Part shown: in pieces, positions 1 through 64,000 of the stretch
Layout: every line of letters starts with the position of its first letter
How positions within the stretch are numbered: the stretch's first letter is position 1
Assembly (NCBI RefSeq): GCF_006265175.1
Contig: NZ_VDCQ01000052.1
Span: 1-64,000, forward strand
Source of the DNA: Paenibacillus hemerocallicola
GTDB taxonomy: Bacteria > Bacillota > Bacilli > Paenibacillales > NBRC-103111
DNA length: 64,000 nucleotides
Reading direction: 5' to 3'
Made by a program: the position numbers and the translations under genes
Notes under the pieces: generated by a model
Seen by the model: the letters and a program-made list of their open reading frames with translations, nothing else
Databases searched by the model: none
What the model was told of the DNA's origin: nothing

Positions 1-3000
1 AGAGCAGCCGAAGCTTTCTCGCTCGTCGTAACGTCCAGCGCATACTCGACATTTTTGTTGTCGGAGCCGCTGTTTACATTGGCAATAGCCGTGTAGGAAG
101 CAACGGAGCCGTTGTTCGCTTTAACCGTACCGACCGAGCCATCGCCGCTTACGCCCAGTGCGGACGAGCGCATGTCGCCTACAGTGATCGTCATGCTTTG
201 ACCGCTATTAGCGCCGATTTGGAACGTAGCTTGGAAGTCGCCAAGCGGCGAGTTTTTCGTCGACACTTCGGGCGCTTTGTCGGAAGCGAAGTCTTCCGTT
301 TGCGTCAGCTTCAACGAACCGTCCGCTTCCACGGAAGCGGTATATTTGTCCTTCAGCTTGGCGTTGCTGTTGATGGCATCAGCCAAAGCTTTGGATTGAT
401 CGGCAATTGTTGCCGCTTCTTTGATAGCCGTCCCGTTGTCGTAGCCGACATGTTGATTTTTGTTGCTGATCGAGATTTCTTGACCGTCTACGATAAACTT
501 CGAGCCGTTAACGAGCAGGTCTTTCTGAGCGATCGTATACTCGCCCTTCGTTCCCGTTGCACGAACATCGAGGTCGGTTGCTTTCAGATCGGTGCCGGAA
601 GCAACTTTCTCCGTGATCGTAATTTCGTTGCCGCTGATCGAAGCGCTGTAGTTGTCTTTCAGCGAAGACAGGTTGATAGCCGCCATCAAGCTTGCCGCTT
701 GATTGTTCAGGTTGCCGCCGCTTACCGAAAACTGACCTTTCGCGCCGGACGCTACGCCGTCAACCGCCGTGAATACGGAGCCGTTGATCTCCACTTTGTC
801 GCCGGCTGCAAAAGCCTTGTCGACACTGAAGGAGTAGGTGCCCTGAACAGCCTCTGTACCGCCGACAAGCGTGTTGGACGCAGTAGCAATCGAGTTGCCC
901 AGCGTCTTCGTATCCCAGTCGCCTTGAGCTTTGAACTCGTATTGGCTGAAGTCGATGGAATCCCATTCGCCGTCCTCGTTGAAGAACTTGAATTCTCCAA
1001 GCTCTTGAACCGCTTTTTGGATTTTCTCGGCCGTGTTTTCTCGTGCGTTTTCTGCGGAAAGGTGGATCGTCAAGTTGCCTTTATCGACGGTTACGTTCAG
1101 TTGATTTTCAACAACTGCAGCTTTACCGCCGGACATGGTGGCAGCTCCGACTTCGATATCGGAAGCCAGGTTTGCGGTATCCCAAGTTCCTGCTCCGGCA
1201 GATGCGGTCCACCCCGAGAAATCGATGCCGTCAATCGTTCCAAGATTTCTAATGGCCGCTTCGACATTGGCAGCGGTATTTTTGGACGCCGTTGCACTAG
1301 CCATATTCAGAGTCAGCGTGCCATCCTTATAAGTCACGTTCAATTCGTCGGTTCCGTTCGCTTTCAATTCGATCTTGACGCCGTTGGCTCTCGGCGACTG
1401 ATTGTCCGCCGTTCCCGAAGAAATCGTGAGGGTCTGGCTGTTCGATTGAACCTGGGAACTTGCAGCGGATGCCGCTTGATCAAGCGCCCTAACGATGGTA
1501 ACCGTATTGAGGTTTTGTCCGCCCTTATTTGTAATCAGCAGCTTGTCGTCCGAGCCCGATCCGGATACGGACAAATCTTCCAGAACTTGACCGGTCGCTT
1601 TGTTGTTCGTTTCCGTCAAAGTTATGGTTCCGTTGGAGGCAACGCTTGCGTATTCGAATCTCGAGCCCAATGCCGAATTCGCTTCGATGGCCGCCGCGAG
1701 ACTTTTCGCCTGATCCTCGATAGAACGGCTGCTGGAAACCGCATCGGCTCCTTTGTCGCTGCTGAAGTTCGCAACCCCGAACGCTGTTTGCAGACGGTTA
1801 AGATCGGCTGGCTGTCCGGCATTGATTACAAACTGCACACTTGAAGTCGGTTGGCCGCCTTGTGACTGTATGACCAACTCATTGGCCGCGTTCAAGCTTA
1901 CATTTGCGTAATCGGATAGCTTATAGCCGTTTTCATCGACCGCATTTTCAACCAGAGCTTCAACATTCGCTCTCGTATAGCCGGTGTCAAGAGTTTTGAG
2001 CGCGCTGTTGCTGATTTTGAAATCTTTGCCGTCAACCGTGATCGAAATGCTGGAATCCGCATGAATTGCATCTGCTCCAACTGCACCGCCGGCAGCGCCC
2101 TGCTGTGGGCCTGAACCCACGTTAGCAAAGTTTCCAGCGTAACCTGTTTTGTTGCCAGTTGCTGCCGCAGCGGTCGAGACGCCTGCATTTTTGGCAGTGA
2201 TAATAAATCCGGTGCCGCCGCCGTTCTTGGCAATGTTATAATCCGCGAGTCCGCCCGCCGTCTTAATCTGATCGAATGCTTGTTTAATCACATCGATTTG
2301 TTCTGAAACCGAATCGTGAGTGCCGCCAGCAGTAGTATCGAACGTTACGGTTGCACCTGTTTTGGATGCTCCTGCAACCCCGGTAGTCGCTCCATCGGTA
2401 CCTCCAATAGCGATTGTGACATCGCCAAAAGTGATATCGAACGACTGACCGCTTGTCAATGCAACACTGAGCGCGCCGGTATCCCATACTGCCGCCCGAC
2501 CGTTGAGATCATCGCCCAGACCAACTACGGCGCCACCCTTGATCTCCGCTACAGTGTTCATTCCGAACGTATCATTTACTTTGGCGGCTTCGTCGCCGGT
2601 AGCCGTCCATGTAATCGGTTGGGTTTGGGGATCCTTCGCCGTAATCGTGATTTTGCCATCGGACGATACCGTTACGTTCGCTACCGTGCTGAGGGCAGTC
2701 CCGCTTCCGTCTCCGGCAGTATCCGCGGCCAATATCGCATTTTTCAGAGCATTTGTTCCACCTGCGCCATTAATGGCATTTAACGCGGTATTATTGATGA
2801 TATAGTTATTTCCGTTAACGTTAATTCTAACAGTTTCGTCTGTTCCCGCGATATTCGTACCGAGGTCATAGGTTCCTTTAGCCGCTTCTCCCGCCGTCAA
2901 CGTAGCTTCAATATTCCCTACATTGAATTCGCCCTTGGAGGCATCGGCGCCGGACAAAACAGCCGTAAATTTCTGGCCGCCGATCGTGACCGAATCGCCC

Positions 3001-4037
3001 GCTTCTTTGAACGCTTCCTTCAATTGGAACTCGTATTCGCCATTTTGCTCCGTCACGCCGCCAGCCAAAGTACCCGTATCGCCTGCGACCGGTACCGTAA
3101 CCGCTTGTCCCGTAATTTGCGAAGCCGGCTCGACGACGGAGATGCGGTTCGTCGAAGTGAAGCCCGTCGACGAATCGTAGTTTTTGATCGACGAGTTCAT
3201 CTCGTTGTACAACTGACCCAGGTTTTTCGCGAGCGAATCGCCGGTAGAGGTTTGTCCGATCGTGAAGATGTAGTTGCCTTGTCCGTCGATTTCCAGACGG
3301 GACCCTTCGCTCTTCGTCGTTCCTTGACGCACGGTAATCGTTTTTCCGTTCAGGTCCGTGCCGTTCTCGGACGCTTGGACGCCGATGCCGACCGTCAGGT
3401 TGATCAATGCTTTCTCGCCTTTGATGCTTTGCGTGTTCTCGGTAATTTCCGATACGCTGCCGGTTGCTTTGCTCGTGGAGCCTTGGACCGAAGTCGAGGA
3501 GGATTCCACTTTCACGCTGCTCGCTACCGTTTTCAGCGCGGTTACCGTACCTTGTGCTACGCCTTTGACACCGTCCGTTACGGTGTTGACAGCCGCGGCC
3601 GATTCCACAACCGCCGCATTTTTACCTTTCAATAACGACTGCGTGTTGAACTCGGTCGTATTGCCGATCCGGTTGATCTCGGACGTCAGCTGGTTGATTT
3701 CCTTCTGGATTTCCTCGCGGTCGACGGATACGTTCGTGTCGTTCGCCGCTTGGGCCGCCAGCTCGCGCATACGCTGCAGGATGGAGTGCGTCTCGTTGAG
3801 CGCGCCTTCCGTCGTTTGGATCATCGAGATGCCGTCTTGCGAGTTGCGTTGCGCTTGGTCCAGACCGCGGATTTGCGCGCGCATTTTCTCGGAGATCGCG
3901 AGACCTGCCGCGTCGTCGCCCGCGCGGTTGATGCGGAGACCCGAGGACAGCTTCTCGATCGATTTGCCGCTTGCCGTCGAGTTCGTGCTCATTTGACGGT
4001 ACGTGTTCAGTGCTGCGATGTTGTGATTAATTCTCAT
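1..4037 (-). CDS. hag: Giant flagellin, 3' end cut by window edge
   Basis: Open without a stop from the ATG at 4037 to the window edge (1,345 codons), so the C-terminal D0 helix lies outside. It forms the flagellar filament after type III export. Residues 1 to about 150 are a standard flagellin N-terminal D0/D1 domain ([16 protein letters not shown], then [20 protein letters not shown]). A C-terminal D1 start (ALGV block) appears at about residue 1270. Between them lie about 1,100 residues of Ser/Thr/Gly/Asn-rich beta repeats, several like flagellin-IN motifs (for example [16 protein letters not shown]). Typical flagellins are 270-500 residues, so the variable region is enormously expanded. 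No HExxH protease motif was seen, which argues against flagellinolysin. The ribosome binding site AAGGAGG lies 9 bases upstream and is itself inside a hairpin. The gene lies downstream of csrA on the same strand. Confidence 0.93.
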
Positions 4038-4043
4038 TGCTGG

Positions 4044-4058
4044 ATTCCTCCTTGGAAT
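4044..4058 (-). promoter_or_regulatory. CsrA-type hairpin over the flagellin ribosome binding site
   Basis: On the mRNA strand ATTCC-AAGGA-GGAAT forms a perfect 5-bp stem with AAGGA in the loop. The Shine-Dalgarno sequence AAGGAGG is inside the hairpin. This is the position of CsrA site BS2 in the B. subtilis hag leader, where CsrA binding blocks ribosome access. The fold is seen in the sequence; CsrA binding is inferred. Confidence 0.7.
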
Positions 4059-4062
4059 GTTT

Positions 4063-4084
4063 AGGTGAACATCCTTTTTCACCT
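4063..4084 (-). promoter_or_regulatory. Second CsrA-type hairpin in the flagellin leader
   Basis: The mRNA reads AGGTGAA-AAAGGATG-TTCACCT: a perfect 7-bp stem with an 8-base loop holding AAGGATG, which matches the core of the CsrA consensus (A-R-GGA-U-G). It lies just upstream of the ribosome-binding-site hairpin, as BS1 does in B. subtilis hag, so a CsrA dimer could bridge both. Confidence 0.7.
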
Positions 4085-4135
4085 TTGGAACGATGAAGCT
4101 ATATAATAAACCGCCCCGGAAAGAGCGTTTATTAC

Positions 4136-4222
4136 CCAAAAAACGACAAAAAGGACGAGTTTATCCCGTCTGCACTCTTGGCATCCTGCCATTCGTCAGA
4201 CTTCGACAAAACTCGTCCTTGA
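4136..4222 (-). terminator. Triple-stem terminator-like RNA element between csrA and the flagellin (element 1)
   Basis: On the mRNA strand the outer arms AAGGACGAGTTT and AAACTCGTCCTT pair over 12 bp and are followed by a U-rich tract (TTTTTGTCGTTTTTT), as in an intrinsic terminator. The roughly 46-base interior is structured: helix GTCTG/CAGAC encloses hairpin TGGC-AGGAT-GCCA with GGA in the loop. The same architecture recurs upstream of csrA (4474-4556). It could terminate csrA transcripts or act as a regulated attenuator before the flagellin. I do not recognise it as a named riboswitch class. Confidence 0.7.
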
Positions 4223-4260
4223 GACCTAAATATAGTTGCTGTAAAATTAATAATCAGTGA

Positions 4261-4428
4261 TTACCGGGAGGCATAGTCGGCTTCGTATACTTCACCGCGG
4301 AGTATCGGAATTTCTTTCGGCGCATCGATGGCGAGACGGAGATCCCCATCCTTGGTTCGAACGACTTGAACCTTGACGTCATGTCCAATCATTACATATT
4401 CTCCGGGTTTTCGGCCCAATACCAACAT
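4261..4428 (-). CDS. csrA: Carbon storage regulator CsrA
   Basis: A 55-residue protein beginning MLVLGRKPGEYVMIG and ending with the IDAPKEIPILRGEVYE block that holds the conserved RNA-binding arginine. CsrA is a dimeric RNA-binding protein that represses translation by occupying GGA motifs in hairpin loops; in Bacillus it represses flagellin synthesis and is antagonised by FliW. The ATG at 4428 follows GAGGAGG by a normal distance; longer in-frame upstream starts only add non-homologous residues. At 55 residues it is slightly shorter than usual (60-80), but the fold-defining part is complete. The flagellin gene follows on the same strand. No fliW lies next to it here, unlike the usual fliW-csrA pair. 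Confidence 0.95.
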   Translation of the reverse strand: MLVLGRKPGEYVMIGHDVKVQVVRTKDGDLRLAIDAPKEIPILRGEVYEADYASR

Positions 4429-4447
4429 CTGAGATCCTCCTCTATGT

Positions 4448-4467
4448 GCTGCGTCCTGCCGCGCAGC
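4448..4467 (-). promoter_or_regulatory. GGA-loop hairpin in the csrA leader
   Basis: The mRNA reads GCTGCG-CGGCAGGA-CGCAGC: a 6-bp stem with CAGGA in the loop, about 20 bases before the csrA start. It contains the 9-mer GCAGGACGC, identical to the core of the neighbouring element at 4474-4556. It is a plausible CsrA autoregulation site. Confidence 0.5.
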
Positions 4468-4473
4468 CGCCGG

Positions 4474-4556
4474 AAACAAAATAAGGATGGCTAATAAGAC
4501 CGTCTCCCTTCCGCGTCCTGCGGAGAAGAGACGAACCTTACTAAGCCATCCTTGAC
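4474..4556 (-). ncRNA. Triple-stem attenuator-like RNA element in the csrA leader (element 2)
   Basis: Outer arms AAGGATGGCT and AGCCATCCTT (10 bp, extended by a bulged AGTAAG/CTTATT helix) enclose helix GTCTC/GAGAC, which encloses hairpin TCCGC-AGGAC-GCGGA. A U-rich stretch (TTATTTTGTTT) follows. The order of parts, the GCAGGAYGC core and the start UCAAGGAYG match element 1 downstream of csrA. It lies between the sigma-D promoter and csrA, so it is transcribed as leader RNA. Function is inferred only: attenuator, CsrA binding platform, or both. Confidence 0.6.
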
Positions 4557-4613
4557 TTGTCGTAATTATTCGATTTACGGGACTATATGCCCAAATTTTC
4601 GTGCCTACTACCA

Positions 4614-4641
4614 ATATCGGCGGTCCATATCCAAAAGTTTA
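4614..4641 (-). promoter_or_regulatory. Sigma-D (flagellar) promoter for csrA
   Basis: On the minus strand TAAA is followed by 16 bases and then GCCGATAT, an exact match to the B. subtilis sigma-D -10 element with an allowed spacer. Transcription would start near 4606, giving csrA a leader of about 175 bases that includes element 2. I found no comparable sigma-D match directly before the flagellin. Confidence 0.75.
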
Positions 4642-4709
4642 TAGTCGATTTCAAATTTTTATAAAAATAAAAATGCGTTACCCAGAACTTCTCGGAAGGA
4701 CGAGAACCC

Positions 4710-6260
4710 ATGACGGTCTTACATAGAGGAAGCAGTACAATTTTTTACAAGCTTGAACCGGGCGATGCGGAGCCGGATGCGGAGCAGCTTGTCTTTGTGC
4801 ATGGAAATAGGACGACCCATACTTGTTTCGACTTGCTCGTCCCTTTCTTGAACGACCGATTTCCGCTTATCCGCTACGACCTCCGGGGATTCGGCCGGAG
4901 CGATCTGGGCGATGCGCCGCTCAGCTTGGAAGCGTATTGCGACGATCTGCTGCATCTGGTCCGGACCTTGGGGATACGTCCGTTTCATCTAATCGGATAC
5001 GGCTTCGGAGCGATTGTTGCCGCCCGGTTCGCCGTGCTGTATCCCGAGTCGGTCAAAAGCATGGTGCTCATCTCTCTTCCGTTCAGTCCAGATCCTTCGG
5101 CGGTCAACAATCCCGATTGCTTGGAAACGCCATCATCCAAAGGAACTGCAGGTTCGGTCGATAGGCTCGCCGATTTGATGGCCAGTCTTCCGTCGGACCA
5201 CCCGATACACGGGAAAATCGATTTCGCCGCACTCCCCTCCACTTGCCATTGGATTACCGAATTAAGCATGCGGTATCAACCTATAGACGATTTGGAGCGC
5301 TTGTCCGTCCCGACGCTGCTATTATGCGGGGAAGAGGAAAATTCGTCCCCCGTCTACTTGTCCTTGATGGCAGCCTTCTACTTATCCGAGTACAAGCTCT
5401 ATACGGTGCCGGATTCCGCTTATATGGTCTTGCTGGACCAGCCCGCTCTTACGGCAACCTGGATTGCGAACTTTATTGGCAAGCTCGGTCGGAAGCCGAT
5501 CGCAGAAGAAGCCAAGCCGAAGTCCCGCGATATGCAGCAATATATGAAGCAATTGATAAAGATTGGGGAAGCGGCTGTCGCTTCCGGTGACGAACTGCGA
5601 GTAGAGCTATTGGAAGGCTTTCACGTGTATGCAAACGGAATGGAGATCAAGGGCGGCTGGAACCAGCGGTTTGCCAAAAATATTTTTCTATACTTGCTCC
5701 TCCACCGATCCGTAAGCCGCGATCAGCTGTGCGAGACGTTATGGCCGAATCTTCCGCTCGGCAAAGCCCGCAGCTACTTGAGAGTATATTTATCCCATCT
5801 CAAAAAACTGCTGGAGCCGTCGAACCGCGCGCCCGCTTTTCTTATCATGGAACGCGAGGATGTCAGCTTATATGGAAGAATAGTTTGCGACGCGCTCGAT
5901 TTCGTGCAGGATATAACGATAGCCTCCCAAGAGGAGGATGACCGGAAGAAGCTGGCGCAATGCCGCAAAATATTTCAAACCTTGCCGGTCACGTTCTTTC
6001 AGAGCCTGTACGACGACTGGTTCCTCATGATGCGCGAGGAATGGGAGCATAATCTGGAAAGCCTCGCGGTCTGGATGGCCGATTATTTTATCCAGCAAGG
6101 CAACCCGCAGGAGGCCTCGGTTCATCTGAAGCATATGCTCCGCATACTGCCGAAAAACGAAACGCTGGTCGACAAGCTTATTGTCTGCTACGAGCGAAGC
6201 AAGGATGTGCCCAGCAAGGAATACTGGAAAAAGCAAAAGGATTTGTTTGACGCTTCTTAA
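4710..6260 (+). CDS. Alpha/beta-hydrolase-fold sensor fused to BTAD transcriptional regulator
   Basis: A 516-residue fusion. Residues about 20-265 are an alpha/beta hydrolase fold (FVHGN oxyanion region, YDLRGFGRSD, HLIGYGFGA). Residues about 294-385 are an OmpR-type winged helix and about 390-510 a helical BTAD repeat domain, as in SARP-like activators. The nucleophile elbow G-Y-G-F-G has Gly98 instead of the catalytic Ser, and the region that should carry the catalytic His reads PDSAYMVLLDQP with Ala237. The hydrolase half is therefore probably a ligand-binding sensor, not an enzyme. The gene diverges from csrA with 69 bases to the sigma-D promoter; its ribosome binding site (GGAAGGA) is weak. 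Target genes are unknown. Confidence 0.85.
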   Translation: MTVLHRGSSTIFYKLEPGDAEPDAEQLVFVHGNRTTHTCFDLLVPFLNDRFPLIRYDLRGFGRSDLGDAPLSLEAYCDDLLHLVRTLGIRPFHLIGYGFGAIVAARFAVLYPESVKSMVLISLPFSPDPSAVNNPDCLETPSSKGTAGSVDRLADLMASLPSDHPIHGKIDFAALPSTCHWITELSMRYQPIDDLERLSVPTLLLCGEEENSSPVYLSLMAAFYLSEYKLYTVPDSAYMVLLDQPALTATWIANFIGKLGRKPIAEEAKPKSRDMQQYMKQLIKIGEAAVASGDELRVELLEGFHVYANGMEIKGGWNQRFAKNIFLYLLLHRSVSRDQLCETLWPNLPLGKARSYLRVYLSHLKKLLEPSNRAPAFLIMEREDVSLYGRIVCDALDFVQDITIASQEEDDRKKLAQCRKIFQTLPVTFFQSLYDDWFLMMREEWEHNLESLAVWMADYFIQQGNPQEASVHLKHMLRILPKNETLVDKLIVCYERSKDVPSKEYWKKQKDLFDAS

Positions 6261-6339
6261 CTTTTTAACGAGACAAGACGTGCGAAAGGGGAGCTCCGTC
6301 CCTTCTCCTCCAAGCAAACTCGTTAAACCGTCCCGGTTG

Positions 6340-6348
6340 TGCTACAAT
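6340..6348 (+). promoter_or_regulatory. Extended -10 promoter of nikR
   Basis: TGCTACAAT (TGn plus TACAAT) lies 29 bases before the nikR start with no good -35. The same GTGCTACAAT string occurs in the nikA promoter. Confidence 0.5.
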
Positions 6349-6376
6349 TTTGGAAAACCGTATCGCGGAGGAGCTT

Positions 6377-6883
6377 ATGTCCGGCAAAGACGAATTGGTC
6401 CGATTCGGCGTCTCGATGCCGTCAGATCTGATCCAGCAGTTCGATCAATACATTAACGTGCAAGGCTATACGAATCGTTCCGAGGCGATTCGGGACTTGG
6501 TCCGCAAGGCGATGCTTCAGCCGGGCCGCATCCCCCCCGAACAGCTGGTGGCCGGAACGATCGTCATGGTGTACGATCACCATGTGAGCGAGCTTCCATT
6601 AGTACTGATGGAGCTGCAGCACCAATACCACAGTCACATTATTTCGAACATGCATGTGCATCTGAATCACGAGCAATGTCTGGAAATCATCGCGGTCCGC
6701 GGCCGCATGGACAAGCTGAGGGAGCTTCAGGAGCAAATTCAAGTGCATCGCGGAGTGCTTTATTGCGAGCTGTCGGTCACCTATGTGGACGAAGGTGGCC
6801 ATGGCGATCATCATCACGATCACGGGCATGATCATGGACATGGTCACGGTCACGCGCACCCTCATCGTCACTCGCACGAATGA
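6377..6883 (+). CDS. nikR: Nickel-responsive regulator NikR with His-rich tail
   Basis: A 168-residue ribbon-helix-helix repressor. The N-terminal RHH (RFGVSMPSDLIQQFDQYI, then YTNRSEAIRDLVRKAM) binds DNA as a dimer; the C-terminal ACT-like domain carries the nickel-site pattern with HVHLNHEQCLEII. Ni-loaded NikR represses nickel uptake genes, which fits the nik transporter 200 bases downstream. The ATG at 6377 follows GGAGGAG; an upstream in-frame start adds nine residues without homology. Unusual: the last 29 residues contain 14 histidines alternating with Gly and Asp, a tail more typical of nickel-storage chaperones such as HypB or SlyD than of NikR. Confidence 0.95.
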   Translation: MSGKDELVRFGVSMPSDLIQQFDQYINVQGYTNRSEAIRDLVRKAMLQPGRIPPEQLVAGTIVMVYDHHVSELPLVLMELQHQYHSHIISNMHVHLNHEQCLEIIAVRGRMDKLRELQEQIQVHRGVLYCELSVTYVDEGGHGDHHHDHGHDHGHGHGHAHPHRHSHE

Positions 6884-6925
6884 CATTGCTATCGCTCCCC
6901 CGGCGTACCTATATCGCCTCTAGAA

Positions 6926-6966
6926 GGAGACCCACTTCGGCCGATGCCGGGCGGAGTCTCTTCTTT
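6926..6966 (+). terminator. Terminator after nikR
   Basis: GAGAC (6927-6931) pairs with GTCTC (6956-6960) around an inner CGGC/GCCG stem, followed by TTCTTT. Confidence 0.6.
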
Positions 6967-7025
6967 ACGTTGCGCTGAATAAGGATACAACCCGGAATGG
7001 ATTGAATTTTTTTCCCTAAAATGTC

Positions 7026-7054
7026 TTACCATCCGGATACAATCGTGCTACAAT
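7026..7054 (+). promoter_or_regulatory. Sigma-A promoter of the nik operon
   Basis: -35 TTACCA and -10 TACAAT are separated by 17 bases. The octamer GGATACAA occurs inside the spacer (7035) and again 52 bases upstream (6983), possible regulator contacts, though no E. coli-type NikR palindrome was seen. The promoter overlaps an upstream ATG at 7021, which rules that codon out as the nikA start. Confidence 0.65.
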
Positions 7055-7092
7055 ACAAACAAAACGTGTCACAAAGAAAAGGATGGGTTAAC

Positions 7093-8694
7093 GTGTTGGG
7101 AAAAAGAACTCGATTACATGTGCTGCTCGTGTCGCTGCTCGTATGCTGCGTCCTCGCGAGCTGCTCCGCCAAAAGTACGGGCGGCGAACGCAAGGCGGAC
7201 GAGCTCGTGCTCGCCGTCGGCGCCGAGCCCGAAGCCGGATTCGATCCGACGACAGGCTGGGGACGCTATGGCTCGCCGCTGTTCCAGAGCACGCTGCTGA
7301 AGCGCGACTCCCAGATGAAGATCGTCAATGACCTGGCCGCGTCCGGGTACGAAGTAACCGCCGATGGAACGGTATGGACCGTCAAGCTGCGCAAGGACGC
7401 GAAGTTTTCCGACGGCAAGCCGGTTACCGCCGCCGACGTCAAATTTACGTTCGAGACCGCCGCAGGCAACGGTTCGGTTATCGATCTCACGAACATGAAA
7501 AGCGTGGAAGCGGCCGACGAGTACACGGTCAAATTTACATTAAAGGAAGCCCAGTCTACGTTCGTAACCCAGCTCATCACGACCGGGATCGTCCCGAAGC
7601 ACGCATATGGCAAAGACTACGCCGAACGACCTGTCGGATCGGGCCCGTATAAGCTCGTTCAATGGAATAAAGGCCAGCAGGTTATCGTCGAGGCCAACCC
7701 CGACTATTACGGCAAGAAGCCCTTCTTCAAGAAGCTTACGTTCCTGTTCCTCGGTGAAGATGCCGCCTATGCCGCCGCCAAAGCGAAAAAGGTCGATGTC
7801 TCTTACATCCCGGCGGCGTTCAGCAAACAGAAAATAGACGGAATGCGGCTGGAAGCCGTTCGCACGGTCGACAACCGGGGCATTTCGTTCCCTTTCGTGA
7901 AGTCCGGGGCGAAAACGAAGGACGGTTACCCGATCGGCAACGACGTTACCGCCGACACCGCCATTCGCAAAGCGATCAATACGGCGATCGATCGGAAAGC
8001 GCTCGTACAAGGCGTGCTGGAAGGCTACGGAACGCCCGCTTACACGGTAAATGACGGCCTGCCATGGTATAATCCGAGCTCGGCCATTGCCGACGCCAAT
8101 GCCGCAGGCGCCAAAAAGCTGTTGGAGGAAGCCGGTTGGAAGGACGGCAACGGCGACGGCGTACTGGAAAAAGGGACATTAAAGGCGCAGTTTGCGCTCA
8201 TCTACCCTTCCGGCGACGTAACAAGGCAGTCTCTCGCTTTGGCAACCGCCGATATGATCAAGCCGATCGGTATCCAAATCGACGTACAAGGCAAGAGCTG
8301 GGACGACATCGGGAAGCTGATGCACGCCAACGCCGTCCTCATGGGCTGGGGCAGCAACGATCCCTTGGAAATGTACAACGTCTACAGCAGCAAGTATGGC
8401 GGTGTCGAGTATTACAATACCGGGTTCTACAGCAATCCGACGGTGGACGATTGGATGAATAAGGCGCTTAAAGCGACACGCGACGAAGACGCCCTGGAGT
8501 ATTGGAAAAAAGCCCAGTGGGACGGCAAAACCGGCGTAAGCGCCCAAGGAGACGCCCCGTGGGCGTGGCTCGTCAATATCGATCATCTGTATCTGGTCAA
8601 GGACAGCCTCGATATCGGCAAGCAGCGCATACATCCGCACGGCCACGGCTGGCCCGTGACCGATAATATCGAAGAATGGACATGGAAGCAATAA
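7093..8694 (+). CDS. nikA: Nickel ABC transporter substrate-binding lipoprotein (NikA-like)
   Basis: A family 5 (peptide/nickel) solute-binding protein of 533 residues. The signal peptide ends in lipobox LASC, so it is anchored outside the membrane and passes nickel or a nickel chelate to the NikB/NikC channel. The body shows typical SBP_bac_5 motifs (LRKDAKFSDGKPVTAADVKFTF; VGSGPYKLVQW). The C-terminus contains HPHGHGWPVTDNIEEW, a His cluster seen in Firmicute nickel-type members and a likely metal ligand. The GTG start at 7093 is chosen because it follows AAAGGATGG and lies downstream of the promoter. First gene of nikABCDE, next to nikR, so nickel is the best substrate call; an oligopeptide remains possible. 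Confidence 0.88.
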   Translation: MLGKRTRLHVLLVSLLVCCVLASCSAKSTGGERKADELVLAVGAEPEAGFDPTTGWGRYGSPLFQSTLLKRDSQMKIVNDLAASGYEVTADGTVWTVKLRKDAKFSDGKPVTAADVKFTFETAAGNGSVIDLTNMKSVEAADEYTVKFTLKEAQSTFVTQLITTGIVPKHAYGKDYAERPVGSGPYKLVQWNKGQQVIVEANPDYYGKKPFFKKLTFLFLGEDAAYAAAKAKKVDVSYIPAAFSKQKIDGMRLEAVRTVDNRGISFPFVKSGAKTKDGYPIGNDVTADTAIRKAINTAIDRKALVQGVLEGYGTPAYTVNDGLPWYNPSSAIADANAAGAKKLLEEAGWKDGNGDGVLEKGTLKAQFALIYPSGDVTRQSLALATADMIKPIGIQIDVQGKSWDDIGKLMHANAVLMGWGSNDPLEMYNVYSSKYGGVEYYNTGFYSNPTVDDWMNKALKATRDEDALEYWKKAQWDGKTGVSAQGDAPWAWLVNIDHLYLVKDSLDIGKQRIHPHGHGWPVTDNIEEWTWKQ

Positions 8695-8706
8695 CCGCCA
8701 CCTTCG

Positions 8707-8734
8707 GAAAGCCCGTGCTGCGGCACGGGCTTCC
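8707..8734 (+). promoter_or_regulatory. Intercistronic hairpin between nikA and nikB
   Basis: AAGCCCGTGC and GCACGGGCTT form a perfect 10-bp stem with a TGCG loop and no U-tract. Such hairpins commonly protect the binding-protein message or reduce downstream expression so that the binding protein outnumbers the permease. Confidence 0.6.
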
Positions 8735-8785
8735 GTCCGGTGCGCGAACGCTGCGGCCGCAAGCCGCCAAAGGAGTTTACTTGCC

Positions 8786-9775
8786 ATGATTCAACGAGCC
8801 TTCGCGCTTGTCGGGCTGAAGCTGATTCGGCTCGCCGCGCTGCTGCTGGCGATAAGCGTCATTTCGTTCGCACTCGTCAACGCTTCCCCCATCGATCCGA
8901 TTCAGGCTTATGTGGGGGCGGACATGATGCGGGTCGGACCAGAGCAGCGACAGCTCATTACCGAATATTGGGGACTTGATCAGTCTCCGCTGCAACGCTT
9001 CTTCCAATGGGGAACAGCTCTGCTTCAGGGCAATCTGGGAACCTCGATGATGTACCGGATTCCGGTGGCCGACGTGATCCGGGAACGATTCGCGAGCTCG
9101 TTGGCCCTGATGAGCTTGTCATGGCTGCTGTCCGGCTTGCTCGGCTTCACGGCCGGCGTCGTGGCCGCCATGAACAAAGGCAAATGGATGGACCGGCTCA
9201 TCAAATGGTACTGCTACACGCTTGCCTCCACCCCGACATTTTGGATGGGGCTGCTTCTTCTTATGATTTTCGCCGTATGGCTCGGGTGGTTCCCGGTCGG
9301 ATTGGGTACGCCCGCCGGCGTTCTGGACGAGCAGGTTACTTTGGCGGATAAGATCGGGCACTTGGTTTTGCCTTCCCTTACCTTAAGCATCGTCGGCATC
9401 GCACCGATCGCCCTGCATACGAGACAGAAGCTGATCGACGTGCTGTCGAGCGACTACGTTCTATATGCCAGAGCCAGAGGCGAGCGCGGCTTCCTGTTGT
9501 TCCGCAGGCATGGTCTGCGCAATATCGCGTTGCCGGCCGTTACGCTTCATTTCGCTTCGTTCAGCGAATTATTCGGGGGAGCGGTGTTGGCGGAGCAAGT
9601 ATTCTCCTATCCCGGACTCGGCCAAGCGACGGTGGAAGCGGGCCTGCGGGGAGACGTCCCTCTGCTGCTCGGCATCGTGCTGTTCAGCGCATTATTCGTA
9701 TTCATGGGCAATCTGATCGCGGACGTTCTGTATCGGCTCGTAGACCCGCGGCTTAGGGAAAGGCGGCTGCAATGA
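8786..9775 (+). CDS. nikB: Nickel ABC transporter permease NikB
   Basis: A 329-residue inner-membrane permease of the DppB/NikB family with about six hydrophobic segments. N-terminal pattern: a first membrane helix, then SPIDPIQAYVGADMM and GLDQSPLQRFFQWG. The EAA loop that docks the ATPase is the ARARGERGFLLFRRHGLRN block. The ATG at 8786 follows AAAGGAG. It pairs with NikC, whose gene overlaps the stop codon. Confidence 0.9.
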   Translation: MIQRAFALVGLKLIRLAALLLAISVISFALVNASPIDPIQAYVGADMMRVGPEQRQLITEYWGLDQSPLQRFFQWGTALLQGNLGTSMMYRIPVADVIRERFASSLALMSLSWLLSGLLGFTAGVVAAMNKGKWMDRLIKWYCYTLASTPTFWMGLLLLMIFAVWLGWFPVGLGTPAGVLDEQVTLADKIGHLVLPSLTLSIVGIAPIALHTRQKLIDVLSSDYVLYARARGERGFLLFRRHGLRNIALPAVTLHFASFSELFGGAVLAEQVFSYPGLGQATVEAGLRGDVPLLLGIVLFSALFVFMGNLIADVLYRLVDPRLRERRLQ

Positions 9776-10647
9776 GGATGAGAAAAACGGAAGCCGCAGG
9801 CGTCTCGGCGGGCCTGTCGATATTTCGATTTCGTTTCAACCGGAAGCAGTTGGCTCTTATTGCCGCCTCTCTGGCGGTATTACTGGTCGTTTCCGTATGG
9901 GCGGCGGGGCTGCTGCTGAGCTCCGGACCGTTGTCGACCCGGCTGGAATTGCGCAACATGGCTCCTTCCGCAGCCCATCCGTTCGGCACCGATTGGCTCG
10001 GACGCGATATGTTCACGCGAACGGTCAAAGGGCTCGCCTTAAGCATCAGTGTCGGCATGGCCGCGGCGGCTTCCAGCGTCGTAGTCGCCTCTCTGATGGG
10101 CGTAGCCGCGGCGATGGGGCGAACGGCCGACCGGATCGTCAGCTGGCTGATCGACTTGTTTCTGAGCGTTCCCCATCTCGTTACGCTTATCCTGATTGCC
10201 TTCGTATTCGGAGGAGGCATGAAAGGAATTATCGTCGGAGTCGCTTTCACGCATTGGCCTAGCTTGGCCCGTGTAATCCGAGCCGAGGTCATGCAGCTGA
10301 AAACGGCGGAATATGTGCAAATTTCCCGTCGGCTGGGCAAGTCCCGCTGGTGGACGACTACCCGCCACATGCTGCCGCATTTGCTGCCGCATCTGCTCGT
10401 CGGCTTGCTGCTCTTATTCCCTCACGCCATCCTGCACGAAGCGTCGATTACGTTTATCGGGTTGGGCTTATCGCCGCATCAGCCCGCCATCGGCATCATA
10501 TTGTCCGAATCGATGCGCTACTTGTCCACCGGTTTGTGGTGGCTGGCCTTCTTTCCGGGGCTGTGCCTGCTTCTCGTAGTGCGCGCCTTCGATGTGGCGG
10601 GAGAACAACTGCGCGTGCTGCTGGATCCCCGGCAAACGCACGAATAA
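9772..10647 (+). CDS. nikC: Nickel ABC transporter permease NikC
   Basis: A 291-residue permease of the DppC/NikC family; its ATGA start overlaps the NikB stop, indicating translational coupling. It has an N-terminal membrane segment, the family block HPFGTDWLGRDMFTRTVKG, and the EAA loop region (EYVQISRRLGKSRWWTTTRHMLP). With NikB it forms the heterodimeric membrane channel. Confidence 0.9.
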   Translation: MRMRKTEAAGVSAGLSIFRFRFNRKQLALIAASLAVLLVVSVWAAGLLLSSGPLSTRLELRNMAPSAAHPFGTDWLGRDMFTRTVKGLALSISVGMAAAASSVVVASLMGVAAAMGRTADRIVSWLIDLFLSVPHLVTLILIAFVFGGGMKGIIVGVAFTHWPSLARVIRAEVMQLKTAEYVQISRRLGKSRWWTTTRHMLPHLLPHLLVGLLLLFPHAILHEASITFIGLGLSPHQPAIGIILSESMRYLSTGLWWLAFFPGLCLLLVVRAFDVAGEQLRVLLDPRQTHE

Positions 10648-10679
10648 GCATCCGCAAGGACGCAAGGAGGACGAACCGA

Positions 10680-11603
10680 ATGCCTATTCTGGAAGTGGAC
10701 GACTTGTCCGTTTCTTTCACCCAATATACCGGGCGGTTCCGCCAAACGACGCTGCGGGTACTGCAAGGGATGAGTCTCGACGTGAACGCGGGGGAAATCG
10801 TCGCCGTCATCGGCTCGAGCGGCTCCGGCAAAAGCCTGCTCGCCCATGCGATATTGGGCATTCTGCCCGGAAATGCAGCGGTGGAGGGCACCATCCGTTT
10901 TGACGGGGAGACGCTTACTCCTCGCAGACAGGAAGCGCTGCGGGGAAAAGAGATCGCGCTTGTGCCCCAGTCGGTCAACTATTTGGATCCGCTTATGCGG
11001 GTAGGCGCTCAAGTAAGGAGCGCGGTTCGAACCGGAGATCCGGCGACCGAGCAGCGAAAAGCGTTCGATCGATACAGGCTCGGCCCCGATGCGGCCAACC
11101 GCTATCCCCACCAGCTGTCCGGCGGCATGGCCAGACGGGTGCTCGTCTCCGCGGCAACCGTAAGCGGGGCGAAGCTGCTTATCGCGGACGAGCCTACGCC
11201 GGGACTCGATCCCGCCATCGTGCGCGAGACGGTGCTGCAAATGCGGGAGCTGGCCGACCAAGGCGCGGGGGTGCTGCTCATCTCCCACGACCTGGAATCG
11301 GCGCTGCATGTGGCCGACCGGGTCGCCGTCTTCTATGCGGGGACATCGGTAGAGCTTGCACCCGCCTGCGACTTCGTCCAGGACGGCAGCAAGCTTCGGC
11401 ATCCGTACAGCCGGGCTTTGTGGAGAGCTCTGCCGCAAAACGACTTCGTACCGATCCCCGGTCGGCAGCCCCATCCGGGTGAGCTTCCCACGGGCTGCCT
11501 GTTCGCCCCGCGCTGCGAAGCGGCTACCGCACAATGCAGTGCGGAAAGACCGGCCATGCGGGAGCTGCGCGGAGGAAAGGCAAGGTGCATACATGCCACT
11601 TGA
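10680..11603 (+). CDS. nikD: Nickel ABC transporter ATP-binding protein NikD
   Basis: A 307-residue ABC ATPase: Walker A GSSGSGKS, Q-loop region, signature LSGGMARRV, Walker B LLIADEPTPGLD and H-loop ISHD. The C-terminal tail has the oligopeptide/dipeptide-transporter cysteine motif (GCLFAPRCEAATAQCSAE), which in relatives holds an iron-sulfur cluster. The ATG at 10680 follows AAGGAGG; the open frame further upstream lies inside nikC and is ignored. It energises uptake together with NikE. Confidence 0.92.
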   Translation: MPILEVDDLSVSFTQYTGRFRQTTLRVLQGMSLDVNAGEIVAVIGSSGSGKSLLAHAILGILPGNAAVEGTIRFDGETLTPRRQEALRGKEIALVPQSVNYLDPLMRVGAQVRSAVRTGDPATEQRKAFDRYRLGPDAANRYPHQLSGGMARRVLVSAATVSGAKLLIADEPTPGLDPAIVRETVLQMRELADQGAGVLLISHDLESALHVADRVAVFYAGTSVELAPACDFVQDGSKLRHPYSRALWRALPQNDFVPIPGRQPHPGELPTGCLFAPRCEAATAQCSAERPAMRELRGGKARCIHAT

Positions 11604-12189
11604 AGGCCGCAGTCTCGCATTCCGCTACGGCAAAGATCCTTGGGTGTTCCGCGGCTTCAGCATCGAAATCGGCGAGGGAGAAATCGTCGGACTGTCCGGA
11701 CCGAGCGGATGCGGCAAAACGACGATCGGACGTCTGCTGTCCGGGTACGACATCCCGCACGAGGGCGCCGTTCTCTTGGACGGCCGCCCCCTCCCCCGCA
11801 GCGGCTATCATCCGGTCCAGCACGTGTTCCAGCATCCGGAGAAAGCCGTCAATCCGCGCCTGCGCATGCAGCGCATATTGAACGAGGGCTGGCAGCCCGA
11901 TGCGGCGTTCCGTGCCTCGTTCGGCATTGCCGACGAATGGCTCGGCCGGTATCCCGGCGAATTGTCCGGCGGCGAACTGCAGCGATTTTGCGTAGCGCGA
12001 GCATTGGGACCTCAAACCCGCTACTTGATCGCCGATGAAATGACGACGATGCTCGATGCCGTCACGCAGGCGCAAATCTGGCATGCCGTGCTGGACGTCG
12101 TCCGCGAGCGGCGGCTCGGCATGCTCGTCGTCAGCCATGAACGCAGGCTGTTGGAACGATTGTGCGGCAGAATCATCCGACTCGAATAG
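11593..12189 (+). CDS. nikE: Nickel ABC transporter ATP-binding protein NikE (short)
   Basis: A 198-residue ABC ATPase that starts 11 bases before the NikD stop. Walker A GPSGCGKTT, signature LSGGELQRF, Walker B YLIADEMTTMLD and the H-loop VSHE are all present, so the core is intact. It lacks the C-terminal oligopeptide-transporter extension seen in NikD and is about 60-100 residues shorter than usual NikE. Last gene of the operon, followed at once by a strong terminator. Confidence 0.88.
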   Translation: MPLEGRSLAFRYGKDPWVFRGFSIEIGEGEIVGLSGPSGCGKTTIGRLLSGYDIPHEGAVLLDGRPLPRSGYHPVQHVFQHPEKAVNPRLRMQRILNEGWQPDAAFRASFGIADEWLGRYPGELSGGELQRFCVARALGPQTRYLIADEMTTMLDAVTQAQIWHAVLDVVRERRLGMLVVSHERRLLERLCGRIIRLE

Positions 12190-12217
12190 GGGGCGCATCC
12201 GCGCCCCCTTATCTTTT
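12189..12217. terminator. Bidirectional terminator between nikE and the propeller lipoprotein
   Basis: GGGGGCGC-ATCC-GCGCCCCC followed by TTATCTTTT serves nikE on the plus strand and can also stop the convergent minus-strand gene. Confidence 0.8.
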
Positions 12218-12245
12218 CGTGCCGCCAACGTTATTCCTTCCCAAG

Positions 12246-13520
12246 TCATGAACCCGGCTGCAGCTTCTCGAACGTATGCGCCTTCTGCCAGCTTTTTCCG
12301 CCATCGGACGTCGTGTACATGACAGCAGGCTCCGTATTGTCCGTGACGATCCACCAGCCGTGCTTGGCATCGGCAATCGCCAGCAATTGCTCCCCGTATC
12401 CGGCGAATTCCGCTTCCCCGTTCACCCAAGTTTTGCCGCCGTCGGTTGTCCAGCCGATCGTGTTCGGTTTGTCGCACGCCATGCACTGACCGCCCATGAA
12501 AGCGACGTTCGGGTCGACCACGTACAAGGCTCCCGGCTTATTGCCGCTATTTTTCGGCCCGTCCGAATGGTCGATCGGAAACCCCGGGGCCGGGCCGCCG
12601 CCGGCCGTCGAATTGGCGACTACCGTCTGCCACGTTTTTCCTCCGTCCGCCGTATGGAACAGCGCATATGACGTCTGGGTCATGCCGGATTCCCCGATCC
12701 ATTCCACCCAAGCGTCATCCGCCCCGGCGGAACGGATAATCGCTCCGGTCAGCTGGGCGACCGTCTTGCGCGACATAACGTTTTGCCACGCTCCGCCGCC
12801 GTCCGTCGTCCGTTTCACATGCAGCATGTCCTTGTCCTGCGTTACCGCCCAGCCGTTCTGCCGATCATGGAAGTACGCATCTCCCACCGTCTGCTCCGGA
12901 ATCGGCAAAGCCGTCCACGTCTTGCCTCCATCCGTCGTCTTCGAGTTGCCGCTATAAGCTTCGTCCGACGATACGAAATGGAGGAAACCGTTGTTCGGCA
13001 TCGTCCCGACCGCCGCCCACGTTTTTCCTCCGTCCTTCGTGCCGATCAGTTGGCGCGGCTTGGTCTTGTTCCCGGCATCGCCGACAACCGCCCAAGCTTC
13101 CTGTCCGTTCAGCGCGAACAGCTGCTCGACCGTGCCCGCGGCACTGTACTGCGGGCTCCACGTTTTGCCGCCGTCCTCGGTACGGGCGATCCAGCCCTTC
13201 CCGCCGAGCCAGCCGGATTTCGGGTCGGCCAGCCGGACGGCCGTTATTTTGTCCATGCGAACTTCAGCGGGCGGTTTTGCAATCGAGCCGGATCCGTTAT
13301 CCGATTTGGGCGGAGTCGTCGACGGCCCGGAGGCGCCAGGGTCCGATGTCGCCGGAGCTTGCGGATCCGACGACGAACTCCCTCCCGTTGAAGCTGGCGG
13401 AGCGCTTTCTCCGGTTCCCGCCGATTGATTCGGCTGTCCCGCCTGCTGCTTGCATCCCGCCAGCAGGGTCAAAAACAAAAGCGGCACTATGAAAAATTTG
13501 AATATTCGCGATTGCGTCAT
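12246..13520 (-). CDS. Asp-box beta-propeller lipoprotein (YCF48/BNR-like)
   Basis: A 424-residue lipoprotein: signal peptide with lipobox LLAGC, then a Ser/Pro/Gly-rich linker (about residues 25-85), then a propeller with seven Asp-box motifs of the form (T/S/A/K/E)DGGKTW. This arrangement resembles YCF48/Hcf136-like and sialidase-type propellers. No sialidase catalytic Arg triad was recognised, so an extracellular binding or sensing role is more likely than hydrolysis. The ATG at 13520 follows GAAGGAG. It converges with the nik operon and has no clear functional link to it. Confidence 0.8.
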   Translation of the reverse strand: MTQSRIFKFFIVPLLFLTLLAGCKQQAGQPNQSAGTGESAPPASTGGSSSSDPQAPATSDPGASGPSTTPPKSDNGSGSIAKPPAEVRMDKITAVRLADPKSGWLGGKGWIARTEDGGKTWSPQYSAAGTVEQLFALNGQEAWAVVGDAGNKTKPRQLIGTKDGGKTWAAVGTMPNNGFLHFVSSDEAYSGNSKTTDGGKTWTALPIPEQTVGDAYFHDRQNGWAVTQDKDMLHVKRTTDGGGAWQNVMSRKTVAQLTGAIIRSAGADDAWVEWIGESGMTQTSYALFHTADGGKTWQTVVANSTAGGGPAPGFPIDHSDGPKNSGNKPGALYVVDPNVAFMGGQCMACDKPNTIGWTTDGGKTWVNGEAEFAGYGEQLLAIADAKHGWWIVTDNTEPAVMYTTSDGGKSWQKAHTFEKLQPGS

Positions 13521-13790
13521 ACTAGTCAGTCACTCCTTCATTGTTCTAGGGTGCTCTTACTTTGTATAACCCAATAGACGTGCCATCAACCGATAGGGTT
13601 GCCGAATACGCCGCATCTTACAGAAAATGGATCGTTCGACCTAAAACGAATCCGACAAACTTCTGGCTGAAGGAAAGCGGGCCACGTTTCGCGAATATCG
13701 TGTATAACCGTCAAATAAGACCATAAAGACGACATTCTCGCCGCTCTCCCGTAAGCGTGCGGGGCAACATGCAAATCGAGGTGTAAACTA

Positions 13791-14250
13791 GTGGAACAGA
13801 CGGCAGCCCGGCTGCGAGAACTTGCCTTATTTGTCCGCTCGCTCGGAAACGTGGAGTTTGATCCATGGCATCGTCCGATTCGGCCCGGCAAATGGTCGGT
13901 TCATGAAATACTCGGCCACATTTGGCTGTGGGATACGTATAATCTCGAATTCATGATCCCTTTCATAAAGGAGGATGCCGAGCTCCGCTTCGCCAATCAT
14001 GCGTCCATCAACGGCAATGCCGAATGGTTCGCCCGCACAATCGGGAAAGCCGACATGATCCGGAACGTAACGAAAACCCGCGAAGAGCTGGTTCAGGCCT
14101 AGCTTGGCCGCTTACGACATAGAAACGCGCTTCTATGTCGGCGAAAAGCGGCTCGGCATGGACGACTTCCTGCAAAAATATATCATTGACCATGACCGGC
14201 ATCATAGGAAGCAGATCGAAGCTTATATCGGCGGCAATCAGTCAATCTAA
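13791..14250 (+). pseudogene. Frameshifted DinB-family protein
   Basis: A GTG start after GAGGTG opens 103 codons with DinB features (WSVHEILGHIWLWDTYN), ending in TAG at 14100. The rest of the protein continues in the +1 frame from 14104: LAAYDIETRFYVGEKRLGMD, then DFLQKYIIDHDRHHRKQIEAY, ending at 14250. The second part carries the C-terminal metal-binding histidines of the DinB four-helix fold, so the shift destroys the metal site. Either a true pseudogene or a one-base sequencing error near 14096-14104. DinB-like proteins are often thiol transferases or stress-linked metalloenzymes. Confidence 0.8.
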
Positions 14251-14261
14251 CGTCTCAACCG

Positions 14262-14291
14262 TTGACAATGATAATCTTTATCAATTAAAAT
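14262..14291 (+). promoter_or_regulatory. Promoter with overlapping Fur box
   Basis: -35 TTGACA and -10 TAAAAT flank TGATAATCTTTATCA (14269-14283), which matches the Fur 7-1-7 inverted repeat TGATAAT-N-ATTATCA with a single mismatch. Iron-loaded Fur bound here would block RNA polymerase. Confidence 0.82.
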
Positions 14292-14324
14292 GGAGAAAAC
14301 GTTGGATGGAAGGAGGGTTTCACA

Positions 14325-14663
14325 TTGTTGGTTCAAACGAGAACGATCCTAGTGAAGAAGGGCAACGCCGATAAAGTCGTCGAGCGCTTCAGCAAGGAAG
14401 GTCCGATTGACGGCATGCCGGGACTGCTCGACATTACCGTCATGGTCAACAAAGCGAAGAAGGAAGATACCGAAGAGGTTGTCGCGATGATCCGCTGGGA
14501 ATCGGTGGATGCCTGGAAAAATTGGGAGAAAAGCGATGCCCACATTCAAGGCCACCGCGAGAGCCGCGGCCAGCCGAAGCCGGAATTCGTCATCAGCTCG
14601 AACGTTACCATGTACGAGGTGAAGACGGTCAAGGGCGGAACGTCGGCGGCTTACCGCTCTTGA
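14325..14663 (+). CDS. Heme-degrading monooxygenase (HmoA/IsdG-like ABM domain)
   Basis: A 112-residue single ABM-fold protein with TTG start 7 bases after AGGAGGG. It contains the family pattern MPGLLDITVMVN, then MIRWESVDAWKNW followed by SDAHIQGHRE, where Trp and His match positions used by heme-degrading IsdG/HmoA relatives. The Fur box in its promoter supports a role in releasing iron from heme in the cytoplasm when iron is short. A general antibiotic-biosynthesis-type monooxygenase is the alternative; the Fur box makes heme more likely. Confidence 0.82.
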   Translation: MLVQTRTILVKKGNADKVVERFSKEGPIDGMPGLLDITVMVNKAKKEDTEEVVAMIRWESVDAWKNWEKSDAHIQGHRESRGQPKPEFVISSNVTMYEVKTVKGGTSAAYRS

Positions 14664-14676
14664 ATTCAATCAGGCC

Positions 14677-14711
14677 AAAAACCCGCGCTTCTGACCGATG
14701 CACGGGTTTTT
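14677..14711. terminator. Bidirectional terminator
   Basis: AAAAACCCG (14677-14685) pairs with CGGGTTTTT (14703-14711), giving A- and U-tracts for both the heme monooxygenase and the convergent MFS gene. Confidence 0.75.
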
Positions 14712-14720
14712 GAGCATGAA

Positions 14721-16274
14721 TCAGTGCGAATGCGCCGGGTAGCCTTCCGCTTCTTCGGCAGCCGGGGCCGTTGCCGGATCCAGCTTTTCTTTGCTCATGG
14801 CGATGGCGGCAATTACCGCCAGTACGGCAGGGATAAGGCCGCACGCAAACGTTACGGCGATGGAGGACGAGAGTCCCTCCGTTATTTTGTCCAATACCGG
14901 CGCGGGGATTTGGGCACGGGTGGCGGGATCGAGCAGCGCATGAGGATCGCTGAAGCTGATGCTCTGCCCCCCGGCCTGCTGCCCGCTCCCGGCGAAAGCG
15001 TCCGTAAGCTTGCGCGTCAGCGCATGGCTTTGGATGATCCCGCAGACGGTTATGCCCAGCGTCATGCCGAGCGATCGCAGAAAATTGAGCGTAGAGCTCG
15101 CCGCGCCCCGCTGTCTGGCCGGGAAAGAATGAATCGCCGCATTGCTCAGCACGGAGAAGGAAGCGCCTATTCCCAAGCCTACCATAATCATGTACAGAGT
15201 AACCTGCAGACGGGACGAATCCGTCGACAAGGTGGTCAGAAGCGCGATTCCCGCTACCAGCAGCAGCAACGTCGGAATCATGATCGAACGGTACGAGAAT
15301 CTGGTGATCAGGAAGCCGCCTCCCGTCGCGGTCACGACCGAGCCCAGCATCATCGGCAGCAGCACGAGACCGGAATTCGTGGCCGACCCGCCGAGAACGC
15401 CTTGAATAAAGATCGGAATGTATACCGAGGCGATAATAAAGGCCGCTCCGCTCAGCATCGCGATCGCATTGCTCGACGCATATAGCCGGCTTCGGAACAT
15501 GTTGAACGAAATAATCGGCTCCTCGGCGCGCGATTCGGCGAACAGGAAGATGACGGCCAGAACGGCGAATCCCGCGAACAAGCCCACGATTTGTACGGAG
15601 CCCCACTCATATTGCTTGCCGCCGAGCTCCATCGCGAACATGAGACAGACGATCGCGCCGACCAGCGTGACGGCTCCCCACCAGTCGATCCGCTGCTTGG
15701 AATGCTCGTGCGACTCCTTGTAATTGAAGGCAATCAGGACGAACGACAGTAATCCGAGCGGCAAATTGATATAAAAGATCCATTCCCAACGAATATAATC
15801 GGTAATGTAAGCCCCCAGCAGCGGACCGAAAATGCTCGACATGCCGAACACCGCGCCGAACAATCCGCCAAGCTTGCCCCGATTTTCCGGCGAGACGGCA
15901 TCGAACATAATCGTGAATGCGACCGGAATCAAGGCTCCTCCGCCGATCCCTTGAATCGCGCGGTAAATGCTCAGCTCCACGATCGAGTTCGCGGTTCCGC
16001 ATAGAATCGATCCGATAATAAATACGACAATTCCGAAAACGAAAAACCGTTTTCGCCCATACATATCGGACAGCTTGCCGAATATCGGCATCCCCGCCAT
16101 TTCCGCGACCATGTAGGCGGAAGTAACCCAGACGAATTTGTCGAGTCCGCCCAGCTCGCCGACGATCGTTCCCATGGCGGTCGCCACGATCGTGTTGTCC
16201 ATCGAGGCCATCAGGATCGCGAGCAGCAGCCCCGCCACGATCACCCCGGTTTTGTTTTGCCCTTTGCTCATCAA
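14721..16274 (-). CDS. MFS drug exporter, EmrB/QacA (DHA2) family
   Basis: A 517-residue, about 14-segment major facilitator exporter. Diagnostic blocks are the helix-1 motif ASMDNTIVATAMGTIV, the loop 2-3 motif GKLSDMYGRKRFF, the helix-4 Arg region IYRAIQGIGGGALIP, and helix 5 motif C-like GPLLGAYI. The family exports drugs or toxic metabolites by proton antiport. Start is TTG at 16274 or ATG at 16271; both follow AAGGAG, TTG being at the better distance. It lies 66 bases downstream of the APH-family kinase on the same strand, so the two may be co-transcribed. Confidence 0.9.
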   Translation of the reverse strand: MMSKGQNKTGVIVAGLLLAILMASMDNTIVATAMGTIVGELGGLDKFVWVTSAYMVAEMAGMPIFGKLSDMYGRKRFFVFGIVVFIIGSILCGTANSIVELSIYRAIQGIGGGALIPVAFTIMFDAVSPENRGKLGGLFGAVFGMSSIFGPLLGAYITDYIRWEWIFYINLPLGLLSFVLIAFNYKESHEHSKQRIDWWGAVTLVGAIVCLMFAMELGGKQYEWGSVQIVGLFAGFAVLAVIFLFAESRAEEPIISFNMFRSRLYASSNAIAMLSGAAFIIASVYIPIFIQGVLGGSATNSGLVLLPMMLGSVVTATGGGFLITRFSYRSIMIPTLLLLVAGIALLTTLSTDSSRLQVTLYMIMVGLGIGASFSVLSNAAIHSFPARQRGAASSTLNFLRSLGMTLGITVCGIIQSHALTRKLTDAFAGSGQQAGGQSISFSDPHALLDPATRAQIPAPVLDKITEGLSSSIAVTFACGLIPAVLAVIAAIAMSKEKLDPATAPAAEEAEGYPAHSH

Positions 16275-16340
16275 ATGATTTCCACTCCTTCATTCTTGTA
16301 TAGCTTCATTGTATTCGCCTCCCCTGACAGCATCGGTCAG

Positions 16341-17237
16341 TCAATTTTGCAAAAGTTTCCCCGCGTCTTCCAGCAAGTCCGGTATCCATTTATCGGAGCC
16401 CGGAATCGCCTCCGTTCCTCCGTATACGAGCCATCGCAGCGATTTCACGAGCCAGCATAACCCGCCTATCCGGATTTGCCAGGAAAGCTCCTCCATGGAC
16501 AATCCATTGCCGACCTCCTCCCGATACGCCTGCATGACATCTTCGCCGGGCAATCGGCTCCAAGAGGCCGCCTCCATTATCAAGCAGTACAAATCGCCCA
16601 AGTGGGCATTTATATAAGCGATGGACCAATCGATCGGCAAAATGCGGTTTCCTTGAATCAATAAATTTTTGGCGTGATAGTCATGGTGGACGAGAGTAGG
16701 CGGCACCTTCCGGATTGCTTTATCCAGCTGGCGGGAAAGCATTTCTTTGATTTTCCATACAACCGCTTGGTCGGCAAGCTTCGGTGCGCGCAATAGATCG
16801 TCCGCCAGCTTCAGAAAGCGATCGGAATTTAGCGTATGCGCCGCAATCGTCGGTTTTGATAGCCTATCGAGGTTCATCGACGCCGTCGCCCTGAATCTGG
16901 CCAGTTCTCTGGCCGCTTCCAGGAAATGCGCCGGCTCGGGCCGCTGCTCCAAGTTATGCATCCCGGCGTCCTCCATGAGAATGATCCCGCTTCTATCCTT
17001 TTCATAGAAGCCGTAAACGATCGGCGCCCTGATTTGCAAAGGCTGCAGCAATGTACGGTAAATATCGGCCTCGCGGGACATCTCTTCCCCGCCCCATTTC
17101 AGGATGCGGGATTCCCCCGTCTTCAGCTTGATTCTGTATACTTCGGACAACGACCATTTTCTCAAAAGCGACCATTCCGCGACTTCCTCCACAATCGGTA
17201 TAAGCCCGCGATAGGACATAAAGCGTTCCGGTATCAT
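16341..17237 (-). CDS. APH-family phosphotransferase (aminoglycoside/choline-kinase-like)
   Basis: About 298 residues with the kinase-like APH fold: catalytic loop LVHHDYHAKNLLI (HxDxxxxN pattern), metal-binding ILPIDWS in place of DFG, and an N-lobe lysine in ESRILKWGG. The family phosphorylates aminoglycosides, macrolides or small metabolites; the substrate cannot be read from sequence. I prefer the ATG at 17237, which follows GTGAAGG by five bases, over the GTG at 17249. It sits upstream of the MFS exporter; the pair could form a modification-and-export unit, but no resistance-specific motif was seen. Confidence 0.85.
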   Translation of the reverse strand: MIPERFMSYRGLIPIVEEVAEWSLLRKWSLSEVYRIKLKTGESRILKWGGEEMSREADIYRTLLQPLQIRAPIVYGFYEKDRSGIILMEDAGMHNLEQRPEPAHFLEAARELARFRATASMNLDRLSKPTIAAHTLNSDRFLKLADDLLRAPKLADQAVVWKIKEMLSRQLDKAIRKVPPTLVHHDYHAKNLLIQGNRILPIDWSIAYINAHLGDLYCLIMEAASWSRLPGEDVMQAYREEVGNGLSMEELSWQIRIGGLCWLVKSLRWLVYGGTEAIPGSDKWIPDLLEDAGKLLQN

Positions 17238-17498
17238 TCGCGCCTTCACTCCCGTACGTATGAGTTGACCTGACGGGAACTATTTTACAGATAATACCGG
17301 AAATGTATAGACTGATAATTTCCGTTCTGCTATGATGTTGAATGAGGTCTCGGAAATTTTCGGGACTCTTTTTCATTTACTGCTTGCTTAGACATCTATG
17401 TTTTTTAAGTACGACTGTACAATCCGCGAACAAGAATAATGCAAAAAAGCGCTTCTGCTCGCTTTTACTTTTAATAACACGTCTACACGTCTACACGT

Positions 17499-17686
17499 AT
17501 AACGGAACGATTTTCCGGTATTGTCCCGATTTCCGCGACATTTCCGAAAATAGCGGAACAGCGCTCCGTTATATCCGATTGTCGGGAAAAACAGTATCTG
17601 AACCAGCGGAATAGCGGAACCTTTTTCCTTTATTGTACCGTCGAAAGCGGTATTCGAAGAAATAGCGTACGTACGTTCCGCTATTT
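17499..17686. repeat. Dispersed 190-bp intergenic repeat, copy 1
   Basis: Aligns end to end with 26053-26241 at roughly 80 percent identity by eye. It is built of short palindromic units (AATAGCGGAAC, TTCCGTTAT) and ends in AAATAGCG...CGCTATTT around TACGTACGTTC. It starts ATAACGGAA. Both copies are intergenic. Confidence 0.8.
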
Positions 17687-18190
17687 ACAGGATTTGATAA
17701 AAGCACGGCCTTATCGAACGATAGTTTCCAGCGGGGAGTTCCCTTATCCGCTATTCTTAACCCCCCCGCACGAAGAACACGCCGTCAACCGGCTTCGGCA
17801 TCGGGTTTTCCAGCTTCCCTTATGTTTCTTACCGTATGCGTTTTATGTTTGTCATAGTGTTAAAGAAAGGGGCCAGTTTACTGAGAGGGCTTCTTTTTGT
17901 TATGTTTCCCCGCATTTGTTTCCCCGGCATGCTCGGAGCTATAAGAGTTGAACTAAAGGATGTAACCTTCATTCCATTCCAGAAGGGATTATCTTGCAGC
18001 TTCAGACAGGTTGTTTTGAGTTTCTCCTTGATTGTATATAAGCCTACGGCAAGGTTGAACTCAGGCTTCTCTTAGTTGGTTCTTTCATTCATATACAGCC
18101 GGATGGAGCGAATTACAAAATCCCACACGCTTCCCGTTCCTTCGACGAAACTAGCGTTGTACCATGATTGGAAAATAGTACCACGGAACC

Positions 18191-18205
18191 ATGGAAACGC
18201 TTTCT
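18191..18205 (+). promoter_or_regulatory. cre site (CcpA operator)
   Basis: ATGGAAACGCTTTCT is a full match to the cre consensus WTGNAANCGNWNNCW. It lies about 110 bases before the lyase start, suggesting glucose repression through CcpA. Confidence 0.78.
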
Positions 18206-18314
18206 TGCAGTTGCTATAGTAGTCAAAGGACATACAGGTATACTTCTTGTATATGAAACTGCCGTGCTCCCCTCCCGGTCTGTCCGAATCCAACCATTGG
18301 AAAGGAGCGTATTA

Positions 18315-21300
18315 ATGAATTTACGAATGCGCAACAGAATGCTCGGCCTTCTTGTCGCCCTTTGCTTGTCGGCGACCCTGCTGCCTTTGGCCGCTTTGGC
18401 CGACCCGCAAGGCGGAGTGACGCTCGAAAGCGAAACGATCGTCAACGGAGGGTTCGAGCAGGTCGCGAACGGCAAACCGACAGGCTGGACCGGATTAGGC
18501 GCGAACGCCGTCTATGAATCGGTTTACCAGCCCGTCCATGGCGGCGGGTTCAGCGTGAAGCTGACCGACAACAGCTCTCAGGCAGGAAACGGCTTGCGCA
18601 GCGGCAACGTTCCGGTCGTGCCGGGACATATGTACAAAGTATCCGTATATGGGAGAAACGAATCCGGCACTTCGCAACTGTATCTTGAATTTTGGAATGC
18701 CGCCAATACGCGCATCGACGTAAAGATCGGGACGATACCGTCCGGGCAGCAATGGCAAGCTTTGAACGTAATCGGGGAAGCGCCCGCGGGTGCGGCCTAT
18801 GCCACGCTGCTATTGTATCAGCACCAGACGAATGTGGGCGTAGCCTACTTCGACGATGCCGCTCTTACGGAAATTCCGGCGACCTATCCGTATAACGGCA
18901 ACCTCGAAGAGGTGACAGGCGGCAAGCCTGTCGGTTGGAGCAGCCTCGGGGCCGCAGACGTGATCGCCTCGGTTACCTCCACGGTTTACTCCGGCTCGTA
19001 CAGCGTGAGGATGGAGGATCCCAGCGCCAATGGGGGACCGGGCTTGCGCAGCGGACAAGTTCCCGTCGTGCCCGACCAATTGTATGAGGCATCCGTGATG
19101 TCTTATAACGAATCCGGCACATCCCAGCTGTATATGGAGTTCTGGAACAGCTCCAATGTCAGGATCGAGACGAAAATCGGCACAAATGCCGCCATCGGCG
19201 TGTGGAACCCGATCTCCATAGAGAGCTATGCTCCGGCGGGTGCCGCATATGCCACGCTTCTGCTGTACCAGCACAAAGCGAATATCGGGATCGCGTATTT
19301 CGACGAGGCTTCATTTCGGCTAATGCCGCCGGAGCCGGTCCGGGAATTCCCGCTCCTGACGGCGAGCCATCCGCGGCTTTATTACACGGCTGCGGACTTG
19401 CCCGCTCTGCAGTCGCGCGCCACGGATACGGTCAACGCTCCATTCGGCTCGACCGGCAAGCAGCTGTGGGACCCGATTCAAAACGCCGCCAACGGCTATT
19501 TGACCGAAACCGACTTCTCGATCACCTACTATGGAGGCAAAGTCGTCACCTTCCCGCTGCCGCCCGTGCAGCCGGGACCGATCCCGAACCCTCCCGGATT
19601 TACGTCCGCCTATCCCTATTGGACCATGATGACGAGAGCGGTGCAGGACCGTTTGGAAACGCTTAGTCTGGCTTATGCCGTAACCGGGAATACCGCCTAT
19701 GCGGACAAGGCGAAGCAGTATATGCTGTCCGTGTCCGGCTGGAACGCCTGGACCGATCCGACTTACCCGTGCGGCGGCTATACGTGCCTCGATACGTCCC
19801 ACCTGACGTTCGGAGTCAGCATGGCGTTCGATATTTTGTACGACCGGCTGTCCGCGCAAGAACGGACGCTCGTCATGACGGCTTTGGAGAACAAAGGACT
19901 TATCCCTCTATACAAAGATTCGAAGAGCAAGGTCGATCACAATATCCAGTCGCTGCGCGCAGCCGCGCTCGGCAGCGGCGCGGCGGTTCTGCTCGGCCAC
20001 AGTCCGAACGCAAACGCCTATTTGACCCGGGCGATGAATTACTACAAGTGGTATTTGGATGAACGCATGACGTCCGGCAAACAGGAAGGCTTCCTTTATA
20101 CGAGCTACGCGATGGACAACATGATCAAGGCGTTCGATCACATCAATCGCGTAACCGGCGTTAGCGAGCTGGCGGACCATCCGTTCCTGAACGATTTTCT
20201 CGTCCGCTGGATCGTATACGCTCTGGCCCCGGGAGCGTCCGGACTGGCCAACTTCTCGGATTCCGGCACCGTCAACTATTTCGGTCTTACGATGAACGTC
20301 ATCAACGCTTGGCTGAACAACGGACAGGCCGGCTGGTATTTGAAAGAAACGAAGTCGGCCGCCGGTGGCGTCAACGGCTTCCTGTATTTCCGACCGAATG
20401 CGACCATAACCGCCCCGGACGCTTGGCCGGCCTCCGCCGTATTGGATGAGAACGGCTGGGCCATACTCAGAAGCGGTTGGGAAAACGACGACGTCCTGTT
20501 CTCGATGGTCAGCAACTCCTCGAATCTGGGGCATAACCACTATGACCAGAACAGCTTCCAGATCGCGACCAACCGCTCTTGGATCGCTACGGACCCGGGC
20601 TACCAGGACTACGTCGCGGGGCCGGTGAACGCGTTCACCGTTCGTATGGGCCACAGCACGATCCAAGTCGACGGCCAAGGACAAAGCGTGCTGGGCCAAG
20701 GCACGCTCACCGAAGGACTGCTCGCCCCTACGTACGACTATGTGAAAGGATCGGCGGCCGGTGCCTACGGCAATCCGAAGCTGACCAAGTTCGATCGCCA
20801 TGTCGTGTACTTGAAGCCGGATACGTTCATTATGCTGGACGATCTTCAGGCTGACGCGCCTCGCGTCTACGATTGGATCCTATACAGCGGAGCGCTCAAG
20901 CAATTCGAAATCGACGGACAACCGGCTCAGGCCGGCGTGACGACTGCCGGCAACGACTTGTACTTGCTCGGCGGCGGTGCGGAACTGTCAGCCAAATTCC
21001 TTGACGATTCGCAACTGCCGATAACGGTCGCCCAATATCCCGGAGCCGAATCGTACGGCTATTATTCGAAGGTCGGAAGCGGCGGAGCACAGACCGATCA
21101 TCGGTTCTTGACCGTCATGAAGACGCGTCCGTACAAGCCTGCCGGACTGCTGGAGGAGTCCGAATTGATGCCTCTGACCGCCAGCTCCGGGCAGGAGGCC
21201 AGATTGATTCAAGCTGCTGGCAGCACACTCATTTTTTACCGTTCCGTTCAAGCGGGTGACTATATGACAGTAACCGTAGACGTACCGGAAACCGGTACCT

Positions 21301-22280
21301 ACAGCCTGAAGAGCCATCTTCTGAAATCGCCTCTTTACGGTACGGTACAGGTTTATGTGGACGGCCAGCCGGCAGGCGGCGCGTATGACGGATACGCTCC
21401 CGAAGTAACGGCCTCCGCGGCCTTCGACCACGGCACGTTCCAGCTGACGGCCGGAACCCATACGATCCGCTATGAGGTGACCGGCAAAAACGCCCTGTCC
21501 GGAAATTACTTCATCGGACTTGATGCCGTACAGCTTCTCCCATCCGGAGCGGCAGGACTCGACAAGCTGTCCGTAGACGCCGAGCTGGTGTCCGGCACGA
21601 ACGGGATCGGCGCGTTTGTCGAGAGAAACGACGGCAGCGATATTCGCGATTTGGCGGCTTTCCGCACCGGGACCGGAACGTCCACCGTCGGCCAGCTGGT
21701 ATCCGATGCCGAGCAGTCGGTCGTGAGCTTGACCGGAACGAGCGAGGTTGCCGGCTTCAAGATGACACGGGGCGCCTCGCTCCAGTATGGCGGACTGCAG
21801 CTGCTTGCAGGCGGCACGCCGTTCAGCGCTTCCTTCGACACCCATTCCGTGACGATGGAAACGTACGGCGTCGTGGAAACGCCGGTCGCGCAAAACATCC
21901 GCATCCGCGCGCCGTTGGACGCTTTCGTGATCGTGGATGGCCAGCTGCTCGATCCGGGCAGCTATGTAACCGATCCGGTAACGGGCGCCGTCGAGCTGAC
22001 TCTTGCGGCCGGACGTCATGACATTCGTCTGGTCTCCTTGGTGGATCGGCTCGAGTCGATGATCGCGTCCGAAGGCTTGGAAGGACCGATGGTTGAGCCG
22101 TTATTAAACGCCTTGCGACAAGCGCTGCACCAATGGAGCAAAGGCTCGTTGACCAAAACGATGGACCACCTGCAGCGTTTTCTCGACCATTTGAACAATC
22201 CGGCGCTGCGTCCGTTTATTCCCGAATCGGTCAGAACGAAGCTGAACGAGGCGATCGGAAGTATCATACAGCTGATGTGA
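18315..22280 (+). CDS. Secreted multidomain heparinase II/III-type polysaccharide lyase
   Basis: A 1,321-residue exported protein. Signal peptide (about 1-32, ending ALA). Two tandem carbohydrate-binding-like domains of about 150 residues each (about 45-195 and 195-345), sharing the phrases NESGTSQLY and PAGAAYATLLLYQH. A helical toroid (about 345-700) leads into the heparinase II/III beta domain with LGHNHYDQNSFQIATNRSWI and ATDPGYQDYV. Near residue 980 a third beta-sandwich domain follows (QAGDYMTVTVDVPETGTYSL), and the last 80 residues are helical. The enzyme likely cleaves an acidic polysaccharide outside the cell; the exact substrate (heparin-like, alginate-like or other) is not readable. 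ATG at 18315 follows AAAGGAG. The upstream cre site suggests catabolite repression. Confidence 0.85.
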   Translation: MNLRMRNRMLGLLVALCLSATLLPLAALADPQGGVTLESETIVNGGFEQVANGKPTGWTGLGANAVYESVYQPVHGGGFSVKLTDNSSQAGNGLRSGNVPVVPGHMYKVSVYGRNESGTSQLYLEFWNAANTRIDVKIGTIPSGQQWQALNVIGEAPAGAAYATLLLYQHQTNVGVAYFDDAALTEIPATYPYNGNLEEVTGGKPVGWSSLGAADVIASVTSTVYSGSYSVRMEDPSANGGPGLRSGQVPVVPDQLYEASVMSYNESGTSQLYMEFWNSSNVRIETKIGTNAAIGVWNPISIESYAPAGAAYATLLLYQHKANIGIAYFDEASFRLMPPEPVREFPLLTASHPRLYYTAADLPALQSRATDTVNAPFGSTGKQLWDPIQNAANGYLTETDFSITYYGGKVVTFPLPPVQPGPIPNPPGFTSAYPYWTMMTRAVQDRLETLSLAYAVTGNTAYADKAKQYMLSVSGWNAWTDPTYPCGGYTCLDTSHLTFGVSMAFDILYDRLSAQERTLVMTALENKGLIPLYKDSKSKVDHNIQSLRAAALGSGAAVLLGHSPNANAYLTRAMNYYKWYLDERMTSGKQEGFLYTSYAMDNMIKAFDHINRVTGVSELADHPFLNDFLVRWIVYALAPGASGLANFSDSGTVNYFGLTMNVINAWLNNGQAGWYLKETKSAAGGVNGFLYFRPNATITAPDAWPASAVLDENGWAILRSGWENDDVLFSMVSNSSNLGHNHYDQNSFQIATNRSWIATDPGYQDYVAGPVNAFTVRMGHSTIQVDGQGQSVLGQGTLTEGLLAPTYDYVKGSAAGAYGNPKLTKFDRHVVYLKPDTFIMLDDLQADAPRVYDWILYSGALKQFEIDGQPAQAGVTTAGNDLYLLGGGAELSAKFLDDSQLPITVAQYPGAESYGYYSKVGSGGAQTDHRFLTVMKTRPYKPAGLLEESELMPLTASSGQEARLIQAAGSTLIFYRSVQAGDYMTVTVDVPETGTYSLKSHLLKSPLYGTVQVYVDGQPAGGAYDGYAPEVTASAAFDHGTFQLTAGTHTIRYEVTGKNALSGNYFIGLDAVQLLPSGAAGLDKLSVDAELVSGTNGIGAFVERNDGSDIRDLAAFRTGTGTSTVGQLVSDAEQSVVSLTGTSEVAGFKMTRGASLQYGGLQLLAGGTPFSASFDTHSVTMETYGVVETPVAQNIRIRAPLDAFVIVDGQLLDPGSYVTDPVTGAVELTLAAGRHDIRLVSLVDRLESMIASEGLEGPMVEPLLNALRQALHQWSKGSLTKTMDHLQRFLDHLNNPALRPFIPESVRTKLNEAIGSIIQLM

Positions 22281-22297
22281 TTATGATGACTTTGTTT

Positions 22298-22330
22298 GGA
22301 GCCGGGCGGATGCCCGGCTCTTTCTTGTTT
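22298..22330 (+). terminator. Terminator after the lyase
   Basis: GAGCCGGGC-GGAT-GCCCGGCTC followed by TTTCTTGTTT. Confidence 0.85.
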
Positions 22331-22504
22331 CCGGGGAGAATAAAAGCAGACTCCTGGCGAGGTTCATCATGGCTTTGCGGTAAAAATCGCGACAAATCAT
22401 ATCCTGCATGGTAATATGAAAATATATCCAGTAAAGGGGCTGGATTTCCACCTCGGCACATTACGGTTATCGCTTTGCAAAGTGCCGCGAAAGGGAGGGA
22501 ACGC

Positions 22505-23284
22505 ATGGACCGGATTGATACTTTCGTAAACGGTTTGGCGAAAGACATATTGGAAACCAAATCGGCGGATCCGAAAAGGCTCAAGCTTGAAATCAAATCA
22601 TTAGTGGAAAAAGCGGCTTTGGAGCTTCAACGGCAAGGAATCGGCCGTGAAGGCAGCGTGAGGCTGGCGATCGAGCGATTCGGGGATAATGAGACTTTGC
22701 TGGGAGAGATCGAGAACATATATGGCGACTCGTTTGCGCCAAAGCCGGAAGAGGCCAGTACGGGAGCTCGTTTGCGCATACTGATCAAAGGCATTTCCGC
22801 GGTCCATCTCGTATGCGGGAGCGTTAGCGGCATCGCTATGCTGCAATTGGGGCTGCCTGCCCTATTCGGCCTTCGTCTTCCTACCGTGGGCACAACGATC
22901 GCCCTCTGGACGACCTTGTTGTCCGCGGTACTTCATATCGCCTCGGGGATCGGGCTATGGAAGCTTCGAAGATGGGGATGGGTTGTCGCCACTCTCACTT
23001 ACATGCTGATCCTCCTATCCGAAATAAGCAACTTATGGGTCGCCTCCGGCTGGACGGACGAAATGCTGCTTTTTTATGTCCGAGGCGGCTTGCACATAAA
23101 AGCTCTCCTCGCCGCCGCCCTATCTATTGCCGGCATCTGGTTGTTTGGTTGGGCGCGCATTCGCCGGATGTTCCAGCCGGCCATCCCGTTATGGAGAACG
23201 CTTCTAGTCGTTCTGTCAGGCGCCCTAGCCTATCTCGCCTTGTCGCAATCCGTCATGCGATGGTTTGTCACATGGTACTCTTAA
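22505..23284 (+). CDS. Membrane protein with permease-prefix-like N-terminal domain
   Basis: A 259-residue protein: a charged helical N-terminus (about 1-75, MDRIDTFVNGLAKDIL, then GREGSVRLAIERFGD) like the permease prefix domain, followed by about four membrane segments. Such proteins often accompany PadR regulators or ABC-2 exporters, but none is adjacent here. ATG at 22505 follows GGGAGGG. Function unknown. Confidence 0.72.
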   Translation: MDRIDTFVNGLAKDILETKSADPKRLKLEIKSLVEKAALELQRQGIGREGSVRLAIERFGDNETLLGEIENIYGDSFAPKPEEASTGARLRILIKGISAVHLVCGSVSGIAMLQLGLPALFGLRLPTVGTTIALWTTLLSAVLHIASGIGLWKLRRWGWVVATLTYMLILLSEISNLWVASGWTDEMLLFYVRGGLHIKALLAAALSIAGIWLFGWARIRRMFQPAIPLWRTLLVVLSGALAYLALSQSVMRWFVTWYS

Positions 23285-23299
23285 TCTAATAAGTACGAT

Positions 23300-23342
23300 G
23301 GCAAAAGCCCGCCGCTAACTATATTCAAAGGCGGGCTTTGCC
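23300..23342. terminator. Bidirectional terminator
   Basis: GGCAAAAGCCCGCC pairs with GGCGGGCTTTGCC across a 16-base loop between two convergent genes. Confidence 0.75.
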
Positions 23343-23369
23343 GGCTTTTCATGCAGAACGGCAACTGCT

Positions 23370-23798
23370 CTATTTCCCCCGGTTGTTCCGCATCGCGGCC
23401 AGCACCTTCAACTCCCCTGGACCGCCTTCCGCAAAATCCCGGTATAGGCCGGACTCCACCGGAACGAGAGCCATCTTCCCTTCCTTGTTGAAATGAATCC
23501 CCCACCCGAATTTCTTGGGCAGCATCGAGGCTCTCAAGCAGGGCATCGGCTTCTGGAAAAATTCGTCTCTCAGCTGCGTCCCCTTCTCCGCCAACTCCTC
23601 CTGAGAAATCCCTTTGTGCCGGATATGCACCTCGTATAAAAGCTCCTCCTGGGTATACCCGTAGGGGTGCTCCGAGATCAATTCATATTCGATTCCGGCC
23701 TTCGTCTTCCCATCCTTCTTGTCGGGCGGCACCGTGCCGTTAACCGCAGGACAATCCGCCGAGACCGTAATGAACGTGTCATAATAATTCCACTCCAT
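23370..23798 (-). CDS. DUF6157 family protein
   Basis: A 142-residue cytoplasmic protein matching DUF6157 by eye: MEWNYYDTFITVSADCP near the start, then KTKAGIEYELISEHPYGYTQ, PCLRASMLPKKFGWGIHF, and a C-terminal GKMALVPVES region. No catalytic motif recognised. ATG at 23798 follows GAGGAGG. Monocistronic; function of the family unknown. Confidence 0.78.
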   Translation of the reverse strand: MEWNYYDTFITVSADCPAVNGTVPPDKKDGKTKAGIEYELISEHPYGYTQEELLYEVHIRHKGISQEELAEKGTQLRDEFFQKPMPCLRASMLPKKFGWGIHFNKEGKMALVPVESGLYRDFAEGGPGELKVLAAMRNNRGK

Positions 23799-23800
23799 AG

Positions 23801-25954
<2,154 letters not shown>

Positions 25955-25974
25955 TGCGCGTAGCACTCCCAAAT

Positions 25975-26019
25975 AGAACCTTTCTCTCCACGAAGTTCGT
26001 GGCGCGAAGGTTCTTTTTT
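25975..26019 (+). terminator. Terminator after the collagen-like gene
   Basis: AGAACCTT pairs with AAGGTTCT around inner stem CCACGAA/TTCGTGG, followed by TTTTTT. Confidence 0.88.
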
Positions 26020-26052
26020 GGGGGCGACCTCATCATCCAAAGTCTCGATTAC

Positions 26053-26241
26053 ATAACGGAATGATTTGCCGTTATAGTCCCGATTTCCGCGACATTTCCG
26101 GAAATAGCGGAACCGCGTTCCGTTATTTCCGCTTGTCGGTGAAGAAGAGGGTCTGAACCCGCGGAATAGCGGACATCTTTTCCGTTATCTTGTCATCGAC
26201 AGCGGAATTCGGAGAAATAGCGTACGTACGTTCCGCTATTT
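26053..26241. repeat. Dispersed 190-bp intergenic repeat, copy 2
   Basis: Same element as 17499-17686: identical terminal block AAATAGCGTACGTACGTTCC followed by GCTATTT, shared internal GTCCCGATTTCCGCGACATT and AATAGCGGAAC units. Lies between the collagen-like gene and a methyltransferase. Confidence 0.8.
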
Positions 26242-26347
26242 CTAAAGCTCCAAAGAACATCCGGTACGAAGACGCGCCAGCACCCGCCCGAAGCAGATTT
26301 TCCGCCGACAAAGGTGCCGGCTAAGAATTGTCGAATATATATCCTTA

Positions 26348-26917
26348 ATGAGGAAAGCGATATTAAAGCCGTCTACTCGAATGGAGGCCGATTCTGTGGC
26401 GCATGAAATAGCCGAAAGGCTCGTATGGGCAGTAAACACGCTCGCAATAGAACCATCCGACCGCTTGCTCGAAATTGGCTGCGGGCATGGCGCTGCCGTC
26501 TCCTTGATTTGCGGACAATTAACGGATGGAACCATTACTGCCCTGGATCGATCGGAAACGATGATTCGTGCGGCAGCAAGCCGCAACCTCGGACATGCTT
26601 CGGCGGGGAAAGCAAGATTTCATACCGCGGAATTGGACAAGGCCAACTGGGGGCCCGAACGGTTCAACAAAATATTTGCCGTCAACGTCAACCTGTTCTG
26701 GATGAAGCCCGCAAAGGAGCTGAGCATCATTAGAACGCTTCTGCTGCCCGGAGGCTCTGTCTATCTATTCAACCAGCCGCCCACTGCCGGGAAAATCGTG
26801 CATATTGCCGATAGGACGACCCAAAACCTTACGGCCGAAGGCTTTATCATCAATCAGATACTCAATGAAAACTTAAGCGCCGGACCGGCCGTTTGTGTTA
26901 TCGCGGGAATCCCTTAA
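26348..26917 (+). CDS. SAM-dependent methyltransferase (class I)
   Basis: About 189 residues with Rossmann motif I LLEIGCGHGAAV, acidic end of strand 2 ALDRSETM, and a motif IV-like IFAVNVNLFWM. Transfers a methyl group from S-adenosylmethionine; substrate unknown. Start is uncertain: ATG at 26348 has no clear ribosome binding site, whereas GTG at 26396 follows GGAGG by 8-9 bases and would give 173 residues while keeping motif I. Stands alone after repeat copy 2. Confidence 0.78.
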   Translation: MRKAILKPSTRMEADSVAHEIAERLVWAVNTLAIEPSDRLLEIGCGHGAAVSLICGQLTDGTITALDRSETMIRAAASRNLGHASAGKARFHTAELDKANWGPERFNKIFAVNVNLFWMKPAKELSIIRTLLLPGGSVYLFNQPPTAGKIVHIADRTTQNLTAEGFIINQILNENLSAGPAVCVIAGIP

Positions 26918-26960
26918 AGCCGCTCAAGTCTTATGTGCCGTTCGCCTGTCCACCGCCGTT

Positions 26961-27326
26961 CTACGAGTTCTTCTTCGTTCGAGCACGAATACGCTGGAAC
27001 GCAATCAGCGCCAATACGATCAACCATTGTCCGGGCAGAAGCGACTCGAAGACACGGCCCGCTGCCGCTTCGGATATAACCGCACCGATCATAAGAACAC
27101 CGAGCCCCCCTGCCGCATAGACGGTCGAACGGGGTAACGCCAGCAAGACTGCTCCCGCAATCTCCAGCAGTCCGACCGCGATTCTGAACCAATCCGGATA
27201 TCCCAAATCATGGAACATGACGATCATTTGCTCCAATCCCGCCAGCTTGCGAATCCCGCTCTGAACGAAAAATAAACAAACAGCCCACACGAAAATCCAT
27301 CCCGTCAAGCGCACCCATTTGTTCAT
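26961..27326 (-). CDS. DoxX-like membrane protein
   Basis: A 121-residue protein with four hydrophobic segments and the DoxX-like feature FFVQSGIRKLAG near the first segment. Family members are small quinone- or redox-linked membrane proteins. ATG at 27326 follows AAGGGG. It lies directly downstream of a MarR regulator, with a copy of that regulator's presumed operator between them (27355-27366), so it is probably the regulated target. Confidence 0.78.
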   Translation of the reverse strand: MNKWVRLTGWIFVWAVCLFFVQSGIRKLAGLEQMIVMFHDLGYPDWFRIAVGLLEIAGAVLLALPRSTVYAAGGLGVLMIGAVISEAAAGRVFESLLPGQWLIVLALIAFQRIRARTKKNS

Positions 27327-27354
27327 GCATCATTCCCCTTGTCTTCTCATATAA

Positions 27355-27366
27355 TTAGAATTCTAA
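27355..27366. promoter_or_regulatory. Presumed MarR operator, DoxX copy
   Basis: Perfect palindrome TTAGAATTCTAA within ATAATTAGAATTCTAAC; the same 17 bases recur before the marR gene at 27883-27899. Confidence 0.75.
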
Positions 27367-27415
27367 CCATTGGGGTTAAAGAAATTCTCGGCAAGTCAAA
27401 AAAAGAGCGCTCCTC

Positions 27416-27865
27416 TCACTCCTTATCAAAAATACCGACCATCTTGACCAGCAGCATCTTGAGCGACTCGAATTCCGCCTCCGTCATCCGCTCTTTAACG
27501 CGATTCTCCACGACTTGGGCAAATTGCCGCGTTTCTTCCGCCAACTTCTCTCCGGCTTCCGTAAGATAAATTCGTTTGTACCGCCCATCGTCCGGATGAT
27601 CTTTGCGGACAATCAATCCTTTGTTGGCCAATCCGTTCATCAGGCTCGTCACGCTCGGCCGTTCGATCATCAGAATATGCTCCAGCTGGGATGAAGTGAT
27701 GCCGGGATAATGGCGGACGACTCCTAGCGCGCTCCATTGCGTATGGGTTAGTCCCGTCGGCTTTAAAAGTTCCTCCACTTCACGACGCAGCGTAATGTAG
27801 CCTGTTTTGACCAAACGTCCGATCGGCCCTTTATCCCACTGCCAGTTTAAGCTCTCTGTCTCCAT
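27416..27865 (-). CDS. MarR-family transcriptional regulator
   Basis: A 149-residue winged-helix regulator: LTHTQWSALGVVRHYPGITS, then SQLEHILMIERPSVTSLMNG (recognition helix) and the wing VRKDHPDDGRYKRIYLT with its conserved DxR. ATG at 27865 follows GAGAGG. The identical palindrome TTAGAATTCTAA occurs in its own promoter and before the DoxX gene, so autorepression plus control of DoxX is the likely circuit; the ligand may be a phenolic or redox signal as in many MarR proteins. Confidence 0.9.
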   Translation of the reverse strand: METESLNWQWDKGPIGRLVKTGYITLRREVEELLKPTGLTHTQWSALGVVRHYPGITSSQLEHILMIERPSVTSLMNGLANKGLIVRKDHPDDGRYKRIYLTEAGEKLAEETRQFAQVVENRVKERMTEAEFESLKMLLVKMVGIFDKE

Positions 27866-27886
27866 ATTCGCTTAACCTCTCTATAA

Positions 27887-27930
27887 TTAGAATTCTAACT
27901 GTATTGTACTCGATATCCGCCGGCTGTCAA
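27887..27930 (-). promoter_or_regulatory. marR promoter with operator at the start site
   Basis: On the minus strand -35 TTGACA (27925-27930) and -10 TACAAT (27903-27908) are 16 bases apart. The operator TTAGAATTCTAA (27887-27898) sits over the predicted transcription start, an ideal position for repression. Confidence 0.75.
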
Positions 27931-28039
27931 GTATTGGTTGCGAAACGACTCCAATCCCGAGTCCTTGTGGCAACGTACCCAACCCGCCCCCAACCCTGAT
28001 CGCAGCTCTCCTCCCATCGCCTTACCTCGCGGCCATCAT

Positions 28040-28330
28040 TTTTTCATATTTAAAAAAGGGGATTTCCAATCGATCAACGAAGAGCGCAAGATGGAAATTA
28101 TCGCAACGATGATCAGTTGATCCGTCCATGGCATTGTTTTGCAGTGGAACCGCAGCCGAACTGAATCCGCCGAGCAATTTGCCGATTATGCGCTGCCTTA
28201 CGTTCTGGCCGATCTGCAAGCTATGGAATAGAAGCTCTTGGGGCCGGATTTGCAAACCGGCGTTTTCTACGAAGACGATTTCGGCGTGGCGGCGGATTGG
28301 AGCAGAGAAACGGTGCTGTCTACTCAAACA
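28040..28330 (+). pseudogene. Remnant of an unrecognised gene
   Basis: One frame shows protein-like composition through two stops (TGA 28118, TAG 28226): KKGDFQSINEERKMEIIA, then EQFADYALPYVLADLQAME and LQTGVFYEDDFGVAADWSR. The stops, lack of a start and overlap with the satA 3' end indicate a decayed fragment. Family not recognised. Confidence 0.45.
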
Positions 28331-28874
28331 ACAAATACCAGAATATCGCAATTTCATCGTTATGTTTATGAATACCCCGGTAGAGCTGCGAGTCGAAACC
28401 GCCGATGATAAAGCCGCAGCGTTCGTAAAATTTGCACGCCAGAACGTTATTGCTTTGCGTCTCCAGCATGATTCCGGGCATTCCACCGGCCTGTGCCCAT
28501 AGCCGGGCCCTCTCGATCAACTGTCGGCCTATCCCGAGCCCTCTAAATGGTTTGTGTACCGCTATGTCTTCAACGTAAGCATATCGGTTCCAATTTCTTC
28601 TCAGTATGATGCGTCCCGCCACTTGCTCCTCGGCGAAGGCCAAGTACATGACTTGATTCGGGTTATCGTCGTTCCCCAAGTGGTCTTCGCCCGCCGCTTC
28701 CGCGAACTGCTCGTCCGAGTAGCTTTTCTCATAACCGGGAATCTTCTTTACCGTATATCCGATTTTCCCGTCGGTTAAGGACAGGACAAGGGTGGAATCC
28801 ACGGTGAAGCTGTCGTCGATTTCAGCCCGGATATCCCGCTCCCCGGCCGTGATCTCCCTGATTACAATATCCAT
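28320..28874 (-). CDS. satA: Streptothricin N-acetyltransferase (SatA/YyaR-like GNAT)
   Basis: A 184-residue GNAT enzyme. The EIDDSFTVDSTLVLSL block, YEDIAV-type strand (YAYVEDIAVHKPFRGLGIG, with acetyl-CoA motif RGLGIGR), GIMLETQSNNVLACKFYERC and the C-terminal DEIAIFWYL match B. subtilis SatA (YyaR), which acetylates the beta-lysine of streptothricin and gives resistance. The ATG at 28874 is at the right distance from GGAGG; the ATG at 28880 is too close. It is intact within a zone of pseudogenes. Confidence 0.88.
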   Translation of the reverse strand: MDIVIREITAGERDIRAEIDDSFTVDSTLVLSLTDGKIGYTVKKIPGYEKSYSDEQFAEAAGEDHLGNDDNPNQVMYLAFAEEQVAGRIILRRNWNRYAYVEDIAVHKPFRGLGIGRQLIERARLWAQAGGMPGIMLETQSNNVLACKFYERCGFIIGGFDSQLYRGIHKHNDEIAIFWYLLFE

Positions 28875-29165
28875 TCCCATACCTCCATCGTGTCCCCTGC
28901 TGACGGCCCACCGTCAAACCGTCACAAACCCAAATCCCATCTCTACCAGAAACTTGTTTCTTTGTTTCTCGGCCCTATCGTTCGTACCTCGAGAAAAACA
29001 TTTGGAGCGGAGCTGGCGCGACTTCACTTGTTCACCCCATAATGAAAGGCTTATTCTGTTGGTTATGCTATTTTATAAAACTCAACAATGAGAAAGAGAC
29101 ATCAGGATCAGGAACATATCAAACATGCTGTACGTCCCGCTCATTGTCTGCGCGCTCCTTCTATT
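28875..29165. other. Non-coding stretch
   Basis: About 290 bases between satA and the first pseudogene remnant. No credible reading frame, terminator or repeat was seen. Confidence 0.5.
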
Positions 29166-29317
29166 GTCCTTCGGGTCTCCTCCGACATGGGTCAAACCGG
29201 TGCCGTTTATGCGGCCAAGATGCTCGCGACGGGGACAGCGCCCGACTATCCGCCCTACGAAAGCGTAGACGCGAAGCAGAACGGCGAAATTGTCGGAATG
29301 GATATTGACTGGACAGT
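29166..29317 (+). pseudogene. Fragment of an amino-acid ABC solute-binding protein
   Basis: One open stretch carries GTAPDYPPYESVDAKQNGEI followed by VGMDID, the typical N-terminal signature of family 3 (amino acid) binding proteins. It breaks off at the transposase-remnant boundary and lacks signal peptide and remainder. Confidence 0.7.
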
Positions 29318-29363
29318 GAAAAGTTCTCGTCAACAAATCGTCACATAGTAAAATAACCCAATC

Positions 29364-29969
29364 ATGCGGACTCGTGATATTTTGAGGTTCTCACACCAGA
29401 AAGGAGATCAGATCGCTAGAAAGGGTTACCTGGATAGTGTACCCGATTTCGTCACGATCGACCAGAGTCCATGTCCCAAAACGCCGTTTCACTGTCGGGC
29501 CGATGCGGAACAAGCCGCCAAAACCTTTCAGGATGCGCCGCCCTCCCGGTTTCATCAGGTCGCTGTTACCATTGGATCACAGGAAATCGTTCGCAAAAAA
29601 CGCGGACGTCCGAAGCAAGACGAAACCCCGCAAGTCGATACCGTTTACGTGCTGCAGGCCACGATCACCCCGGATGAAGTGCGGTTTCAGGAAGCGCGTC
29701 GACGGGCATCCCGTTTTGTGCTGGCAATCACCTTGCCGTCGGAATGGCGGGGCGAAACGATGGATGGGACAGCGATTCTCGGTCTGTATAAGGAACAAAT
29801 TCATATCGAAATGAACTTCTCCTTTTTGAAAGATCCGGTATACACCGACGAAATTCACCTCAAGAAGCCGGATGGTACCCGAACCCGACAATTCACCCGC
29901 CCCTTGGACAAAGAGGAGAAGCGCGTGTTGGACAGTCTTGGCTTGAATGAATCGATATACCTCGGCTAA
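29364..29969 (+). pseudogene. IS1634/IS4-type transposase remnant
   Basis: A 201-codon open frame resembling the C-terminal half of IS1634-family transposases: basic linker RKKRGRPKQDE, then the final-acidic-residue region YKEQIHIEMNFSFLKDPVY and a shortened end (KRVLDSLGLNESIYLG). The N-terminal half with the first DDE residues and the inverted repeats are missing, and the C-terminus looks internally deleted, so it is not mobile. Confidence 0.72.
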
Positions 29970-30049
29970 CTGAATCAACTTGTCCAGCGGTGGTTTTGCT
30001 CCTTGAACCATCGCTACATCCATTTCAGGACTGGTGTACCCTCAAAAAT

Positions 30050-30440
30050 CCCACTCGTTACCACGTGCCGGGGGTGCGGAATGTGAGTTTTTAATATCCA
30101 TCCTTCGAGCAGATTGAGTTGGGGGCTGTACGGCGGCGCAAAACACGAGCTCCAACCGCTCCCGATTCGCGTCCGGAAAGGGCTGAAATAGACGGGCATG
30201 GTGAATACGAGCGTTATCCAGAACGAGAACAACTCTGCCGGTAGGATACGTCCGAAAAAAATGTTGAAGAAACGCTAAAAAAGCCTCGGTGTTGTACTGT
30301 TCTTCCTCCGTCCAGATCAACTGTCCGGTTTCATGGTCGAAGGTGGCCGACAGCTGCACACCCCGATGTTAGCCGGTGGTGCGAATGGAAGGTCTCCCAT
30401 ACCGCTGGACGAACAAGCGTCGAACCGGTCTTAATGCTGT
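30050..30440 (-). pseudogene. IS630-type transposase remnant
   Basis: Minus-strand frames contain RYGRPSIRTTG, a stop, then QLSATFDHETGQLIWTEEE and VVLVLDNARIHHA (second DDE aspartate), followed by a frame change to PPYSPQLNLLEGWILK (third acidic residue). At least one stop and one frameshift; no inverted repeats found. Confidence 0.75.
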
Positions 30441-30560
30441 GAACATATTATGTTATGAAATGTACAAACCGTTACCAAAATCACATTCTCGCTTCCGATA
30501 TTCCATGCTATTAATAGGGTACCCGATTGCGAACATATTCGACGGCTTGGGAGGAAACCA

Positions 30561-30985
30561 ATGAAACTTACAGGCAAGGCAGCAATCGTAACCGGCGCAG
30601 GGGGCGGTACCGGCAGGCAAACCGCGCTTCGTCTGGCCAAGGAGGGAGCTTCTGTCGTCATAACCGATCTAAATATCGAGAAGGCGAATGTGACGGCCGA
30701 AGCGGTCTGGGCGCTCGGTGCAGAAGCACTCGTCATGCAAACCGATGTACGGGTCAGCCAAGACGTCAACCGGATGACTGAGCATGCAATGAAAACATTT
30801 GGTAGTATCGATATTTTGGTCAATTGCGCTGGCGGCAGCGCTAGCTTGATCGGCAAGCTGTCCCTCTTGGAAATCCCGAGGAGGTCGCTAATCTGGTCGC
30901 CTTTCTCGCTTCCGCTGAAGCCGACTATATAACCGGGCAAAACTATATTATCGACGGCGGCCGATGGTTGGGACCTAAAACGTAA
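30561..30985 (+). pseudogene. Internally deleted SDR dehydrogenase
   Basis: Starts with a good site (GGAGG before the ATG) and a normal SDR N-terminus: IVTGAGGGTGRQTALRLAKE and ILVNCAGG. After about residue 103 the frame jumps to the far C-terminus in another frame: [20 protein letters not shown], then [16 protein letters not shown] ending at 30985. The middle, with the catalytic Ser-Tyr-Lys, is missing. The intact relative at 35256-35990 ends [16 protein letters not shown], so this is probably a decayed paralogue or ancestor of that gene. Confidence 0.85.
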
Positions 30986-31011
30986 AATATTTCATCGCAG
31001 AAGGAGAGCTT

Positions 31012-31935
31012 ATGAAAAAGATCGTCTATATCCAGCCCGTTCACGAAGGCGGCATGAACAGGCTGGCCAGCAAATACGAAGTGATCGTGGCCCCGGACAC
31101 CTCCCGGGAAACGATCGAACGGCTTATCGCCGACGCCGACGCGATCGTGACCCGTCTGACCCCGATCGATCAAACGTTGATTGCAAAAGGGACCAAGCTC
31201 AAGGCAATCGCCCGGCACGGCATCGGCGTCGATAATATCGATGTGGACTACGCCGCAAGCAAACAAGTTGCCGTTATTACGACAGGCAACGCCAATTCGC
31301 TCTCGGTTGCCGAGCACGTCATCTTCGCGATCGGCTCGTTGTTCAAAAAAATTCCGCTGCTGGATCGGGAGATGCGCAAAGGCAACTGGGCGTCCCGCGA
31401 CAAAGCAGGCGCAACTGAAATAACGGGTAAATGCATCGGTATTGTGGGTCTTGGCAATGTAGGTTCCCATCTCGCTCGAATGGCCAAGTACGGATTTAAC
31501 ATGCGGGTGTTGATCTACGATCCGTTCGCTTCCGCTCAAGCTGTTGAAAGTCACGGCTACGAGAAGCTTGACGAGCTCGACGAGCTGATGAGGCTCGCCG
31601 ATGTCGTATCGGTCCATGTGCCGCTGACTGCGGAGACGAAAGACCTCATCGATGAACGGCGCTTTCAAATCATGAAACCCGGCTCGTTCATCATCAATTT
31701 CGCCAGAGGCGGAATCATCAATGAACAGGCGCTTTATCAGGCTTTGACTGCTGGAAACGTGGTCGGAGCAGCACTCGACGTTTTCGAGCATGAGCCGCCA
31801 GACATCAGCAATCCTCTGTTCCAGCTAGATAACATTATCTTATCGCCGCACTGCTCCTACTTTACCGAGGAATCCCGGATTAAGATGTCGATGCATCTTG
31901 CCGAGAAAATCGAAGAAGTGCTTGGAGATGGATGA
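31012..31935 (+). CDS. D-2-hydroxyacid dehydrogenase (phosphoglycerate-dehydrogenase-like)
   Basis: A 307-residue NAD-dependent dehydrogenase. Substrate domain at both ends; nucleotide fold at about 145-280 with IVGLGNVGSHLARMAKYG. Catalytic elements: Arg in INFARGGIINE, Glu in DVFEHEPP, His in LSPHCSYFT. Family enzymes interconvert 2-oxo and D-2-hydroxy acids. ATG at 31012 follows AAGGAGAG. It is followed by a fumarylacetoacetase-family gene, suggesting a role in breaking down an acidic carbon source instead of serine synthesis. Confidence 0.88.
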   Translation: MKKIVYIQPVHEGGMNRLASKYEVIVAPDTSRETIERLIADADAIVTRLTPIDQTLIAKGTKLKAIARHGIGVDNIDVDYAASKQVAVITTGNANSLSVAEHVIFAIGSLFKKIPLLDREMRKGNWASRDKAGATEITGKCIGIVGLGNVGSHLARMAKYGFNMRVLIYDPFASAQAVESHGYEKLDELDELMRLADVVSVHVPLTAETKDLIDERRFQIMKPGSFIINFARGGIINEQALYQALTAGNVVGAALDVFEHEPPDISNPLFQLDNIILSPHCSYFTEESRIKMSMHLAEKIEEVLGDG

Positions 31936-31974
31936 TCCACGAAGTGAATATAGTGAAGCAGAAAGGATATACGG

Positions 31975-32727
31975 ATGAAAATCGTTAGATACCGCGAAGA
32001 TAAGATTGTCTCGTACGGGACGATTGAAGGAAATGAAATACTACGGATCGAGGGTTCGATCTTTGGGGAGCACGTAGTTACGGATGAACGGCGCCCACTC
32101 GCCCAAGTTCAACTGCTCGCTCCTGTTACCCCGGGCAAACTAATCGCAATCGGCTTGAATTACAAGAAGCATGCGGAAGAAGTGAACAAGCCGCTGCCCG
32201 ACGAGCCGCTAATGTTCCTCGTCTCGCCTACGGCCGTCGTTGGACCGGGTGAAGCGATTCGGCTGAAAAACTCGGAAAACTGTACGGAACATGAAGGCGA
32301 GCTGGCGATCGTGATCGGAACGCGGGGGGATTGCGTATCCGTTGAAGATGCGCTGCAATATGTGCTCGGCTACACATGCTGCAATGATATTTCCGATCGC
32401 GTGCTGCAGAAGAAGGACGGGCAATTTACTCGAGCGAAGTCGTTTGCCACGTATAAGCCGTTTGGCCCCGCGATCGTTACGGATATCGATCCGGATCATG
32501 CGCCAATTCGCGTACTTGTAAACGGCGAGATCCGACAAGATTCAAATACGAGCGACATGATTTTCAATACCGCCGAAATCATTTCCTTCGTCTCCCATGT
32601 GATGACGCTGGAACCGGGCGATGTCATCATAACCGGCACGCCATCCGGCGTAGCACCGCTTCGCAGCGGCGACACCGTGGAAGTGCAGATTGAAGGCATC
32701 GGCAGCTTGACGAACAAGGTCATCTGA
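31975..32727 (+). CDS. Fumarylacetoacetate hydrolase family protein
   Basis: A 250-residue FAH-fold enzyme: substrate/metal motif IAIGLNYKKHAEE, metal ligands in CTEHEGELAIVIG (ExE) and a downstream Asp in GYTCCNDISDR, and the C-terminal VIITGTPSGVAP block. Members hydrolyse or decarboxylate acylpyruvates and aromatic ring-cleavage products, or dehydrate sugar acids. Forty bases after the dehydrogenase, same operon; its own substrate cannot be assigned. Preceded by AGAAAGGAT. Confidence 0.87.
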   Translation: MKIVRYREDKIVSYGTIEGNEILRIEGSIFGEHVVTDERRPLAQVQLLAPVTPGKLIAIGLNYKKHAEEVNKPLPDEPLMFLVSPTAVVGPGEAIRLKNSENCTEHEGELAIVIGTRGDCVSVEDALQYVLGYTCCNDISDRVLQKKDGQFTRAKSFATYKPFGPAIVTDIDPDHAPIRVLVNGEIRQDSNTSDMIFNTAEIISFVSHVMTLEPGDVIITGTPSGVAPLRSGDTVEVQIEGIGSLTNKVI

Positions 32728-32754
32728 CTTTATTCAGGCCGGTAATAAAAGCAC

Positions 32755-32813
32755 AGGAGGAAGTCCCGTTCCGTTGCAGACCAGGTAGCAACAGGCAACT
32801 AAAACTTCCTCCT
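32755..32813. terminator. Bidirectional terminator
   Basis: AGGAGGAAGT (32755-32764) pairs with ACTTCCTCCT (32804-32813), with an inner GTTGC/GCAAC stem, between convergent genes. Confidence 0.7.
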
Positions 32814-32876
32814 TATTTGCCGTTCCCGTTCCATGCAGCCCCTCTCCCTCCATAAAGTGCAGCTTCGAAGAAAAGG

Positions 32877-33677
32877 TTAACATCCCGCCCCTTCTACTTT
32901 AATCCGTGGGGTATAGCGCCTCCACTCCGTAGGGGGCTGACCGGTCTGGCTTTTGAATACTTTGCTGAAGTAGTACACATCGGAAAAACCAGCCGCCTGC
33001 GCTACTTGTTCAATCGTGCCGAAATCCCCGCTTACTAATAACGATTTCGCCTGCTCGATTCTTTCCCGATTGATATATTGAACAGGCGATAAACCGTAAA
33101 CTTGCGTGAACAGCTTTCTGAAGTACGTATCACTCATCCCAAGCAACGTGTGCAAATCTCTTACCCGGAGCCCAGAGTCGTACAAATGCTGACGCAAATA
33201 TTGAATAGCGGTCGAAATTTTCTCTCGCGCTTCAGGTGAAATGTAGACACTCTCCTGCTGTCTCGCTATTTCTGCCATGATCTGATATAGCAGCGACTTG
33301 GCCATAAGCACGTCCACATCGTTCTTCATCACCCACAGGTGCTGGATTTGGTGGACCAGCTTGTATACTTTTGAATGGTCTCTAAATGATATTTTAGTAG
33401 GCTCGTCTGCCGGCGCGGGAGAGTGGAGCGCAAAGTTAATTATAATATATTTGCCCCCGTTCTCCGCACGAATCGCATAATAGCTATGCTCAGGCAAATA
33501 CATCAGCTCGTTTTTGTGAAGCTCCACAACTTTATTATTGAATACATATTGCGACGACCCTTCTATTTTATAAACAAACCCGTGAAATGGACGATCGAAT
33601 GCATCGTAAGGTCTAGTCACACTCGTAAAAGCGCCTTGAAGCGACGCAATATCAGTGTCTCCATGAAATAGCCGCAT
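32877..33677 (-). CDS. AraC-family transcriptional regulator
   Basis: About 266 residues: N-terminal cupin-like sensing domain (about 1-130) and C-terminal double helix-turn-helix (LRVRDLHTLLGMSDTYFRKL, then FGTIEQVAQAAGFSDVYYFS and FKSQTGQPPTEWR). ATG at 33677 lies 9 bases after AAAGGG; an upstream GTG at 33686 is too close. It diverges from the solute-binding protein at 33898 and sits inside the catabolic cluster, so it probably controls it in response to the substrate. Confidence 0.88.
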   Translation of the reverse strand: MRLFHGDTDIASLQGAFTSVTRPYDAFDRPFHGFVYKIEGSSQYVFNNKVVELHKNELMYLPEHSYYAIRAENGGKYIIINFALHSPAPADEPTKISFRDHSKVYKLVHQIQHLWVMKNDVDVLMAKSLLYQIMAEIARQQESVYISPEAREKISTAIQYLRQHLYDSGLRVRDLHTLLGMSDTYFRKLFTQVYGLSPVQYINRERIEQAKSLLVSGDFGTIEQVAQAAGFSDVYYFSKVFKSQTGQPPTEWRRYTPRIKVEGAGC

Positions 33678-33834
33678 CGTAAACACCCTTTAAACGGAAA
33701 ATGAAAACAAGTTCGTAATTATACAACAGTTCTGAAATCCACATTCTCAGCTGCAGTCGCCTAATGCTATAAATAAGTTAACTCGGCCGAGTGAATACGT
33801 GAATTCAAGGCAATATTACTACAACGACTGTTAC

Positions 33835-33849
33835 TTGTAAACGCTTTAA
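33835..33849 (+). promoter_or_regulatory. cre-like site
   Basis: TTGTAAACGCTTTAA matches the cre consensus at all fixed positions but one. It lies about 50 bases before the binding-protein gene, in a position to repress it. Confidence 0.6.
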
Positions 33850-33897
33850 AATAGGTGCTTATACGTCGTTCCAATTTCCATTAATGGGGGAAAAAGC

Positions 33898-35235
33898 ATG
33901 TTGAATAAAAAAAAACCGGTGTATATAGCGGCGCTTGCAACTCTGGTACTGGCTTCAACGGCCTGCAGCGGAGGCGACAGCGGGAAAGCGATTAACTCGG
34001 AGGGCGGCAACGATCAGGCGAAGAGGATCGATATGACGAAGCCGCTCGAATTGGTGTACTACTCCGATAACTATGTGGCTACGCCCGGTAACGACGCCGA
34101 GTTCATGATCGAATTCGGCCAATATATCCAAAAGAAGTATCCGAACGTTACGTTCAATAACAATATTTACTCTGCTCAGCAGAAAAAAACGATTGATGAC
34201 AATATTGCAGCAGGCATGAGATTTGACCTTCATAAAGGCTCGATTGCGATATCGCATAAATATGTCGATTTATCAATCGTTTCGGACATTTCCGATTTAA
34301 TCAAAAAGCATAATGTTGACCTAAGCGGCGTCAATCCTATCTTGCTGGAACAGTTCAAAGGCGCCGCAGGCGGCAAACTGATCGGAATCCCGTATCAGAC
34401 GCTCTCCCTCATCTTATTTTACAACAAAGGAATATTCGACAAGTTCGGCGTACCTTATCCGAAGGAAGGCATGACTTGGCAAGATATGGCCGAACTGACG
34501 CGCAAAGTAACGAGGCTTGACGGGGGCGTGCAGTATTCCGGGTTTACGAGCCAACAGGTATGGTCGGTACCGCTCCGCAACAACCAGCTTTCCTTGGAAC
34601 ATATCGATCTGAAGACGAATAAGGTTACGTTCAGCGATCCGCGCTGGAAACAGCTGTTCGATGACTTTAAGAACATATTCCAAATTCCCGGCAATACACC
34701 CAACGCAACGAACGCTTTTTTGAAAGAGCAATCATTGGCAACAATTTTGGCGTATCCGAACTTTTACGCGAGCATCCCTGACACGATGGACTGGGATATG
34801 GTGAGCGCTCCAAGTATGAAAGATAAACCGGGGCTCGGCTTTCAGCCTACTCCGAGCGTACTGATGATTCATGCAAACAGCCCTTTCCGGGAAGAAGCGT
34901 TTCTCGTAGCAGTGGAAATGCTGTCTAAGTCGGTTCAGCTCGATCGGGCCAAAAATGTCGCAGCTTCTTCCGTTTTAACCGATCCGGAAATTCGCCAATC
35001 GATCGGCTCGGGCATTCCCGCATTAAAGGGGAAAAACACAGCGGCTATGCAGCCCGCCAACATGGCGCCGGCGGCAACCTTTACACCTTACACAGCCGAT
35101 GTGACGAAAGAATTGATGGACGCCTTTAACAGCGTCATGAACGGAACGAAAGATACGAACACCGCACTTCGAGAAGCCGAAGAAAAATCGAATCAAATCA
35201 TAGCGGAAAAAATGGCGGCCGAAGGTAAAAAATAA
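33898..35235 (+). CDS. Extracellular solute-binding lipoprotein (family 1), orphan
   Basis: A 445-residue lipoprotein: lipobox ASTACSGG, then a sugar-type family 1 binding fold with LFYNKGIFDKFGVPYPKEG and a C-terminal helix ending KMAAEGKK. Presumed to capture an oligosaccharide or acidic sugar. No permease or ATPase gene is nearby. Closely related in motif (FDKFGVPYP) to the orphan binding proteins at 50431 and 51931. Followed 20 bases later by an SDR gene, so co-transcribed with catabolic enzymes. cre-like site upstream. Confidence 0.87.
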   Translation: MLNKKKPVYIAALATLVLASTACSGGDSGKAINSEGGNDQAKRIDMTKPLELVYYSDNYVATPGNDAEFMIEFGQYIQKKYPNVTFNNNIYSAQQKKTIDDNIAAGMRFDLHKGSIAISHKYVDLSIVSDISDLIKKHNVDLSGVNPILLEQFKGAAGGKLIGIPYQTLSLILFYNKGIFDKFGVPYPKEGMTWQDMAELTRKVTRLDGGVQYSGFTSQQVWSVPLRNNQLSLEHIDLKTNKVTFSDPRWKQLFDDFKNIFQIPGNTPNATNAFLKEQSLATILAYPNFYASIPDTMDWDMVSAPSMKDKPGLGFQPTPSVLMIHANSPFREEAFLVAVEMLSKSVQLDRAKNVAASSVLTDPEIRQSIGSGIPALKGKNTAAMQPANMAPAATFTPYTADVTKELMDAFNSVMNGTKDTNTALREAEEKSNQIIAEKMAAEGKK

Positions 35236-35255
35236 GCCGAAATCGAGGTAATAAG

Positions 35256-35990
35256 ATGAAACTCCAACAAAAAGTAGCCATAATAACCGGAGCCGGACAC
35301 GGTATTGGACGCGCAATCGCGCTCCGCTTCGCGAAGGAAGGAGCCGGCGTCGTCGTAAACGATGTAAACATCGAGCTGGCGCAGGTCGTCGCTGACGAAA
35401 TCAAGGCCGCCGGAGGAGAAGCTATAGCCGTACAAGCCGATGTGCGCAGCACTGTGGAAATCGCAAGCATGGTAGCGGCTGCACTGCATACGTTCGGCAA
35501 AATCGATATTCTCGTCAACAATGCTGGCGGCGCCGCCCGCGAGCGAGGAGCTCCGTTTCACAAACAAAAGGAGGAAATATTCGATTGGATTATCGATGTG
35601 AACTTGAAAGGAGTTCTCTTTAGCTCGCGTGCCGTCATTAACCACATGTTGGAACGCGGCAGCGGCAAAATCATTAACATGGCTTCGATTGCCGGTGTTG
35701 TAGGAGCGCAAAACGGCTCCGAGTATGCTGCATCCAAGGCAGGTATTATTGCATTTACGAAATCGTTGGCAATGGAGGTAGGCACGTTCGGCGTCAATGT
35801 GAACAGTATATCTCCCGGGGCGATCGTAACGGTGCCCAGATTAGCGAACATCAAAACGTATTTGGGCCGCACCGGCGAGGCTGACGAAGTGGCCAGCTTG
35901 GCGCTCTACTTGTGCTCCGACGAAGCCAGCTTCATCACCGGACAAAACTATATTATAGATGGCGGTCGATGCTGGGGAGCGCTGCAATAG
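35256..35990 (+). CDS. SDR-family oxidoreductase
   Basis: A 244-residue classical short-chain dehydrogenase: cofactor motif TGAGHGIGRA, Asp at VVNDVN favouring NAD(H), NNAGG, catalytic Ser in MASIAG and Tyr/Lys in SEYAASKAG. Oxidises or reduces a hydroxyl/keto group on the cluster's substrate. ATG at 35256 after GAGGTAATAAG. Intact paralogue of the broken gene at 30561. Confidence 0.9.
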   Translation: MKLQQKVAIITGAGHGIGRAIALRFAKEGAGVVVNDVNIELAQVVADEIKAAGGEAIAVQADVRSTVEIASMVAAALHTFGKIDILVNNAGGAARERGAPFHKQKEEIFDWIIDVNLKGVLFSSRAVINHMLERGSGKIINMASIAGVVGAQNGSEYAASKAGIIAFTKSLAMEVGTFGVNVNSISPGAIVTVPRLANIKTYLGRTGEADEVASLALYLCSDEASFITGQNYIIDGGRCWGALQ

Positions 35991-36040
35991 CGGCGGGCGG
36001 TATTGACAAGACCATGTCCAACACAAAGGGAGAGATACGA

Positions 36041-36895
36041 TTGAGACCATCGTTTGCCAAACTGCCTCAGCCATTCATCGTTAACGTTATACGGGAAAAA
36101 GATCCGGAAAGCGCTATTGCGTCGATTAAAAACGCGGAATACGACGGAGCGATAGCACACGACCTGCACTTGACAAGCCTTGGTCAGCCATTTCATAATT
36201 ACAAAGACCTGAGGCGAATTATCGCCTCGACGGCAAATCCGCAGCTGATCCTGAACTACAGGTACACAAACGACATGTCCGATGAGGAACGGATCAAGCG
36301 GCAGATTTTGGCGATTGAAGCGGGCGCGGCGGCAATCGATATTCCGGCCGACACATTCGATCCGAATTATACGAGCTACGGAAGTGCGCCTGAAGGCTCT
36401 GCCGAGCCGAATGCCAACAGCTATAACCCGAAAGAGTTGTCGATGGACCCGGCTGTCATCGAAAAGCAGATGAAGCTGATTGAAACGGTCCATTCCATGG
36501 GCGCTGAAGTGCTGCTGTCCTCCCATACGAGGGTCGTCATGAGTAGCGAGCAGGTTGTCTCGCATGCGTTGGAAATGCAATCCCGCGGAGCCGATATGGT
36601 AAAGATCGTCAGCGTCTGTATGAATGAGGACCAGTTAATCGAAGCGTTCAAATCGATCGTTGCGCTGAAGCGAACGTTAAAGGTTCCTTTTCAATATCAG
36701 TGTCACGGAGAGCATGGGAAGCTGACCCGGGTAGTTGGACCGATGCTCGGATCGATGCTCGTATTTTGCAATCAGCGGTTTGCCGCCCACACCTTTAATG
36801 AGCAGCCGCTCGTTCACGCCATGCGCAGCGTATTCCAAAATGTCGATTGGCGCATCGCCAAGCCGCTGGAGGAAGAAAATTTCAATCAGACTTAA
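36041..36895 (+). CDS. Type I 3-dehydroquinate dehydratase-like protein
   Basis: About 284 residues resembling the type I dehydroquinase (TIM-barrel, Schiff-base) fold: a His in LLSSHTRV where the family has its catalytic His, and the Schiff-base lysine candidate in GADMVKIVSVC; late loop MLGSMLVFCNQRF. The start is taken as TTG at 36041, 7 bases after AAAGGGAGAG; an ATG at 36014 is possible. With the SDR, hydroxyacid dehydrogenase and FAH enzyme it suggests breakdown of a hydroaromatic or sugar-acid compound. A divergent member; the reaction is inferred. Confidence 0.72.
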   Translation: MRPSFAKLPQPFIVNVIREKDPESAIASIKNAEYDGAIAHDLHLTSLGQPFHNYKDLRRIIASTANPQLILNYRYTNDMSDEERIKRQILAIEAGAAAIDIPADTFDPNYTSYGSAPEGSAEPNANSYNPKELSMDPAVIEKQMKLIETVHSMGAEVLLSSHTRVVMSSEQVVSHALEMQSRGADMVKIVSVCMNEDQLIEAFKSIVALKRTLKVPFQYQCHGEHGKLTRVVGPMLGSMLVFCNQRFAAHTFNEQPLVHAMRSVFQNVDWRIAKPLEEENFNQT

Positions 36896-37041
36896 GCTGC
36901 CGTTTAACAAACCAGCCCAGAAGACCGCGTCGTCATGTTGAGATGACTTTTTACGGCAGGCTCGGAATGGCCGTGCTCATCGCTCCGATCAACAGGAACG
37001 AACCGGAAATGAGTAGCCAAAGTACGGTAGTAGGATCGCAG

Positions 37042-37088
37042 AAAAACTTGCTTACCCCCATTGCGAGGTGAGCAAGTTTTTCCTTTTT
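37042..37088 (+). terminator. Terminator after the catabolic cluster
   Basis: AAAAACTTGCT (37042-37052) pairs with AGCAAGTTTTT (37071-37081), then CCTTTTT. The bases from 36896 to here hold no credible gene. Confidence 0.8.
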
Positions 37089-37121
37089 AATATCCTCATC
37101 AACACCCAAACCCATCAAACA

Positions 37122-37262
37122 GGCGCATCAAAGGCGCTACCACGACCTCGGACGGCTGTCCCTCGATCGGAATCTAGTTCGGAAACACTCACATCGGCTT
37201 GCGATCCTCGGAATTTCGAAAGGGCTCCCGGTACTGTTCGTGCTCCTCCGGCGTGATCGGCC
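37122..37262 (-). pseudogene. Haloalkane-dehalogenase-like fragment with two stops
   Basis: On the minus strand one frame reads ITPEEHEQYREPFRNSEDR, KPM, stop (TGA), VFPN, stop (TAG), IPIEGQPSEVVVAP. This matches the cap-to-core region of haloalkane dehalogenases, where Trp and Glu stand at the two stop positions. Nothing else of the gene remains. Confidence 0.65.
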
Positions 37263-37409
37263 GAGGCTATTTGGGGGAGTCATCCTCTCCCTGTTCAAAA
37301 TATCCGGCATCAGACCCTTGACGATTTTTCAATAAAACATAATGAATATATTTTTATATCATGATAGCATTCCGAATGTACTCATTCTATCGGAGAAAGG
37401 AAAAAAACT

Positions 37410-37865
37410 ATGAATATTAAATTCGAAACTCTGCCAAAATATCGCATTGCATATGTGCGACAAGTGGGTCCATACGGCCCTGCCAATACTCAAGCCATGG
37501 AGAAGTTAAAAAAATGGGCTAAGGGGAACAATCTACTTACCGAATCGGCAATAATACTCGGAATTCCACAAGATAACCCTGAATTAACACTTCCTGATCA
37601 TTGTAGATATGATGCATGTATGGTCATTTCAAAGGATTTTCGAGTTGATGATTCAATTTGCGAAAGCGAACTTTCTGGTGGAAAGTATGTTATTTGCAAG
37701 ATCAAGCATACAGCGGAAGACATTCAAACAGCATGGCATGAAATTTTTCCATACTTACAAAGCAGCGGATATCAAATCGACAACAAACCGATTTTAGAAA
37801 GATACACGGGTGAAATGCTTAACAATGATTTCTGTGAAATATGCGTACCTATTAAACCGTTATAG
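37410..37865 (+). CDS. GyrI-like small-molecule-binding protein
   Basis: A 151-residue standalone GyrI/effector-binding domain: RIAYVRQVGPYGPANTQAME, then YDACMVISKDFRVDD and GGKYVICKIKHTAEDIQTAW. Such proteins bind drugs or small ligands and can inhibit gyrase or act as sensor partners. Base composition is clearly more AT-rich than the neighbours, which suggests horizontal acquisition. ATG follows GGAGAAAGG at a somewhat long distance. Confidence 0.8.
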   Translation: MNIKFETLPKYRIAYVRQVGPYGPANTQAMEKLKKWAKGNNLLTESAIILGIPQDNPELTLPDHCRYDACMVISKDFRVDDSICESELSGGKYVICKIKHTAEDIQTAWHEIFPYLQSSGYQIDNKPILERYTGEMLNNDFCEICVPIKPL

Positions 37866-37985
37866 CTTACTAGGATTTCTTGTTTGCAAGCTGTTTGCAA
37901 GCAGGCACAGAAAAGGCTGCGGCAGCCTGCCCACCGGCAACCTGTCACAGCCCCCAAACCCGCGTCACAAAAGGCTTCGTGGCTC

Positions 37986-38822
37986 TTACTCTTCCCCTGT
38001 CGCAACCGGATTCTCGTTATAACTAATCCAATCGCTCCAGCTCCCGCCATACAGCTTCACGTCGGTAAAGCCCGCCTCCGTCAAAGCCAGCACGTTCGGG
38101 CAGGCAGTCACGCCCGAGCCGCAGTAGACGACGACCTCTTCGTCCCGCTTCAGTCCGGCGAAGCGCTCCTGCTGGCCTTCCGCCCGCTTCCAGCTGCCCG
38201 ATTCATCGAGCGACTGCTTCCAGAAGTAATTGACCGCACCCGGGATGTGGCCGGCCACCGGATCGATCGGCTCCTCCAGCCCGAGGTAGCGCCTCGGCTC
38301 TCGCGAATCGATGAGCGTCGTGCCGGCTTTGCCGAGTCTGGACTTTACGTCCTCCGTCGACAGAAGCATGTCCGGCTGCGGCGCCGCTTCGAACACGGTC
38401 TGATGCACCTGCGGCGCTTCCGTCGAGACCGGATGGCCGGCCGCTTGCCACGAGCCGTAGCCCCCATCCAACAGCTTTACGTTGTCATGGCCCGTATAGC
38501 GCAGCATCCACCACAGTCTAGATGCCATGGCGCCGCCTTGATCGTCATAGACGACAACCGTCTTCGACGAGTCGATGCCGGCTTGTCCGAGCGCTTTGGC
38601 AAACGAAGCGATATCGGGCAGCGGATGACGTCCTCCATGCCGGCCGATCGGCCCCGACAAATCGCGCTCGAGATCGAAATAAACGGCGCCCGGTATATGT
38701 CCCGCCTCATAAGCCGTCCTGCCGGCATCCGGCTGACCCAGAATAAACCGGCAGTCGGCAATGACGACGCTCGGGTCGTTCAAATGCTCGCGCAGCCAAG
38801 CGAAATCTACAATCGTTCCCAT
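37986..38822 (-). CDS. Thiosulfate/3-mercaptopyruvate sulfurtransferase (two rhodanese domains)
   Basis: A 278-residue tandem rhodanese. N-terminal inactive domain (ADCRFILG, AGHIPGAVYFDLERDLSG); C-terminal active domain with catalytic cysteine loop VVYCGSGVTAC. The CGSGVT loop is the mercaptopyruvate-type active site. Moves sulfane sulfur to acceptors such as thiols or cyanide in the cytoplasm. Monocistronic; ends near the GyrI-like gene. Confidence 0.92.
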   Translation of the reverse strand: MGTIVDFAWLREHLNDPSVVIADCRFILGQPDAGRTAYEAGHIPGAVYFDLERDLSGPIGRHGGRHPLPDIASFAKALGQAGIDSSKTVVVYDDQGGAMASRLWWMLRYTGHDNVKLLDGGYGSWQAAGHPVSTEAPQVHQTVFEAAPQPDMLLSTEDVKSRLGKAGTTLIDSREPRRYLGLEEPIDPVAGHIPGAVNYFWKQSLDESGSWKRAEGQQERFAGLKRDEEVVVYCGSGVTACPNVLALTEAGFTDVKLYGGSWSDWISYNENPVATGEE

Positions 38823-38855
38823 TCCAATCGCTCCTCGCTTTTGTCCGGAATCGTT

Positions 38856-38884
38856 AAAGACGCCGGGGTTCGCGCCCCGGCGTC
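38856..38884 (-). terminator. Terminator of the small gene
   Basis: GACGCCGGGG and CCCCGGCGTC form a 10-bp stem; on the minus strand TTTAACG follows, a short U-run. Confidence 0.55.
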
Positions 38885-38897
38885 TTCGGTTCTCGGT

Positions 38898-39083
38898 TTA
38901 TACTTTAATGTCCAGAAAGCTGCTTAATCCGGACGGCTGTTGCATTTCCCGCAAATTTTTGGCCGGATCGTTTTTGACTTCGTTGATCGACTGCTGCACG
39001 ATTTGCTGGGCCGTGGATTTCCCCGACGAAATCGCCTGAACAATAATCCCTTCCACGCGGTTTCCGGCGATGTTGAAGCTCAT
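38898..39083 (-). CDS. Small hypothetical protein
   Basis: A 61-residue protein, MSFNIAGNRVEGIIVQAI..., ending LSSFLDIKV. Not recognised. Well supported as a gene: GGAGGGA ribosome binding site 9 bases before the ATG, an extended -10 promoter (TGGTATGAT) about 40 bases upstream, and its own terminator. Predicted helical and soluble. Confidence 0.65.
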   Translation of the reverse strand: MSFNIAGNRVEGIIVQAISSGKSTAQQIVQQSINEVKNDPAKNLREMQQPSGLSSFLDIKV

Positions 39084-39206
39084 CCGACTATCCCTCCGTG
39101 AGAATTACGCATTTTCCTTATCATACCACGCTTTGCCGCGCAATTCTATGCTTTCGGATAGGCCAAAAGGATCAAAAGAAAGAAATGGAAGCCCCTTTTC
39201 TCCCGA

Positions 39207-39644
39207 TCAATAGCTGATTAAAGCCGCCATCAGCAGTCCGGTCGCCACGCTCAGGCGGGAAGCGAAAATACCTACGCTCACGTTGCCCTTCGGAATTTCC
39301 GATACGACGCGGAACGGCGTAACGAGCTCGAATATATAAAAGACGGCGACTTGAAAAATGATGCCCAGAATGCCCCACATCGCCAAATCGAGCAAAGAAA
39401 CCGAATGGAACACCGCCGAGGCCAATACGATGGCGAGACCGATCACCTTGCCGCCCAAATCGTGGGCGGCCGCTTTGGCGGCGTTCATTTTCCGCGGATC
39501 GTCGCTGTCCGCCCCTTCCCGGATCAGCTTGTATTCGTTATAAGGCGTCGTCATCATAAACGCCAATATGCCGAACAGCAAAATCGGCAGCGTCACGCCC
39601 AAATACGTCAAAAAATTCAATATATTAGCAAGCTGATCATTCAT
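39207..39644 (-). CDS. DUF350 membrane protein (YjfL-like)
   Basis: A 145-residue protein with about four membrane segments, matching DUF350 (ILNFLTYLGVTLPILLFGIL; HDLGGKVIGLAIVLASAVFHSVS). ATG at 39644 follows GGGGAGG. Last gene of a minus-strand run with an ATP-grasp enzyme and a small lipoprotein, a combination seen in E. coli yjfL-yjfM-yjfC. Role unknown; probably a membrane part of an envelope maintenance or modification system. Confidence 0.8.
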   Translation of the reverse strand: MNDQLANILNFLTYLGVTLPILLFGILAFMMTTPYNEYKLIREGADSDDPRKMNAAKAAAHDLGGKVIGLAIVLASAVFHSVSLLDLAMWGILGIIFQVAVFYIFELVTPFRVVSEIPKGNVSVGIFASRLSVATGLLMAALISY

Positions 39645-39694
39645 GCAAATCCTCCCCGATCTTGCATTCCATTGCTTGTTTTCCCGCATCAGGA

Positions 39695-40930
39695 TCATTC
39701 CATGCCGACAGGAACGTAATAGGCCAAATTCCCGGTGATGCGCCCTCCGGCCCTCGCCACGATTGCCGAAGCGCGGCCTCCGATCAGGAATGATCCCCAG
39801 AGCAGCCTTGCGTCGGCCGTACCTCCCTCGTGGCGGACAGGAACGACCGGGAGCTCGACGCGCTGCTGGTAAATCATCGGCTGTTCCCAGTACAACGCCT
39901 CCCTGTCACACTCCAGAAACGTTCCGTCGGCTTCATACAGCGTAACCCCGCCGCCCTCGCGCCCCAAAATCGGCTTCGACACATATGCGCACCGGCCCTC
40001 GAAACGATTCTCCAAATAGGTGGGCAGCATGTAAGACCGAATCGCTTCCCGCTCCTCATCCGCGTAAAACTGCCCCGCCTCGTACAGATTCCAGATGAGC
40101 GCCTGCAGCGCCTTCGTCTGGGCGATCAGCGCCGACGGAGGGTTCAATACCGCCAGCCTGCGTTCCGCGATCATATCCAATACGCGGGCTCCGGTCGGAT
40201 ACCCGTCCGTATCCCGGTCTTCGGCCAGCTTCTCCAGCGCATGGAGGCGATACAGCAAATCGATCGGCTCGTGCTCCCCGTCGCGCAGCAAGCAGAGCCG
40301 GTCCCCGTATACGCGCAAATCGGCGAGAGCGGCAAACCTCGCTCCCGAAAGCCCCGACTGCCGCATTAAGTAGCGGGTCGTTCCCGCATCCTCCTCATGC
40401 CAATCCAGGGCGCTGAAAACGATACTATCGGTCCGGTAGCCGTCAAGCCGGTAAGCTTCCGCCGCTTCGCGAAAGGCTTCCCCGATCTGGGATGCCATCC
40501 CTTCATTCGGGTCGGCCATGCCGTATTCGGCGCATATGCGGCCGTTGACATGGAACGCCTCGACGATGCCCGTGGGCGTATCGGCATTGAACTCGAGCAT
40601 TTTCAACCCTTCGTCCGTCCAGGCGAAATCGAATCTTCCGACAACGGTCGGATGCCGCTCGGACACCGCGATACGGACCGCCCGCCACGTCGCCTCCGGC
40701 AGTCCCAGCTCCCGGAACAGCTCCTCCCCGCTTTGCCTCGCGATCTGGACCGTCTTCCCGATGATAGCGCCGAGCCGTTCCGTCGCCTCGGCGATTTCCC
40801 GGCGCCGTGATTCGGCTATCGGCAAAATGGTGGCAAGCGCGTATTCCTCGTCATACATCCGATCCCAGGTGAACAGCCCTTCTTCTCGAAGCGGCGCGTA
40901 CAACCGCTCCCTCCACGCTTCGTAACACAA
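39695..40930 (-). CDS. Glutathionylspermidine-synthase-like ATP-grasp ligase (YjfC/YgiC-like)
   Basis: A 411-residue ATP-grasp amidoligase: FDFAWTDEGLKMLEFNADTP (substrate and Mg region), ILGREGGGVTLYEADG (ATP loop), and YVSKPI lysine strand. It lacks the amidase half of true bifunctional glutathionylspermidine synthase, like YgiC and YjfC. TTG start at 40930 follows GGAAGGAAG. In amidoligase surveys these enzymes occur with DUF350 and small lipoproteins, as here, and are thought to form a peptide bond on a protein or small molecule; the acceptor is unknown. Confidence 0.88.
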   Translation of the reverse strand: MCYEAWRERLYAPLREEGLFTWDRMYDEEYALATILPIAESRRREIAEATERLGAIIGKTVQIARQSGEELFRELGLPEATWRAVRIAVSERHPTVVGRFDFAWTDEGLKMLEFNADTPTGIVEAFHVNGRICAEYGMADPNEGMASQIGEAFREAAEAYRLDGYRTDSIVFSALDWHEEDAGTTRYLMRQSGLSGARFAALADLRVYGDRLCLLRDGEHEPIDLLYRLHALEKLAEDRDTDGYPTGARVLDMIAERRLAVLNPPSALIAQTKALQALIWNLYEAGQFYADEEREAIRSYMLPTYLENRFEGRCAYVSKPILGREGGGVTLYEADGTFLECDREALYWEQPMIYQQRVELPVVPVRHEGGTADARLLWGSFLIGGRASAIVARAGGRITGNLAYYVPVGME

Positions 40931-40957
40931 GAGGCTTCCTTCCTTTCCGCGCCGGCG

Positions 40958-41263
40958 TCAGCTGCTGCTGGAGCCCGACGAGCTGCCGATGCCGCCCTTG
41001 GATACGCCGGTCGATACGCCCGATGAGGCTTTGTAGCTCCCGTCGGACTTCGATACGCCGCTTCTCGCATATACCCTGCTGCCGTTTACGTAATGATAGC
41101 TGCCGCCTACCGAGCTGCCGTCGTCATCGCAATACCCGTCGTTGTTTTTGTCCCAGCATTCTCCGGCGGACACCTGGCGGCTGCCGCAACCGGGCGCGGC
41201 CACCAATGCCGCTGCAACGAACAAACTGACGAGCTTGCGGGTTTTACCGCTTTCCCCGCCCAA
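40958..41263 (-). CDS. Small Cys/Asp-rich lipoprotein with Gly-Ser tail (YjfM/YgiB-like)
   Basis: About 101 residues: signal with lipobox AAPGC, a short Cys pair with a calcium-loop-like segment CWDKNNDGYCDDDG, then a Ser/Gly/Tyr-rich tail ending GIGSSSGSSSS. TTG at 41263 is the best start (6-7 bases after AAGGAGG); the ATG at 41269 is too close. Position next to the ATP-grasp gene makes it the candidate substrate, as proposed for DUF1190 lipoproteins. Homology to DUF1190 is by position and composition only. Confidence 0.6.
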   Translation of the reverse strand: MGGESGKTRKLVSLFVAAALVAAPGCGSRQVSAGECWDKNNDGYCDDDGSSVGGSYHYVNGSRVYARSGVSKSDGSYKASSGVSTGVSKGGIGSSSGSSSS

Positions 41264-41295
41264 TGCCATTCCTCCTTGCCGCTTCGTGATGAATA

Positions 41296-41745
41296 TCAAG
41301 ACACCGGTTCCGCATAGTAGACATATACTTTCCGGTCCTCGTCGACCTCGGCCGACGTCTTCTCCCATTCGATGCCGTTCCAGGTCAAATAATCGCTTTG
41401 CAGGTGCAGCAGCGCGTCGTCATCGTCCTGAAACTGGAAGACGTGAACGACCGGGTAATCGGAAGTGCCCTCCCTATATTCCCTGAGCTCGATACGGATT
41501 CCTCCCCGGAAGCCCGACAGCCCCGTCCCGACGGTCGCCGCCTGTTCGTCCTCCGCCACCTTCACGTAGATGACGTACGTCCTCGGCTCGATCGCGCATG
41601 ACGTCTTCTCGTACACGACCCGCTCCTTTACGAAATAATCGCAAGCGAACCGGAGCGACACTTCATCCTTATCGATAAAATCGTAGTAGTACAACAACGG
41701 GAATCCGCGCTGCTCATCGAACAGCCTATATTCGAGTCTGGCCAT
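41296..41745 (-). CDS. Hypothetical protein with internal duplication
   Basis: A 149-residue protein of unknown family. Two halves repeat: YYYDFIDKDEVSLRFACDYF with VVYEKTSCAIEPRTYVIYVK, and VFQFQDDDDALLHLQSDYLT with IEWEKTSAEVDEDRKVYVYY. The shared pattern is an acidic strand-turn, DY(F/L), EKTS and a final YV-Y strand. ATG at 41745 follows AGGAGGG. First gene of the lipoprotein/ATP-grasp/DUF350 run, so probably part of that system. Confidence 0.7.
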   Translation of the reverse strand: MARLEYRLFDEQRGFPLLYYYDFIDKDEVSLRFACDYFVKERVVYEKTSCAIEPRTYVIYVKVAEDEQAATVGTGLSGFRGGIRIELREYREGTSDYPVVHVFQFQDDDDALLHLQSDYLTWNGIEWEKTSAEVDEDRKVYVYYAEPVS

Positions 41746-41864
41746 CCTAGCCCTCCTGTTCCTTCCCAAGCTAACGATATATACGCACGCAAATGAAAAA
41801 TGGTTCCCATGTTCCGTAAACTTTTCGGTACAATGGGAATACATGAGAAGGAGGCGGTTGACGG

Positions 41865-42371
41865 ATGGAACAATCCGAAGCACAGTGGCTGTTCGTTCCG
41901 ATGGAAGAGGAGCATGGCCGGTTAATATGCTCGTGGCGGTACCCCGAACCTTATGCCGTCTTCAATTGGTCGCCTTGGGACGAACTCCAGGAGCGATCCG
42001 AGGAATTCGGCGATCCGTCCATCCGCAAGGAGCAGTTCGAGGGGGTATTGGACCGGGACGGGCAATTGTGCGGATTCGCGCAATTTTTCCCGCTGGTCGG
42101 ATGGACCCGGCTCGGACTCGGGCTTCGCCCCGATTTGTGCGGACAAGGGCTCGGTCCCTCCTTCACGAGCGCTATCGTCGGCCGGGCCATGCAGCGCCGG
42201 CCGGAGGACGGGATCGATCTTGAAGTGCTGACCTCGAACTCCAGAGCGCAACGCGCCTATTTGAAAGCCGGCTTCGCGATCCGCGACACCTACGTCCGAA
42301 ATACGCCTACGGGACCCGACGAGTTCCACTGCATGGTATACGAAGGCGGTACGAGTCCGACTGTGGTATAA
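41865..42371 (+). CDS. GNAT-family acetyltransferase
   Basis: A 168-residue N-acetyltransferase: strand GLGLRPDLCGQGLGPSFTSA gives the acetyl-CoA loop (CGQGLG), followed by IDLEVLTSNSRAQRAYLKAGF. Acceptor unknown. ATG at 41865 about 10 bases after AAGGAGG. Divergent from the duplicated-domain gene; its last codons contain the extended -10 (TGTGGTATAAT, 42362-42372) of the downstream SWIM gene. Confidence 0.88.
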   Translation: MEQSEAQWLFVPMEEEHGRLICSWRYPEPYAVFNWSPWDELQERSEEFGDPSIRKEQFEGVLDRDGQLCGFAQFFPLVGWTRLGLGLRPDLCGQGLGPSFTSAIVGRAMQRRPEDGIDLEVLTSNSRAQRAYLKAGFAIRDTYVRNTPTGPDEFHCMVYEGGTSPTVV

Positions 42372-42488
42372 TAGAAGCTTACATTAAGCCTTTCGAAGAC
42401 GCGCCGAAATGAAAGGGCGCGGTCGGCGTATCGGAACGGAACAGCGTACGACAATAAGGGAATGCCGAATCGGAGTTGATGGAAGCTT

Positions 42489-44105
42489 ATGCTGAAAACG
42501 CAAATTACCCGCGAAGAGCTCGACCGGCTCGGCGAAGAAATCCGCCGACATTTCGAGCTGCACACCGTCGAACGGGGGCTCGAATTTCAGCAAAAAGGAT
42601 ACGTGTACAATACCGAGGTGCTTCCCGGCCGGGCGATCGTGTCCAAGGTTCAGGGCGGCGAGGTATACGACGTCAAGCTGGATCTCGACTTCTTCGGACT
42701 CAGCGAATGCAGCTGTCCTTATGAAGGCTGCTGCGAGCATATGGCTGCCGTGTTTTTTTACGCTTTTTCGGTATATGCGAGACCCGATGCTTTCGTAAAA
42801 GATTGGAAGATGAGGCAGGAGGAGCCGCGCATAGCCGGGAAAAGCTCGAAGCTTCATCGGCAAACCGCTCTGCTGCCTTCGGCGCAGCCCGCGTCCGTCT
42901 CCCTGAAGGAAAACGCTACGCCCGAAGAATGGCTTGCTCATATCCAGCACGAATTCACCGCCTTCTCCGAACGGCATAACCAATGGAAGTACGATATCGA
43001 GGAGTACTACAGCGCGGCTTTGCAGACGGCCATCCGTCCTTCGACCTGGTGGCTGCCGGGAACGAAAAAACTGCTGACGGTTCTGGGCCTCTTGTATGCG
43101 CTGCAGAAGCTCGAACAAGACTACGACGCCGGAGGACAGGGAGCCTCTCCCCGCCTTCTTAACTATAAAGAGACGGTCGAAACGCTGGAGCGGCGGCTGG
43201 AGGAAACGGCCGACGAGATCGATGCCGAAGAAGCGGCGCGGCGCTGGCCGGACCATCTGCGCAGCCTCGGTACATTCGTATCCAAGGCGATAACGGCCAA
43301 ACCGGCTGTTCCGTACGTCCGCTGGATGGACGTATACCGGCTGTTGTGGACCCGGCTGCTCCGCCAGGAAGCGTGGATGGAGCAAGAAACGGCCCGTGTC
43401 GAGGGAATGATTGCCGGCTCCGCTTATATGACCGAATCGGAAAGGGACGACTGGCAGAAGGCCAGAGCCCATTTCGACGTGATGTCCGGCCACGACAAGG
43501 AAGCTTGGCTCAGACTCGGGCAGGCGGCTTCGTTCCATCCGGCGGAAGGACTGTTCTATGCAAACGAGTTTCGCAGAACGGAACAGTGGGAGCGGTTATG
43601 GCTGTGGCTTCAGTGGCTGCTGCCGCAGTGCAGGAAGGCCGACCGGGATTTGTTCCAGAAGCTGTGCTCGTATGCGGCGGAGGCGTCCAAACCGCTCGGG
43701 CGCGAAGAAGAATGGGCGCGCGCGCTCGTCTCGATGCTTCCCGCAAGCTATTACGTATACACGGAATTTCTGATCAAATCGGGACGGTTCCGCGACTGGG
43801 CCGACTACCATCTGGCCGAGAACGTCGCCGTATTCGAATTGTATCCTTCCGATCTGCGGGCCGCCGAGGCGCATGATCCGACGCTCGTGTTCCCGTTGTA
43901 CCATCAAAGCATCGAACGGTGCATTTTGCAAAAAAACCGTACCGCCTACAAGGAAGCGATCCGGCTCATGAAAAAGCTGGCCGCGCTGTACGCCCAAGCC
44001 GGTCAGCCGGACCGTTACGAGCTGTTTTTGCGAAAGCTGTCGCAGCAGTACTCGCGGCTGCGCGCCTTCAGGGAGGAACTGACGAAAGGAAAGTTGCTTC
44101 GATGA
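42489..44105 (+). CDS. ywqB: SWIM zinc-finger protein
   Basis: A 538-residue protein with an N-terminal SWIM finger (about residues 75-90: CSCPYEGCCEHM, the CxC-xn-CxH pattern) and a long helical remainder. B. subtilis pairs the same type (ywqB) with a SNF2 helicase (ywqA). It probably binds nucleic acid and works with the helicase; the stop overlaps the next start (ATGA), so they are translated as a pair. Confidence 0.85.
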   Translation: MLKTQITREELDRLGEEIRRHFELHTVERGLEFQQKGYVYNTEVLPGRAIVSKVQGGEVYDVKLDLDFFGLSECSCPYEGCCEHMAAVFFYAFSVYARPDAFVKDWKMRQEEPRIAGKSSKLHRQTALLPSAQPASVSLKENATPEEWLAHIQHEFTAFSERHNQWKYDIEEYYSAALQTAIRPSTWWLPGTKKLLTVLGLLYALQKLEQDYDAGGQGASPRLLNYKETVETLERRLEETADEIDAEEAARRWPDHLRSLGTFVSKAITAKPAVPYVRWMDVYRLLWTRLLRQEAWMEQETARVEGMIAGSAYMTESERDDWQKARAHFDVMSGHDKEAWLRLGQAASFHPAEGLFYANEFRRTEQWERLWLWLQWLLPQCRKADRDLFQKLCSYAAEASKPLGREEEWARALVSMLPASYYVYTEFLIKSGRFRDWADYHLAENVAVFELYPSDLRAAEAHDPTLVFPLYHQSIERCILQKNRTAYKEAIRLMKKLAALYAQAGQPDRYELFLRKLSQQYSRLRAFREELTKGKLLR

Positions 44106-47077
44106 CGATGACGAAGGCTCCAATCACGGTCCATTGCAAATGGATCGCGTCCGGATCTTTTTGGCTGCGGGCCGAGCAAGGCGGCCGCACGCTGGATGCG
44201 TTCGCGCTTAAATCTTTGCTGTTCGCCTGGCACGAGCCGTCCTTTTACGGAACTTTCATCGACAGTCTGGAGCTGGACGGCCAAGAAGGCGTTCTGCTCG
44301 CGGCTCCCGAAGCTCCACACTATTTCGTCTCCCCGTCCTGGAACGGGCATGCGCCGCTTAAGTGGGGCGAGGAAGCGAGAGCGCTCCCCGGCCTCGCGCG
44401 CGTTATCGAGGAGGCGCTTCGGGATGGAACGCTCATCCCCGACTTCGCCAAATGGAAAGCCGGGAGCTGGGGATGGAGGCTGAAGCATGCGGACGAAGCA
44501 TCCGCAATAACGGATGTTCCGCTGCCGCCTTACTGGGACGACTGGATCCAGCGCATCATGGAGGAGCGTTATCCCGACAAGGATATCGTGCTTCGCGGCG
44601 AGGAACGGAGGCGTCGCGCCGAATGGACCCGGGAATCGCTCTCTGACGGAGGCGGGATCTCAGACCTGTCTCCGGAGCAAGCGGAGCTGACGGCCGATCA
44701 AGACAGGCTCGACTCCGGATCCGAAGGGGAACCGGCCGCCGGGATCCCGTCATGGTCCGACGAGCTGTGGACCGATGAGGACGACTGGCTCGTCGCCATC
44801 GGCTGGAGTCCGGACGATTCCCCGTTTCGGCCGGCACTGCGCCTGTCCGAGCCCGATCAGGGCGAGACTTGGTCGCTCGCCATCGTGCTGCAGGATCGGG
44901 AGGACCCCAACCTCATCGTCGAGTGCGACTCGTCCGGCTATCCGGATGAAACCGCGCCCGCCGGATGGCTGCCGTTCGTATCCCGCATCCGGCAATCCAT
45001 AGCCAGATGGGTCGCCGTTATCCCATGGCTGCGGGACGGCGGAACGGATGAGGAACCGGTCATCCGGACGGAGCTCGATTATGCGCAGGCGTGGGATTTC
45101 TTGACGGACAAAAGCATTATGCTGGCCGAATTCGGCCAAACCGTGCTGCTCCCGGCCTGGTGGGAGCAATTGCGCCGAACGAAGCCTCGCCTGAAGGCAA
45201 AAGTACGTCCCGGCTTCGGTTCGTCGGGAGAGTCGCTGTTCGGGCTGAACGGTATCGTCCAGTTCGACTGGCGGATGGCGATCGGAGACGCCGAGCTCGC
45301 CGAGACCGAATTCCGCAGCCTGGTCGAGAACAACCGCCAGTTGGTGCGCATTCGCGGCCGCTGGGTACTGCTCGACCCCGAAGTGCTGCAACAGGTGCAG
45401 CAGTGGATCAAGCAAGTGCGCAAGAAGAAGGGGCTGTCTTTCCGCGACGTTCTCGAGATGCATTTGCTCGGTCCCCGCGACGGAGAGGACGAGACTGGGG
45501 CGGATGCGGAATCCCGCGACTATACGGCAATGCTGCAGGTCGAGGTCGAGTTGAACGAGCATTTGCGCAGCTTCATCCGGCAGTTGAAAAGCGCCCAAAC
45601 CGTGCCCATGCTGGAGCCTCCCGCGGGATTTCGCGGCTCGCTGCGCCATTATCAGGTGCTCGGCTCGTCCTGGCTGCTGTTTCTCCGCCGGTTCGGACTG
45701 GGCGGCTGTCTCGCCGACGACATGGGTCTCGGCAAAACGATCCAGTGGATCACCTATTTGCTCGCCGTCAAAGAGAAGGAGCCGCCGCGTACGCCTTCCT
45801 TGCTCATCTGCCCGACGTCCGTGCTCGGCAATTGGCAGAAGGAGCTGGAGCGGTTCGCGCCGGATTTGACGATCAAGCTGCATTACGGACCGAATCGGGT
45901 GAAAGGGGACGCTTTCCCGGATACGCTGAAGGGCTGCGATCTCGTGCTCACCTCCTATGCGTTGGCGCATCTGGACGAAGCCGAGCTGAGCCGGGTACGC
46001 TGGAGCTCGATCTGCTTGGACGAGGCGCAGAACATCAAGAACGCCTATACGAAGCAATCCACTTCCATCCGCAAGCTGGAGGCGGACCACCGGATCGCCA
46101 TGACCGGGACGCCGATCGAGAACCGCCTTACCGAGCTTTGGTCCATCTTCGACTTTATCAATCCCGGCTATCTGGGCAATTTGCGCGCATTCAACCAGCG
46201 CTACGCCAGCCGGATCGAGAAGACGCAGGACAAGGAGCTGATCGGTCAGGTGCAGCGGCTGGCACAGCCGTTCCTGCTTCGCCGGGTCAAGAACGATCCG
46301 GCGATCGAGCTCGATCTGCCTGACAAGATGGAGTCGAAGACATATGTGTCGCTTACGGTAGAGCAGGCGACGTTGTACGAGAACGTCATTGCCGACCTGT
46401 TCGACCGGCTGGACCGGCTACCTCCGATGGAGCGGCGCGGACTCATTTTGGCCGTTCTGACGAAGCTGAAGCAAATATGCAATCACCCGGCCACCTATAC
46501 GAAGGAAACCGCCGCTTCGGCCGACCGGGGCAGCCGCTCGCAGAAGCTCGAGCGGCTGCTCGATATGGTGAAGGAGCTGCGCCAGGAAGGCGACCGCTGC
46601 CTCGTCTTCACCCAATTCGTGGAAATGGGACGCCTGCTGCAGCGAGTCCTGGCGAAGGAGCTTGGCGAGGAGGTGCTCTTCCTGCACGGCGGTACGACGA
46701 AGGATCAGCGCGACCGGATGATCTCCCGGTTCCAAGGGGAGGACGACTGCGGCATATTCCTGCTGTCGCTGAAGGCCGGAGGGATCGGGCTGAACTTGAC
46801 CGCGGCCAATCACGTATTCCATTTCGACCGCTGGTGGAATCCGGCCGTCGAGAATCAGGCGACCGACCGCGCCTTCCGCATCGGCCAGACGAAACGGGTG
46901 CAGGTGCACAAATTCGTCACGCTCGGTACGCTGGAGGAGAAAATCGATGAGATGATCGAGCGCAAGCAGCTGCTGAGCCGCCAAATTATCGGAAGCGGGG
47001 AGCAGTGGATTACGGAAATGTCCACCGACCAGCTGAAGGATTTGTTCGCCCTGCGGCGGGAGTGGATCGAGGTTTGA
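44102..47077 (+). CDS. ywqA: SNF2-family helicase
   Basis: A 991-residue Swi2/Snf2 protein. Residues 1 to about 500: bacterial SNF2-associated region. Helicase core: Walker A DDMGLGKTIQ (about 538), DEAQ box LDEAQNIKN (about 639), C-terminal lobe with LVFTQFVEMG (about 833), LSLKAGGIGLNLTAANHVFH and the arginine-finger motif QATDRAFRIGQTKRV. An ATP-driven double-stranded DNA translocase, likely acting on stalled transcription or repair complexes. ATG at 44102 overlaps the SWIM stop; a longer open frame upstream is out of context. Confidence 0.93.
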   Translation: MTMTKAPITVHCKWIASGSFWLRAEQGGRTLDAFALKSLLFAWHEPSFYGTFIDSLELDGQEGVLLAAPEAPHYFVSPSWNGHAPLKWGEEARALPGLARVIEEALRDGTLIPDFAKWKAGSWGWRLKHADEASAITDVPLPPYWDDWIQRIMEERYPDKDIVLRGEERRRRAEWTRESLSDGGGISDLSPEQAELTADQDRLDSGSEGEPAAGIPSWSDELWTDEDDWLVAIGWSPDDSPFRPALRLSEPDQGETWSLAIVLQDREDPNLIVECDSSGYPDETAPAGWLPFVSRIRQSIARWVAVIPWLRDGGTDEEPVIRTELDYAQAWDFLTDKSIMLAEFGQTVLLPAWWEQLRRTKPRLKAKVRPGFGSSGESLFGLNGIVQFDWRMAIGDAELAETEFRSLVENNRQLVRIRGRWVLLDPEVLQQVQQWIKQVRKKKGLSFRDVLEMHLLGPRDGEDETGADAESRDYTAMLQVEVELNEHLRSFIRQLKSAQTVPMLEPPAGFRGSLRHYQVLGSSWLLFLRRFGLGGCLADDMGLGKTIQWITYLLAVKEKEPPRTPSLLICPTSVLGNWQKELERFAPDLTIKLHYGPNRVKGDAFPDTLKGCDLVLTSYALAHLDEAELSRVRWSSICLDEAQNIKNAYTKQSTSIRKLEADHRIAMTGTPIENRLTELWSIFDFINPGYLGNLRAFNQRYASRIEKTQDKELIGQVQRLAQPFLLRRVKNDPAIELDLPDKMESKTYVSLTVEQATLYENVIADLFDRLDRLPPMERRGLILAVLTKLKQICNHPATYTKETAASADRGSRSQKLERLLDMVKELRQEGDRCLVFTQFVEMGRLLQRVLAKELGEEVLFLHGGTTKDQRDRMISRFQGEDDCGIFLLSLKAGGIGLNLTAANHVFHFDRWWNPAVENQATDRAFRIGQTKRVQVHKFVTLGTLEEKIDEMIERKQLLSRQIIGSGEQWITEMSTDQLKDLFALRREWIEV

Positions 47078-47100
47078 TTTATGCCGTTTCTTGAGTCGGT

Positions 47101-47190
47101 TAGGACGTTCGCGTGTTCCCGGTACATTGTCAAAGCTAACCGTTAGGGTCAGGCATTGTACCGGAGCATGACGGACGTCTTTTTACGCTT
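47101..47190 (+). terminator. Long-stem terminator after ywqA
   Basis: An imperfect long stem, with CCGGTACA/TGTACCGG at its centre and GACGT/ACGTC at its base, followed by TTTTT. Confidence 0.6.
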
Positions 47191-47283
47191 GTCGTTGAAC
47201 GTCGGTTTGCGTTATTTTACAATAAGGTTGTAAGCGGTCTCTTAATGCCCAAATCGCCGACGTGCGAGAGAGGAGCGTACCGG

Positions 47284-48105
47284 ATGGACCCCCAGTATTC
47301 GTTGCTCGATATTTTTGCCTACCGCAAAGATTACAAAATGGCTTCGAAGTTTCACAGTCATCCCGAGTATGAAATTTATTACGTGCACGGCGGAGGCTGC
47401 ACGTATTTGGTCGGAGAAACCTTCATCGAGCTGGCGCCCGGCGATCTCCTCATTATGAACGGCATGAGCCAGCACGGCCCGATCGGCATGGAATCGTGCG
47501 AGCGCACGATGATCCGGTTCGACGAGGTGAGTACGCTGCCGTTCGTCCAGTCGCCCGGGTCCATCGATTTGCTGCTGCCCTTCCGCACGATCCGCAATCG
47601 CCGCTGGCGGCTGGAGGGCGACCGCAGAGCCGAGGTGGAACACATTTTGATGAAGCTGAACCGGTTTACGACGCAGCCGGGCTCCCTCGGCTTCAACCGG
47701 CTGCGCAACGCCTTTTGCGAGCTGCTGTTGTTCATCTGGGAATGCAGCGAAGCGGATCTGTCCGAACAGACGCCGCTTCTGATCAAAGAATCCAACGTAC
47801 GCAATATCCTCACCTACATCGAGCAGCATTACATGGAGGAGCTGAGCCTGGAGCGGGTAGCCGACAACGTCCACCTGAGCAAATTTTACATGGTGAAAAT
47901 TTTCAAGGAACTGACCGGCATGACCGTATTCGAATATATCAACAAGCGAAGAATCAGTCAGGCGAAGCTGCTCTTTCTATTCGATAAGAAACGTACCGTG
48001 ACGGAGGTAAGCTATCAGGTCGGGTTCAAGCAGCTCACCCATTTCTCCCGCAATTTCAAGCGGCTGGTCGGTATGACCCCCGAGCAATACCGCAAATTCG
48101 TCTGA
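47284..48105 (+). CDS. AraC-family transcriptional regulator
   Basis: A 273-residue regulator: N-terminal cupin sensor ([29 protein letters not shown]) and C-terminal AraC DNA-binding domain ([40 protein letters not shown]). ATG at 47284 follows GAGAGGAG. It precedes the pectate-lyase-like gene, whose upstream module (48123-48214) is nearly duplicated before the next binding-protein gene; this regulator is the first candidate to bind it. Confidence 0.9.
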
Positions 48106-48122
48106 CCGGCTTCACGCATGCG

Positions 48123-48214
48123 AAAGATAGCAATTTCGGATAAACGGCACGGCGATGTCGACACGCTGGAAGCAAGACGCGTATCGGCACCCGTGCTATA
48201 TTTTTTATGAAAGC
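48123..48214 (+). promoter_or_regulatory. Conserved upstream module, copy A
   Basis: Aligns over about 92 bases with 50312-50406. Shared blocks include CGGATAAACGGC, ATGTCGACACG (containing palindrome TGTCGACA), GCAAGACGC and TATGAAAGC. A TATATT-like -10 lies at its end but no -35, as expected for an activator-dependent promoter. Confidence 0.75.
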
Positions 48215-48221
48215 GCTTTTA
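48207..48221 (+). promoter_or_regulatory. cre-like site
   Basis: ATGAAAGCGCTTTTA matches cre at all but one fixed position and contains the perfect palindrome AAAGCGCTTT. It sits just downstream of the presumed -10, where CcpA would act as a roadblock. Confidence 0.6.
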
Positions 48222-48249
48222 AAAATTATATCTCACCGGAGGGATCTTA

Positions 48250-50298
48250 ATGGACATGGACAACAGGCATCCCGGCAAGGGGCAAACGACGGAATTTATC
48301 GGAGACGGGGACAATGGTGAAGCCGGACTAGTTCCGCAAGAGAGAACCAGCACGCTGATCGGCCGGAGAAAGCTGCTCGCTACCGTCGGAATCGCGGGAG
48401 TAGCCGCCGTAACCGGAGGGCTGTTCAATCTCACGAAGGTGAATGCCGACGAGACGACTACTTCCTCCGATGACGTAACCTACCAATACTCCACCGGCCC
48501 GATCCGTACCGCGAGCGACAAATTGGCCGAATGGGTCAGCGTCAAGGACTTCGGCGCCGTCGGGGACGGGACGACCGACGATACGGCGGCCATTCAGCTG
48601 GCCTTCAATCAGACGGGCACGGGGGGAGCCGTTTTCTTTCCGGCAGGCACTTATCTCGTATCCCCCGGCAGCAGCTCCACGTACATACTGTCCATAACCA
48701 ACAAATCTTCCTTCTCCATATGCGGTCAGGGCGCTTCCTCCGTCATCAAGGTGAAGGGCGGAGTCGGGAATTACAGAGGCATCGTCGGCCTTGCCAATTC
48801 TACCGTCGAGCTGACCAGCTTTCATGCCGACTCGCTGTCGTTCGACCACAATCGTCAGAACAACGTGCTCGCCTCCGTCACGGATTATGAATCCAAGCTG
48901 AGAAGCACGATCAGCAGTTACGGATCTACGGCGAGCTACGGTCAGATCGTCATCACCGATTGCTTGATCCGCAACGCCGACGGCGTCGTAAGCTTCTATT
49001 TTCCGAAAGGGGTGAACGAAGGCAAGGTCGTGAAAATAACGAACTGCACCTGGCTTTCCGGCGGCAATGGCAACGGTAGCGACTTTGACCAATCGTTTAT
49101 TAACGCGACGTGCGATTCCTTGCATATATCCGGCTGCACCTTCGAAGGCGCCAGCTGGGCTCTCGCTCCTCGAACGGCCATAGAAACCCATGCATCCAAC
49201 TGTGTCTTAACGGGAAACACCATTTCCAAATTTCAGATCGGCGCGAATCTTACCGGTATCGCGCAATCCGGTACGACCGTGAATCAGGTGTGCGGCAACA
49301 ATACGTTCGATGTATCCAGAGACGGGATATTGATTTGGTCCCAATCGCTTAGTCCTGCCAACGCAACGGTCGGCTTCAAAAATTTACTCGTCACGGGGAA
49401 TACCGTTAACTTGAATCCTTATCAATATAACTACAGTACGATTGTCGGGGGCTGCAGAGGAATCTCGATCTATGGCGGGGCCACTTCGGTTTCTTATGAA
49501 AATCTCGCGATCACGGGCAATATTATCCGCTATGAAAGAGAGGTCGGCACCGCTTATATAAGCAAATTCACTTTAAAATCGTTCGGTGCGATCAGCAGCT
49601 ACGAGAACGGCAATCAGTCGAATCTCGCCGTCAACTTCTCGATCGTCGGCAATAAAATCGTCAACTGTCCGTCTTCGGGCATCTTCTTCGATCTGGGCAA
49701 AGCGACAGGATTGACGATCTCGAACAACGAGCTGATCGACTGCGGGACTACAATCAGCAGCACGGCACAGTTCAGCAACAGGGTGCCGGTCTATCTGGCG
49801 ACTTCGTTGGAAAGCGACTGCTTGATCCAGCACAATACGATTATGCAGACGGACGCCGCGCCGACCATTACCGATTTCATCTATATCCGGGACAGGGCCG
49901 GCAGCGGCTATTCCTACATATGCCTCCACAATACTTTCGCGCTGAGGGCCGGGGTCGATACGACCAGCATTACCGATTACGTAGGGGTATATAATGCCTC
50001 GCAAAAGCTGTGGTTTGAAGGATCGGTCCCGCTTGAGGCGATCCGTTTGCCCGTCATTGCGGGTAGCCTCGGCTCCAGAGTATCGTTCGCCGACAGCGGC
50101 CGGGTCGCGCTCAAGACGAATTCGTCCGGCTTCTGGAAAAAGGAGGGTTACGGCGCTGCGGCTCCCGCTTCCGGAACTTGGAATATGGGGGACGTCCTCT
50201 ATAACGAAGCTCCTGCGGCTGCCGGTCATGTGGGATGGGTTTGCGTCGCTGCCGGCTCCCCCGGAACGTGGAAAGCGTTCGGCGCGATCGAGACCTGA
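48250..50298 (+). CDS. Tat-exported pectate-lyase-superfamily beta-helix protein
   Basis: A 682-residue protein. A twin-arginine motif (IGRRKLLATVG, about residues 37-47) and hydrophobic segment mark Tat export of a folded protein. The mature part starts with the pectate_lyase_3 signature VKDFGAVGDGTTDDTAAIQLAFN and continues as parallel beta-helix repeats (ITNKSSFSICGQG; NLAITGNIIRYE). The last 60 residues form a separate beta-rich end (GTWNMGDVLYNEAP). Probably acts on, or binds, a plant or microbial polysaccharide; catalytic residues cannot be fixed. ATG at 48250 follows GGAGGG. Confidence 0.85.
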   Translation: MDMDNRHPGKGQTTEFIGDGDNGEAGLVPQERTSTLIGRRKLLATVGIAGVAAVTGGLFNLTKVNADETTTSSDDVTYQYSTGPIRTASDKLAEWVSVKDFGAVGDGTTDDTAAIQLAFNQTGTGGAVFFPAGTYLVSPGSSSTYILSITNKSSFSICGQGASSVIKVKGGVGNYRGIVGLANSTVELTSFHADSLSFDHNRQNNVLASVTDYESKLRSTISSYGSTASYGQIVITDCLIRNADGVVSFYFPKGVNEGKVVKITNCTWLSGGNGNGSDFDQSFINATCDSLHISGCTFEGASWALAPRTAIETHASNCVLTGNTISKFQIGANLTGIAQSGTTVNQVCGNNTFDVSRDGILIWSQSLSPANATVGFKNLLVTGNTVNLNPYQYNYSTIVGGCRGISIYGGATSVSYENLAITGNIIRYEREVGTAYISKFTLKSFGAISSYENGNQSNLAVNFSIVGNKIVNCPSSGIFFDLGKATGLTISNNELIDCGTTISSTAQFSNRVPVYLATSLESDCLIQHNTIMQTDAAPTITDFIYIRDRAGSGYSYICLHNTFALRAGVDTTSITDYVGVYNASQKLWFEGSVPLEAIRLPVIAGSLGSRVSFADSGRVALKTNSSGFWKKEGYGAAAPASGTWNMGDVLYNEAPAAAGHVGWVCVAAGSPGTWKAFGAIET

Positions 50299-50311
50299 AA
50301 GCGGCCCGCGC

Positions 50312-50406
50312 AAAGAACAACAATATCGGATAAACGGCGCGGCCATGTCGACACGTTGGTGGCAAGACGCCCACAGGCGCCCGATGCTATGCTTTTGTAT
50401 GAAAGC
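50312..50406 (+). promoter_or_regulatory. Conserved upstream module, copy B
   Basis: Second copy of the module at 48123-48214, here before a solute-binding protein. Most differences are single substitutions; the last part reads GATGCTATGCTTTTGTATG, with TATGCT as -10 candidate. Confidence 0.75.
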
Positions 50407-50430
50407 CATGATTATAAGGGGGTCACTGCA

Positions 50431-51765
50431 ATGAAACGAAGTAAAAAGACGATTCTGTCCGCCTGTACGATAGCCGCGCTTCTGCTGGCAAGCGCTTGCG
50501 GAAGCCAATCCTCCGCACCGGATGGCGCTGCGAAAGCGAAGGACGATGCCAAGACGGCCGCCCCGGCGAAGCCGATCGACCTCGTCTTCTACCAGCCGAG
50601 CGCCGACTGGGACGAAGCCCGCTTCATGAAGGAGCTCGGGGAACCGATCAAGGCAAAATATCCGCATATTACGCCGAAGTTCGTCAAGTACAACGGCAAA
50701 GCCGATCAAGTCACGGAGTTGGTGACGACCGGGACGCAAGTCGACATCATGTTCATGTCCATCGGCCAGGTGTACAACTTCCTCCTGAAGTCCAAGATGG
50801 AACGGGACATCACGCCGCTCATCCAGAAAAACGGCTTCGATCTGAACCGGTTCGAGACGACGAGCGTCGATATGCTGAAGCAGATCGGGAACGGCAAAAT
50901 TTACGGAGTTCCGATGTATACGCTTCCGTCTACGATTTATTACAACAAGGACCTGTTCGACAAATTCGGAGTGCCTTATCCGAAGGACGGCATGAACTGG
51001 GACGATACGTACGAGCTCTCCCGCAAGCTGACGCGTCAGGACGGCGGCGTGCAGTATTACGGCACCGTCATGTCCCCTTCCCATCTGGCGATGCGCAACC
51101 AGCTGTCGCTCAACCTGATCGATCCGAAATCCGGCAAAGCTACCCTTAACAACGATTCGTGGAACCGGTTTCTCTCCAACGTTTCGCGCTTCTACACGCT
51201 GCCGGGATACGAATGGACCAATGCGGACATGCAGGTGGCCAAGCAGCGCGACATGTTCACGAAGGAAAAAAGGGCAGCCATGTGGATGCCGGTGAGCACG
51301 ATGCATACGGAAGCGGAGCTGCAGGGCATGAACTGGGACCTCGCCTCCTTCCCTACCTTGAACGAAGCTCCCGGGATCGGGCCGCAAGCGTATCCGTTCT
51401 ACTTCTTCGTTACCGCGACGAGCAAAGTGCCGGACGAAGCGTTCGAGGTGCTGTCCTACTTGTCCACCGAGCCGTTCCATCTGGAGAAATCGAAGCAGGG
51501 CCTGTTCCTCAGCCTGCTGAAAAGCGACGCCGTCCGCAAAGCGTTCGGCCAAGAGTCGGCTATGTACAAAGGCAAAAATACGAAGGCGATGCTGCCGGAC
51601 AAATTCGCCGCCCCTTCGTTCGTCAGCACGTACACGAGCACCTCGGCCGCCAAAATCTTCACCGCGCTCGTCAACGTCACGACCGGCAAGCAGGATGCGA
51701 ACACGACGCTCCGCGAAGCGGAAGAATCGATGAACAAGACGATCGAGGCGGATATGGCGAAGTAA
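50431..51765 (+). CDS. Extracellular solute-binding lipoprotein (family 1), orphan
   Basis: A 444-residue lipoprotein with lipobox LASACGS and a family 1 fold (TIYYNKDLFDKFGVPYPKDG; KLTRQDGGVQYYG). Shares its upstream module with the pectate-lyase-like gene, so both are likely induced together and it probably binds an oligosaccharide released by that enzyme. No permease nearby. ATG at 50431 after AAGGGGG. A terminator follows. Confidence 0.88.
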   Translation: MKRSKKTILSACTIAALLLASACGSQSSAPDGAAKAKDDAKTAAPAKPIDLVFYQPSADWDEARFMKELGEPIKAKYPHITPKFVKYNGKADQVTELVTTGTQVDIMFMSIGQVYNFLLKSKMERDITPLIQKNGFDLNRFETTSVDMLKQIGNGKIYGVPMYTLPSTIYYNKDLFDKFGVPYPKDGMNWDDTYELSRKLTRQDGGVQYYGTVMSPSHLAMRNQLSLNLIDPKSGKATLNNDSWNRFLSNVSRFYTLPGYEWTNADMQVAKQRDMFTKEKRAAMWMPVSTMHTEAELQGMNWDLASFPTLNEAPGIGPQAYPFYFFVTATSKVPDEAFEVLSYLSTEPFHLEKSKQGLFLSLLKSDAVRKAFGQESAMYKGKNTKAMLPDKFAAPSFVSTYTSTSAAKIFTALVNVTTGKQDANTTLREAEESMNKTIEADMAK

Positions 51766-51804
51766 GGTCGTAGTTTCGAATTAGAGCCTATCCCAAAGTC
51801 ACGG

Positions 51805-51852
51805 CAAAGAGCCTCCCAAAACCACTTGTGAAGTGGGACGGGAGGCTCTTGC
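51805..51852. terminator. Bidirectional terminator
   Basis: AAGAGCCTCCC (51807-51817) pairs with GGGAGGCTCTT (51840-51850), with inner CCACTT/AAGTGG, between two convergent binding-protein genes. Confidence 0.78.
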
Positions 51853-51930
51853 CATGCATGGAATCTTGAACGAAGCCAAGGAGCAATCAATTATACAATG
51901 ACTTTCGGGACTGCTCCTGCTGCGCGTCCC

Positions 51931-53253
51931 TTACTTCGCCTTCTCGGCCTGCAGCATTTTGTTGATTTCCTCTTCGCCTTTGGTGAGCGCCGTATTGATG
52001 TCGATCGTACCGGCGAGGTAATCGTTGAAATACTTCTTGGCGATCGCCTCGGACTTCGACCGGTACGGGGACGAGTTCGGGTACGGGACCGGCTTGCTCT
52101 TGAAAATGCTTTGGATGTTCTTGCCCTTCAAAATATCCAGGTTTTTGCCGAACTCCGCCTGAATCTCCGGCTTCAGCAGCGGCGAGATGCGGCCCTGTCT
52201 CGAGCTTTCGAGCTGCACCTCGTCGGAAGTTGCGGCGGCGATGACTTGCAGCGCTTGTTCCTTGTGCTTGCTTTGCTGCGTGATGGTCATGATGTTGACG
52301 CTGGCGTTGCCGTAAATGTTCGGACGCTCCGGGTAGCTCGGATATTGCGCGACGTCCCAGTTGAATCCTTCCTTCGTCGGGATTTCCAGCTGGGAGAACA
52401 TGTTCGTGTACATGATCATCGCCAATCGTTTTTCTTTCAGGAAGTTGTCGATGGCGTTCCCCTGCGGCTCGTTGCCCGGAATCGTGAACATCGTCTTGAC
52501 CAATTCGAACACTTGCTTCCACTTGTCGTTGTTCAGCGTCGCCTTGCCCGTCTTGAAATCGTCCGCCTCGATGCCGAGCGGCTGATAAATCCACGACAGG
52601 CCGCTTCCCGGATCGACGCCCCGGTATTGGGTGCCGCCTTCGTTGCGCGTCACTTTTTTGGCCAGCTCGAGAATTTGATTCCAGTTCATCCCGTCCTGCG
52701 GATACGGCACCCCGAATTTGTCGAAAATGTCCTTGTTGTAGTAGAACGCGTGGAAATTGCGGCTGTATGGAATGCCGTACAGCTCGCCGTTCGACGAGCC
52801 GACCTTGGTGTCGGTTATCATCTGGGGCTCGAAGCGGTTCAAGTCGAATTTATGCGTCTTGAGCAGTTCGGTCATATCGTACAGGATGCCCTTTTCCTGG
52901 TACGCCGTCAGCTTGCCGCTGTAGGTAAACACGATGTCGGGAACCGTTCCGGTGGCGATCAACTCGTCCAGCGTCGAACCTTTGGTCGGTTGAATGATAT
53001 TCAGCGTAATGTTCGGATGCTTCTTCTTCAGATTGTCCTTGATCAGCGTCTCCAACGCGCTGTCGATGATGACGGAGTCGATGGCGGCGGTCAGCGTGAC
53101 CGGCGCGTCGCTTACTTTGACGGCGGCATCACCTTCCTTCGTCCCGGTTGCTCCTTTCTCCGCCGATTCTCCCGATTTGCCGCATCCGGCGGCCAGCAGC
53201 GCGAAGCTGAGCAGCAGCGCCATTCCGCCGACGTAACCTTTTTTCCGTTTCAT
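51931..53253 (-). CDS. Extracellular solute-binding lipoprotein (family 1)
   Basis: A 440-residue lipoprotein with lipobox LLAAGCGKS and the family phrase KDIFDKFGVPYPQDGMNW shared with the proteins at 33898 and 50431. ATG at 53253 follows GGGGGGA. It lies 49 bases downstream of the FAD oxidoreductase gene on the same strand and is probably co-transcribed. No permeases adjacent, so it must use a shared transporter. Confidence 0.87.
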   Translation of the reverse strand: MKRKKGYVGGMALLLSFALLAAGCGKSGESAEKGATGTKEGDAAVKVSDAPVTLTAAIDSVIIDSALETLIKDNLKKKHPNITLNIIQPTKGSTLDELIATGTVPDIVFTYSGKLTAYQEKGILYDMTELLKTHKFDLNRFEPQMITDTKVGSSNGELYGIPYSRNFHAFYYNKDIFDKFGVPYPQDGMNWNQILELAKKVTRNEGGTQYRGVDPGSGLSWIYQPLGIEADDFKTGKATLNNDKWKQVFELVKTMFTIPGNEPQGNAIDNFLKEKRLAMIMYTNMFSQLEIPTKEGFNWDVAQYPSYPERPNIYGNASVNIMTITQQSKHKEQALQVIAAATSDEVQLESSRQGRISPLLKPEIQAEFGKNLDILKGKNIQSIFKSKPVPYPNSSPYRSKSEAIAKKYFNDYLAGTIDINTALTKGEEEINKMLQAEKAK

Positions 53254-53302
53254 GCCAATCCCCCCGATTGTCATTTGCTTGCCCGATAAACCGTAACTTC
53301 CC

Positions 53303-55123
53303 TTACTCGCAGCGGATTTCCATAATCCGCGCATGATCCAGCCCGTTGGTGGCGATCACCTCCAATCGCAGACAGTCGATACCGCTTAAGGCTACCCCGA
53401 ATTCCAGCTGGCGCCGGTAATTGTCCCGGACGCTCGCCACCTCCTCGAAGCGGCCGGAGGAACGGGCCAGCAAGTTGAAGTCCTTCAACGTTTCCGGCTG
53501 GGGACCCCATTCCATCCTCGAATGATGGCCGTCCGAATGCGTCAATGCCAGATGACGATGCAGACCGGTATCGAGCACGACGACGATGCGCGACAGGTCG
53601 ACCGGGCGGTCCCAGCGAAGCTCCAGCCAAGGCGTCTTGTCCGCCGGGTCGGACATCCAGCGATGCGTTCCCGGGGCGGTCAAATCCGGTCTTGCTCCCT
53701 TCGGACCGTGAACGGACCGGGTATGTCCGTCGACGACTTGCGACGCGCTCCCGTTCTCTTGTTCCGACGAGGCGACAATCGACGCCTCTGCGGCCCTATT
53801 GCGGCCGTTCAGCCGCTTGCCCGGCAAATAGGCACCCTGTCGGATCAGCTGCTGCTGCACGTTCTCCACAAGCTCCGCATCCCGCCAGCCGTCGTACGGC
53901 TTCCCGGCCTGCATCGCGATCGCGGCATACGTTCCCAGCCCCTCTCCCATCAACGCGCACGTAGCCATCACTCTCGTGCTCGAAAACGCTACATGCGTAG
54001 CCGATATGTTGCGTCCCGCAAAGAGCAGATTATCGATATTCGCGCTGACGAGCGAGCGCAGCGGGATACTGTACAAATAAGGCGTATAAGGATGGATGTT
54101 CGGCTTCTCGTTCGTCGCCTCGATTCCGCCGGGGTGATGAATATCCATCGACCATCCGCCGTAGGCGATGACGTCGGGGAAATCGACGGCCTGCTCCAAA
54201 TCGCTCTGTCTCAACACGTGCTGTCCGATAAACCGGCGCGACTCCCGCTTCCCGGGTACGAATCCGAACCAGTCCAGCGCCCAGTTCTCCGATTCGGGAT
54301 GGTGCCCGCTGTTCTTGATATGGTCCCACACCCCGAGCATAATCGCGAGCAACTCGTCGCGGATCGACTCGTTATCCTTGATCGTATCCCGCATCCCGCC
54401 GTATTCCACCCACCAATACCCATACTCCCATGTCGGGTGCGAGCGGAAGCGCAAATCCTCCTCGGAGAACCGTCTGATCCATTTCGGCGGAACGAACGGC
54501 ATCGGACGTCCCATATCCTTGGACGTGAACAGCAGCGAGGAACCGAGCCGATAAGCGTCCCGATCGTCCGACGCGACCGTTTCCCCGTATTCGGCGGAAG
54601 CTTCCCGGCCTGTCGTATATTCGGCTCCCGCCTCATAGCCGAGCCGCCCGTCACCCGTGCAATCCGCGAACAGCTCGGCCTCGATTTCGAAGAAATCCTC
54701 GGTGCTCTCCCGGTTCACGAGCGCCGATGCGATCCGGTCGCCTTCCATCAAGACTCCGACGACGCAAGCATTGAGCATCAGCGTCAAATTCGGCTCCTCC
54801 CGACATTTCTCGTACAAGATCAGATCGAGCATATTGGCGCAGCGCTGCGGGTTGCGCACGGCACACTCCAGCATGATCTCCTCGACGATGCCGCTCTCCC
54901 TCGACTCCGTCTCGAGCGCCCGTCCCCGCACGGAAGAACCGCTTACGTTCATGCGGATTTCCGAGGAGGCATTGCCGCCGAGCACCGGGCGGTCCTGGCA
55001 CAGTATCGTCCGCACCCCGTTTCTGGCGGCGGCCAGCGCGGCGGCTACTCCGGACATGCCTCCTCCGGCGACGAACAGCTGCGTCCGGATCGTTTGTCTG
55101 TCCCTGTTTCGGTTGGCATTCAT
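53303..55123 (-). CDS. FAD-dependent oxidoreductase with C-terminal discoidin-like domain
   Basis: A 606-residue protein. N-terminal FAD-binding domain of the FAD_oxidored type ([21 protein letters not shown], about residues 16-36; second nucleotide block [18 protein letters not shown]). From about residue 445 a beta-sandwich resembling F5/8-type discoidin domains ([40 protein letters not shown]). No signal peptide. Such enzymes appear in polysaccharide-utilisation regions and may oxidise a sugar or uronic-acid derivative; the discoidin-like part may hold the glycan. ATG after AAGGAGAG. Divergent from the AraC gene at 55225. Confidence 0.82.
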
Positions 55124-55224
55124 GTCGAATCTCTCCTTCGTATCCGAAAATCGTCTCTTTTATTTCGCTTCGCATTCCGCTATCGTTAAGACAAGCCATA
55201 TTCCCTACAGGCGGTGAAAAAAGC

Positions 55225-56040
55225 ATGCAAGCCTATCGTCCCAAAGAGCTCGTTCCGAGCATTCATATGGTTACCGTATGGAACAATAAGTCGCAGTTCG
55301 AGAAAGCCGAGGATCAAAGCCCGTTGTGGGTGCTGTTCGTCGTCGGGAGCGGCAGCTTTCGCTTCGAGATCGGGAAGCGCGAAGGCATAGCCGAGAAGGG
55401 CGACCTTGTGCTCTGTCCGCCGGATGTCGTTCTCAAGCGGGAAATGCTTCGCCCCGCATCCTTTCTCGTGCTGTATTTCACCTGGACGGCCGACTCGGAC
55501 GAAATTCGCGCCGAGGAACAGCTCCTTCCGAACCCTGCCGGGAAAAGCTCGATCCGGGACAAATACCGCTTCGCCTCCACCTACGGGTATATCGCCATGC
55601 TGGGAAGGCGCAACGATGCGCCTGCGGCAGCCCGCAGAAATTTCCTGCTTCGCGACCTGTGGGAGCAGCTCGATTGGGAATGGGAGACGCACCGGCGCGA
55701 GTCGCGGCCGATCCCGGATGATCCGTTGATGCAAAAAGCCGGGGCCACCCTGAAAGAAAGCGCTTTCGAAACGATCAGCTTAAACCAGCTGGCAGCCTCG
55801 ATGGGACTCAGCACGGTTCAGTTCAGCCGCCGGTTCCACAAAATGTACGGCGTCAACCCGAGCGAGTACGTCAGCGAGCTCCGCCTGGACAAGGCGCGCG
55901 CCCTGCTGCTGGAAAACCGTCTTACCTTGGACGAAATCGCTGTCCAGTGCGGGTACAGCAACGGATTCTACTTCAGCCGGGTATTCTCGCAGAAAATGCG
56001 CATCAGTCCTTCCGAGTATCGCCAAGCGTACAGGATTTGA
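55225..56040 (+). CDS. AraC-family transcriptional regulator
   Basis: A 271-residue regulator with N-terminal cupin (EKGDLVLCPPDVVLKREML) and C-terminal double HTH (ISLNQLAASMGLSTVQFSRR; LTLDEIAVQCGYSNGFYFSR). It is divergent from the FAD oxidoreductase and shares a 100-base control region with it, so it most likely regulates that operon. The ribosome binding site is weak. Confidence 0.88.
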   Translation: MQAYRPKELVPSIHMVTVWNNKSQFEKAEDQSPLWVLFVVGSGSFRFEIGKREGIAEKGDLVLCPPDVVLKREMLRPASFLVLYFTWTADSDEIRAEEQLLPNPAGKSSIRDKYRFASTYGYIAMLGRRNDAPAAARRNFLLRDLWEQLDWEWETHRRESRPIPDDPLMQKAGATLKESAFETISLNQLAASMGLSTVQFSRRFHKMYGVNPSEYVSELRLDKARALLLENRLTLDEIAVQCGYSNGFYFSRVFSQKMRISPSEYRQAYRI

Positions 56041-56335
56041 TGCGGTCCGGTGCCGTCCCCTCTTGCCGGACAAACCCGCTTGGTACGGTTCCTTGTCTTC
56101 TTCTTCATCGTATCACGCAATTTTGGTTGGATACATACAGGAATCCCTCATATTCCATATACTTTTCTTCATCTTGTCCCGATCGCCTCGGAGCCGAATT
56201 ATCCCATCCTGCCGTTGCCGCTCAAGGATTCCGCCTATTTTTTGTGCCCGCGATAACGATTCTGTGCAACAATTTTCCAGCGCGGCGCGTTTAGAACGTA
56301 CAAACCAAAACATAAATGGGCAGGAGGAATGGAAC

Positions 56336-58819
56336 TTGAAAAAGGCGATGCTCACCGCCATGCTTATGCTGGTCATGCTCGCAACCGTCACGTCCGGAAG
56401 GGGGACCCCTTCGCCGGTACATGCGACGGGGGCCGAAAGCGGCGAAGACATCCGGATTACGCTATTCGGAGAGCCCTTTTCCGCCGAAAGGAGCCCCCTT
56501 CTCGTGGACGGGGTTACCCTTGTTCCGCTGCGCGATATCGCCGAGGCGCTCGGAGCGGAAGTAAGCTGGGACGATGGGGCCAAATCGGTCAAGCTGCAGA
56601 AGGGCGCATCGGAGATCCGCATTACGGTCGGCTCCGCAGATGCGGCGAAGAACGGCGAGCCGCTGCGGCTGGAAGCGGTTCCGCGCCTGATCGGCGGAGT
56701 GACGATGGTGCCGCTGAGGTTTATCGGCGAATCGTTCGACGCTCTCATTACTTGGAACGGGGGCACCCGCACGGTCGCGATCGACCGTCTGCAAAGCTTG
56801 CCGGCAGTCGGCAGCTACGATAACTTGAAGACGTTGCTGGACAACGCGAGACAGCCGATGTACGGGGTTGCGGTCAGGGCGGGCGCGGTTGCCGGCGCCG
56901 AAGGAATGACGAGCGTCACGGTTCAGGACCAAGCCGGTTCGGCGGCTTTCAATGCCAAGACGGAGAGTCCGCAAGCCCCCGCTTCTTCGACGATGAAGAT
57001 GAAGGGGGAAGCCGCAGCCGACTATTCCGCAACGAATACGCAGGTCGAAGGCGTAGACGAGTCGGACGTCATCAAGACGGATGGGGCTTACTTGTACCAG
57101 GTCAATAAAGACCGGGTCGTCATTACCCAAGCGGTCCCTGCGACGGAAATGAAGGTCGCAAGCGTCATCGGCTTCGAAGGCCAGTCGTTCCGGCCGAATG
57201 AACTGTACGTCGATGCCAAATATTTGGTCGTCATCGGCTCGACGAGCCGCGGAGCGGACGGCACCGGGCCGATGCCGATGTCGGAGGCAAGCGACAGCTT
57301 GACCAAGAAAATGATCGTGCCGATCCGTCCGATGCTCACCACGGTCAAAGCGATCGTTTACGACATCGCGGACAAATCGGCGCCGAAGATGCTTCGCGAG
57401 GTCGAGCTCGACGGCGATTACGTTTCCTCGCGGAAAATCGGCGCCGCTCTCTATTTGATCGCGAACAAAAACGCGGGCTACGCGTACGCGGCCAAATCGG
57501 GCGACGGGACCCCGGCGGACGAAGCGAAGTCGAACGCCCCGGCTTACCGGGATTCGGCCGTATCGGGCGAATCGCTGCCGCTGGACTACAAGGACATCCG
57601 CTATTTTCCGGATTCGCGCGAAACGAGCTATATGCTTGTAGGCGGAATCAATCTGGATCGGGTCGATCAGCCGATGGACGTTTCCGCTTATTTGGGCTCC
57701 GGGCAGAACATATTCGCTTCGGAAGGCAACTTGTACGCCGCCGTAACCAAATACGAGCCCGTGCGCGCCGAACCGGCTGCCGCACCGCAAGCCGATACGG
57801 GCGCTCCCGCGACACCGGGCGCGGATGCGCTGAAGAGCAAAATCGCGGCGCCGAGCTACGAGACGAAAACGGTCGTCTACAAATTCCGGCTGGAGCAAGG
57901 CAAGACGAAATTCGTCACGCAGGGCGACGTGCCCGGCACGATCCTCAACCAATTCTCGATGGATGAGCACAACGGCCTGTTCCGGATCGCCACTACGAAG
58001 GGAGATATGTGGAGGACCGACGAGAACACTTCGAAAAACAATCTGTACACGATGGACGAAGCGCTGAAGCCGCTCGGCAAGCTGGAAGGCATCGCCCCGG
58101 GCGAACGCATCTATTCCGTCCGTTTTATGGGCAACCGCGCCTATATGGTGACGTTCAAAAATACGGACCCGCTGTTCGCAATCGATTTGACGAATCCCGC
58201 CGCCCCGACCGTGCTCGGAGCGCTGAAAATACCGGGCTACAGCGACTATTTGCACCCGTACGACGAAAACCATCTGATCGGCTTCGGCAAAGAAACCGTG
58301 GAAATTCCGGTTAAGGGCGATACGGCCGACCCGACGCGTACGATCGCTTATTATCAAGGGATGAAAATTTCTTTGTTCGATGTCACGGACGTGGCGAACC
58401 CTGTAGAGAAGTTCAAGGAAATGATCGGCGACCGCGGCACCGAGTCCGAGCTGCTGCGCAACCATAAGGCGCTGCTATTCTCCAAGGAACGCAACCTGCT
58501 GGCATTTCCGGTCACCGTCATGGAAATTCCGAATAAAGGCAGCGCCAATTCCGCTACTGCATACGGTCAATTCTCGTTCCAAGGCGCTTACGTATACGGT
58601 CTCGATCTGACGAACGGCTTCCAGTTGAAGGCGACTTTGACGCATATGACCGCGGAAGACCGCCAGAAGGCCGGCGGCAGCTGGTACAACAGCGACCGCA
58701 ACGTGGAACGGATCCTATATATCGGCGATACGCTGTATACGCTCTCCAAAGGGCTGATCCGGGCGAACGATTTGTCTACCTTGCAGGAAAAAGGCAGCCT
58801 GGCCATTCCCCAGAAATAA
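56336..58819 (+). CDS. Secreted copper-amine-oxidase-stalk plus beta-propeller protein
   Basis: An 827-residue exported protein. TTG start at 56336 follows AGGAGGAATGG; signal peptide to about residue 30. Two copper-amine-oxidase N-terminal (stalk) half-repeats follow: LVDGVTLVPLRDIAEALGA and LIGGVTMVPLRFIGESFDA, common cell-wall-linked modules in Paenibacillus. Then a propeller of the PF09826 type, opening with VEGVDESDVIKTDGAYLYQV. Function unknown; probably surface-anchored binding. The longer open frame upstream of 56336 has no signal peptide and is not used. Confidence 0.85.
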   Translation: MKKAMLTAMLMLVMLATVTSGRGTPSPVHATGAESGEDIRITLFGEPFSAERSPLLVDGVTLVPLRDIAEALGAEVSWDDGAKSVKLQKGASEIRITVGSADAAKNGEPLRLEAVPRLIGGVTMVPLRFIGESFDALITWNGGTRTVAIDRLQSLPAVGSYDNLKTLLDNARQPMYGVAVRAGAVAGAEGMTSVTVQDQAGSAAFNAKTESPQAPASSTMKMKGEAAADYSATNTQVEGVDESDVIKTDGAYLYQVNKDRVVITQAVPATEMKVASVIGFEGQSFRPNELYVDAKYLVVIGSTSRGADGTGPMPMSEASDSLTKKMIVPIRPMLTTVKAIVYDIADKSAPKMLREVELDGDYVSSRKIGAALYLIANKNAGYAYAAKSGDGTPADEAKSNAPAYRDSAVSGESLPLDYKDIRYFPDSRETSYMLVGGINLDRVDQPMDVSAYLGSGQNIFASEGNLYAAVTKYEPVRAEPAAAPQADTGAPATPGADALKSKIAAPSYETKTVVYKFRLEQGKTKFVTQGDVPGTILNQFSMDEHNGLFRIATTKGDMWRTDENTSKNNLYTMDEALKPLGKLEGIAPGERIYSVRFMGNRAYMVTFKNTDPLFAIDLTNPAAPTVLGALKIPGYSDYLHPYDENHLIGFGKETVEIPVKGDTADPTRTIAYYQGMKISLFDVTDVANPVEKFKEMIGDRGTESELLRNHKALLFSKERNLLAFPVTVMEIPNKGSANSATAYGQFSFQGAYVYGLDLTNGFQLKATLTHMTAEDRQKAGGSWYNSDRNVERILYIGDTLYTLSKGLIRANDLSTLQEKGSLAIPQK

Positions 58820-58834
58820 TATGGAGCGAACGAC

Positions 58835-58876
58835 AAAAAGCCTCCAAGCCCACTTCACTGTGGTTTGGAGGCTTCT
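58835..58876. terminator. Bidirectional terminator
   Basis: AAGCCTCCAA pairs with TTGGAGGCTT between the propeller gene and the convergent TerC gene. Confidence 0.8.
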
Positions 58877-58911
58877 GCATGTCGAAAGTTCAAATTTAAC
58901 GGTCGTGTCGC

Positions 58912-59625
58912 TTAAGACGCTTTGAACGGCTCGCGTCCGCCCGCCTCCAGGGAAGCGGCTTTTTTCGCCCGTGCCTTCTTCATGGCCAATCCTGCGACCA
59001 TTACGACGACTACGACAAGCGTAACAATCGTCCATTTCAAAAACCCTTCGCCGATGAACGCCTTCACGAACTTCTCGTCGACGATCATCTTGCCGGCCGT
59101 AAAGGCTAGCACGGCGGCACCGATGTACATCGTGGCCGGATACTTCTCGATCAGCTTCAGCACGAGCGTGCTGCCCCACACCATGACCGGAACGCTGATG
59201 GCCAGTCCGACCACGACGAGCGCGAAGCTGCCATGCGCGGCGCCCGCTACGGCGAGAATGTTGTCGATGCCCATTACCGCGTCGGCGATAACGATCGTCC
59301 GGATCGCGGCCGAGAGCGTTGTCCCCGCCTTCACGTTGTCATGGTTTTTCTCTTCGGTCAACAGCTTGAGCGCGATCCAGACCAGGAACAATCCGCCGAC
59401 AAGCAGCAATCCCGGAATGGCCAGCAGCCATACGACGGCGAGCGTCGCTACTGCCCGGATAACGACAGCTCCGACGGTCCCCCAAATGACGGCCTTTTTC
59501 TGCTGCTCCTTGGGCAAGTTGCGCGCCGCCATCCCGATTACGATCGCATTGTCGCCCGCAAGCACCAGGTCGATAACGATGATCATGAAAAGTGCGGACA
59601 GCATTTCTCCGGTAAACCAGTCCAT
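58912..59625 (-). CDS. TerC-family membrane protein, probable manganese exporter
   Basis: A 237-residue protein with about seven membrane segments and the paired acidic motifs of TerC: VIDLVLAGDNAIVIGMAARN and VIADAVMGIDNILAVAGA. TerC relatives (YceF, YkoY in B. subtilis) export Mn2+, in part to metalate secreted enzymes. ATG at 59625 follows AAGGAGGGA. The yybP-ykoY riboswitch in its leader strongly supports manganese as the ligand that induces it. Confidence 0.9.
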   Translation of the reverse strand: MDWFTGEMLSALFMIIVIDLVLAGDNAIVIGMAARNLPKEQQKKAVIWGTVGAVVIRAVATLAVVWLLAIPGLLLVGGLFLVWIALKLLTEEKNHDNVKAGTTLSAAIRTIVIADAVMGIDNILAVAGAAHGSFALVVVGLAISVPVMVWGSTLVLKLIEKYPATMYIGAAVLAFTAGKMIVDEKFVKAFIGEGFLKWTIVTLVVVVVMVAGLAMKKARAKKAASLEAGGREPFKAS

Positions 59626-59708
59626 CCCGATCCCTCCTTTTGGTTGTCGGACAAGCGCCGTTTTTTATATTTTGTACAAAAAGGACGAGGTTCATCGGTC
59701 TTGTACGG

Positions 59709-59882
59709 AAAAATAAAAACGACCCTTACCCTGGTCGGTAAAGGCCGCTTAAAATACGACGGAAAAGACCTTTACCTGTTCGGCAAAGGTCTTGCTAACA
59801 ACGGTGACGTTGCCAACAAAGCCGAGGACGTGGTTAGTCCCGTAATGACGACTTTGCTGTAGCTAGCTACTCCCCTTTGATT
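59709..59882 (-). ncRNA. yybP-ykoY manganese riboswitch with intrinsic terminator
   Basis: On the minus strand the aptamer (about 59780-59882) shows the family landmarks in order: AAAGGGGAGTAGC, GTCGTCATTACGGG, GGCTTTGTTGGCAACGT and GCAAGACCTTTGCC, whose CCTTTG closes helix P1 with CAAAGG. Downstream (59709-59747) stem GGTAAAGG/CCcTTACC followed by a U-rich tract forms a terminator. Mn2+ binding is known to disfavour termination in this class, raising TerC expression. Confidence 0.92.
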
Positions 59883-59893
59883 CGATTGAGTTT

Positions 59894-59923
59894 ATTGTAG
59901 CCGATAGATACGAATTTAGTCAA
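59894..59923 (-). promoter_or_regulatory. Sigma-A promoter of the riboswitch-TerC transcript
   Basis: -35 TTGACT and -10 TACAAT are 18 bases apart on the minus strand, just upstream of the riboswitch. Confidence 0.7.
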
Positions 59924-59940
59924 GGGGAGTCCGTACATCC

Positions 59941-61530
59941 TTACTTCCATTCCGCGGAGCTGAAGCCGGATTCCTTCAAGGCGTCGTTGACTTCCTTCAC
60001 GACTTGCGAGCCGCCTTTATCCATCCATTCCTTCACCATTTTGTCCCAATCCGATACCGGCTTCTCGCCGAAAATCATTTTGGTTTGCTCGGTGTACAGG
60101 TATTTGCTGAGCTCGGTATCCTTCGTCGCTCTCGTCTCCGAGAATACGGCATTGACCGGGTTCACGTAGTGCTTCAAGCCTTTGTGCATCGTCTCGAATT
60201 GAGCGGCCACGTCGCGCAAAAGCGGAACCGTATATTCCTTCGAGTAGCCGTTCGCATCGTCGCTCGGCGCCCACATGCGGCTATCCGGCAAATAGTTCAT
60301 CGGGGCCGTTCCTTTTTCTTCGAGTTCTCTTTGTACGGCTCCGTTTGCAATTTTATACCCTTGATTTTCCAAGCCGTTCAGCCAGTCGAAATCCACATTT
60401 TTCGCATTGCGCTGGTCAAGCGGGTAAAATTTGCGCCCATAGTCGATCATTTCGAGAATCCGTTTTACTTTATCCGGATCGTCCTTGAGCTTCGCGCTCA
60501 GCATGACCATGCCGTAAAATCCGGTGGAGGACGTAAAGCCTTGGGAGCCGTCCGGCGCTTTGAAGGCCGGTATCGGAGCCAGCTTGGCGTTCGGATTGAC
60601 GTCTACGAGGCCTTGCATCCACGACGGATTCATGCCGCGCGGCGTTCCGATGAATATGCCGGCTTTGCCTGCGTAAAACTCCTTCGTATTGACGTTGCTC
60701 CAGTTCGTCAGAGCGAAATCCTTCGTGATGGCGCCTTCTTTGTACAGATCGGCGAGCCATTGGACGTGATCTTTGCGGGCATTGGATATAAAGCCGGGGA
60801 TCAGCTGTCCTTGCTCGTTTTTATGATACCATGCATTCAGATCCCAATAAGTGCCCATCGCGTATTGCGGGTTTATATTTTCCGCCATGGCCATACCGTA
60901 CGTGTCGGCTTTGCCGTTGCCGTCCGGGTCGTTTTTCGTGAAAGCGATCGCGACCTGCTTCAACTCCTCGTACGTAGTCGGCATTTTCAAGCCGAGCTTG
61001 TCCAGCCAGTCGGTACGGATCATCGGCGTCAAGTCGTAGTTTTCGGTCAAATATTTTTGGATGGCGTACATTTTGTTGTTTACCGTTACCGATTTGCGCA
61101 CGTTTTCCGGGATCAGCTTGAACGAATCGTACTTGCTCATATAGTCGTCCAGCGGCAGAAACGCTCCTTGCTTCGCCCATTTGTAGAAATTCGCGTCAGG
61201 CGCCTCGAGAATGATAATGTCCGGAATGTCTCCCGATGCGACTACGGCGCTGAGCTTCTGCGTATAATCGGAACGGACGACGTACTGCGGCTTGAAATCC
61301 ACGTTGAACTTCTCGTTGATCATCTGGATGCCTTTGCCGTCGGCAGGCGGCAGTGCGCCGTACCGGTAGTCGATCATCGAAATCGTATGCTTTTTGGCGG
61401 TCGCGCCTTGGCTGCCCGATGCGCCGCCGTTAGCCCCCGGCTGCTCTGCTTCTTTGGCGGTGCCGCATGCTACGGCCGAAGCCGACAATACGACGATCAG
61501 TCCCGCTGCCAACCCTTTTTTCATAGCCAT
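59941..61530 (-). CDS. Extracellular solute-binding lipoprotein, LplA-like
   Basis: A 529-residue lipoprotein: lipobox AVACGT, then a large family 1 binding fold of the LplA/YtcQ type (SGDIPDIIILEAPDANFYKW; TRNDPDGNGKADTYG-like Ca-loop region, read here as TKNDPDGNGKADTYG). ATG at 61530 follows GGAGGGG. Third gene of a permease-permease-binding-protein operon, so it delivers a polysaccharide breakdown product to those permeases. Confidence 0.9.
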   Translation of the reverse strand: MAMKKGLAAGLIVVLSASAVACGTAKEAEQPGANGGASGSQGATAKKHTISMIDYRYGALPPADGKGIQMINEKFNVDFKPQYVVRSDYTQKLSAVVASGDIPDIIILEAPDANFYKWAKQGAFLPLDDYMSKYDSFKLIPENVRKSVTVNNKMYAIQKYLTENYDLTPMIRTDWLDKLGLKMPTTYEELKQVAIAFTKNDPDGNGKADTYGMAMAENINPQYAMGTYWDLNAWYHKNEQGQLIPGFISNARKDHVQWLADLYKEGAITKDFALTNWSNVNTKEFYAGKAGIFIGTPRGMNPSWMQGLVDVNPNAKLAPIPAFKAPDGSQGFTSSTGFYGMVMLSAKLKDDPDKVKRILEMIDYGRKFYPLDQRNAKNVDFDWLNGLENQGYKIANGAVQRELEEKGTAPMNYLPDSRMWAPSDDANGYSKEYTVPLLRDVAAQFETMHKGLKHYVNPVNAVFSETRATKDTELSKYLYTEQTKMIFGEKPVSDWDKMVKEWMDKGGSQVVKEVNDALKESGFSSAEWK

Positions 61531-61650
61531 TTGATAAGATCCCCTCCGCATCGAATAATTACCCCTTCATAACGGTTGCCTGACGATAAAAACGTACCAT
61601 TTCCTTAGCCTGCGTAGCTTTTGCTTCCCTTATGTTTGCCCGCGCCGACC

Positions 61651-62526
61651 TTATCCTTTGACCGAGCCGAGCATCACCCCCTTGGCGAAATGCTTTTGCA
61701 GAAACGGATACACGATCAGAATCGGAACCGTCGCCACCAGAATGGCCGCCATTTGGATCGTTTCCGCAGGCGGCGCGTTTTCAAGCAAAATTTGTCCTCC
61801 CGCCAGCGTATTCTGGGCTTCGTTTACGACGACGATTTGCCGCAGGATGACCTGGATCGGCCACCACCGCTGATCGTTCATGTACAAAATCGCCGAGAAG
61901 TAATTGTTCCAGTGCATGACCGCGTAGAACAGCCCGAATGCCGCAAGCGAAGGCTTGGACAACGGCAGGATGATTCTCCAGAACGACTGGAGGTCGTTCG
62001 CTCCGTCGATCGTGGCCGCTTCATGAAGCTCGCTCGGGATGCTCTCGAAAAATTGGCGCATGACGATCAAGTAAAACGGCGCGATGGCCACAGGAAGAAT
62101 AAGCGCCCATACGGAGTCCAGCAGCCCGGTACCTTTGACGACCAGGTATGTCGGAATCATGCCCGCATTAAACAGCATCGTGAACAGCACGAGAAAGGTG
62201 ACGGGCTTGCGTCCGAACACCGGCCGGGCCAGCACGTAGGCGAGCGATGCCGTAAAGGCCAAATTTACGAGCGTACCCGCTACGGTAATCAGCACGGTCA
62301 CCCACAGCGAGCGCAGAAACGATTTCGAAGCGAAAATGAACCGGTACGCGTCCAGCACCCATTCCTTCGGGATCAGCATGAAGTCGCTCTGCATGTAATC
62401 GGTGTAGGAAGAGAACGAAACCGCGATCACGTACAGGAACGGAAACAGCATGAGCAGCGCTATGACCGCCAGCAGCGTGTAGTTGAACACGTCGAGGACA
62501 CGGCTCGATATCGACTTGTCTTTCAT
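61651..62526 (-). CDS. Carbohydrate ABC transporter permease (LplC/YtcP-like)
   Basis: A 291-residue six-segment permease: MKDKSISSRVLDVFNYTLLA start, EAA loop ELHEAATIDGANDLQSFWRI, and end region AKGVMLGSVKG. Inner membrane half of the importer, with the partner at 62552. ATG follows AAGGAG. Confidence 0.92.
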   Translation of the reverse strand: MKDKSISSRVLDVFNYTLLAVIALLMLFPFLYVIAVSFSSYTDYMQSDFMLIPKEWVLDAYRFIFASKSFLRSLWVTVLITVAGTLVNLAFTASLAYVLARPVFGRKPVTFLVLFTMLFNAGMIPTYLVVKGTGLLDSVWALILPVAIAPFYLIVMRQFFESIPSELHEAATIDGANDLQSFWRIILPLSKPSLAAFGLFYAVMHWNNYFSAILYMNDQRWWPIQVILRQIVVVNEAQNTLAGGQILLENAPPAETIQMAAILVATVPILIVYPFLQKHFAKGVMLGSVKG

Positions 62527-62551
62527 GGATGTGGCTCCTTTCCTTCAAGCG

Positions 62552-63508
62552 TCAATATACGCCGTCTTCGCCGAATTTTTTGGCGATCCGGTTCGCCGAC
62601 ATGACCAGCACGAGTCCGACGAGCCCTTTAAACATGCCTACCGCCGTTGCGAAGCTGTAATCCGACTGCTGAATGCCTTTGTAGAACACGAACGTGTCCA
62701 GCACGTTTTGCGTCTGCTCGTTGAACGGATTGAGCATCAGGAATATTTGCTCGAAGCCGCTGTCCATAACCGTTCCCAGGCGAAGAATGAGCATAATGAC
62801 GATCGTCGAGCGGATGGCGGGCAGCGTAATGTGCCATATTTGGCGCATACGGCTTGCCCCGTCGACGACGGCGGCTTCGTACAGGCTCGGGTTCACGCCG
62901 GCGAGAGCCGCGAGGAATATGATCGTTCCCCAGCCCGCTTCTTTCCATATCACCTGCGTGACTACCATCGGCTTGAAGAACGAAGGGTCCGTCAAAAACG
63001 GAATCGAATCCCATCCGAACGCGTCGCGCAAAAACACATTGACCAGACCTTCGCCGCGGAAGAAAATGATCCAGATGCCGACGACTACGACCCAAGACAA
63101 GAAGTGCGGCAAATAAATGATCGATTGCACGAGACGCTTGTACACCTGGTTGCGCGCCTCGTTCAACATAAGCGCCAGCAAGATCGGCATCGGAAAGGCG
63201 AACACGATTTGCAGAAAGGACATGTACAGCGTGTTCCATATGACCCGCAGCACCTCCGTATCCTCGAAGATGCGCTTGAAGTGCGTCATACCGACCCAAT
63301 CGCTGCCCCAAATGCCCTGAAACGGGTTAAAATCGATAAATGCCAAGTACAGGCCGAACATCGGAGCATATTTGTAAACCAGAAAATAGGCCAATCCCGG
63401 CAAGCCCAGCAGCAGCAAGTAGCGGTCTTTCCATATGCGGTTCTTGATCCGCGCCCATGCCGAACGATCCGACCGGACCCTCGGCGACGCGGCTGTCTGC
63501 GTTTCCAT
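62552..63508 (-). CDS. Carbohydrate ABC transporter permease (LplB/YteP-like)
   Basis: A 318-residue permease: basic N-terminus (KNRIWKDRYLLLLGLPGLAY), six membrane segments, EAA loop SLYEAAVVDGASRMRQIWHI. First gene of the operon permease-permease-binding protein. No ATPase is encoded; such systems normally share a housekeeping MsmX-type ATPase. Confidence 0.92.
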   Translation of the reverse strand: METQTAASPRVRSDRSAWARIKNRIWKDRYLLLLGLPGLAYFLVYKYAPMFGLYLAFIDFNPFQGIWGSDWVGMTHFKRIFEDTEVLRVIWNTLYMSFLQIVFAFPMPILLALMLNEARNQVYKRLVQSIIYLPHFLSWVVVVGIWIIFFRGEGLVNVFLRDAFGWDSIPFLTDPSFFKPMVVTQVIWKEAGWGTIIFLAALAGVNPSLYEAAVVDGASRMRQIWHITLPAIRSTIVIMLILRLGTVMDSGFEQIFLMLNPFNEQTQNVLDTFVFYKGIQQSDYSFATAVGMFKGLVGLVLVMSANRIAKKFGEDGVY

Positions 63509-63817
63509 CTGTTTGTCTCGTCCCCCTTCACAGTCGCTTTCGGCTGGCTATGACGCAAGCATACCCGCAGCGCGTTTTTAATGGCAATTATCAGTTGCCG
63601 GAACGCAAAAGATACAACCGGCGCATGGAAAGATAAGAAAAGCTTCTGATCGAAGCCTTTTCGATGGAGTCCATCCGAGCTTTAGAGGTTGCTTTTCTCG
63701 GTTCACAATTTCGCAGCCCGCTTTATCGAAGCATCGCTTTGGAGCTGTGTCGCTCTAGCGGACTTGAACATTCTGAATCGTTAAAGATCTCGTGAAGATT
63801 TCGAGCCCGTTGACGCG
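63509..63817. other. Intergenic region before the sugar importer
   Basis: About 310 bases between the importer operon and a regulator. It must hold the importer promoter on the minus strand, but no convincing -35/-10 pair, cre site or palindrome was seen. Confidence 0.5.
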
Positions 63818-63868
63818 AAAAAGAGGACGCCCGCCGAGCCTAAGTGCTGCTCTTGCGAACGTCCTCTA
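63818..63868 (-). terminator. Terminator of the regulator at the right edge
   Basis: On the minus strand AGAGGACG pairs with CGTCCTCT, followed by TTTTT. Confidence 0.78.
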
Positions 63869-63882
63869 TATGGAAGCCCCGA

Positions 63883-64000
63883 TCAGGGGCCTTCTTGCGT
63901 TTCACCCGCCGGATCGGCTTCCCCGTCCCGGTACTGCTTCCGGTATTGCCCCGGCGGAACATGGGCGGTTTGCTTGAAAATGCGCGTAAAGTTTTGGACC
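63883..64000 (-). CDS. C-terminal end of an AraC-type regulator, cut by window edge
   Basis: Thirty-eight codons to a stop: VQNFTRIFKQTAHVPPGQYRKQ, the last helix-turn-helix and signature end of an AraC-family domain, then an acidic tail. Upstream part is outside the window, so it may be a plain AraC protein or a YesN-type response regulator, which commonly sits next to LplABC-like importers. Confidence 0.8.
   Translation of the reverse strand, partial: VQNFTRIFKQTAHVPPGQYRKQYRDGEADPAGETQEGP

Follow-up and report, generated by a model that had tools for sequence, protein, structure and literature searches.

A giant accessory flagellin of Paenibacillus hemerocallicola encoded beside a short, apparently FliW-blind CsrA paralogue

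How would a bacterium control a second giant flagellin when its main flagellar operon already encodes one, and to what end? The question is raised by the first gene of the stretch of DNA analyzed here (the window, positions 1-64,000 of contig C116 in genome G000, an assembly of 9.65 Mb in 167 contigs). The window starts at the contig end, and the flagellin gene (1..4037, minus strand) runs off it: the frame extends from an ATG at 4037 to base 1, giving 1,345 codons with no stop. The N-terminal D0/D1 region matches Flagellin_N (PF00669) at residues 3-140 (3618..4031, minus strand; E 4.4e-48, 163 bits against a cut-off of 26.6) and shares 99% identity with the corresponding region of the operonic giant flagellin in this genome, a sister overlooked by an earlier note on this DNA. 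Over the whole window part, the protein is 82% identical to a 1,427-residue protein of P. mesophilus and 69% identical to a 1,444-residue protein of P. koleovorans. Its full length should be about 1,432 residues, i.e. the window part and 87 residues beyond a contig overlap, with a central region of about 1,170 residues (about 141-1310) between the terminal domains. The 1,345 codons in the window alone exceed the 1,000 residues used to define giant flagellins. The protein is a further member of this class and its large size is in itself not new. The earlier note had called the gene a giant flagellin with standard D0/D1 ends, and this holds, given Flagellin_N, the open frame, and a C-terminus located on other contigs; the N-terminal end lies in the window, and the C-terminal one falls outside it, on C106/C145. 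The note was also right that the protein is not an obvious flagellinolysin: a scan of the 1,345 residues found no HExxH motif of a zinc metalloprotease in the insert or elsewhere, no RGD, and no cysteine.

The missing end can be traced through the assembly. Flagellin_N has four matches in G000 (C116, two on C87, and C92) and Flagellin_C three (C106, C92, and C87); the smaller C87 flagellin match sits between flgK and fliW, and from this position we take it to be FlgL. Two genes are incomplete, the one on C116 and another of 947 codons that runs to the end of C87, and the only orphan Flagellin_C is at the start of C106 (C106:22-279). C106 opens with the same 23 bases, in frame, that close both C87 and the reversed C116. 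The reversed C145 has its first 41 bases in common with C106, coding NQQPQGVLQLLR and a stop, and then diverges; it supplies separate last 12 codons and a downstream flank. In addition, C145:41496-43015 matches the DNA behind the 1,427-residue gene of P. mesophilus, a species in which both genes are whole, one a stand-alone flagellin of 1,427 residues (locus L012) and the other a flagellin of 1,024 residues (L014). The latter has neighbors that, judging from gene order, are presumably fliW-csrA on one side and flaG-fliD-fliS on the other. From these overlaps and the synteny with P. mesophilus, the most likely layout is that C116 runs on across the 3' end common to both genes and joins C145, and that C87 joins C106. 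The earlier note had proposed a leftward extension of the assembly, and the C-terminal D0 was located in this way: Flagellin_C is found in the shared end on C106, the last codons on C145, and the intact orthologue. That the break in the contig reflects a missing C-terminus was ruled out by the C145 flank and its own last 12 codons.

Directly upstream of the flagellin gene lies a short csrA paralogue of 55 codons (4261..4428, minus strand), whose product keeps Arg44 and is without Asn55 and the C-terminal extension, and a second short csrA is found just downstream of the flagellin gene, on C145. Both flanking genes had escaped the earlier note, as had the recurrence of the arrangement across Bacilli. 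The upstream CsrA scores 74.1 bits against the Pfam CsrA profile (cut-off 27). Two short CsrAs, the upstream one included, miss the NCBIfam equivalog cut-offs (63.8 versus 73 and 58.8 versus 70.1 bits), and such genes may therefore go unnamed. We counted five csrA genes in G000, four in its relative P. mesophilus (G003), and one in each of three other genomes of the genus. Most of the 104 genomes of the family have one csrA; 10 have more, with three copies each in G031, G038, G041, G049, G064, G072, and G103 and two in G100.

A profile of the extra (short, A2) csrA genes, searched in 392 genomes of the order, retrieved 28 genes in 13 genomes at 101-117 bits, whereas the next-best gene of non-short type scored 56 bits among the matches listed. 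A class-wide draw of 398 genomes gave three with a match at E ≤ 1e-20, namely G000 and two additions, G665 and G681; with a Bacillus sp. RO3 locus from another collection, the total is 16 genomes with a short csrA. A tblastn search of a plasmid collection with one short CsrA (from L088) gave no match. In 15 of these 16 genomes (G000, G003, G031, G038, G041, G049, G064, G072, G103, G309, G368, G386, RO3, G665, and G681), a short csrA is directly upstream of a large flagellin gene on the same strand, usually with a second short csrA near the pair. In G665, G681, and RO3, the short pair adjoins a canonical csrA-flagellin pair. The pairing is not exclusive: G100 lacks an accessory flagellin despite its short csrA, and orphan short csrA genes without a flagellin occur in G000 (C89 and C46) and G003 (C61). 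Extra flagellins without a short csrA are present in many genomes (e.g. G063, G090, G093, and G098), and C92 of G000 encodes a 501-residue flagellin with no csrA in the 16 kb examined at that locus.

In all 14 genomes that allow the comparison, the accessory flagellin exceeds the FliW-linked one in length. The respective lengths are 1345/947 in G000 (both cut at the same point), 1427/1024 in G003, 1134/719 in G031, 772/546 in G038, 787/539 in G041, 628/592 in G064, 908/565 in G072, 1143/544 in G103, 837/589 in G309, 907/426 in G368, 1144/415 in G386, 813/433 in G665, 421/365 in G681, and 653/413 in RO3; the comparison excludes G049, whose accessory copy is frameshifted, and mixes ATG-based and open-frame lengths between pairs. 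A sign test gives 6e-5, with the reservation that related genomes are not independent. Among the 104 family genomes, open flagellin frames of more than 1,000 residues occur in at least G000, G001, G003, G010, G016, G031, and G103.

What distinguishes the short CsrAs is the loss of the features that FliW recognizes in other species. CsrA of Campylobacter jejuni depends on its C-terminal extension and on V51 and N55 to bind FliW; in B. subtilis, N55 is likewise important (PMC7829508, in part). We compared 61 distinct CsrAs from the loci, 39 of 74-84 residues and 22 of 50-69 residues. Asn55 is found in 39 of 39 canonical proteins versus 0 of 22 short ones, and it is missing from six further short CsrAs read by eye (0 of 28 in total); the RNA-binding Arg44 is present in all 61. 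The combination associated with a response to FliW, Asn55 with V/I51 and a C-terminal extension, is absent from the short CsrAs, and these proteins look FliW-blind, by an indirect reading from two residues and length at positions mapped in the Campylobacter and Bacillus proteins. FliW is encoded by one gene in each of the 15 genomes searched (on C87 in G000, in the main operon), and thus the extra CsrAs come without an extra FliW. In a CsrA tree of 67 rows and 50 columns, all 28 short rows fall on one side of a 100/100 branch; the core is conserved inside this clade and far diverged from that of canonical CsrA.

The leaders of the accessory flagellin genes offer candidate targets for these proteins. 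Between csrA and the flagellin gene of the window are a terminator-like stem with a T run (4154..4170, minus strand), a hairpin, AGGTGAA-AAAGGATG-TTCACCT (4063..4084, minus strand), with GGA in its loop (candidate CsrA site 1), and the Shine-Dalgarno region ATTCCAAGGAGGAAT (4044..4058, minus strand; candidate CsrA site 2). An Rfam search of the window gave no match. All 13 aligned accessory leaders have a stem of about 6-7 pairs and GGA in a loop of 8-10 nt, roughly 25-55 nt ahead of the start codon, and two further leaders (L152 and L151) agree with this hairpin. The stem covaries: 5 of 7 pairs show double-sided changes among the 13 leaders, 92.3% of the stem cells are paired versus 76.3% in shuffles, and the covariation score of 0.511 (shuffled mean 0.219) is reached by none of 500 shuffles. 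Sliding the stem partner abolishes the signal. The Shine-Dalgarno GGA occurs as ACA[TC]GGAGG in 10 of the 13 leaders. Operonic leaders show instead a tight CACANGGANGTG hairpin in at least 12 of 13 cases, versus 0 of 13 accessory ones, and CGATA[TA] within 300 nt, which we take to be a sigma-D-like -10, is split in the same way (at least 12 of 13 versus 0 of 13). These operonic counts are minimal, given that L013, less than 300 nt from its locus start, was unscanned while its leader shows CACANGGANGTG and CGATAT. The operonic leader of L152 has CACAAGGACGTC, one base off CACANGGANGTG. Loop counts were taken from the aligned leaders; a looser loop pattern partly matches the stem. With distinct hairpins and the CGATA[TA] split, the two flagellin classes differ in CsrA-site architecture, and they are probably under different promoters. 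It may also be that accessory leaders are recognized by canonical CsrA, and operonic ones by the short form.

We propose, with moderate confidence, that the locus is an accessory flagellin cassette gated by a FliW-independent CsrA; this is the best reading of the comparative data. The gene would encode an accessory subunit of the filament, additional to the main one and about 1,432 residues long, whose near-standard D0/D1 would allow export and polymerization by the normal flagellar apparatus and whose chain of beta-rich modules would be borne on the filament surface. Translation of the accessory flagellin is most likely repressed by the adjacent short CsrA, its presumed cognate regulator, which would bind the two candidate GGA sites in the hairpin loop and at the Shine-Dalgarno region, like CsrA on hag in Bacillus subtilis. 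Because the short CsrA is without the FliW-binding residues and the extension, FliW would fail to release it during flagellin export, and the accessory subunit would be uncoupled from the secretion feedback on the main flagellin. Its level would then depend on how much short CsrA is present, and through this on the signals controlling short csrA; in some loci the gate is perhaps an adjacent two-component system. The filament could in this way be switched to, or mixed with, the bulkier subunit, whose bulk may bear on stiffness, thickness, attachment, or shielding from phages.

The alternative that survives best, which we nevertheless consider unlikely, is an ordinary duplicated giant flagellin under Hag-FliW-CsrA control, with the short csrA genes as passengers or general regulators. 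The near identity of the N-terminal D0/D1 to that of the operonic giant and the 3' end common to both genes would be expected of a duplicate, some short csrA genes have no flagellin beside them, and giant flagellins are already an established class (PMC6248924, in part). Passengers, however, would not explain why a short csrA immediately precedes a large flagellin gene in nearly every genome with such a csrA (15 of 16), nor would ordinary control fit the distinct, covarying leader class and the absence of Asn55 from all 28 short CsrAs.

A second alternative concerns the insert. The view of the earlier note, that the insert forms an adhesive or sheath-like surface layer, would make the regulation incidental. 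The note had described an expansion of about 1,100 residues made of repeated beta modules with Flagellin_IN-like motifs; the repeated modules were recovered, but the motifs were not. With an iterated profile, a module of about 90 residues is detected four times (330-418, 733-813, 1064-1148, and 1164-1252), and Tandem Repeats Finder found no repeats in the gene region at the DNA level. The last two modules (residues 1055-1252; 282..875, minus strand) are predicted to fold as beta-beta-alpha-beta-beta with a mean pLDDT of 81.7. The solved fold nearest to this two-module model is a cyanophage sheath-tube protein (Z 9.5, 92 residues, rmsd 2.3), and other neighbors are a Stenotrophomonas flagellin (Z 7.0), Helicobacter FliD (Z 6.4), and Pseudomonas FliC (Z 5.5). 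For the predicted model, these middling Z scores show a common outer-domain fold (flagellin D2, FliD, phage sheath) and not a function. A Foldseek comparison of the module model with the PDB gave no match at E ≤ 0.001, and a Foldseek-type search of a viral library gave nine, all to phage proteins, mostly of unknown function. The whole-length AlphaFold2 reading of the insert was discarded, its mean pLDDT of 49 making it usable as a secondary-structure pattern only. From a separate alignment prepared for structure prediction, a row of L026 was removed because it appeared non-homologous. Flagellin_IN (PF07196) has no match in the accessory giant at E ≤ 1, and its only match in G000 is a different gene, on C106.

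A surface layer draws on the filaments of two marine giant-flagellin species, which are at least 30 nm wide (PMC6248924, in part), and on the predicted resemblance of the modules to outer domains of flagellins and FliD. By likeness to these species, Bermanella and Oleibacter, a thick filament is plausible here as well. Against an adhesive or sheath-forming role, a Pfam scan of the insert found no adhesin, Ig-like, or enzyme family above cut-off, a whole-insert profile found no sequence relative among solved structures, and the whole-insert model is unreadable. The adhesive sheath is thus unsupported, and we judge the surface-layer explanation improbable.

Slightly less probable still is a model in which canonical CsrA is the principal target of the short CsrAs, which would form mixed dimers with it or compete for its sites and thereby adjust the main flagellin rather than the accessory one. 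CsrA functions as a dimer (PMC6529632, in part), the core is conserved in the short clade, and orphan copies are present, all of which such a role would accommodate; but the linkage to accessory flagellins with a matching leader class favors a target in cis, and the core of the short CsrAs has diverged widely from the canonical core. Lastly, an assembly error leaving a chimeric frame or a gene without a C-terminus, suggested by a contig that stops within the gene and by an end common to two giant genes, is very improbable in view of the intact 1,427-residue orthologue, 82% identical over the whole window part, and of the own last 12 codons and matching flank on C145.

Divergent from csrA in the window is an alpha/beta hydrolase gene (4710..6260, plus strand) whose C-terminal half is unmatched; among the 19 loci compared, it is common only to P. 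mesophilus, and a regulatory role for it would be a guess. A 7TMR-DISM histidine kinase and an OmpR-type regulator are near five accessory loci (L088, L089, L091, L134, and L135) and two flagellin-less short csrA loci (L095 and L096), the kinase being 86-90% identical between loci spanning two taxonomic families. A LuxR-type regulator of 1,462 residues with kinase-like and AAA domains is found at L086 and L087, and the regulator neighbors vary from locus to locus. The possibility that the accessory flagellins form a single lineage was rejected, as their N-termini are not one clade (p-AU 0.0007). Some N-termini group across families, G103 with G386 (98/90) and G072 with G368 (97/89), and others resemble the host's own flagellin. 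We infer a patchy, exchangeable locus, in which the flagellin ends would be re-tuned to the host via recombination.

More tentatively, and with less than even confidence, we suggest that a FliW-blind CsrA and a large flagellin make up a portable cassette letting Bacilli rebuild the filament surface, with its own CsrA lineage and leader code and a separate signal. Flagellin output in Bacilli is usually explained via one feedback loop. If the cassette reading is true, a separate signal and not flagellum completion times the production of the giant subunit, and a cell could keep several chromosomal flagellin types under orthogonal RNA-level switches. With a CsrA lineage that lacks FliW contact and lies beside a flagellin of its own, nature would provide an experiment on cutting the Hag-FliW-CsrA loop and on how cells run two filament types. 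The consistently greater length of the accessory flagellin (14 of 14 pairs) also gives a handle on why genomes retain giant flagellins.

Several known systems share features with this locus. Thomson et al. (2018) listed 92 proteins of more than 1,000 residues with a flagellin N domain, from several phyla including Firmicutes (PMC6248924, in part). Among giant flagellins, those of Bermanella marisrubri (1,020 residues) and Oleibacter marinus (1,190 residues) resemble ours in exceeding 1,000 residues, in their conserved D0/D1, and in holding repeated units within a large insert; each is the single flagellin of its species, whereas the gene described here is a second, accessory one of about 1,432 residues adjoining short csrA genes. 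Phage TldR is likewise a dedicated regulator of flagellin expression, but it is an RNA-guided transcription factor, unrelated in protein and mechanism (PMC13418256, in part). The CsrA paralogues of Legionella and Pseudomonas (csrR, Rsm) are also extra CsrA-family genes in their genomes; the consulted parts of PMC7652899 and PMC7366521 do not describe them as flagellin-linked, whereas the present clade is tied to flagellin genes. The closest likeness is to Hag-FliW-CsrA of B. subtilis, where noncompetitive inhibition of CsrA by FliW ties hag translation to secretion, and where a CsrA-type gene is likewise just upstream of the flagellin gene and the leader has GGA sites, one at the Shine-Dalgarno (PMC6529632, PMC7652899, both in part). 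Here, unlike in that system, the CsrA is short, without Asn55 and the C-terminal extension, and the accessory locus has no FliW gene. The accessory leaders further differ in having a hairpin of another class and, in 13 of 13 within 300 nt, no presumed sigma-D-like -10. A literature search by titles and abstract openings, mostly of papers outside subscription, found no description of flagellin-linked short CsrA paralogues, and the accessory locus with its FliW-blind-looking CsrA is a new variant on the Hag-FliW-CsrA theme.

Short csrA genes stand without a flagellin at four loci, two of them in P. hemerocallicola itself (G000), on contigs C89 (97690-97839; locus L096) and C46 (25519-25668; L097), one in P. 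mesophilus (G003, contig C61; L094), and one in genome G100 (contig C13; L095). At L095 and L096, the gene adjoins a pair encoding a 7TMR-DISM kinase and an OmpR-type regulator. At the starts of several short csrA genes, L088:7054 and L087:3796 among them, the GGA in the Shine-Dalgarno can be folded into small hairpin loops. This points to autoregulation, although the folds are weak.

A third flagellin of P. hemerocallicola is an open frame of 501 aa with both ends present (contig C92, L098:6844-8346), and no csrA was found in the 16 kb examined at this locus. In P. koleovorans (G010), an open frame near a contig end (C18:81159-86387; locus L099) encodes a 1,724-aa flagellin, which apparently forms a tandem pair with a 1,444-aa flagellin on contig C13, accompanied by one canonical csrA. 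The 1,724-aa frame exceeds the window's giant flagellin in size. The accessory flagellin of genome G049 (L089, 6103-8471) is frameshifted into frames of 136 and 662 aa, reflecting either decay or a sequencing error.

Near the window's giant flagellin lie genes for a NikR-type regulator and then a family 5 solute-binding protein (6350-8694), which are conserved beside the giant flagellin of P. mesophilus as well. For its insert modules (282-875 in the window), the predicted fold is nearest to phage tail-sheath domains and to the outer domains of FliD and flagellin.

Follow-up and report, generated by a model that had tools for sequence, protein, structure and literature searches.

The window analyzed here (64,000 nucleotides) is contig C116 of the 9.65-Mb genome of the soil bacterium Paenibacillus hemerocallicola. 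At its first edge the minus strand carries, in order, a sigma-D promoter, a long hairpin H1, the gene csrA2, a second long hairpin H2, two short hairpins BS1 and BS2, and the flagellin gene hag2. The features of the locus, all on the minus strand and listed from promoter to flagellin, are as follows:

4614–4641, minus strand: sigma-D (sigma-28) promoter TAAA-N16-GCCGATAT, a perfect consensus match and the predicted start of the module transcript
4543–4558, minus strand: P0 of H1, AAGTC-AAGGAT-GGCTT, mutually exclusive with the base of H1 and judged against a flank-swap control
4477–4555, minus strand: H1, long GGA hairpin with a U-rich tail upstream of csrA2 (−43.6 kcal/mol, z −9.5)
4510–4524, minus strand: H1 apical GGA loop, TCCGC-AGGAC-GCGGA
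4448–4467, minus strand: GGA-loop hairpin in the csrA2 leader, GCTGCG-CGGCAGGA-CGCAGC, part of the excess of GGA hairpins in this leader
4431–4442, minus strand: csrA2 Shine–Dalgarno sequence within a short GGA hairpin, GAG-GAGGAT-CTC, a short stem that is weak evidence and marks a possible autoregulation site
4261–4428, minus strand: csrA2, 55 aa, GRKPG-type with no C-terminal extension (PF02599, E=2.8e-21)
4212–4223, minus strand: P0 of H2, CTC-AAGGAC-GAG, judged against a flank-swap control
4144–4222, minus strand: H2, long GGA hairpin with a U-rich tail between csrA2 and the flagellin gene (−35.0 kcal/mol, z −5.9)
4179–4191, minus strand: H2 apical GGA loop, TGGC-AGGAT-GCCA
4105–4133, minus strand: H3, small leader hairpin with a variable stem between H2 and BS1, found by eye
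4063–4084, minus strand: BS1, AGGTGAA-AAAGGATG-TTCACCT, 7 bp stem and 8-nt loop
4044–4058, minus strand: BS2, ATTCC-AAGGA-GGAAT, 5 bp stem and 5-nt loop, over the Shine–Dalgarno sequence
3–4037, minus strand: hag2, giant flagellin (PF00669, Flagellin_N, E=4.4e-48), cut by the contig edge

The hag2 reading frame starts at an ATG at 4037–4035, runs for at least 1,345 aa and is still open at the contig edge. A second flagellin gene in the same genome, the fliW-linked copy hag1, encodes at least 947 aa, so giant size is not peculiar to the flagellin behind the hag2 leader. Both giant flagellins leave their contigs at identical sequence (window 1–40, minus strand, on C116; 7700–7765, plus strand, of locus L007 on C87), and because both run off at the same sequence their C-terminal part is probably a collapsed assembly repeat. 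The nearest named relative found is Paenibacillus mesophilus (locus L015), whose csrA2 is 89% identical. On sequence evidence, BS1 and BS2 form the end of a larger conserved RNA module around csrA2.

GGA hairpins in the flagellin leader

The initial annotation placed two GGA-loop hairpins in the hag2 leader, and both are present on the minus strand, with the BS2 loop containing the start of the AAGGAGG Shine–Dalgarno sequence it covers. The leader as a whole has an unremarkable folding energy (z −0.80; 39/200 shuffles fold equally well), which was not used as evidence; the combination of one GGA-loop hairpin with a stem of 7 bp or longer and another of 5 bp or longer arises in just 0.5% of dinucleotide shuffles of the leader. 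Conservation makes a stronger argument for BS1 and BS2 than these chance statistics. A BS1-type GGA-loop hairpin occupies about −53 to −23 in 27/27 flagellin leaders examined, with 12 different versions of its inner 5-nt strands. Covariation among relatives, named at the outset as a check on the leader stems, bears out BS1: 90/90 inner pairs are kept across 18 stem variants, compared to 45.0±5.9 pairs (maximum 68; 0/5000 reaching 90) when 5′ strands are swapped among the variants, and since these variants were chosen as hairpins from the leader listing the figure describes maintained pairing over differing stems, not an unbiased detection rate. The stems range from AGGTGAA/TTCACCT to CGGCGGA/TCCGCCG, GTGTGAA/TTCACAC, AGGATGC/GCATCCT, GAATGCA/TGCATTC, AGATAGA/TCTATCT and CCCAC/GTGGG. 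BS2 is clear in type-A modules and in fliW-linked hag1 leaders, and weaker in type-B modules, where the Shine–Dalgarno site reads ACATGGAGG with little or no stem. In the type-A modules L016, L017 and L019, the small hairpin H3 occupies an equivalent position.

The B. subtilis hag leader has two CsrA sites (PMC8523840; PMC7652899), and the binding of CsrA to BS1 and BS2 is credited in those two papers to Yakhnin 2007. The likeness to this leader drawn in the initial annotation holds for two GGA sites ahead of a flagellin gene, the downstream one on the Shine–Dalgarno sequence, and for a covarying BS1; it does not extend to FliW control. Given this layout and the covarying BS1 stem, the comparison is sound as one of layout, and a B. 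subtilis-like reading of the hag2 leader, with predicted repression by CsrA, appears well supported. Tight translational metering of hag2, which had been read from the same layout, may follow from such repression. Unlike B. subtilis hag, hag2 adjoins a second csrA that lacks a neighboring fliW, whereas B. subtilis CsrA is under FliW control; in addition, the long GGA hairpins H1 and H2 flank csrA2 and the flagellin is giant. Long GGA hairpins around csrA are not described for B. subtilis in the literature examined.

csrA2 and the FliW census

No fliW lies near csrA2, and the single fliW of the genome is on C87 beside csrA1. GRKPG-type CsrA proteins are 51–67 aa long (n=30) compared to 74–84 aa for fliW-type or fliW-linked CsrA, a comparison in which the one 59-aa protein counted as "other" is the GRKPG relative of L098. 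A PDB search with CsrA2 returned a CsrA/RsmA chain as the best match (7yr6, E=5e-9) and placed 5dmb last, whereas 5dmb, which we take to be the CsrA–FliW complex, was the best match for CsrA1 of the same genome. The C-terminal extension of CsrA is the part that binds FliW (PMC7652899). From the shorter length of CsrA2, its missing extension and the order of PDB matches, we infer CsrA2 to be unresponsive to FliW. The locus thus resembles FliW–CsrA–Hag partner switching in having flagellin mRNA as the target of the same RNA-binding protein family, and the genes of that system occur in the same genome together with hag1; it differs in that a GRKPG-type CsrA without the FliW-bound extension stands here with no adjacent fliW.

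Across 15/15 genomes checked, there is exactly one fliW per genome and it adjoins a csrA. The number of csrA genes varies, with one in three same-genus genomes that lack the long hairpins and at least three in the twelve genomes that have them; P. hemerocallicola has five csrA genes and one fliW.

The long hairpin family around csrA2

AAGGA(U/C)G opens both H1 and H2, and the apical loop of each contains AGGA. An apical loop with GGA is present in 31/36 long hairpins, and the five that lack it are each the first of a tandem pair. Spacing between the basal and apical GGA is 28–34 nt across the long hairpins. The basal GGA can alternatively be presented in the loop of P0, a small hairpin that cannot coexist with a closed base of the long terminator-like stem (for example ACUC-AAGGAC-GAGU, GGUC-AAGGAU-GACC, GCUC-AAGGAU-GAGC and AGUC-AGGAC-GACU). 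The mean length of the P0 stem over 30 distinct copies is 4.1 bp compared to 3.33±0.19 bp after swapping of upstream flanks (4/5000) and 2.13±0.23 bp with random flanks, and 21/30 copies reach at least 4 bp compared to 12.2±2.0 after the flank swap (0/5000). In sequence terms, P0 (1:2) and the terminator base (2:3) compete as the alternative pairings of an attenuator do. Since the complete long hairpins greatly exceed P0 in stability, P0 could play a part only while the RNA is being transcribed or if CsrA holds it in place. The csrA2 leader contains four GGA hairpins compared to 1.05±0.89 in shuffles (0/300), and the clostridial L153 leader contains six compared to 1.67±1.07 (0/300); the excess is not significant in 5/7 stretches, including L155 and the csrA2–hag2 gap of P. 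hemerocallicola, where 26–59 of 300 shuffles match it.

We aligned 17 long hairpins and built from them a covariance model, R1. Both sides have changed in 18/25 pairs of the alignment, and its covariation score is 0.600 compared to 0.257±0.022 after column shuffling and 0.08–0.16 for slid structures. Over the 9.65-Mb genome, R1 (E≤1) gave four matches, all beside csrA genes: H1 (E=3e-11) and H2 (E=1.6e-10), both training copies of the model, and two on C89, immediately before a truncated csrA that starts with MLVLGRKPGRAAV. R1 matches were absent from the extra csrA loci of this genome at C46:25519–25668 and C145:42730–42879. The C89 locus (L009, about 6900–7165, minus strand) places the truncated MLVLGRKPGRAAV gene behind two tandem GGA hairpins, has an intact csrA some 0.8 kb further upstream, and is apparently a decayed copy of a hag2-type module.

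A search at E≤1e-4 in 104 genomes of the family and 392 of the order found R1 matches in 12 genomes, some of them the training sequences of the model; because the large searches scored part of the candidates only, absence from a genome is less certain than presence. In all 12 the hairpins stand beside a GRKPG-type csrA, mostly followed by a flagellin gene; the csrA of L078 reads LRRKPGEF and was recognized in the comparison of CsrA lengths. A family census (n=103) found hairpins in 9/10 genomes with an extra GRKPG-type csrA and in 0/93 others, the exception (G100) having a single such gene without hairpins. The number of independent lineages among the module-bearing genomes may be small. In the class Clostridia, 4/391 genomes match R1, three of them at csrA loci; the fourth match (L154), in neither csrA nor flagellin context, was set aside as chance. 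Clostridial locus L151 has a similar long hairpin directly upstream of a flagellin gene, with no csrA in the stretch examined, and R1 gave no match at the more distant csrA loci L024–L047. Paenibacillus species share all or some of the layout of hairpin or hairpins, csrA, hairpin and flagellin, as do one Brevibacillus MAG and one Vallitalea MAG, and Clostridium ljungdahlii has one long hairpin before csrA and a flagellin gene after it.

Membership of H1 and H2 in an Rfam family was rejected, as none matched at gathering score: among the CsrB, CsrC and RsmX/Y/Z models PrrB_RsmZ gave 15.2 bits against a cut-off of 44, and RF01731 (TwoAYGGAY) gave no match even at a permissive E-value. Outside Gammaproteobacteria, CsrA binding has been predicted for TwoAYGGAY and for the reverse complement of Bacillaceae-1 (PMC4333381). 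They share with H1 and H2 GGA terminal loops, occurrence in Clostridia and Bacillales, and proposed CsrA binding; the architecture of H1 and H2 differs in being one long terminator-like stem. RF01690 (Bacillaceae-1) gave a sub-threshold partial match opposite H1 (window 4475–4524, plus strand; 21.4 bits against a cut-off of 35), of interest because its reverse complement is predicted to bind CsrA, and gave no match in 13 other hairpin loci.

H1/H2 and the L153 leader show the mark of CsrB and RsmZ, several GGA-loop hairpins within non-coding RNA. H1 and H2 resemble CsrB, CsrC, RsmX, RsmY and RsmZ in their several AGGA-loop hairpins and expected CsrA/RsmA binding, and the proteins are akin in that CsrA2 finds its best PDB match in a CsrA/RsmA chain. 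In contrast to these decoys, H1 and H2 lie in cis, in the leader and between the genes of a csrA–flagellin operon, follow a sigma-D type promoter where BarA/UvrY control is a feature of the gammaproteobacterial systems, and in Paenibacillus offer just two GGA sites per hairpin. No description of the csrA2–H1/H2–hag2 module was found in the open-licence literature.

A candidate RNA route to CsrA2 control

The sigma-D element GCCGATAT also stands upstream of the hairpins in L015, L017, L019 and L070, with the variants GTCGATAT in L068, L072, L073 and L077 and GCCGATAA in L022; it is weak or was not found by scan in L020, L021, L069, L079, L153 and L155. The sigma-D −10 core CGATA is absent from the csrA–hag gap in 9/9 modules tested and present at about −102 to −106 in 5/5 hag1 leaders, a test that replaced a TAA-anchored sigma-D scan of the csrA2–hag2 gap that missed the hag1 promoters too. 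From the sigma-D site before H1 and the lack of CGATA in csrA–hag gaps we infer that hag2 is co-transcribed with H1, csrA2 and H2, which would place both long hairpins inside the hag2 mRNA.

These features fit a model that we consider reasonably probable, a FliW-independent CsrA–flagellin operon in which CsrA2 represses hag2 and H1 and H2 set the level of free CsrA2. The sigma-D promoter would drive a single transcript through H1, csrA2, H2, BS1, BS2 and hag2, and CsrA2 dimers would bridge BS1 and BS2 and shut the ribosome off hag2, as CsrA does on hag in B. subtilis. H1 and H2 would each offer two further CsrA-type sites some 30–34 nt apart, the apical GGA loop and P0, whose basal GGA loop would form only while the base of the long stem is open. 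Binding of CsrA by H1/H2 and by BS1/BS2 is the part of the model in which we have high confidence, and CsrA2 is the most likely protein bound at H1 and H2. The RNA of these hairpins, freed by termination or cleavage, could then act as a decoy, a role with a little under an even chance; CsrA2 on P0 and the apex could also, or instead, decide the closing of the terminator stem, an attenuation role that we propose more tentatively and that is compatible with the decoy. In either case the RNA elements would replace FliW, the protein antagonist with which CsrA2 is not expected to interact.

Ordinary intrinsic terminators would likewise present stable stems and trailing U-rich tails, with H1 an attenuator, H2 the csrA2 terminator, CsrA bound by BS1 and BS2 alone and a hag2 promoter that was missed; simple consensus scans indeed leave room for another promoter type near hag2, and basal GGA conservation could partly reflect the needs of a terminator stem. 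This account is improbable: AGGA in the apical loop (31/36) and the competing basal GGA hairpin are kept while stems change, the hairpins are confined to GRKPG-type csrA and flagellin loci, and all nine csrA–hag gaps lack a sigma-D −10 core. We treat it only as a rival, because the loop letters and not the stems alone are conserved. A reading that leaves out CsrA altogether, in which BS2, and BS1 with it, serves only as an RNA thermometer or stability hairpin that sequesters the ribosome site or stabilizes the 5′ end of the mRNA, draws on the position of BS2 on the Shine–Dalgarno sequence and on the fact that any hairpin over AAGGAGG includes GGA. It is highly improbable, since the GGA of the BS1 loop is conserved though BS1 stems change completely, csrA adjoins the flagellin gene and BS1 is clear of the Shine–Dalgarno sequence.

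Closer to the favored model is a purely CsrA-responsive attenuator, in which the terminator stem is kept open by CsrA spanning P0 and the newly made apical loop, and csrA2–hag2 is autoregulated with no decoy in trans. The conserved competing pairings 1:2 (P0) and 2:3 (terminator base) with their flank covariation, the near-constant 28–34 nt between the two GGA sites and the predicted single transcript through H1 and H2 all agree with it. We nevertheless consider it rather unlikely as the whole explanation, as the L153 leader has, beyond its terminator-like stem, a further three GGA hairpins, which a decoy fits better, and long stems are possible RNase III substrates, a point that we count against attenuation alone.

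CsrA RNA decoys are established in Gammaproteobacteria, and Gram-positive bacteria are thought to use FliW. Whether FliW and sRNAs act jointly in any species remains to be determined according to a 2020 review (PMC7652899), and BarA–UvrY, the sRNA route, and FliW are strongly anti-correlated (PMC4682653). The P. hemerocallicola genome holds both a fliW–csrA–hag operon and a fliW-less csrA–flagellin module rich in GGA hairpins, which makes the question of FliW plus RNA directly testable in named species that have the module, for example Paenibacillus mesophilus, P. methanolicus or Clostridium ljungdahlii. The chances seem evenly balanced that H1 and H2 represent a CsrA-binding RNA family, both decoy and attenuator, that controls a FliW-independent Gram-positive CsrA, so that FliW and RNA antagonists coexist in one organism. 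If true, some Gram-positive bacteria could control CsrA by RNA instead of, or alongside, FliW, and the module, a candidate new RNA family, would offer a comparative handle on the multiple CsrA paralogs of Firmicutes.

Large regulators lie near three csrA loci of this genome: a MalT/BTAD protein on C46 (L010, 2262–5357, plus strand), a response regulator–BTAD protein on C89 (L009, 9046–10185, minus strand) and, near csrA2, an alpha/beta hydrolase that weakly matches Trans_reg_C (window 4710–6257, plus strand).

What the first reader, a model, noticed from the sequence alone, without database searches (positions are those of the whole stretch)
4136..4556. A pair of look-alike triple-stem RNA elements flanking csrA
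Elements at 4474-4556 and 4136-4222 share the same order: UCAAGGAYG, long outer helix, GUCUS/SAGAC helix, hairpin with GCAGGAYGC core, closing outer helix, U-rich tail. One precedes csrA, the other precedes the flagellin. The csrA leader hairpin (4448-4467) contains the same GCAGGACGC. They look like paired attenuators or CsrA-binding terminators: CsrA or another ligand could control read-through into csrA and into the flagellin. I do not recognise this as a described RNA family.
Basis: partly seen in the sequence, partly recalled or inferred. Interest (0 to 1): 0.82.

Follow-up and report, generated by a model that had tools for sequence, protein, structure and literature searches.

The report
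CsrA-type terminators flanking csrA and flagellin
Two look-alike RNA stop signals, each carrying two docking sequences typical for the protein CsrA, sit before a small csrA gene and before a flagellin gene, and the same pair recurs in many Bacillota, which suggests that CsrA decides whether transcription runs on into its own gene and into the flagellin gene.

Summary
The pair is real, on the minus strand (T1 4556-4474, T2 4222-4136). Each is one long hairpin ending in a U-run, i.e. an intrinsic terminator, with two CsrA-type motifs: CANGGANG at the base of the 5' arm and CAGGANG, the CsrB repeat, in the apical loop. A search with the csrA protein found 80 loci across Bacillota; 60 have the element before csrA, 46 after it, 40 both. 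Stems covary strongly (148 double changes vs 43 shuffled), while the 5' GGA is conserved whatever its partner. A covariance model finds it essentially only beside csrA. It is absent from 31 control regions around main csrA genes and matches no Rfam family. A SigD-type promoter often lies upstream of T1, but not between T2 and flagellin, so flagellin transcription seems to pass both terminators. This csrA is a short paralogue (55 aa) without the C-terminal extension that FliW binds. Best explanation: attenuators read by a CsrA dimer that bridges both motifs and keeps the terminator open. CsrA binding and the direction of control are inferred, not shown. Closest known: CsrA control of Rho termination (pgaA, Legionella gap) and CsrB hairpins. 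I found no intrinsic terminator of this kind described.

The parts
4614..4641 (-). SigD-type promoter TAAA-N16-GCCGATAT; start of transcription expected near 4606
   Evidence: sequence; 34 of 60 loci with T1 have one with at most 2 mismatches just upstream
4474..4556 (-). T1: GGA-capped terminator in the leader of csrA2
   Evidence: fold z -6.3; covariance model 63.2 bits, but the element is in the seed; homologues in 60 of 80 loci
4547..4554 (-). 5' CsrA-type motif CAAGGAUG in the base of the T1 5' arm
   Evidence: position; GGA at this place in 89 of 90 elements chosen on apex alone, 550 of 1997 control terminators
4513..4521 (-). apical GCAGGACGC of T1 (CsrB-type repeat CAGGACG in the loop)
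4448..4467 (-). third hairpin with GCAGGACGC just upstream of the csrA2 ribosome-binding site; weakly stable alone
   Evidence: z -1.5; in the congener G003 the stem GCTGCG/CGCAGC is kept and the loop still has GGA
4261..4428 (-). csrA2, 55 aa, short CsrA paralogue, R6 and R44 kept
4136..4222 (-). T2: GGA-capped terminator between csrA2 and flagellin
   Evidence: fold z -3.8; 56.3 bits, in the seed; homologues in 46 of 80 loci
4214..4221 (-). 5' CsrA-type motif CAAGGACG in the base of the T2 5' arm
4180..4190 (-). apical GGCAGGAUGCC of T2
4103..4135 (-). further hairpin UAAUAAACG..CGGUUUAUUA before flagellin; in relatives its loop is often a 6-nt self-complementary sequence
4063..4084 (-). flagellin-leader hairpin AGGUGA..GGAUG..UCACCU, like CsrA site BS1 of hag (likeness to BS1 from my own knowledge)
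   Evidence: sequence; present in most relatives
4042..4055 (-). flagellin ribosome-binding site CCAAGGAGGAAUCC, like CsrA site BS2 of hag (likeness from my own knowledge)
   Evidence: sequence

Best explanation
T1 and T2 are two copies of one conserved RNA element: an intrinsic terminator carrying two CsrA-binding motifs. A SigD promoter starts one transcript that must pass T1 to reach the small csrA paralogue (csrA2) and then T2 to reach flagellin 2. By default each hairpin forms and transcription stops. In the nascent RNA the 5' motif CANGGANG emerges first and the apical CAGGANG hairpin about 31 nt later. One CsrA dimer can bridge the two. Holding the 5' motif single-stranded removes the base of the terminator, so polymerase reads on. 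CsrA would thus feed back on csrA2 and couple flagellin transcription to CsrA supply, on top of the usual CsrA block of flagellin translation at its leader sites. Shown here: conservation, structure, motif placement, linkage, promoter layout. Inferred: CsrA binding, control of read-through, and its direction.
For: (1) The apex is C-AGGAN-G, the CsrB repeat CAGGA(U/A/C)G (PMC7652899, PMC5027483); 90 near csrA vs 15 of 4640 elsewhere. (2) A second GGA is in the 5' arm in 89 of 90 elements picked on apex alone (control 550/1997); ANGGANGA in 82/90 vs 35/1997. (3) The GG of that motif never changes while its partner is C or U (GU 23/GC 21; GC 28/GU 15), although A-U would pair better against the U's; other stem pairs swap on both sides (GGA was a selection criterion for the seed, one search is the unbiased count). 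That points to recognition of the 5' strand itself. (4) GGA-to-GGA start spacing 23-35 nt, median 31, inside the 10-63 nt bridging range with optimum above 18 nt (PMC7652899). (5) Forcing the 5' motif unpaired costs 11 kcal/mol on average and separates stem from U-run by 3 nt or more in 47 of 69 elements (1 of 69 when free); the window's T1 and T2 both lose the terminator base. (6) Promoter upstream of T1 but not between T2 and flagellin, so the terminators lie inside the transcription unit. (7) Every one of 132 plus-strand matches in 80 loci lies near a csrA; 31 control regions have no full-length match. (8) No pairing between the upstream leader and the T1 5' half beyond chance (mean z 0.07), which speaks against an RNA-only switch.
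Against: No binding, termination or expression data. Antitermination by CsrA would raise transcription of csrA2 and flagellin while CsrA represses flagellin translation, so the net logic is not obvious. In 22 of 69 elements the blocked fold still reaches near the U-run. Some Bacilli keep the GGA motifs after csrA but have lost the terminator there. 14 of 80 csrA2 loci lack the element. Which CsrA of the genome (5 copies) would bind is unknown.
Confidence: 0.5

Rival explanations
1. Decoy: T1 makes a short SigD-dependent RNA (about 130 nt in the window) and T2 a csrA2 mRNA end that each hold CsrA on the apical hairpin, lowering free CsrA and freeing flagellin translation, a CsrB-like sponge in Gram-positives.
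For: The apex is the CsrB repeat; T1 follows its own promoter; csrA2 lacks the extension FliW binds, so another antagonist is needed (PMC7652899).
Against: Only one accessible GGA per terminated hairpin; 14 of 34 leaders have no other GGA before T1; does not explain the conserved 5' GGA buried in the stem; the terminators lie between promoter and genes.
Confidence: 0.2
2. CsrA promotes termination: binding to the apical hairpin nucleates the terminator, giving negative autoregulation of csrA2 and less flagellin transcription.
For: RsmA stabilises a hairpin in the psl leader (PMC7652899); negative autoregulation fits CsrA's usual role as repressor.
Against: Gives no role to the 5' GGA motif, whose occupation would open the terminator base.
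Confidence: 0.15
3. Constitutive terminators whose CsrA sites act after termination, for example to protect the 3' ends of the RNAs or to localise them.
For: CsrA shields CsrB near its 3' end from RNase E (PMC5027483).
Against: T1 lies before the gene it would serve; leaves flagellin 2 without a recognisable promoter and does not explain the 5' motif.
Confidence: 0.1
4. Chance resemblance or simple copies of a repeat without a function of their own.
For: T1 and T2 resemble each other within one locus.
Against: Strong compensatory change across Bacilli and Clostridia and strict linkage to csrA; no dispersed copies in the 9.65 Mb genome beyond a second csrA locus.
Confidence: 0.02

Closest known systems
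CsrB/CsrC and RsmZ-type RNA hairpins
   Same: CAGGA(U/A/C)G repeat in hairpin loops that bind CsrA (PMC7652899, PMC5027483)
   Different: here single hairpins, part of intrinsic terminators, in cis to csrA and flagellin; only a sub-threshold PrrB_RsmZ match (15.2 bits, cut-off 44)
E. coli pgaA leader
   Same: CsrA acts on transcription termination in a leader with several sites (PMC7652899)
   Different: Rho-dependent and promoted by CsrA; the element here is an intrinsic hairpin plus U-run
Legionella pneumophila gap operon and TPP riboswitch
   Same: CsrA favours read-through by stabilising an open RNA form (PMC5338858)
   Different: gap is Rho-dependent and inside a coding sequence; the TPP case involves a riboswitch; neither is a conserved element at csrA
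B. subtilis hag leader with CsrA and FliW
   Same: flagellin leader with GGA sites at the ribosome-binding site; CsrA represses translation (PMC7652899)
   Different: acts on translation; no T1/T2 described; csrA2 here is short and not beside fliW
B. subtilis rplJL attenuator (L10-L12)
   Same: a protein autoregulates its operon by transcription attenuation (PMC4538822, abstract seen)
   Different: other protein and RNA

Membership tests
Intrinsic (Rho-independent) terminator | stable hairpin directly followed by a U-run | tested here: met
   T1 has a weaker tail UUAUUUUGUUU, T2 UUUUUGUCGUUUUUU
Intrinsic (Rho-independent) terminator | releases RNA in vivo or in vitro | not testable with these tools
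   needs 3'-end mapping or in vitro transcription
CsrA/RsmA binding site | GGA in a hairpin loop, core CAGGA(U/A/C)G or ARGGAUG | tested here: met
   PMC7652899, PMC5027483
CsrA/RsmA binding site | two sites 10-63 nt apart that one dimer can bridge | tested here: met
   GGA start spacing 23-35, median 31
CsrA/RsmA binding site | measured binding of CsrA | not testable with these tools
   none
CsrB/RsmZ sponge RNA families in Rfam | match at the curated score | tested here: not met
   PrrB_RsmZ 15.2 bits against 44; none at gathering
Any described RNA family in Rfam 15 | match at the curated score over T1 or T2 | tested here: not met
   window and 12 relatives
Protein-controlled transcription attenuator | terminator between promoter and gene | tested here: met
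   SigD-type promoter upstream of T1; none between T2 and flagellin
Protein-controlled transcription attenuator | read-through depends on the protein | not testable with these tools
   none
Leader with RNA antiterminator (riboswitch-like) | alternative pairing of leader with the terminator 5' arm | tested here: not met
   mean z 0.07 in 34 leaders

The most novel reading that the evidence does not exclude
A widespread, undescribed RNA family through which CsrA controls intrinsic transcription termination: paired dual-site attenuators couple CsrA supply to transcription of its own gene and of a dedicated flagellin, in a csrA-flagellin module that works without FliW.
Probability: 0.5. Interest if true: 0.8.

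Novelty: new variant of a known kind. Interest (0 to 1): 0.7.

Why it matters
CsrA is known mainly as a translational regulator; its few described effects on termination involve Rho or a riboswitch. A conserved element that places two CsrA motifs on an intrinsic terminator would add a mode of action. It would also answer, for one module, how a short CsrA without the FliW-binding extension is tied to flagellin output; the 2020 CsrA review leaves open whether FliW and RNAs act together (PMC7652899). It is directly testable: the element is about 80 nt, with defined motif changes that keep the stem.

Tried and rejected
Rfam at gathering and permissive thresholds: only chance-level hits, e.g. Bacillaceae-1 on the wrong strand and PrrB_RsmZ at 15 bits. 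Repeat family in the genome: DNA search gave nothing but itself, the model only a second csrA locus. RNA-only switch: no leader pairing. A separate promoter for flagellin: no SigD- or sigma-A-type signal above background between T2 and flagellin. Element of all csrA genes: absent from 31 control regions, nearly all around main csrA genes (one 42-nt partial match at E 0.004). Three genome-wide model hits not beside csrA are weak or truncated to 40-48 nt. Literature: no paper found on CsrA with intrinsic termination in flagellin loci; subscription journals are mostly not held.

Full report
WHAT IS THERE. The finding lies on the minus strand. In order: a SigD-type promoter TAAA-N16-GCCGATAT (4641-4614), element T1 (4556-4474), a small GGA hairpin (4467-4448), csrA2 (4428-4261, 55 aa), element T2 (4222-4136), another hairpin (4135-4103), a flagellin leader with a GGA hairpin (4084-4063) and GGA ribosome-binding site, and flagellin from 4037. 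Both elements fold as one long hairpin of stacked helices, far more stable than shuffles (z -6.3 and -3.8), and end in a U-run.

RELATED LOCI. The genome (9.65 Mb) has five csrA genes. The main one follows fliW and precedes another flagellin. csrA2 belongs to a short paralogue group; a search with it gave 80 loci in Paenibacillus, Bacillus and relatives, Clostridium, Desulfosporosinus, Tepidibacter and others. In 70 of 80 a flagellin gene follows within 1.5 kb.

THE ELEMENT IS CONSERVED. Among predicted terminators near these csrA genes 90 of 194 carry CAGGANG at the apex; elsewhere in the same loci 15 of 4640 do, and most of these are beside another csrA or flagellin. Elements chosen by apex alone have a second GGA near the 5' base in 89 of 90 cases, mostly as ANGGANGA (82), against 28% and 1.8% of control terminators. 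In an alignment of 44 elements made without structure, 96% of cells pair, 148 cells show changes on both sides against 43 in shuffles, and sliding the partners destroys the signal. The exception is telling: the GG of the 5' motif never varies while its partner is C or U (the seed was selected for GGA, so one search is the unbiased count).

LINKAGE. A covariance model has 132 plus-strand matches in the 80 loci. All lie within -800/+1500 of the csrA, except two that lie beside a second csrA (L132). T1 is found in 60 loci, T2 in 46, both in 40. Whole-genome searches by the model alone gave 26 matches, 23 next to csrA; the others were weak or truncated. Two genomes of other families that were not in the seed (G216, G430) show the full order promoter-T1-csrA-T2-hairpin-flagellin. 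31 control regions, nearly all around main csrA genes, have no full-length match. The model search over 400 genomes scored few candidates per genome, so rarity there is not informative.

HOW IT MAY WORK. A SigD-type promoter with at most 2 mismatches lies within 200 nt upstream of T1 in 34 of 60 loci; in 24 intervals from T2 to flagellin there is none beyond chance except in a single locus, and sigma-A-type signals are not enriched there. So T1 and T2 seem to interrupt a transcription unit and need regulated or partial read-through. The motif pair matches known CsrA rules: CAGGA(U/A/C)G in CsrB loops, RUACARGGAUGU in SELEX, and bridging of sites 10-63 nt apart (PMC7652899, PMC5027483); here the spacing is 23-35 nt. 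Holding the 5' motif unpaired removes the terminator base in most elements and in both window copies. I therefore favour CsrA-dependent antitermination. No alternative RNA pairing by the leader is detectable. csrA2 keeps R6 and R44 and aligns with CsrA/RsmE chains of solved structure (that R44 contacts RNA, and that 2jpp and 5dmb are RNA- and FliW-complex entries, is from my own knowledge). It is shorter than main CsrA (median 58 vs 77 aa), lacking the C-terminal extension that FliW contacts (PMC7652899). CsrA binding itself, the effect on read-through and its direction are not shown.

COMPARISON AND NOVELTY. Works like: protein-controlled attenuators (rplJL) and CsrA effects on Rho termination (pgaA; Legionella gap, PMC5338858). 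It is not a member of a described RNA family by Rfam. CsrA sites and attenuators are known kinds; their union in a conserved intrinsic terminator at csrA and flagellin appears new, as far as open-access papers show.

Noticed in passing
4135-4103 and relatives (e.g. L062 6296-6317, L111, L121, L122): Between T2 and flagellin lies a further conserved hairpin whose loop holds a 6-nt self-complementary sequence (GCGCGC, TGGCCA, GGGCCC, GCCGGC, CCTAGG, TCTAGA) in 26 of 41 loci against 2.6 in shuffles; it resembles kissing-loop RNA dimerisation hairpins. The loci are partly close relatives, so the count is not independent. The window copy is degenerate (CCGG).
   Followed up: partly
L047 7168-6963 (G000:C89): A decayed copy of the module in the same genome: a csrA, two tandem GGA-capped terminators, then only the first codons of a second csrA and no flagellin nearby.
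   Followed up: partly
L110-L112, L116, L118, L127, L129, L130; L045: In a Bacilli subgroup two tandem T1 elements precede csrA, and after csrA two GGA motifs remain (AAGGACGAG, CAAGGAAG) while the T2 terminator is lost.
   Followed up: no
L106 5396-5479: A c-di-GMP-II riboswitch lies upstream of a csrA-csrA-flagellin module in a Tepidibacter.
   Followed up: no
window 4710-6260 and L005: The gene divergent from the module looks like an alpha/beta hydrolase joined to a BTAD-type regulator (by eye, not searched); a similar regulator lies beside another orphan csrA of this genome.
   Followed up: no
L044/L057: A csrA2-like gene on a 7.4 kb contig of Paenibacillus mesophilus among small genes that look like a mobile element (by eye), without T1 or T2.
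   Followed up: no
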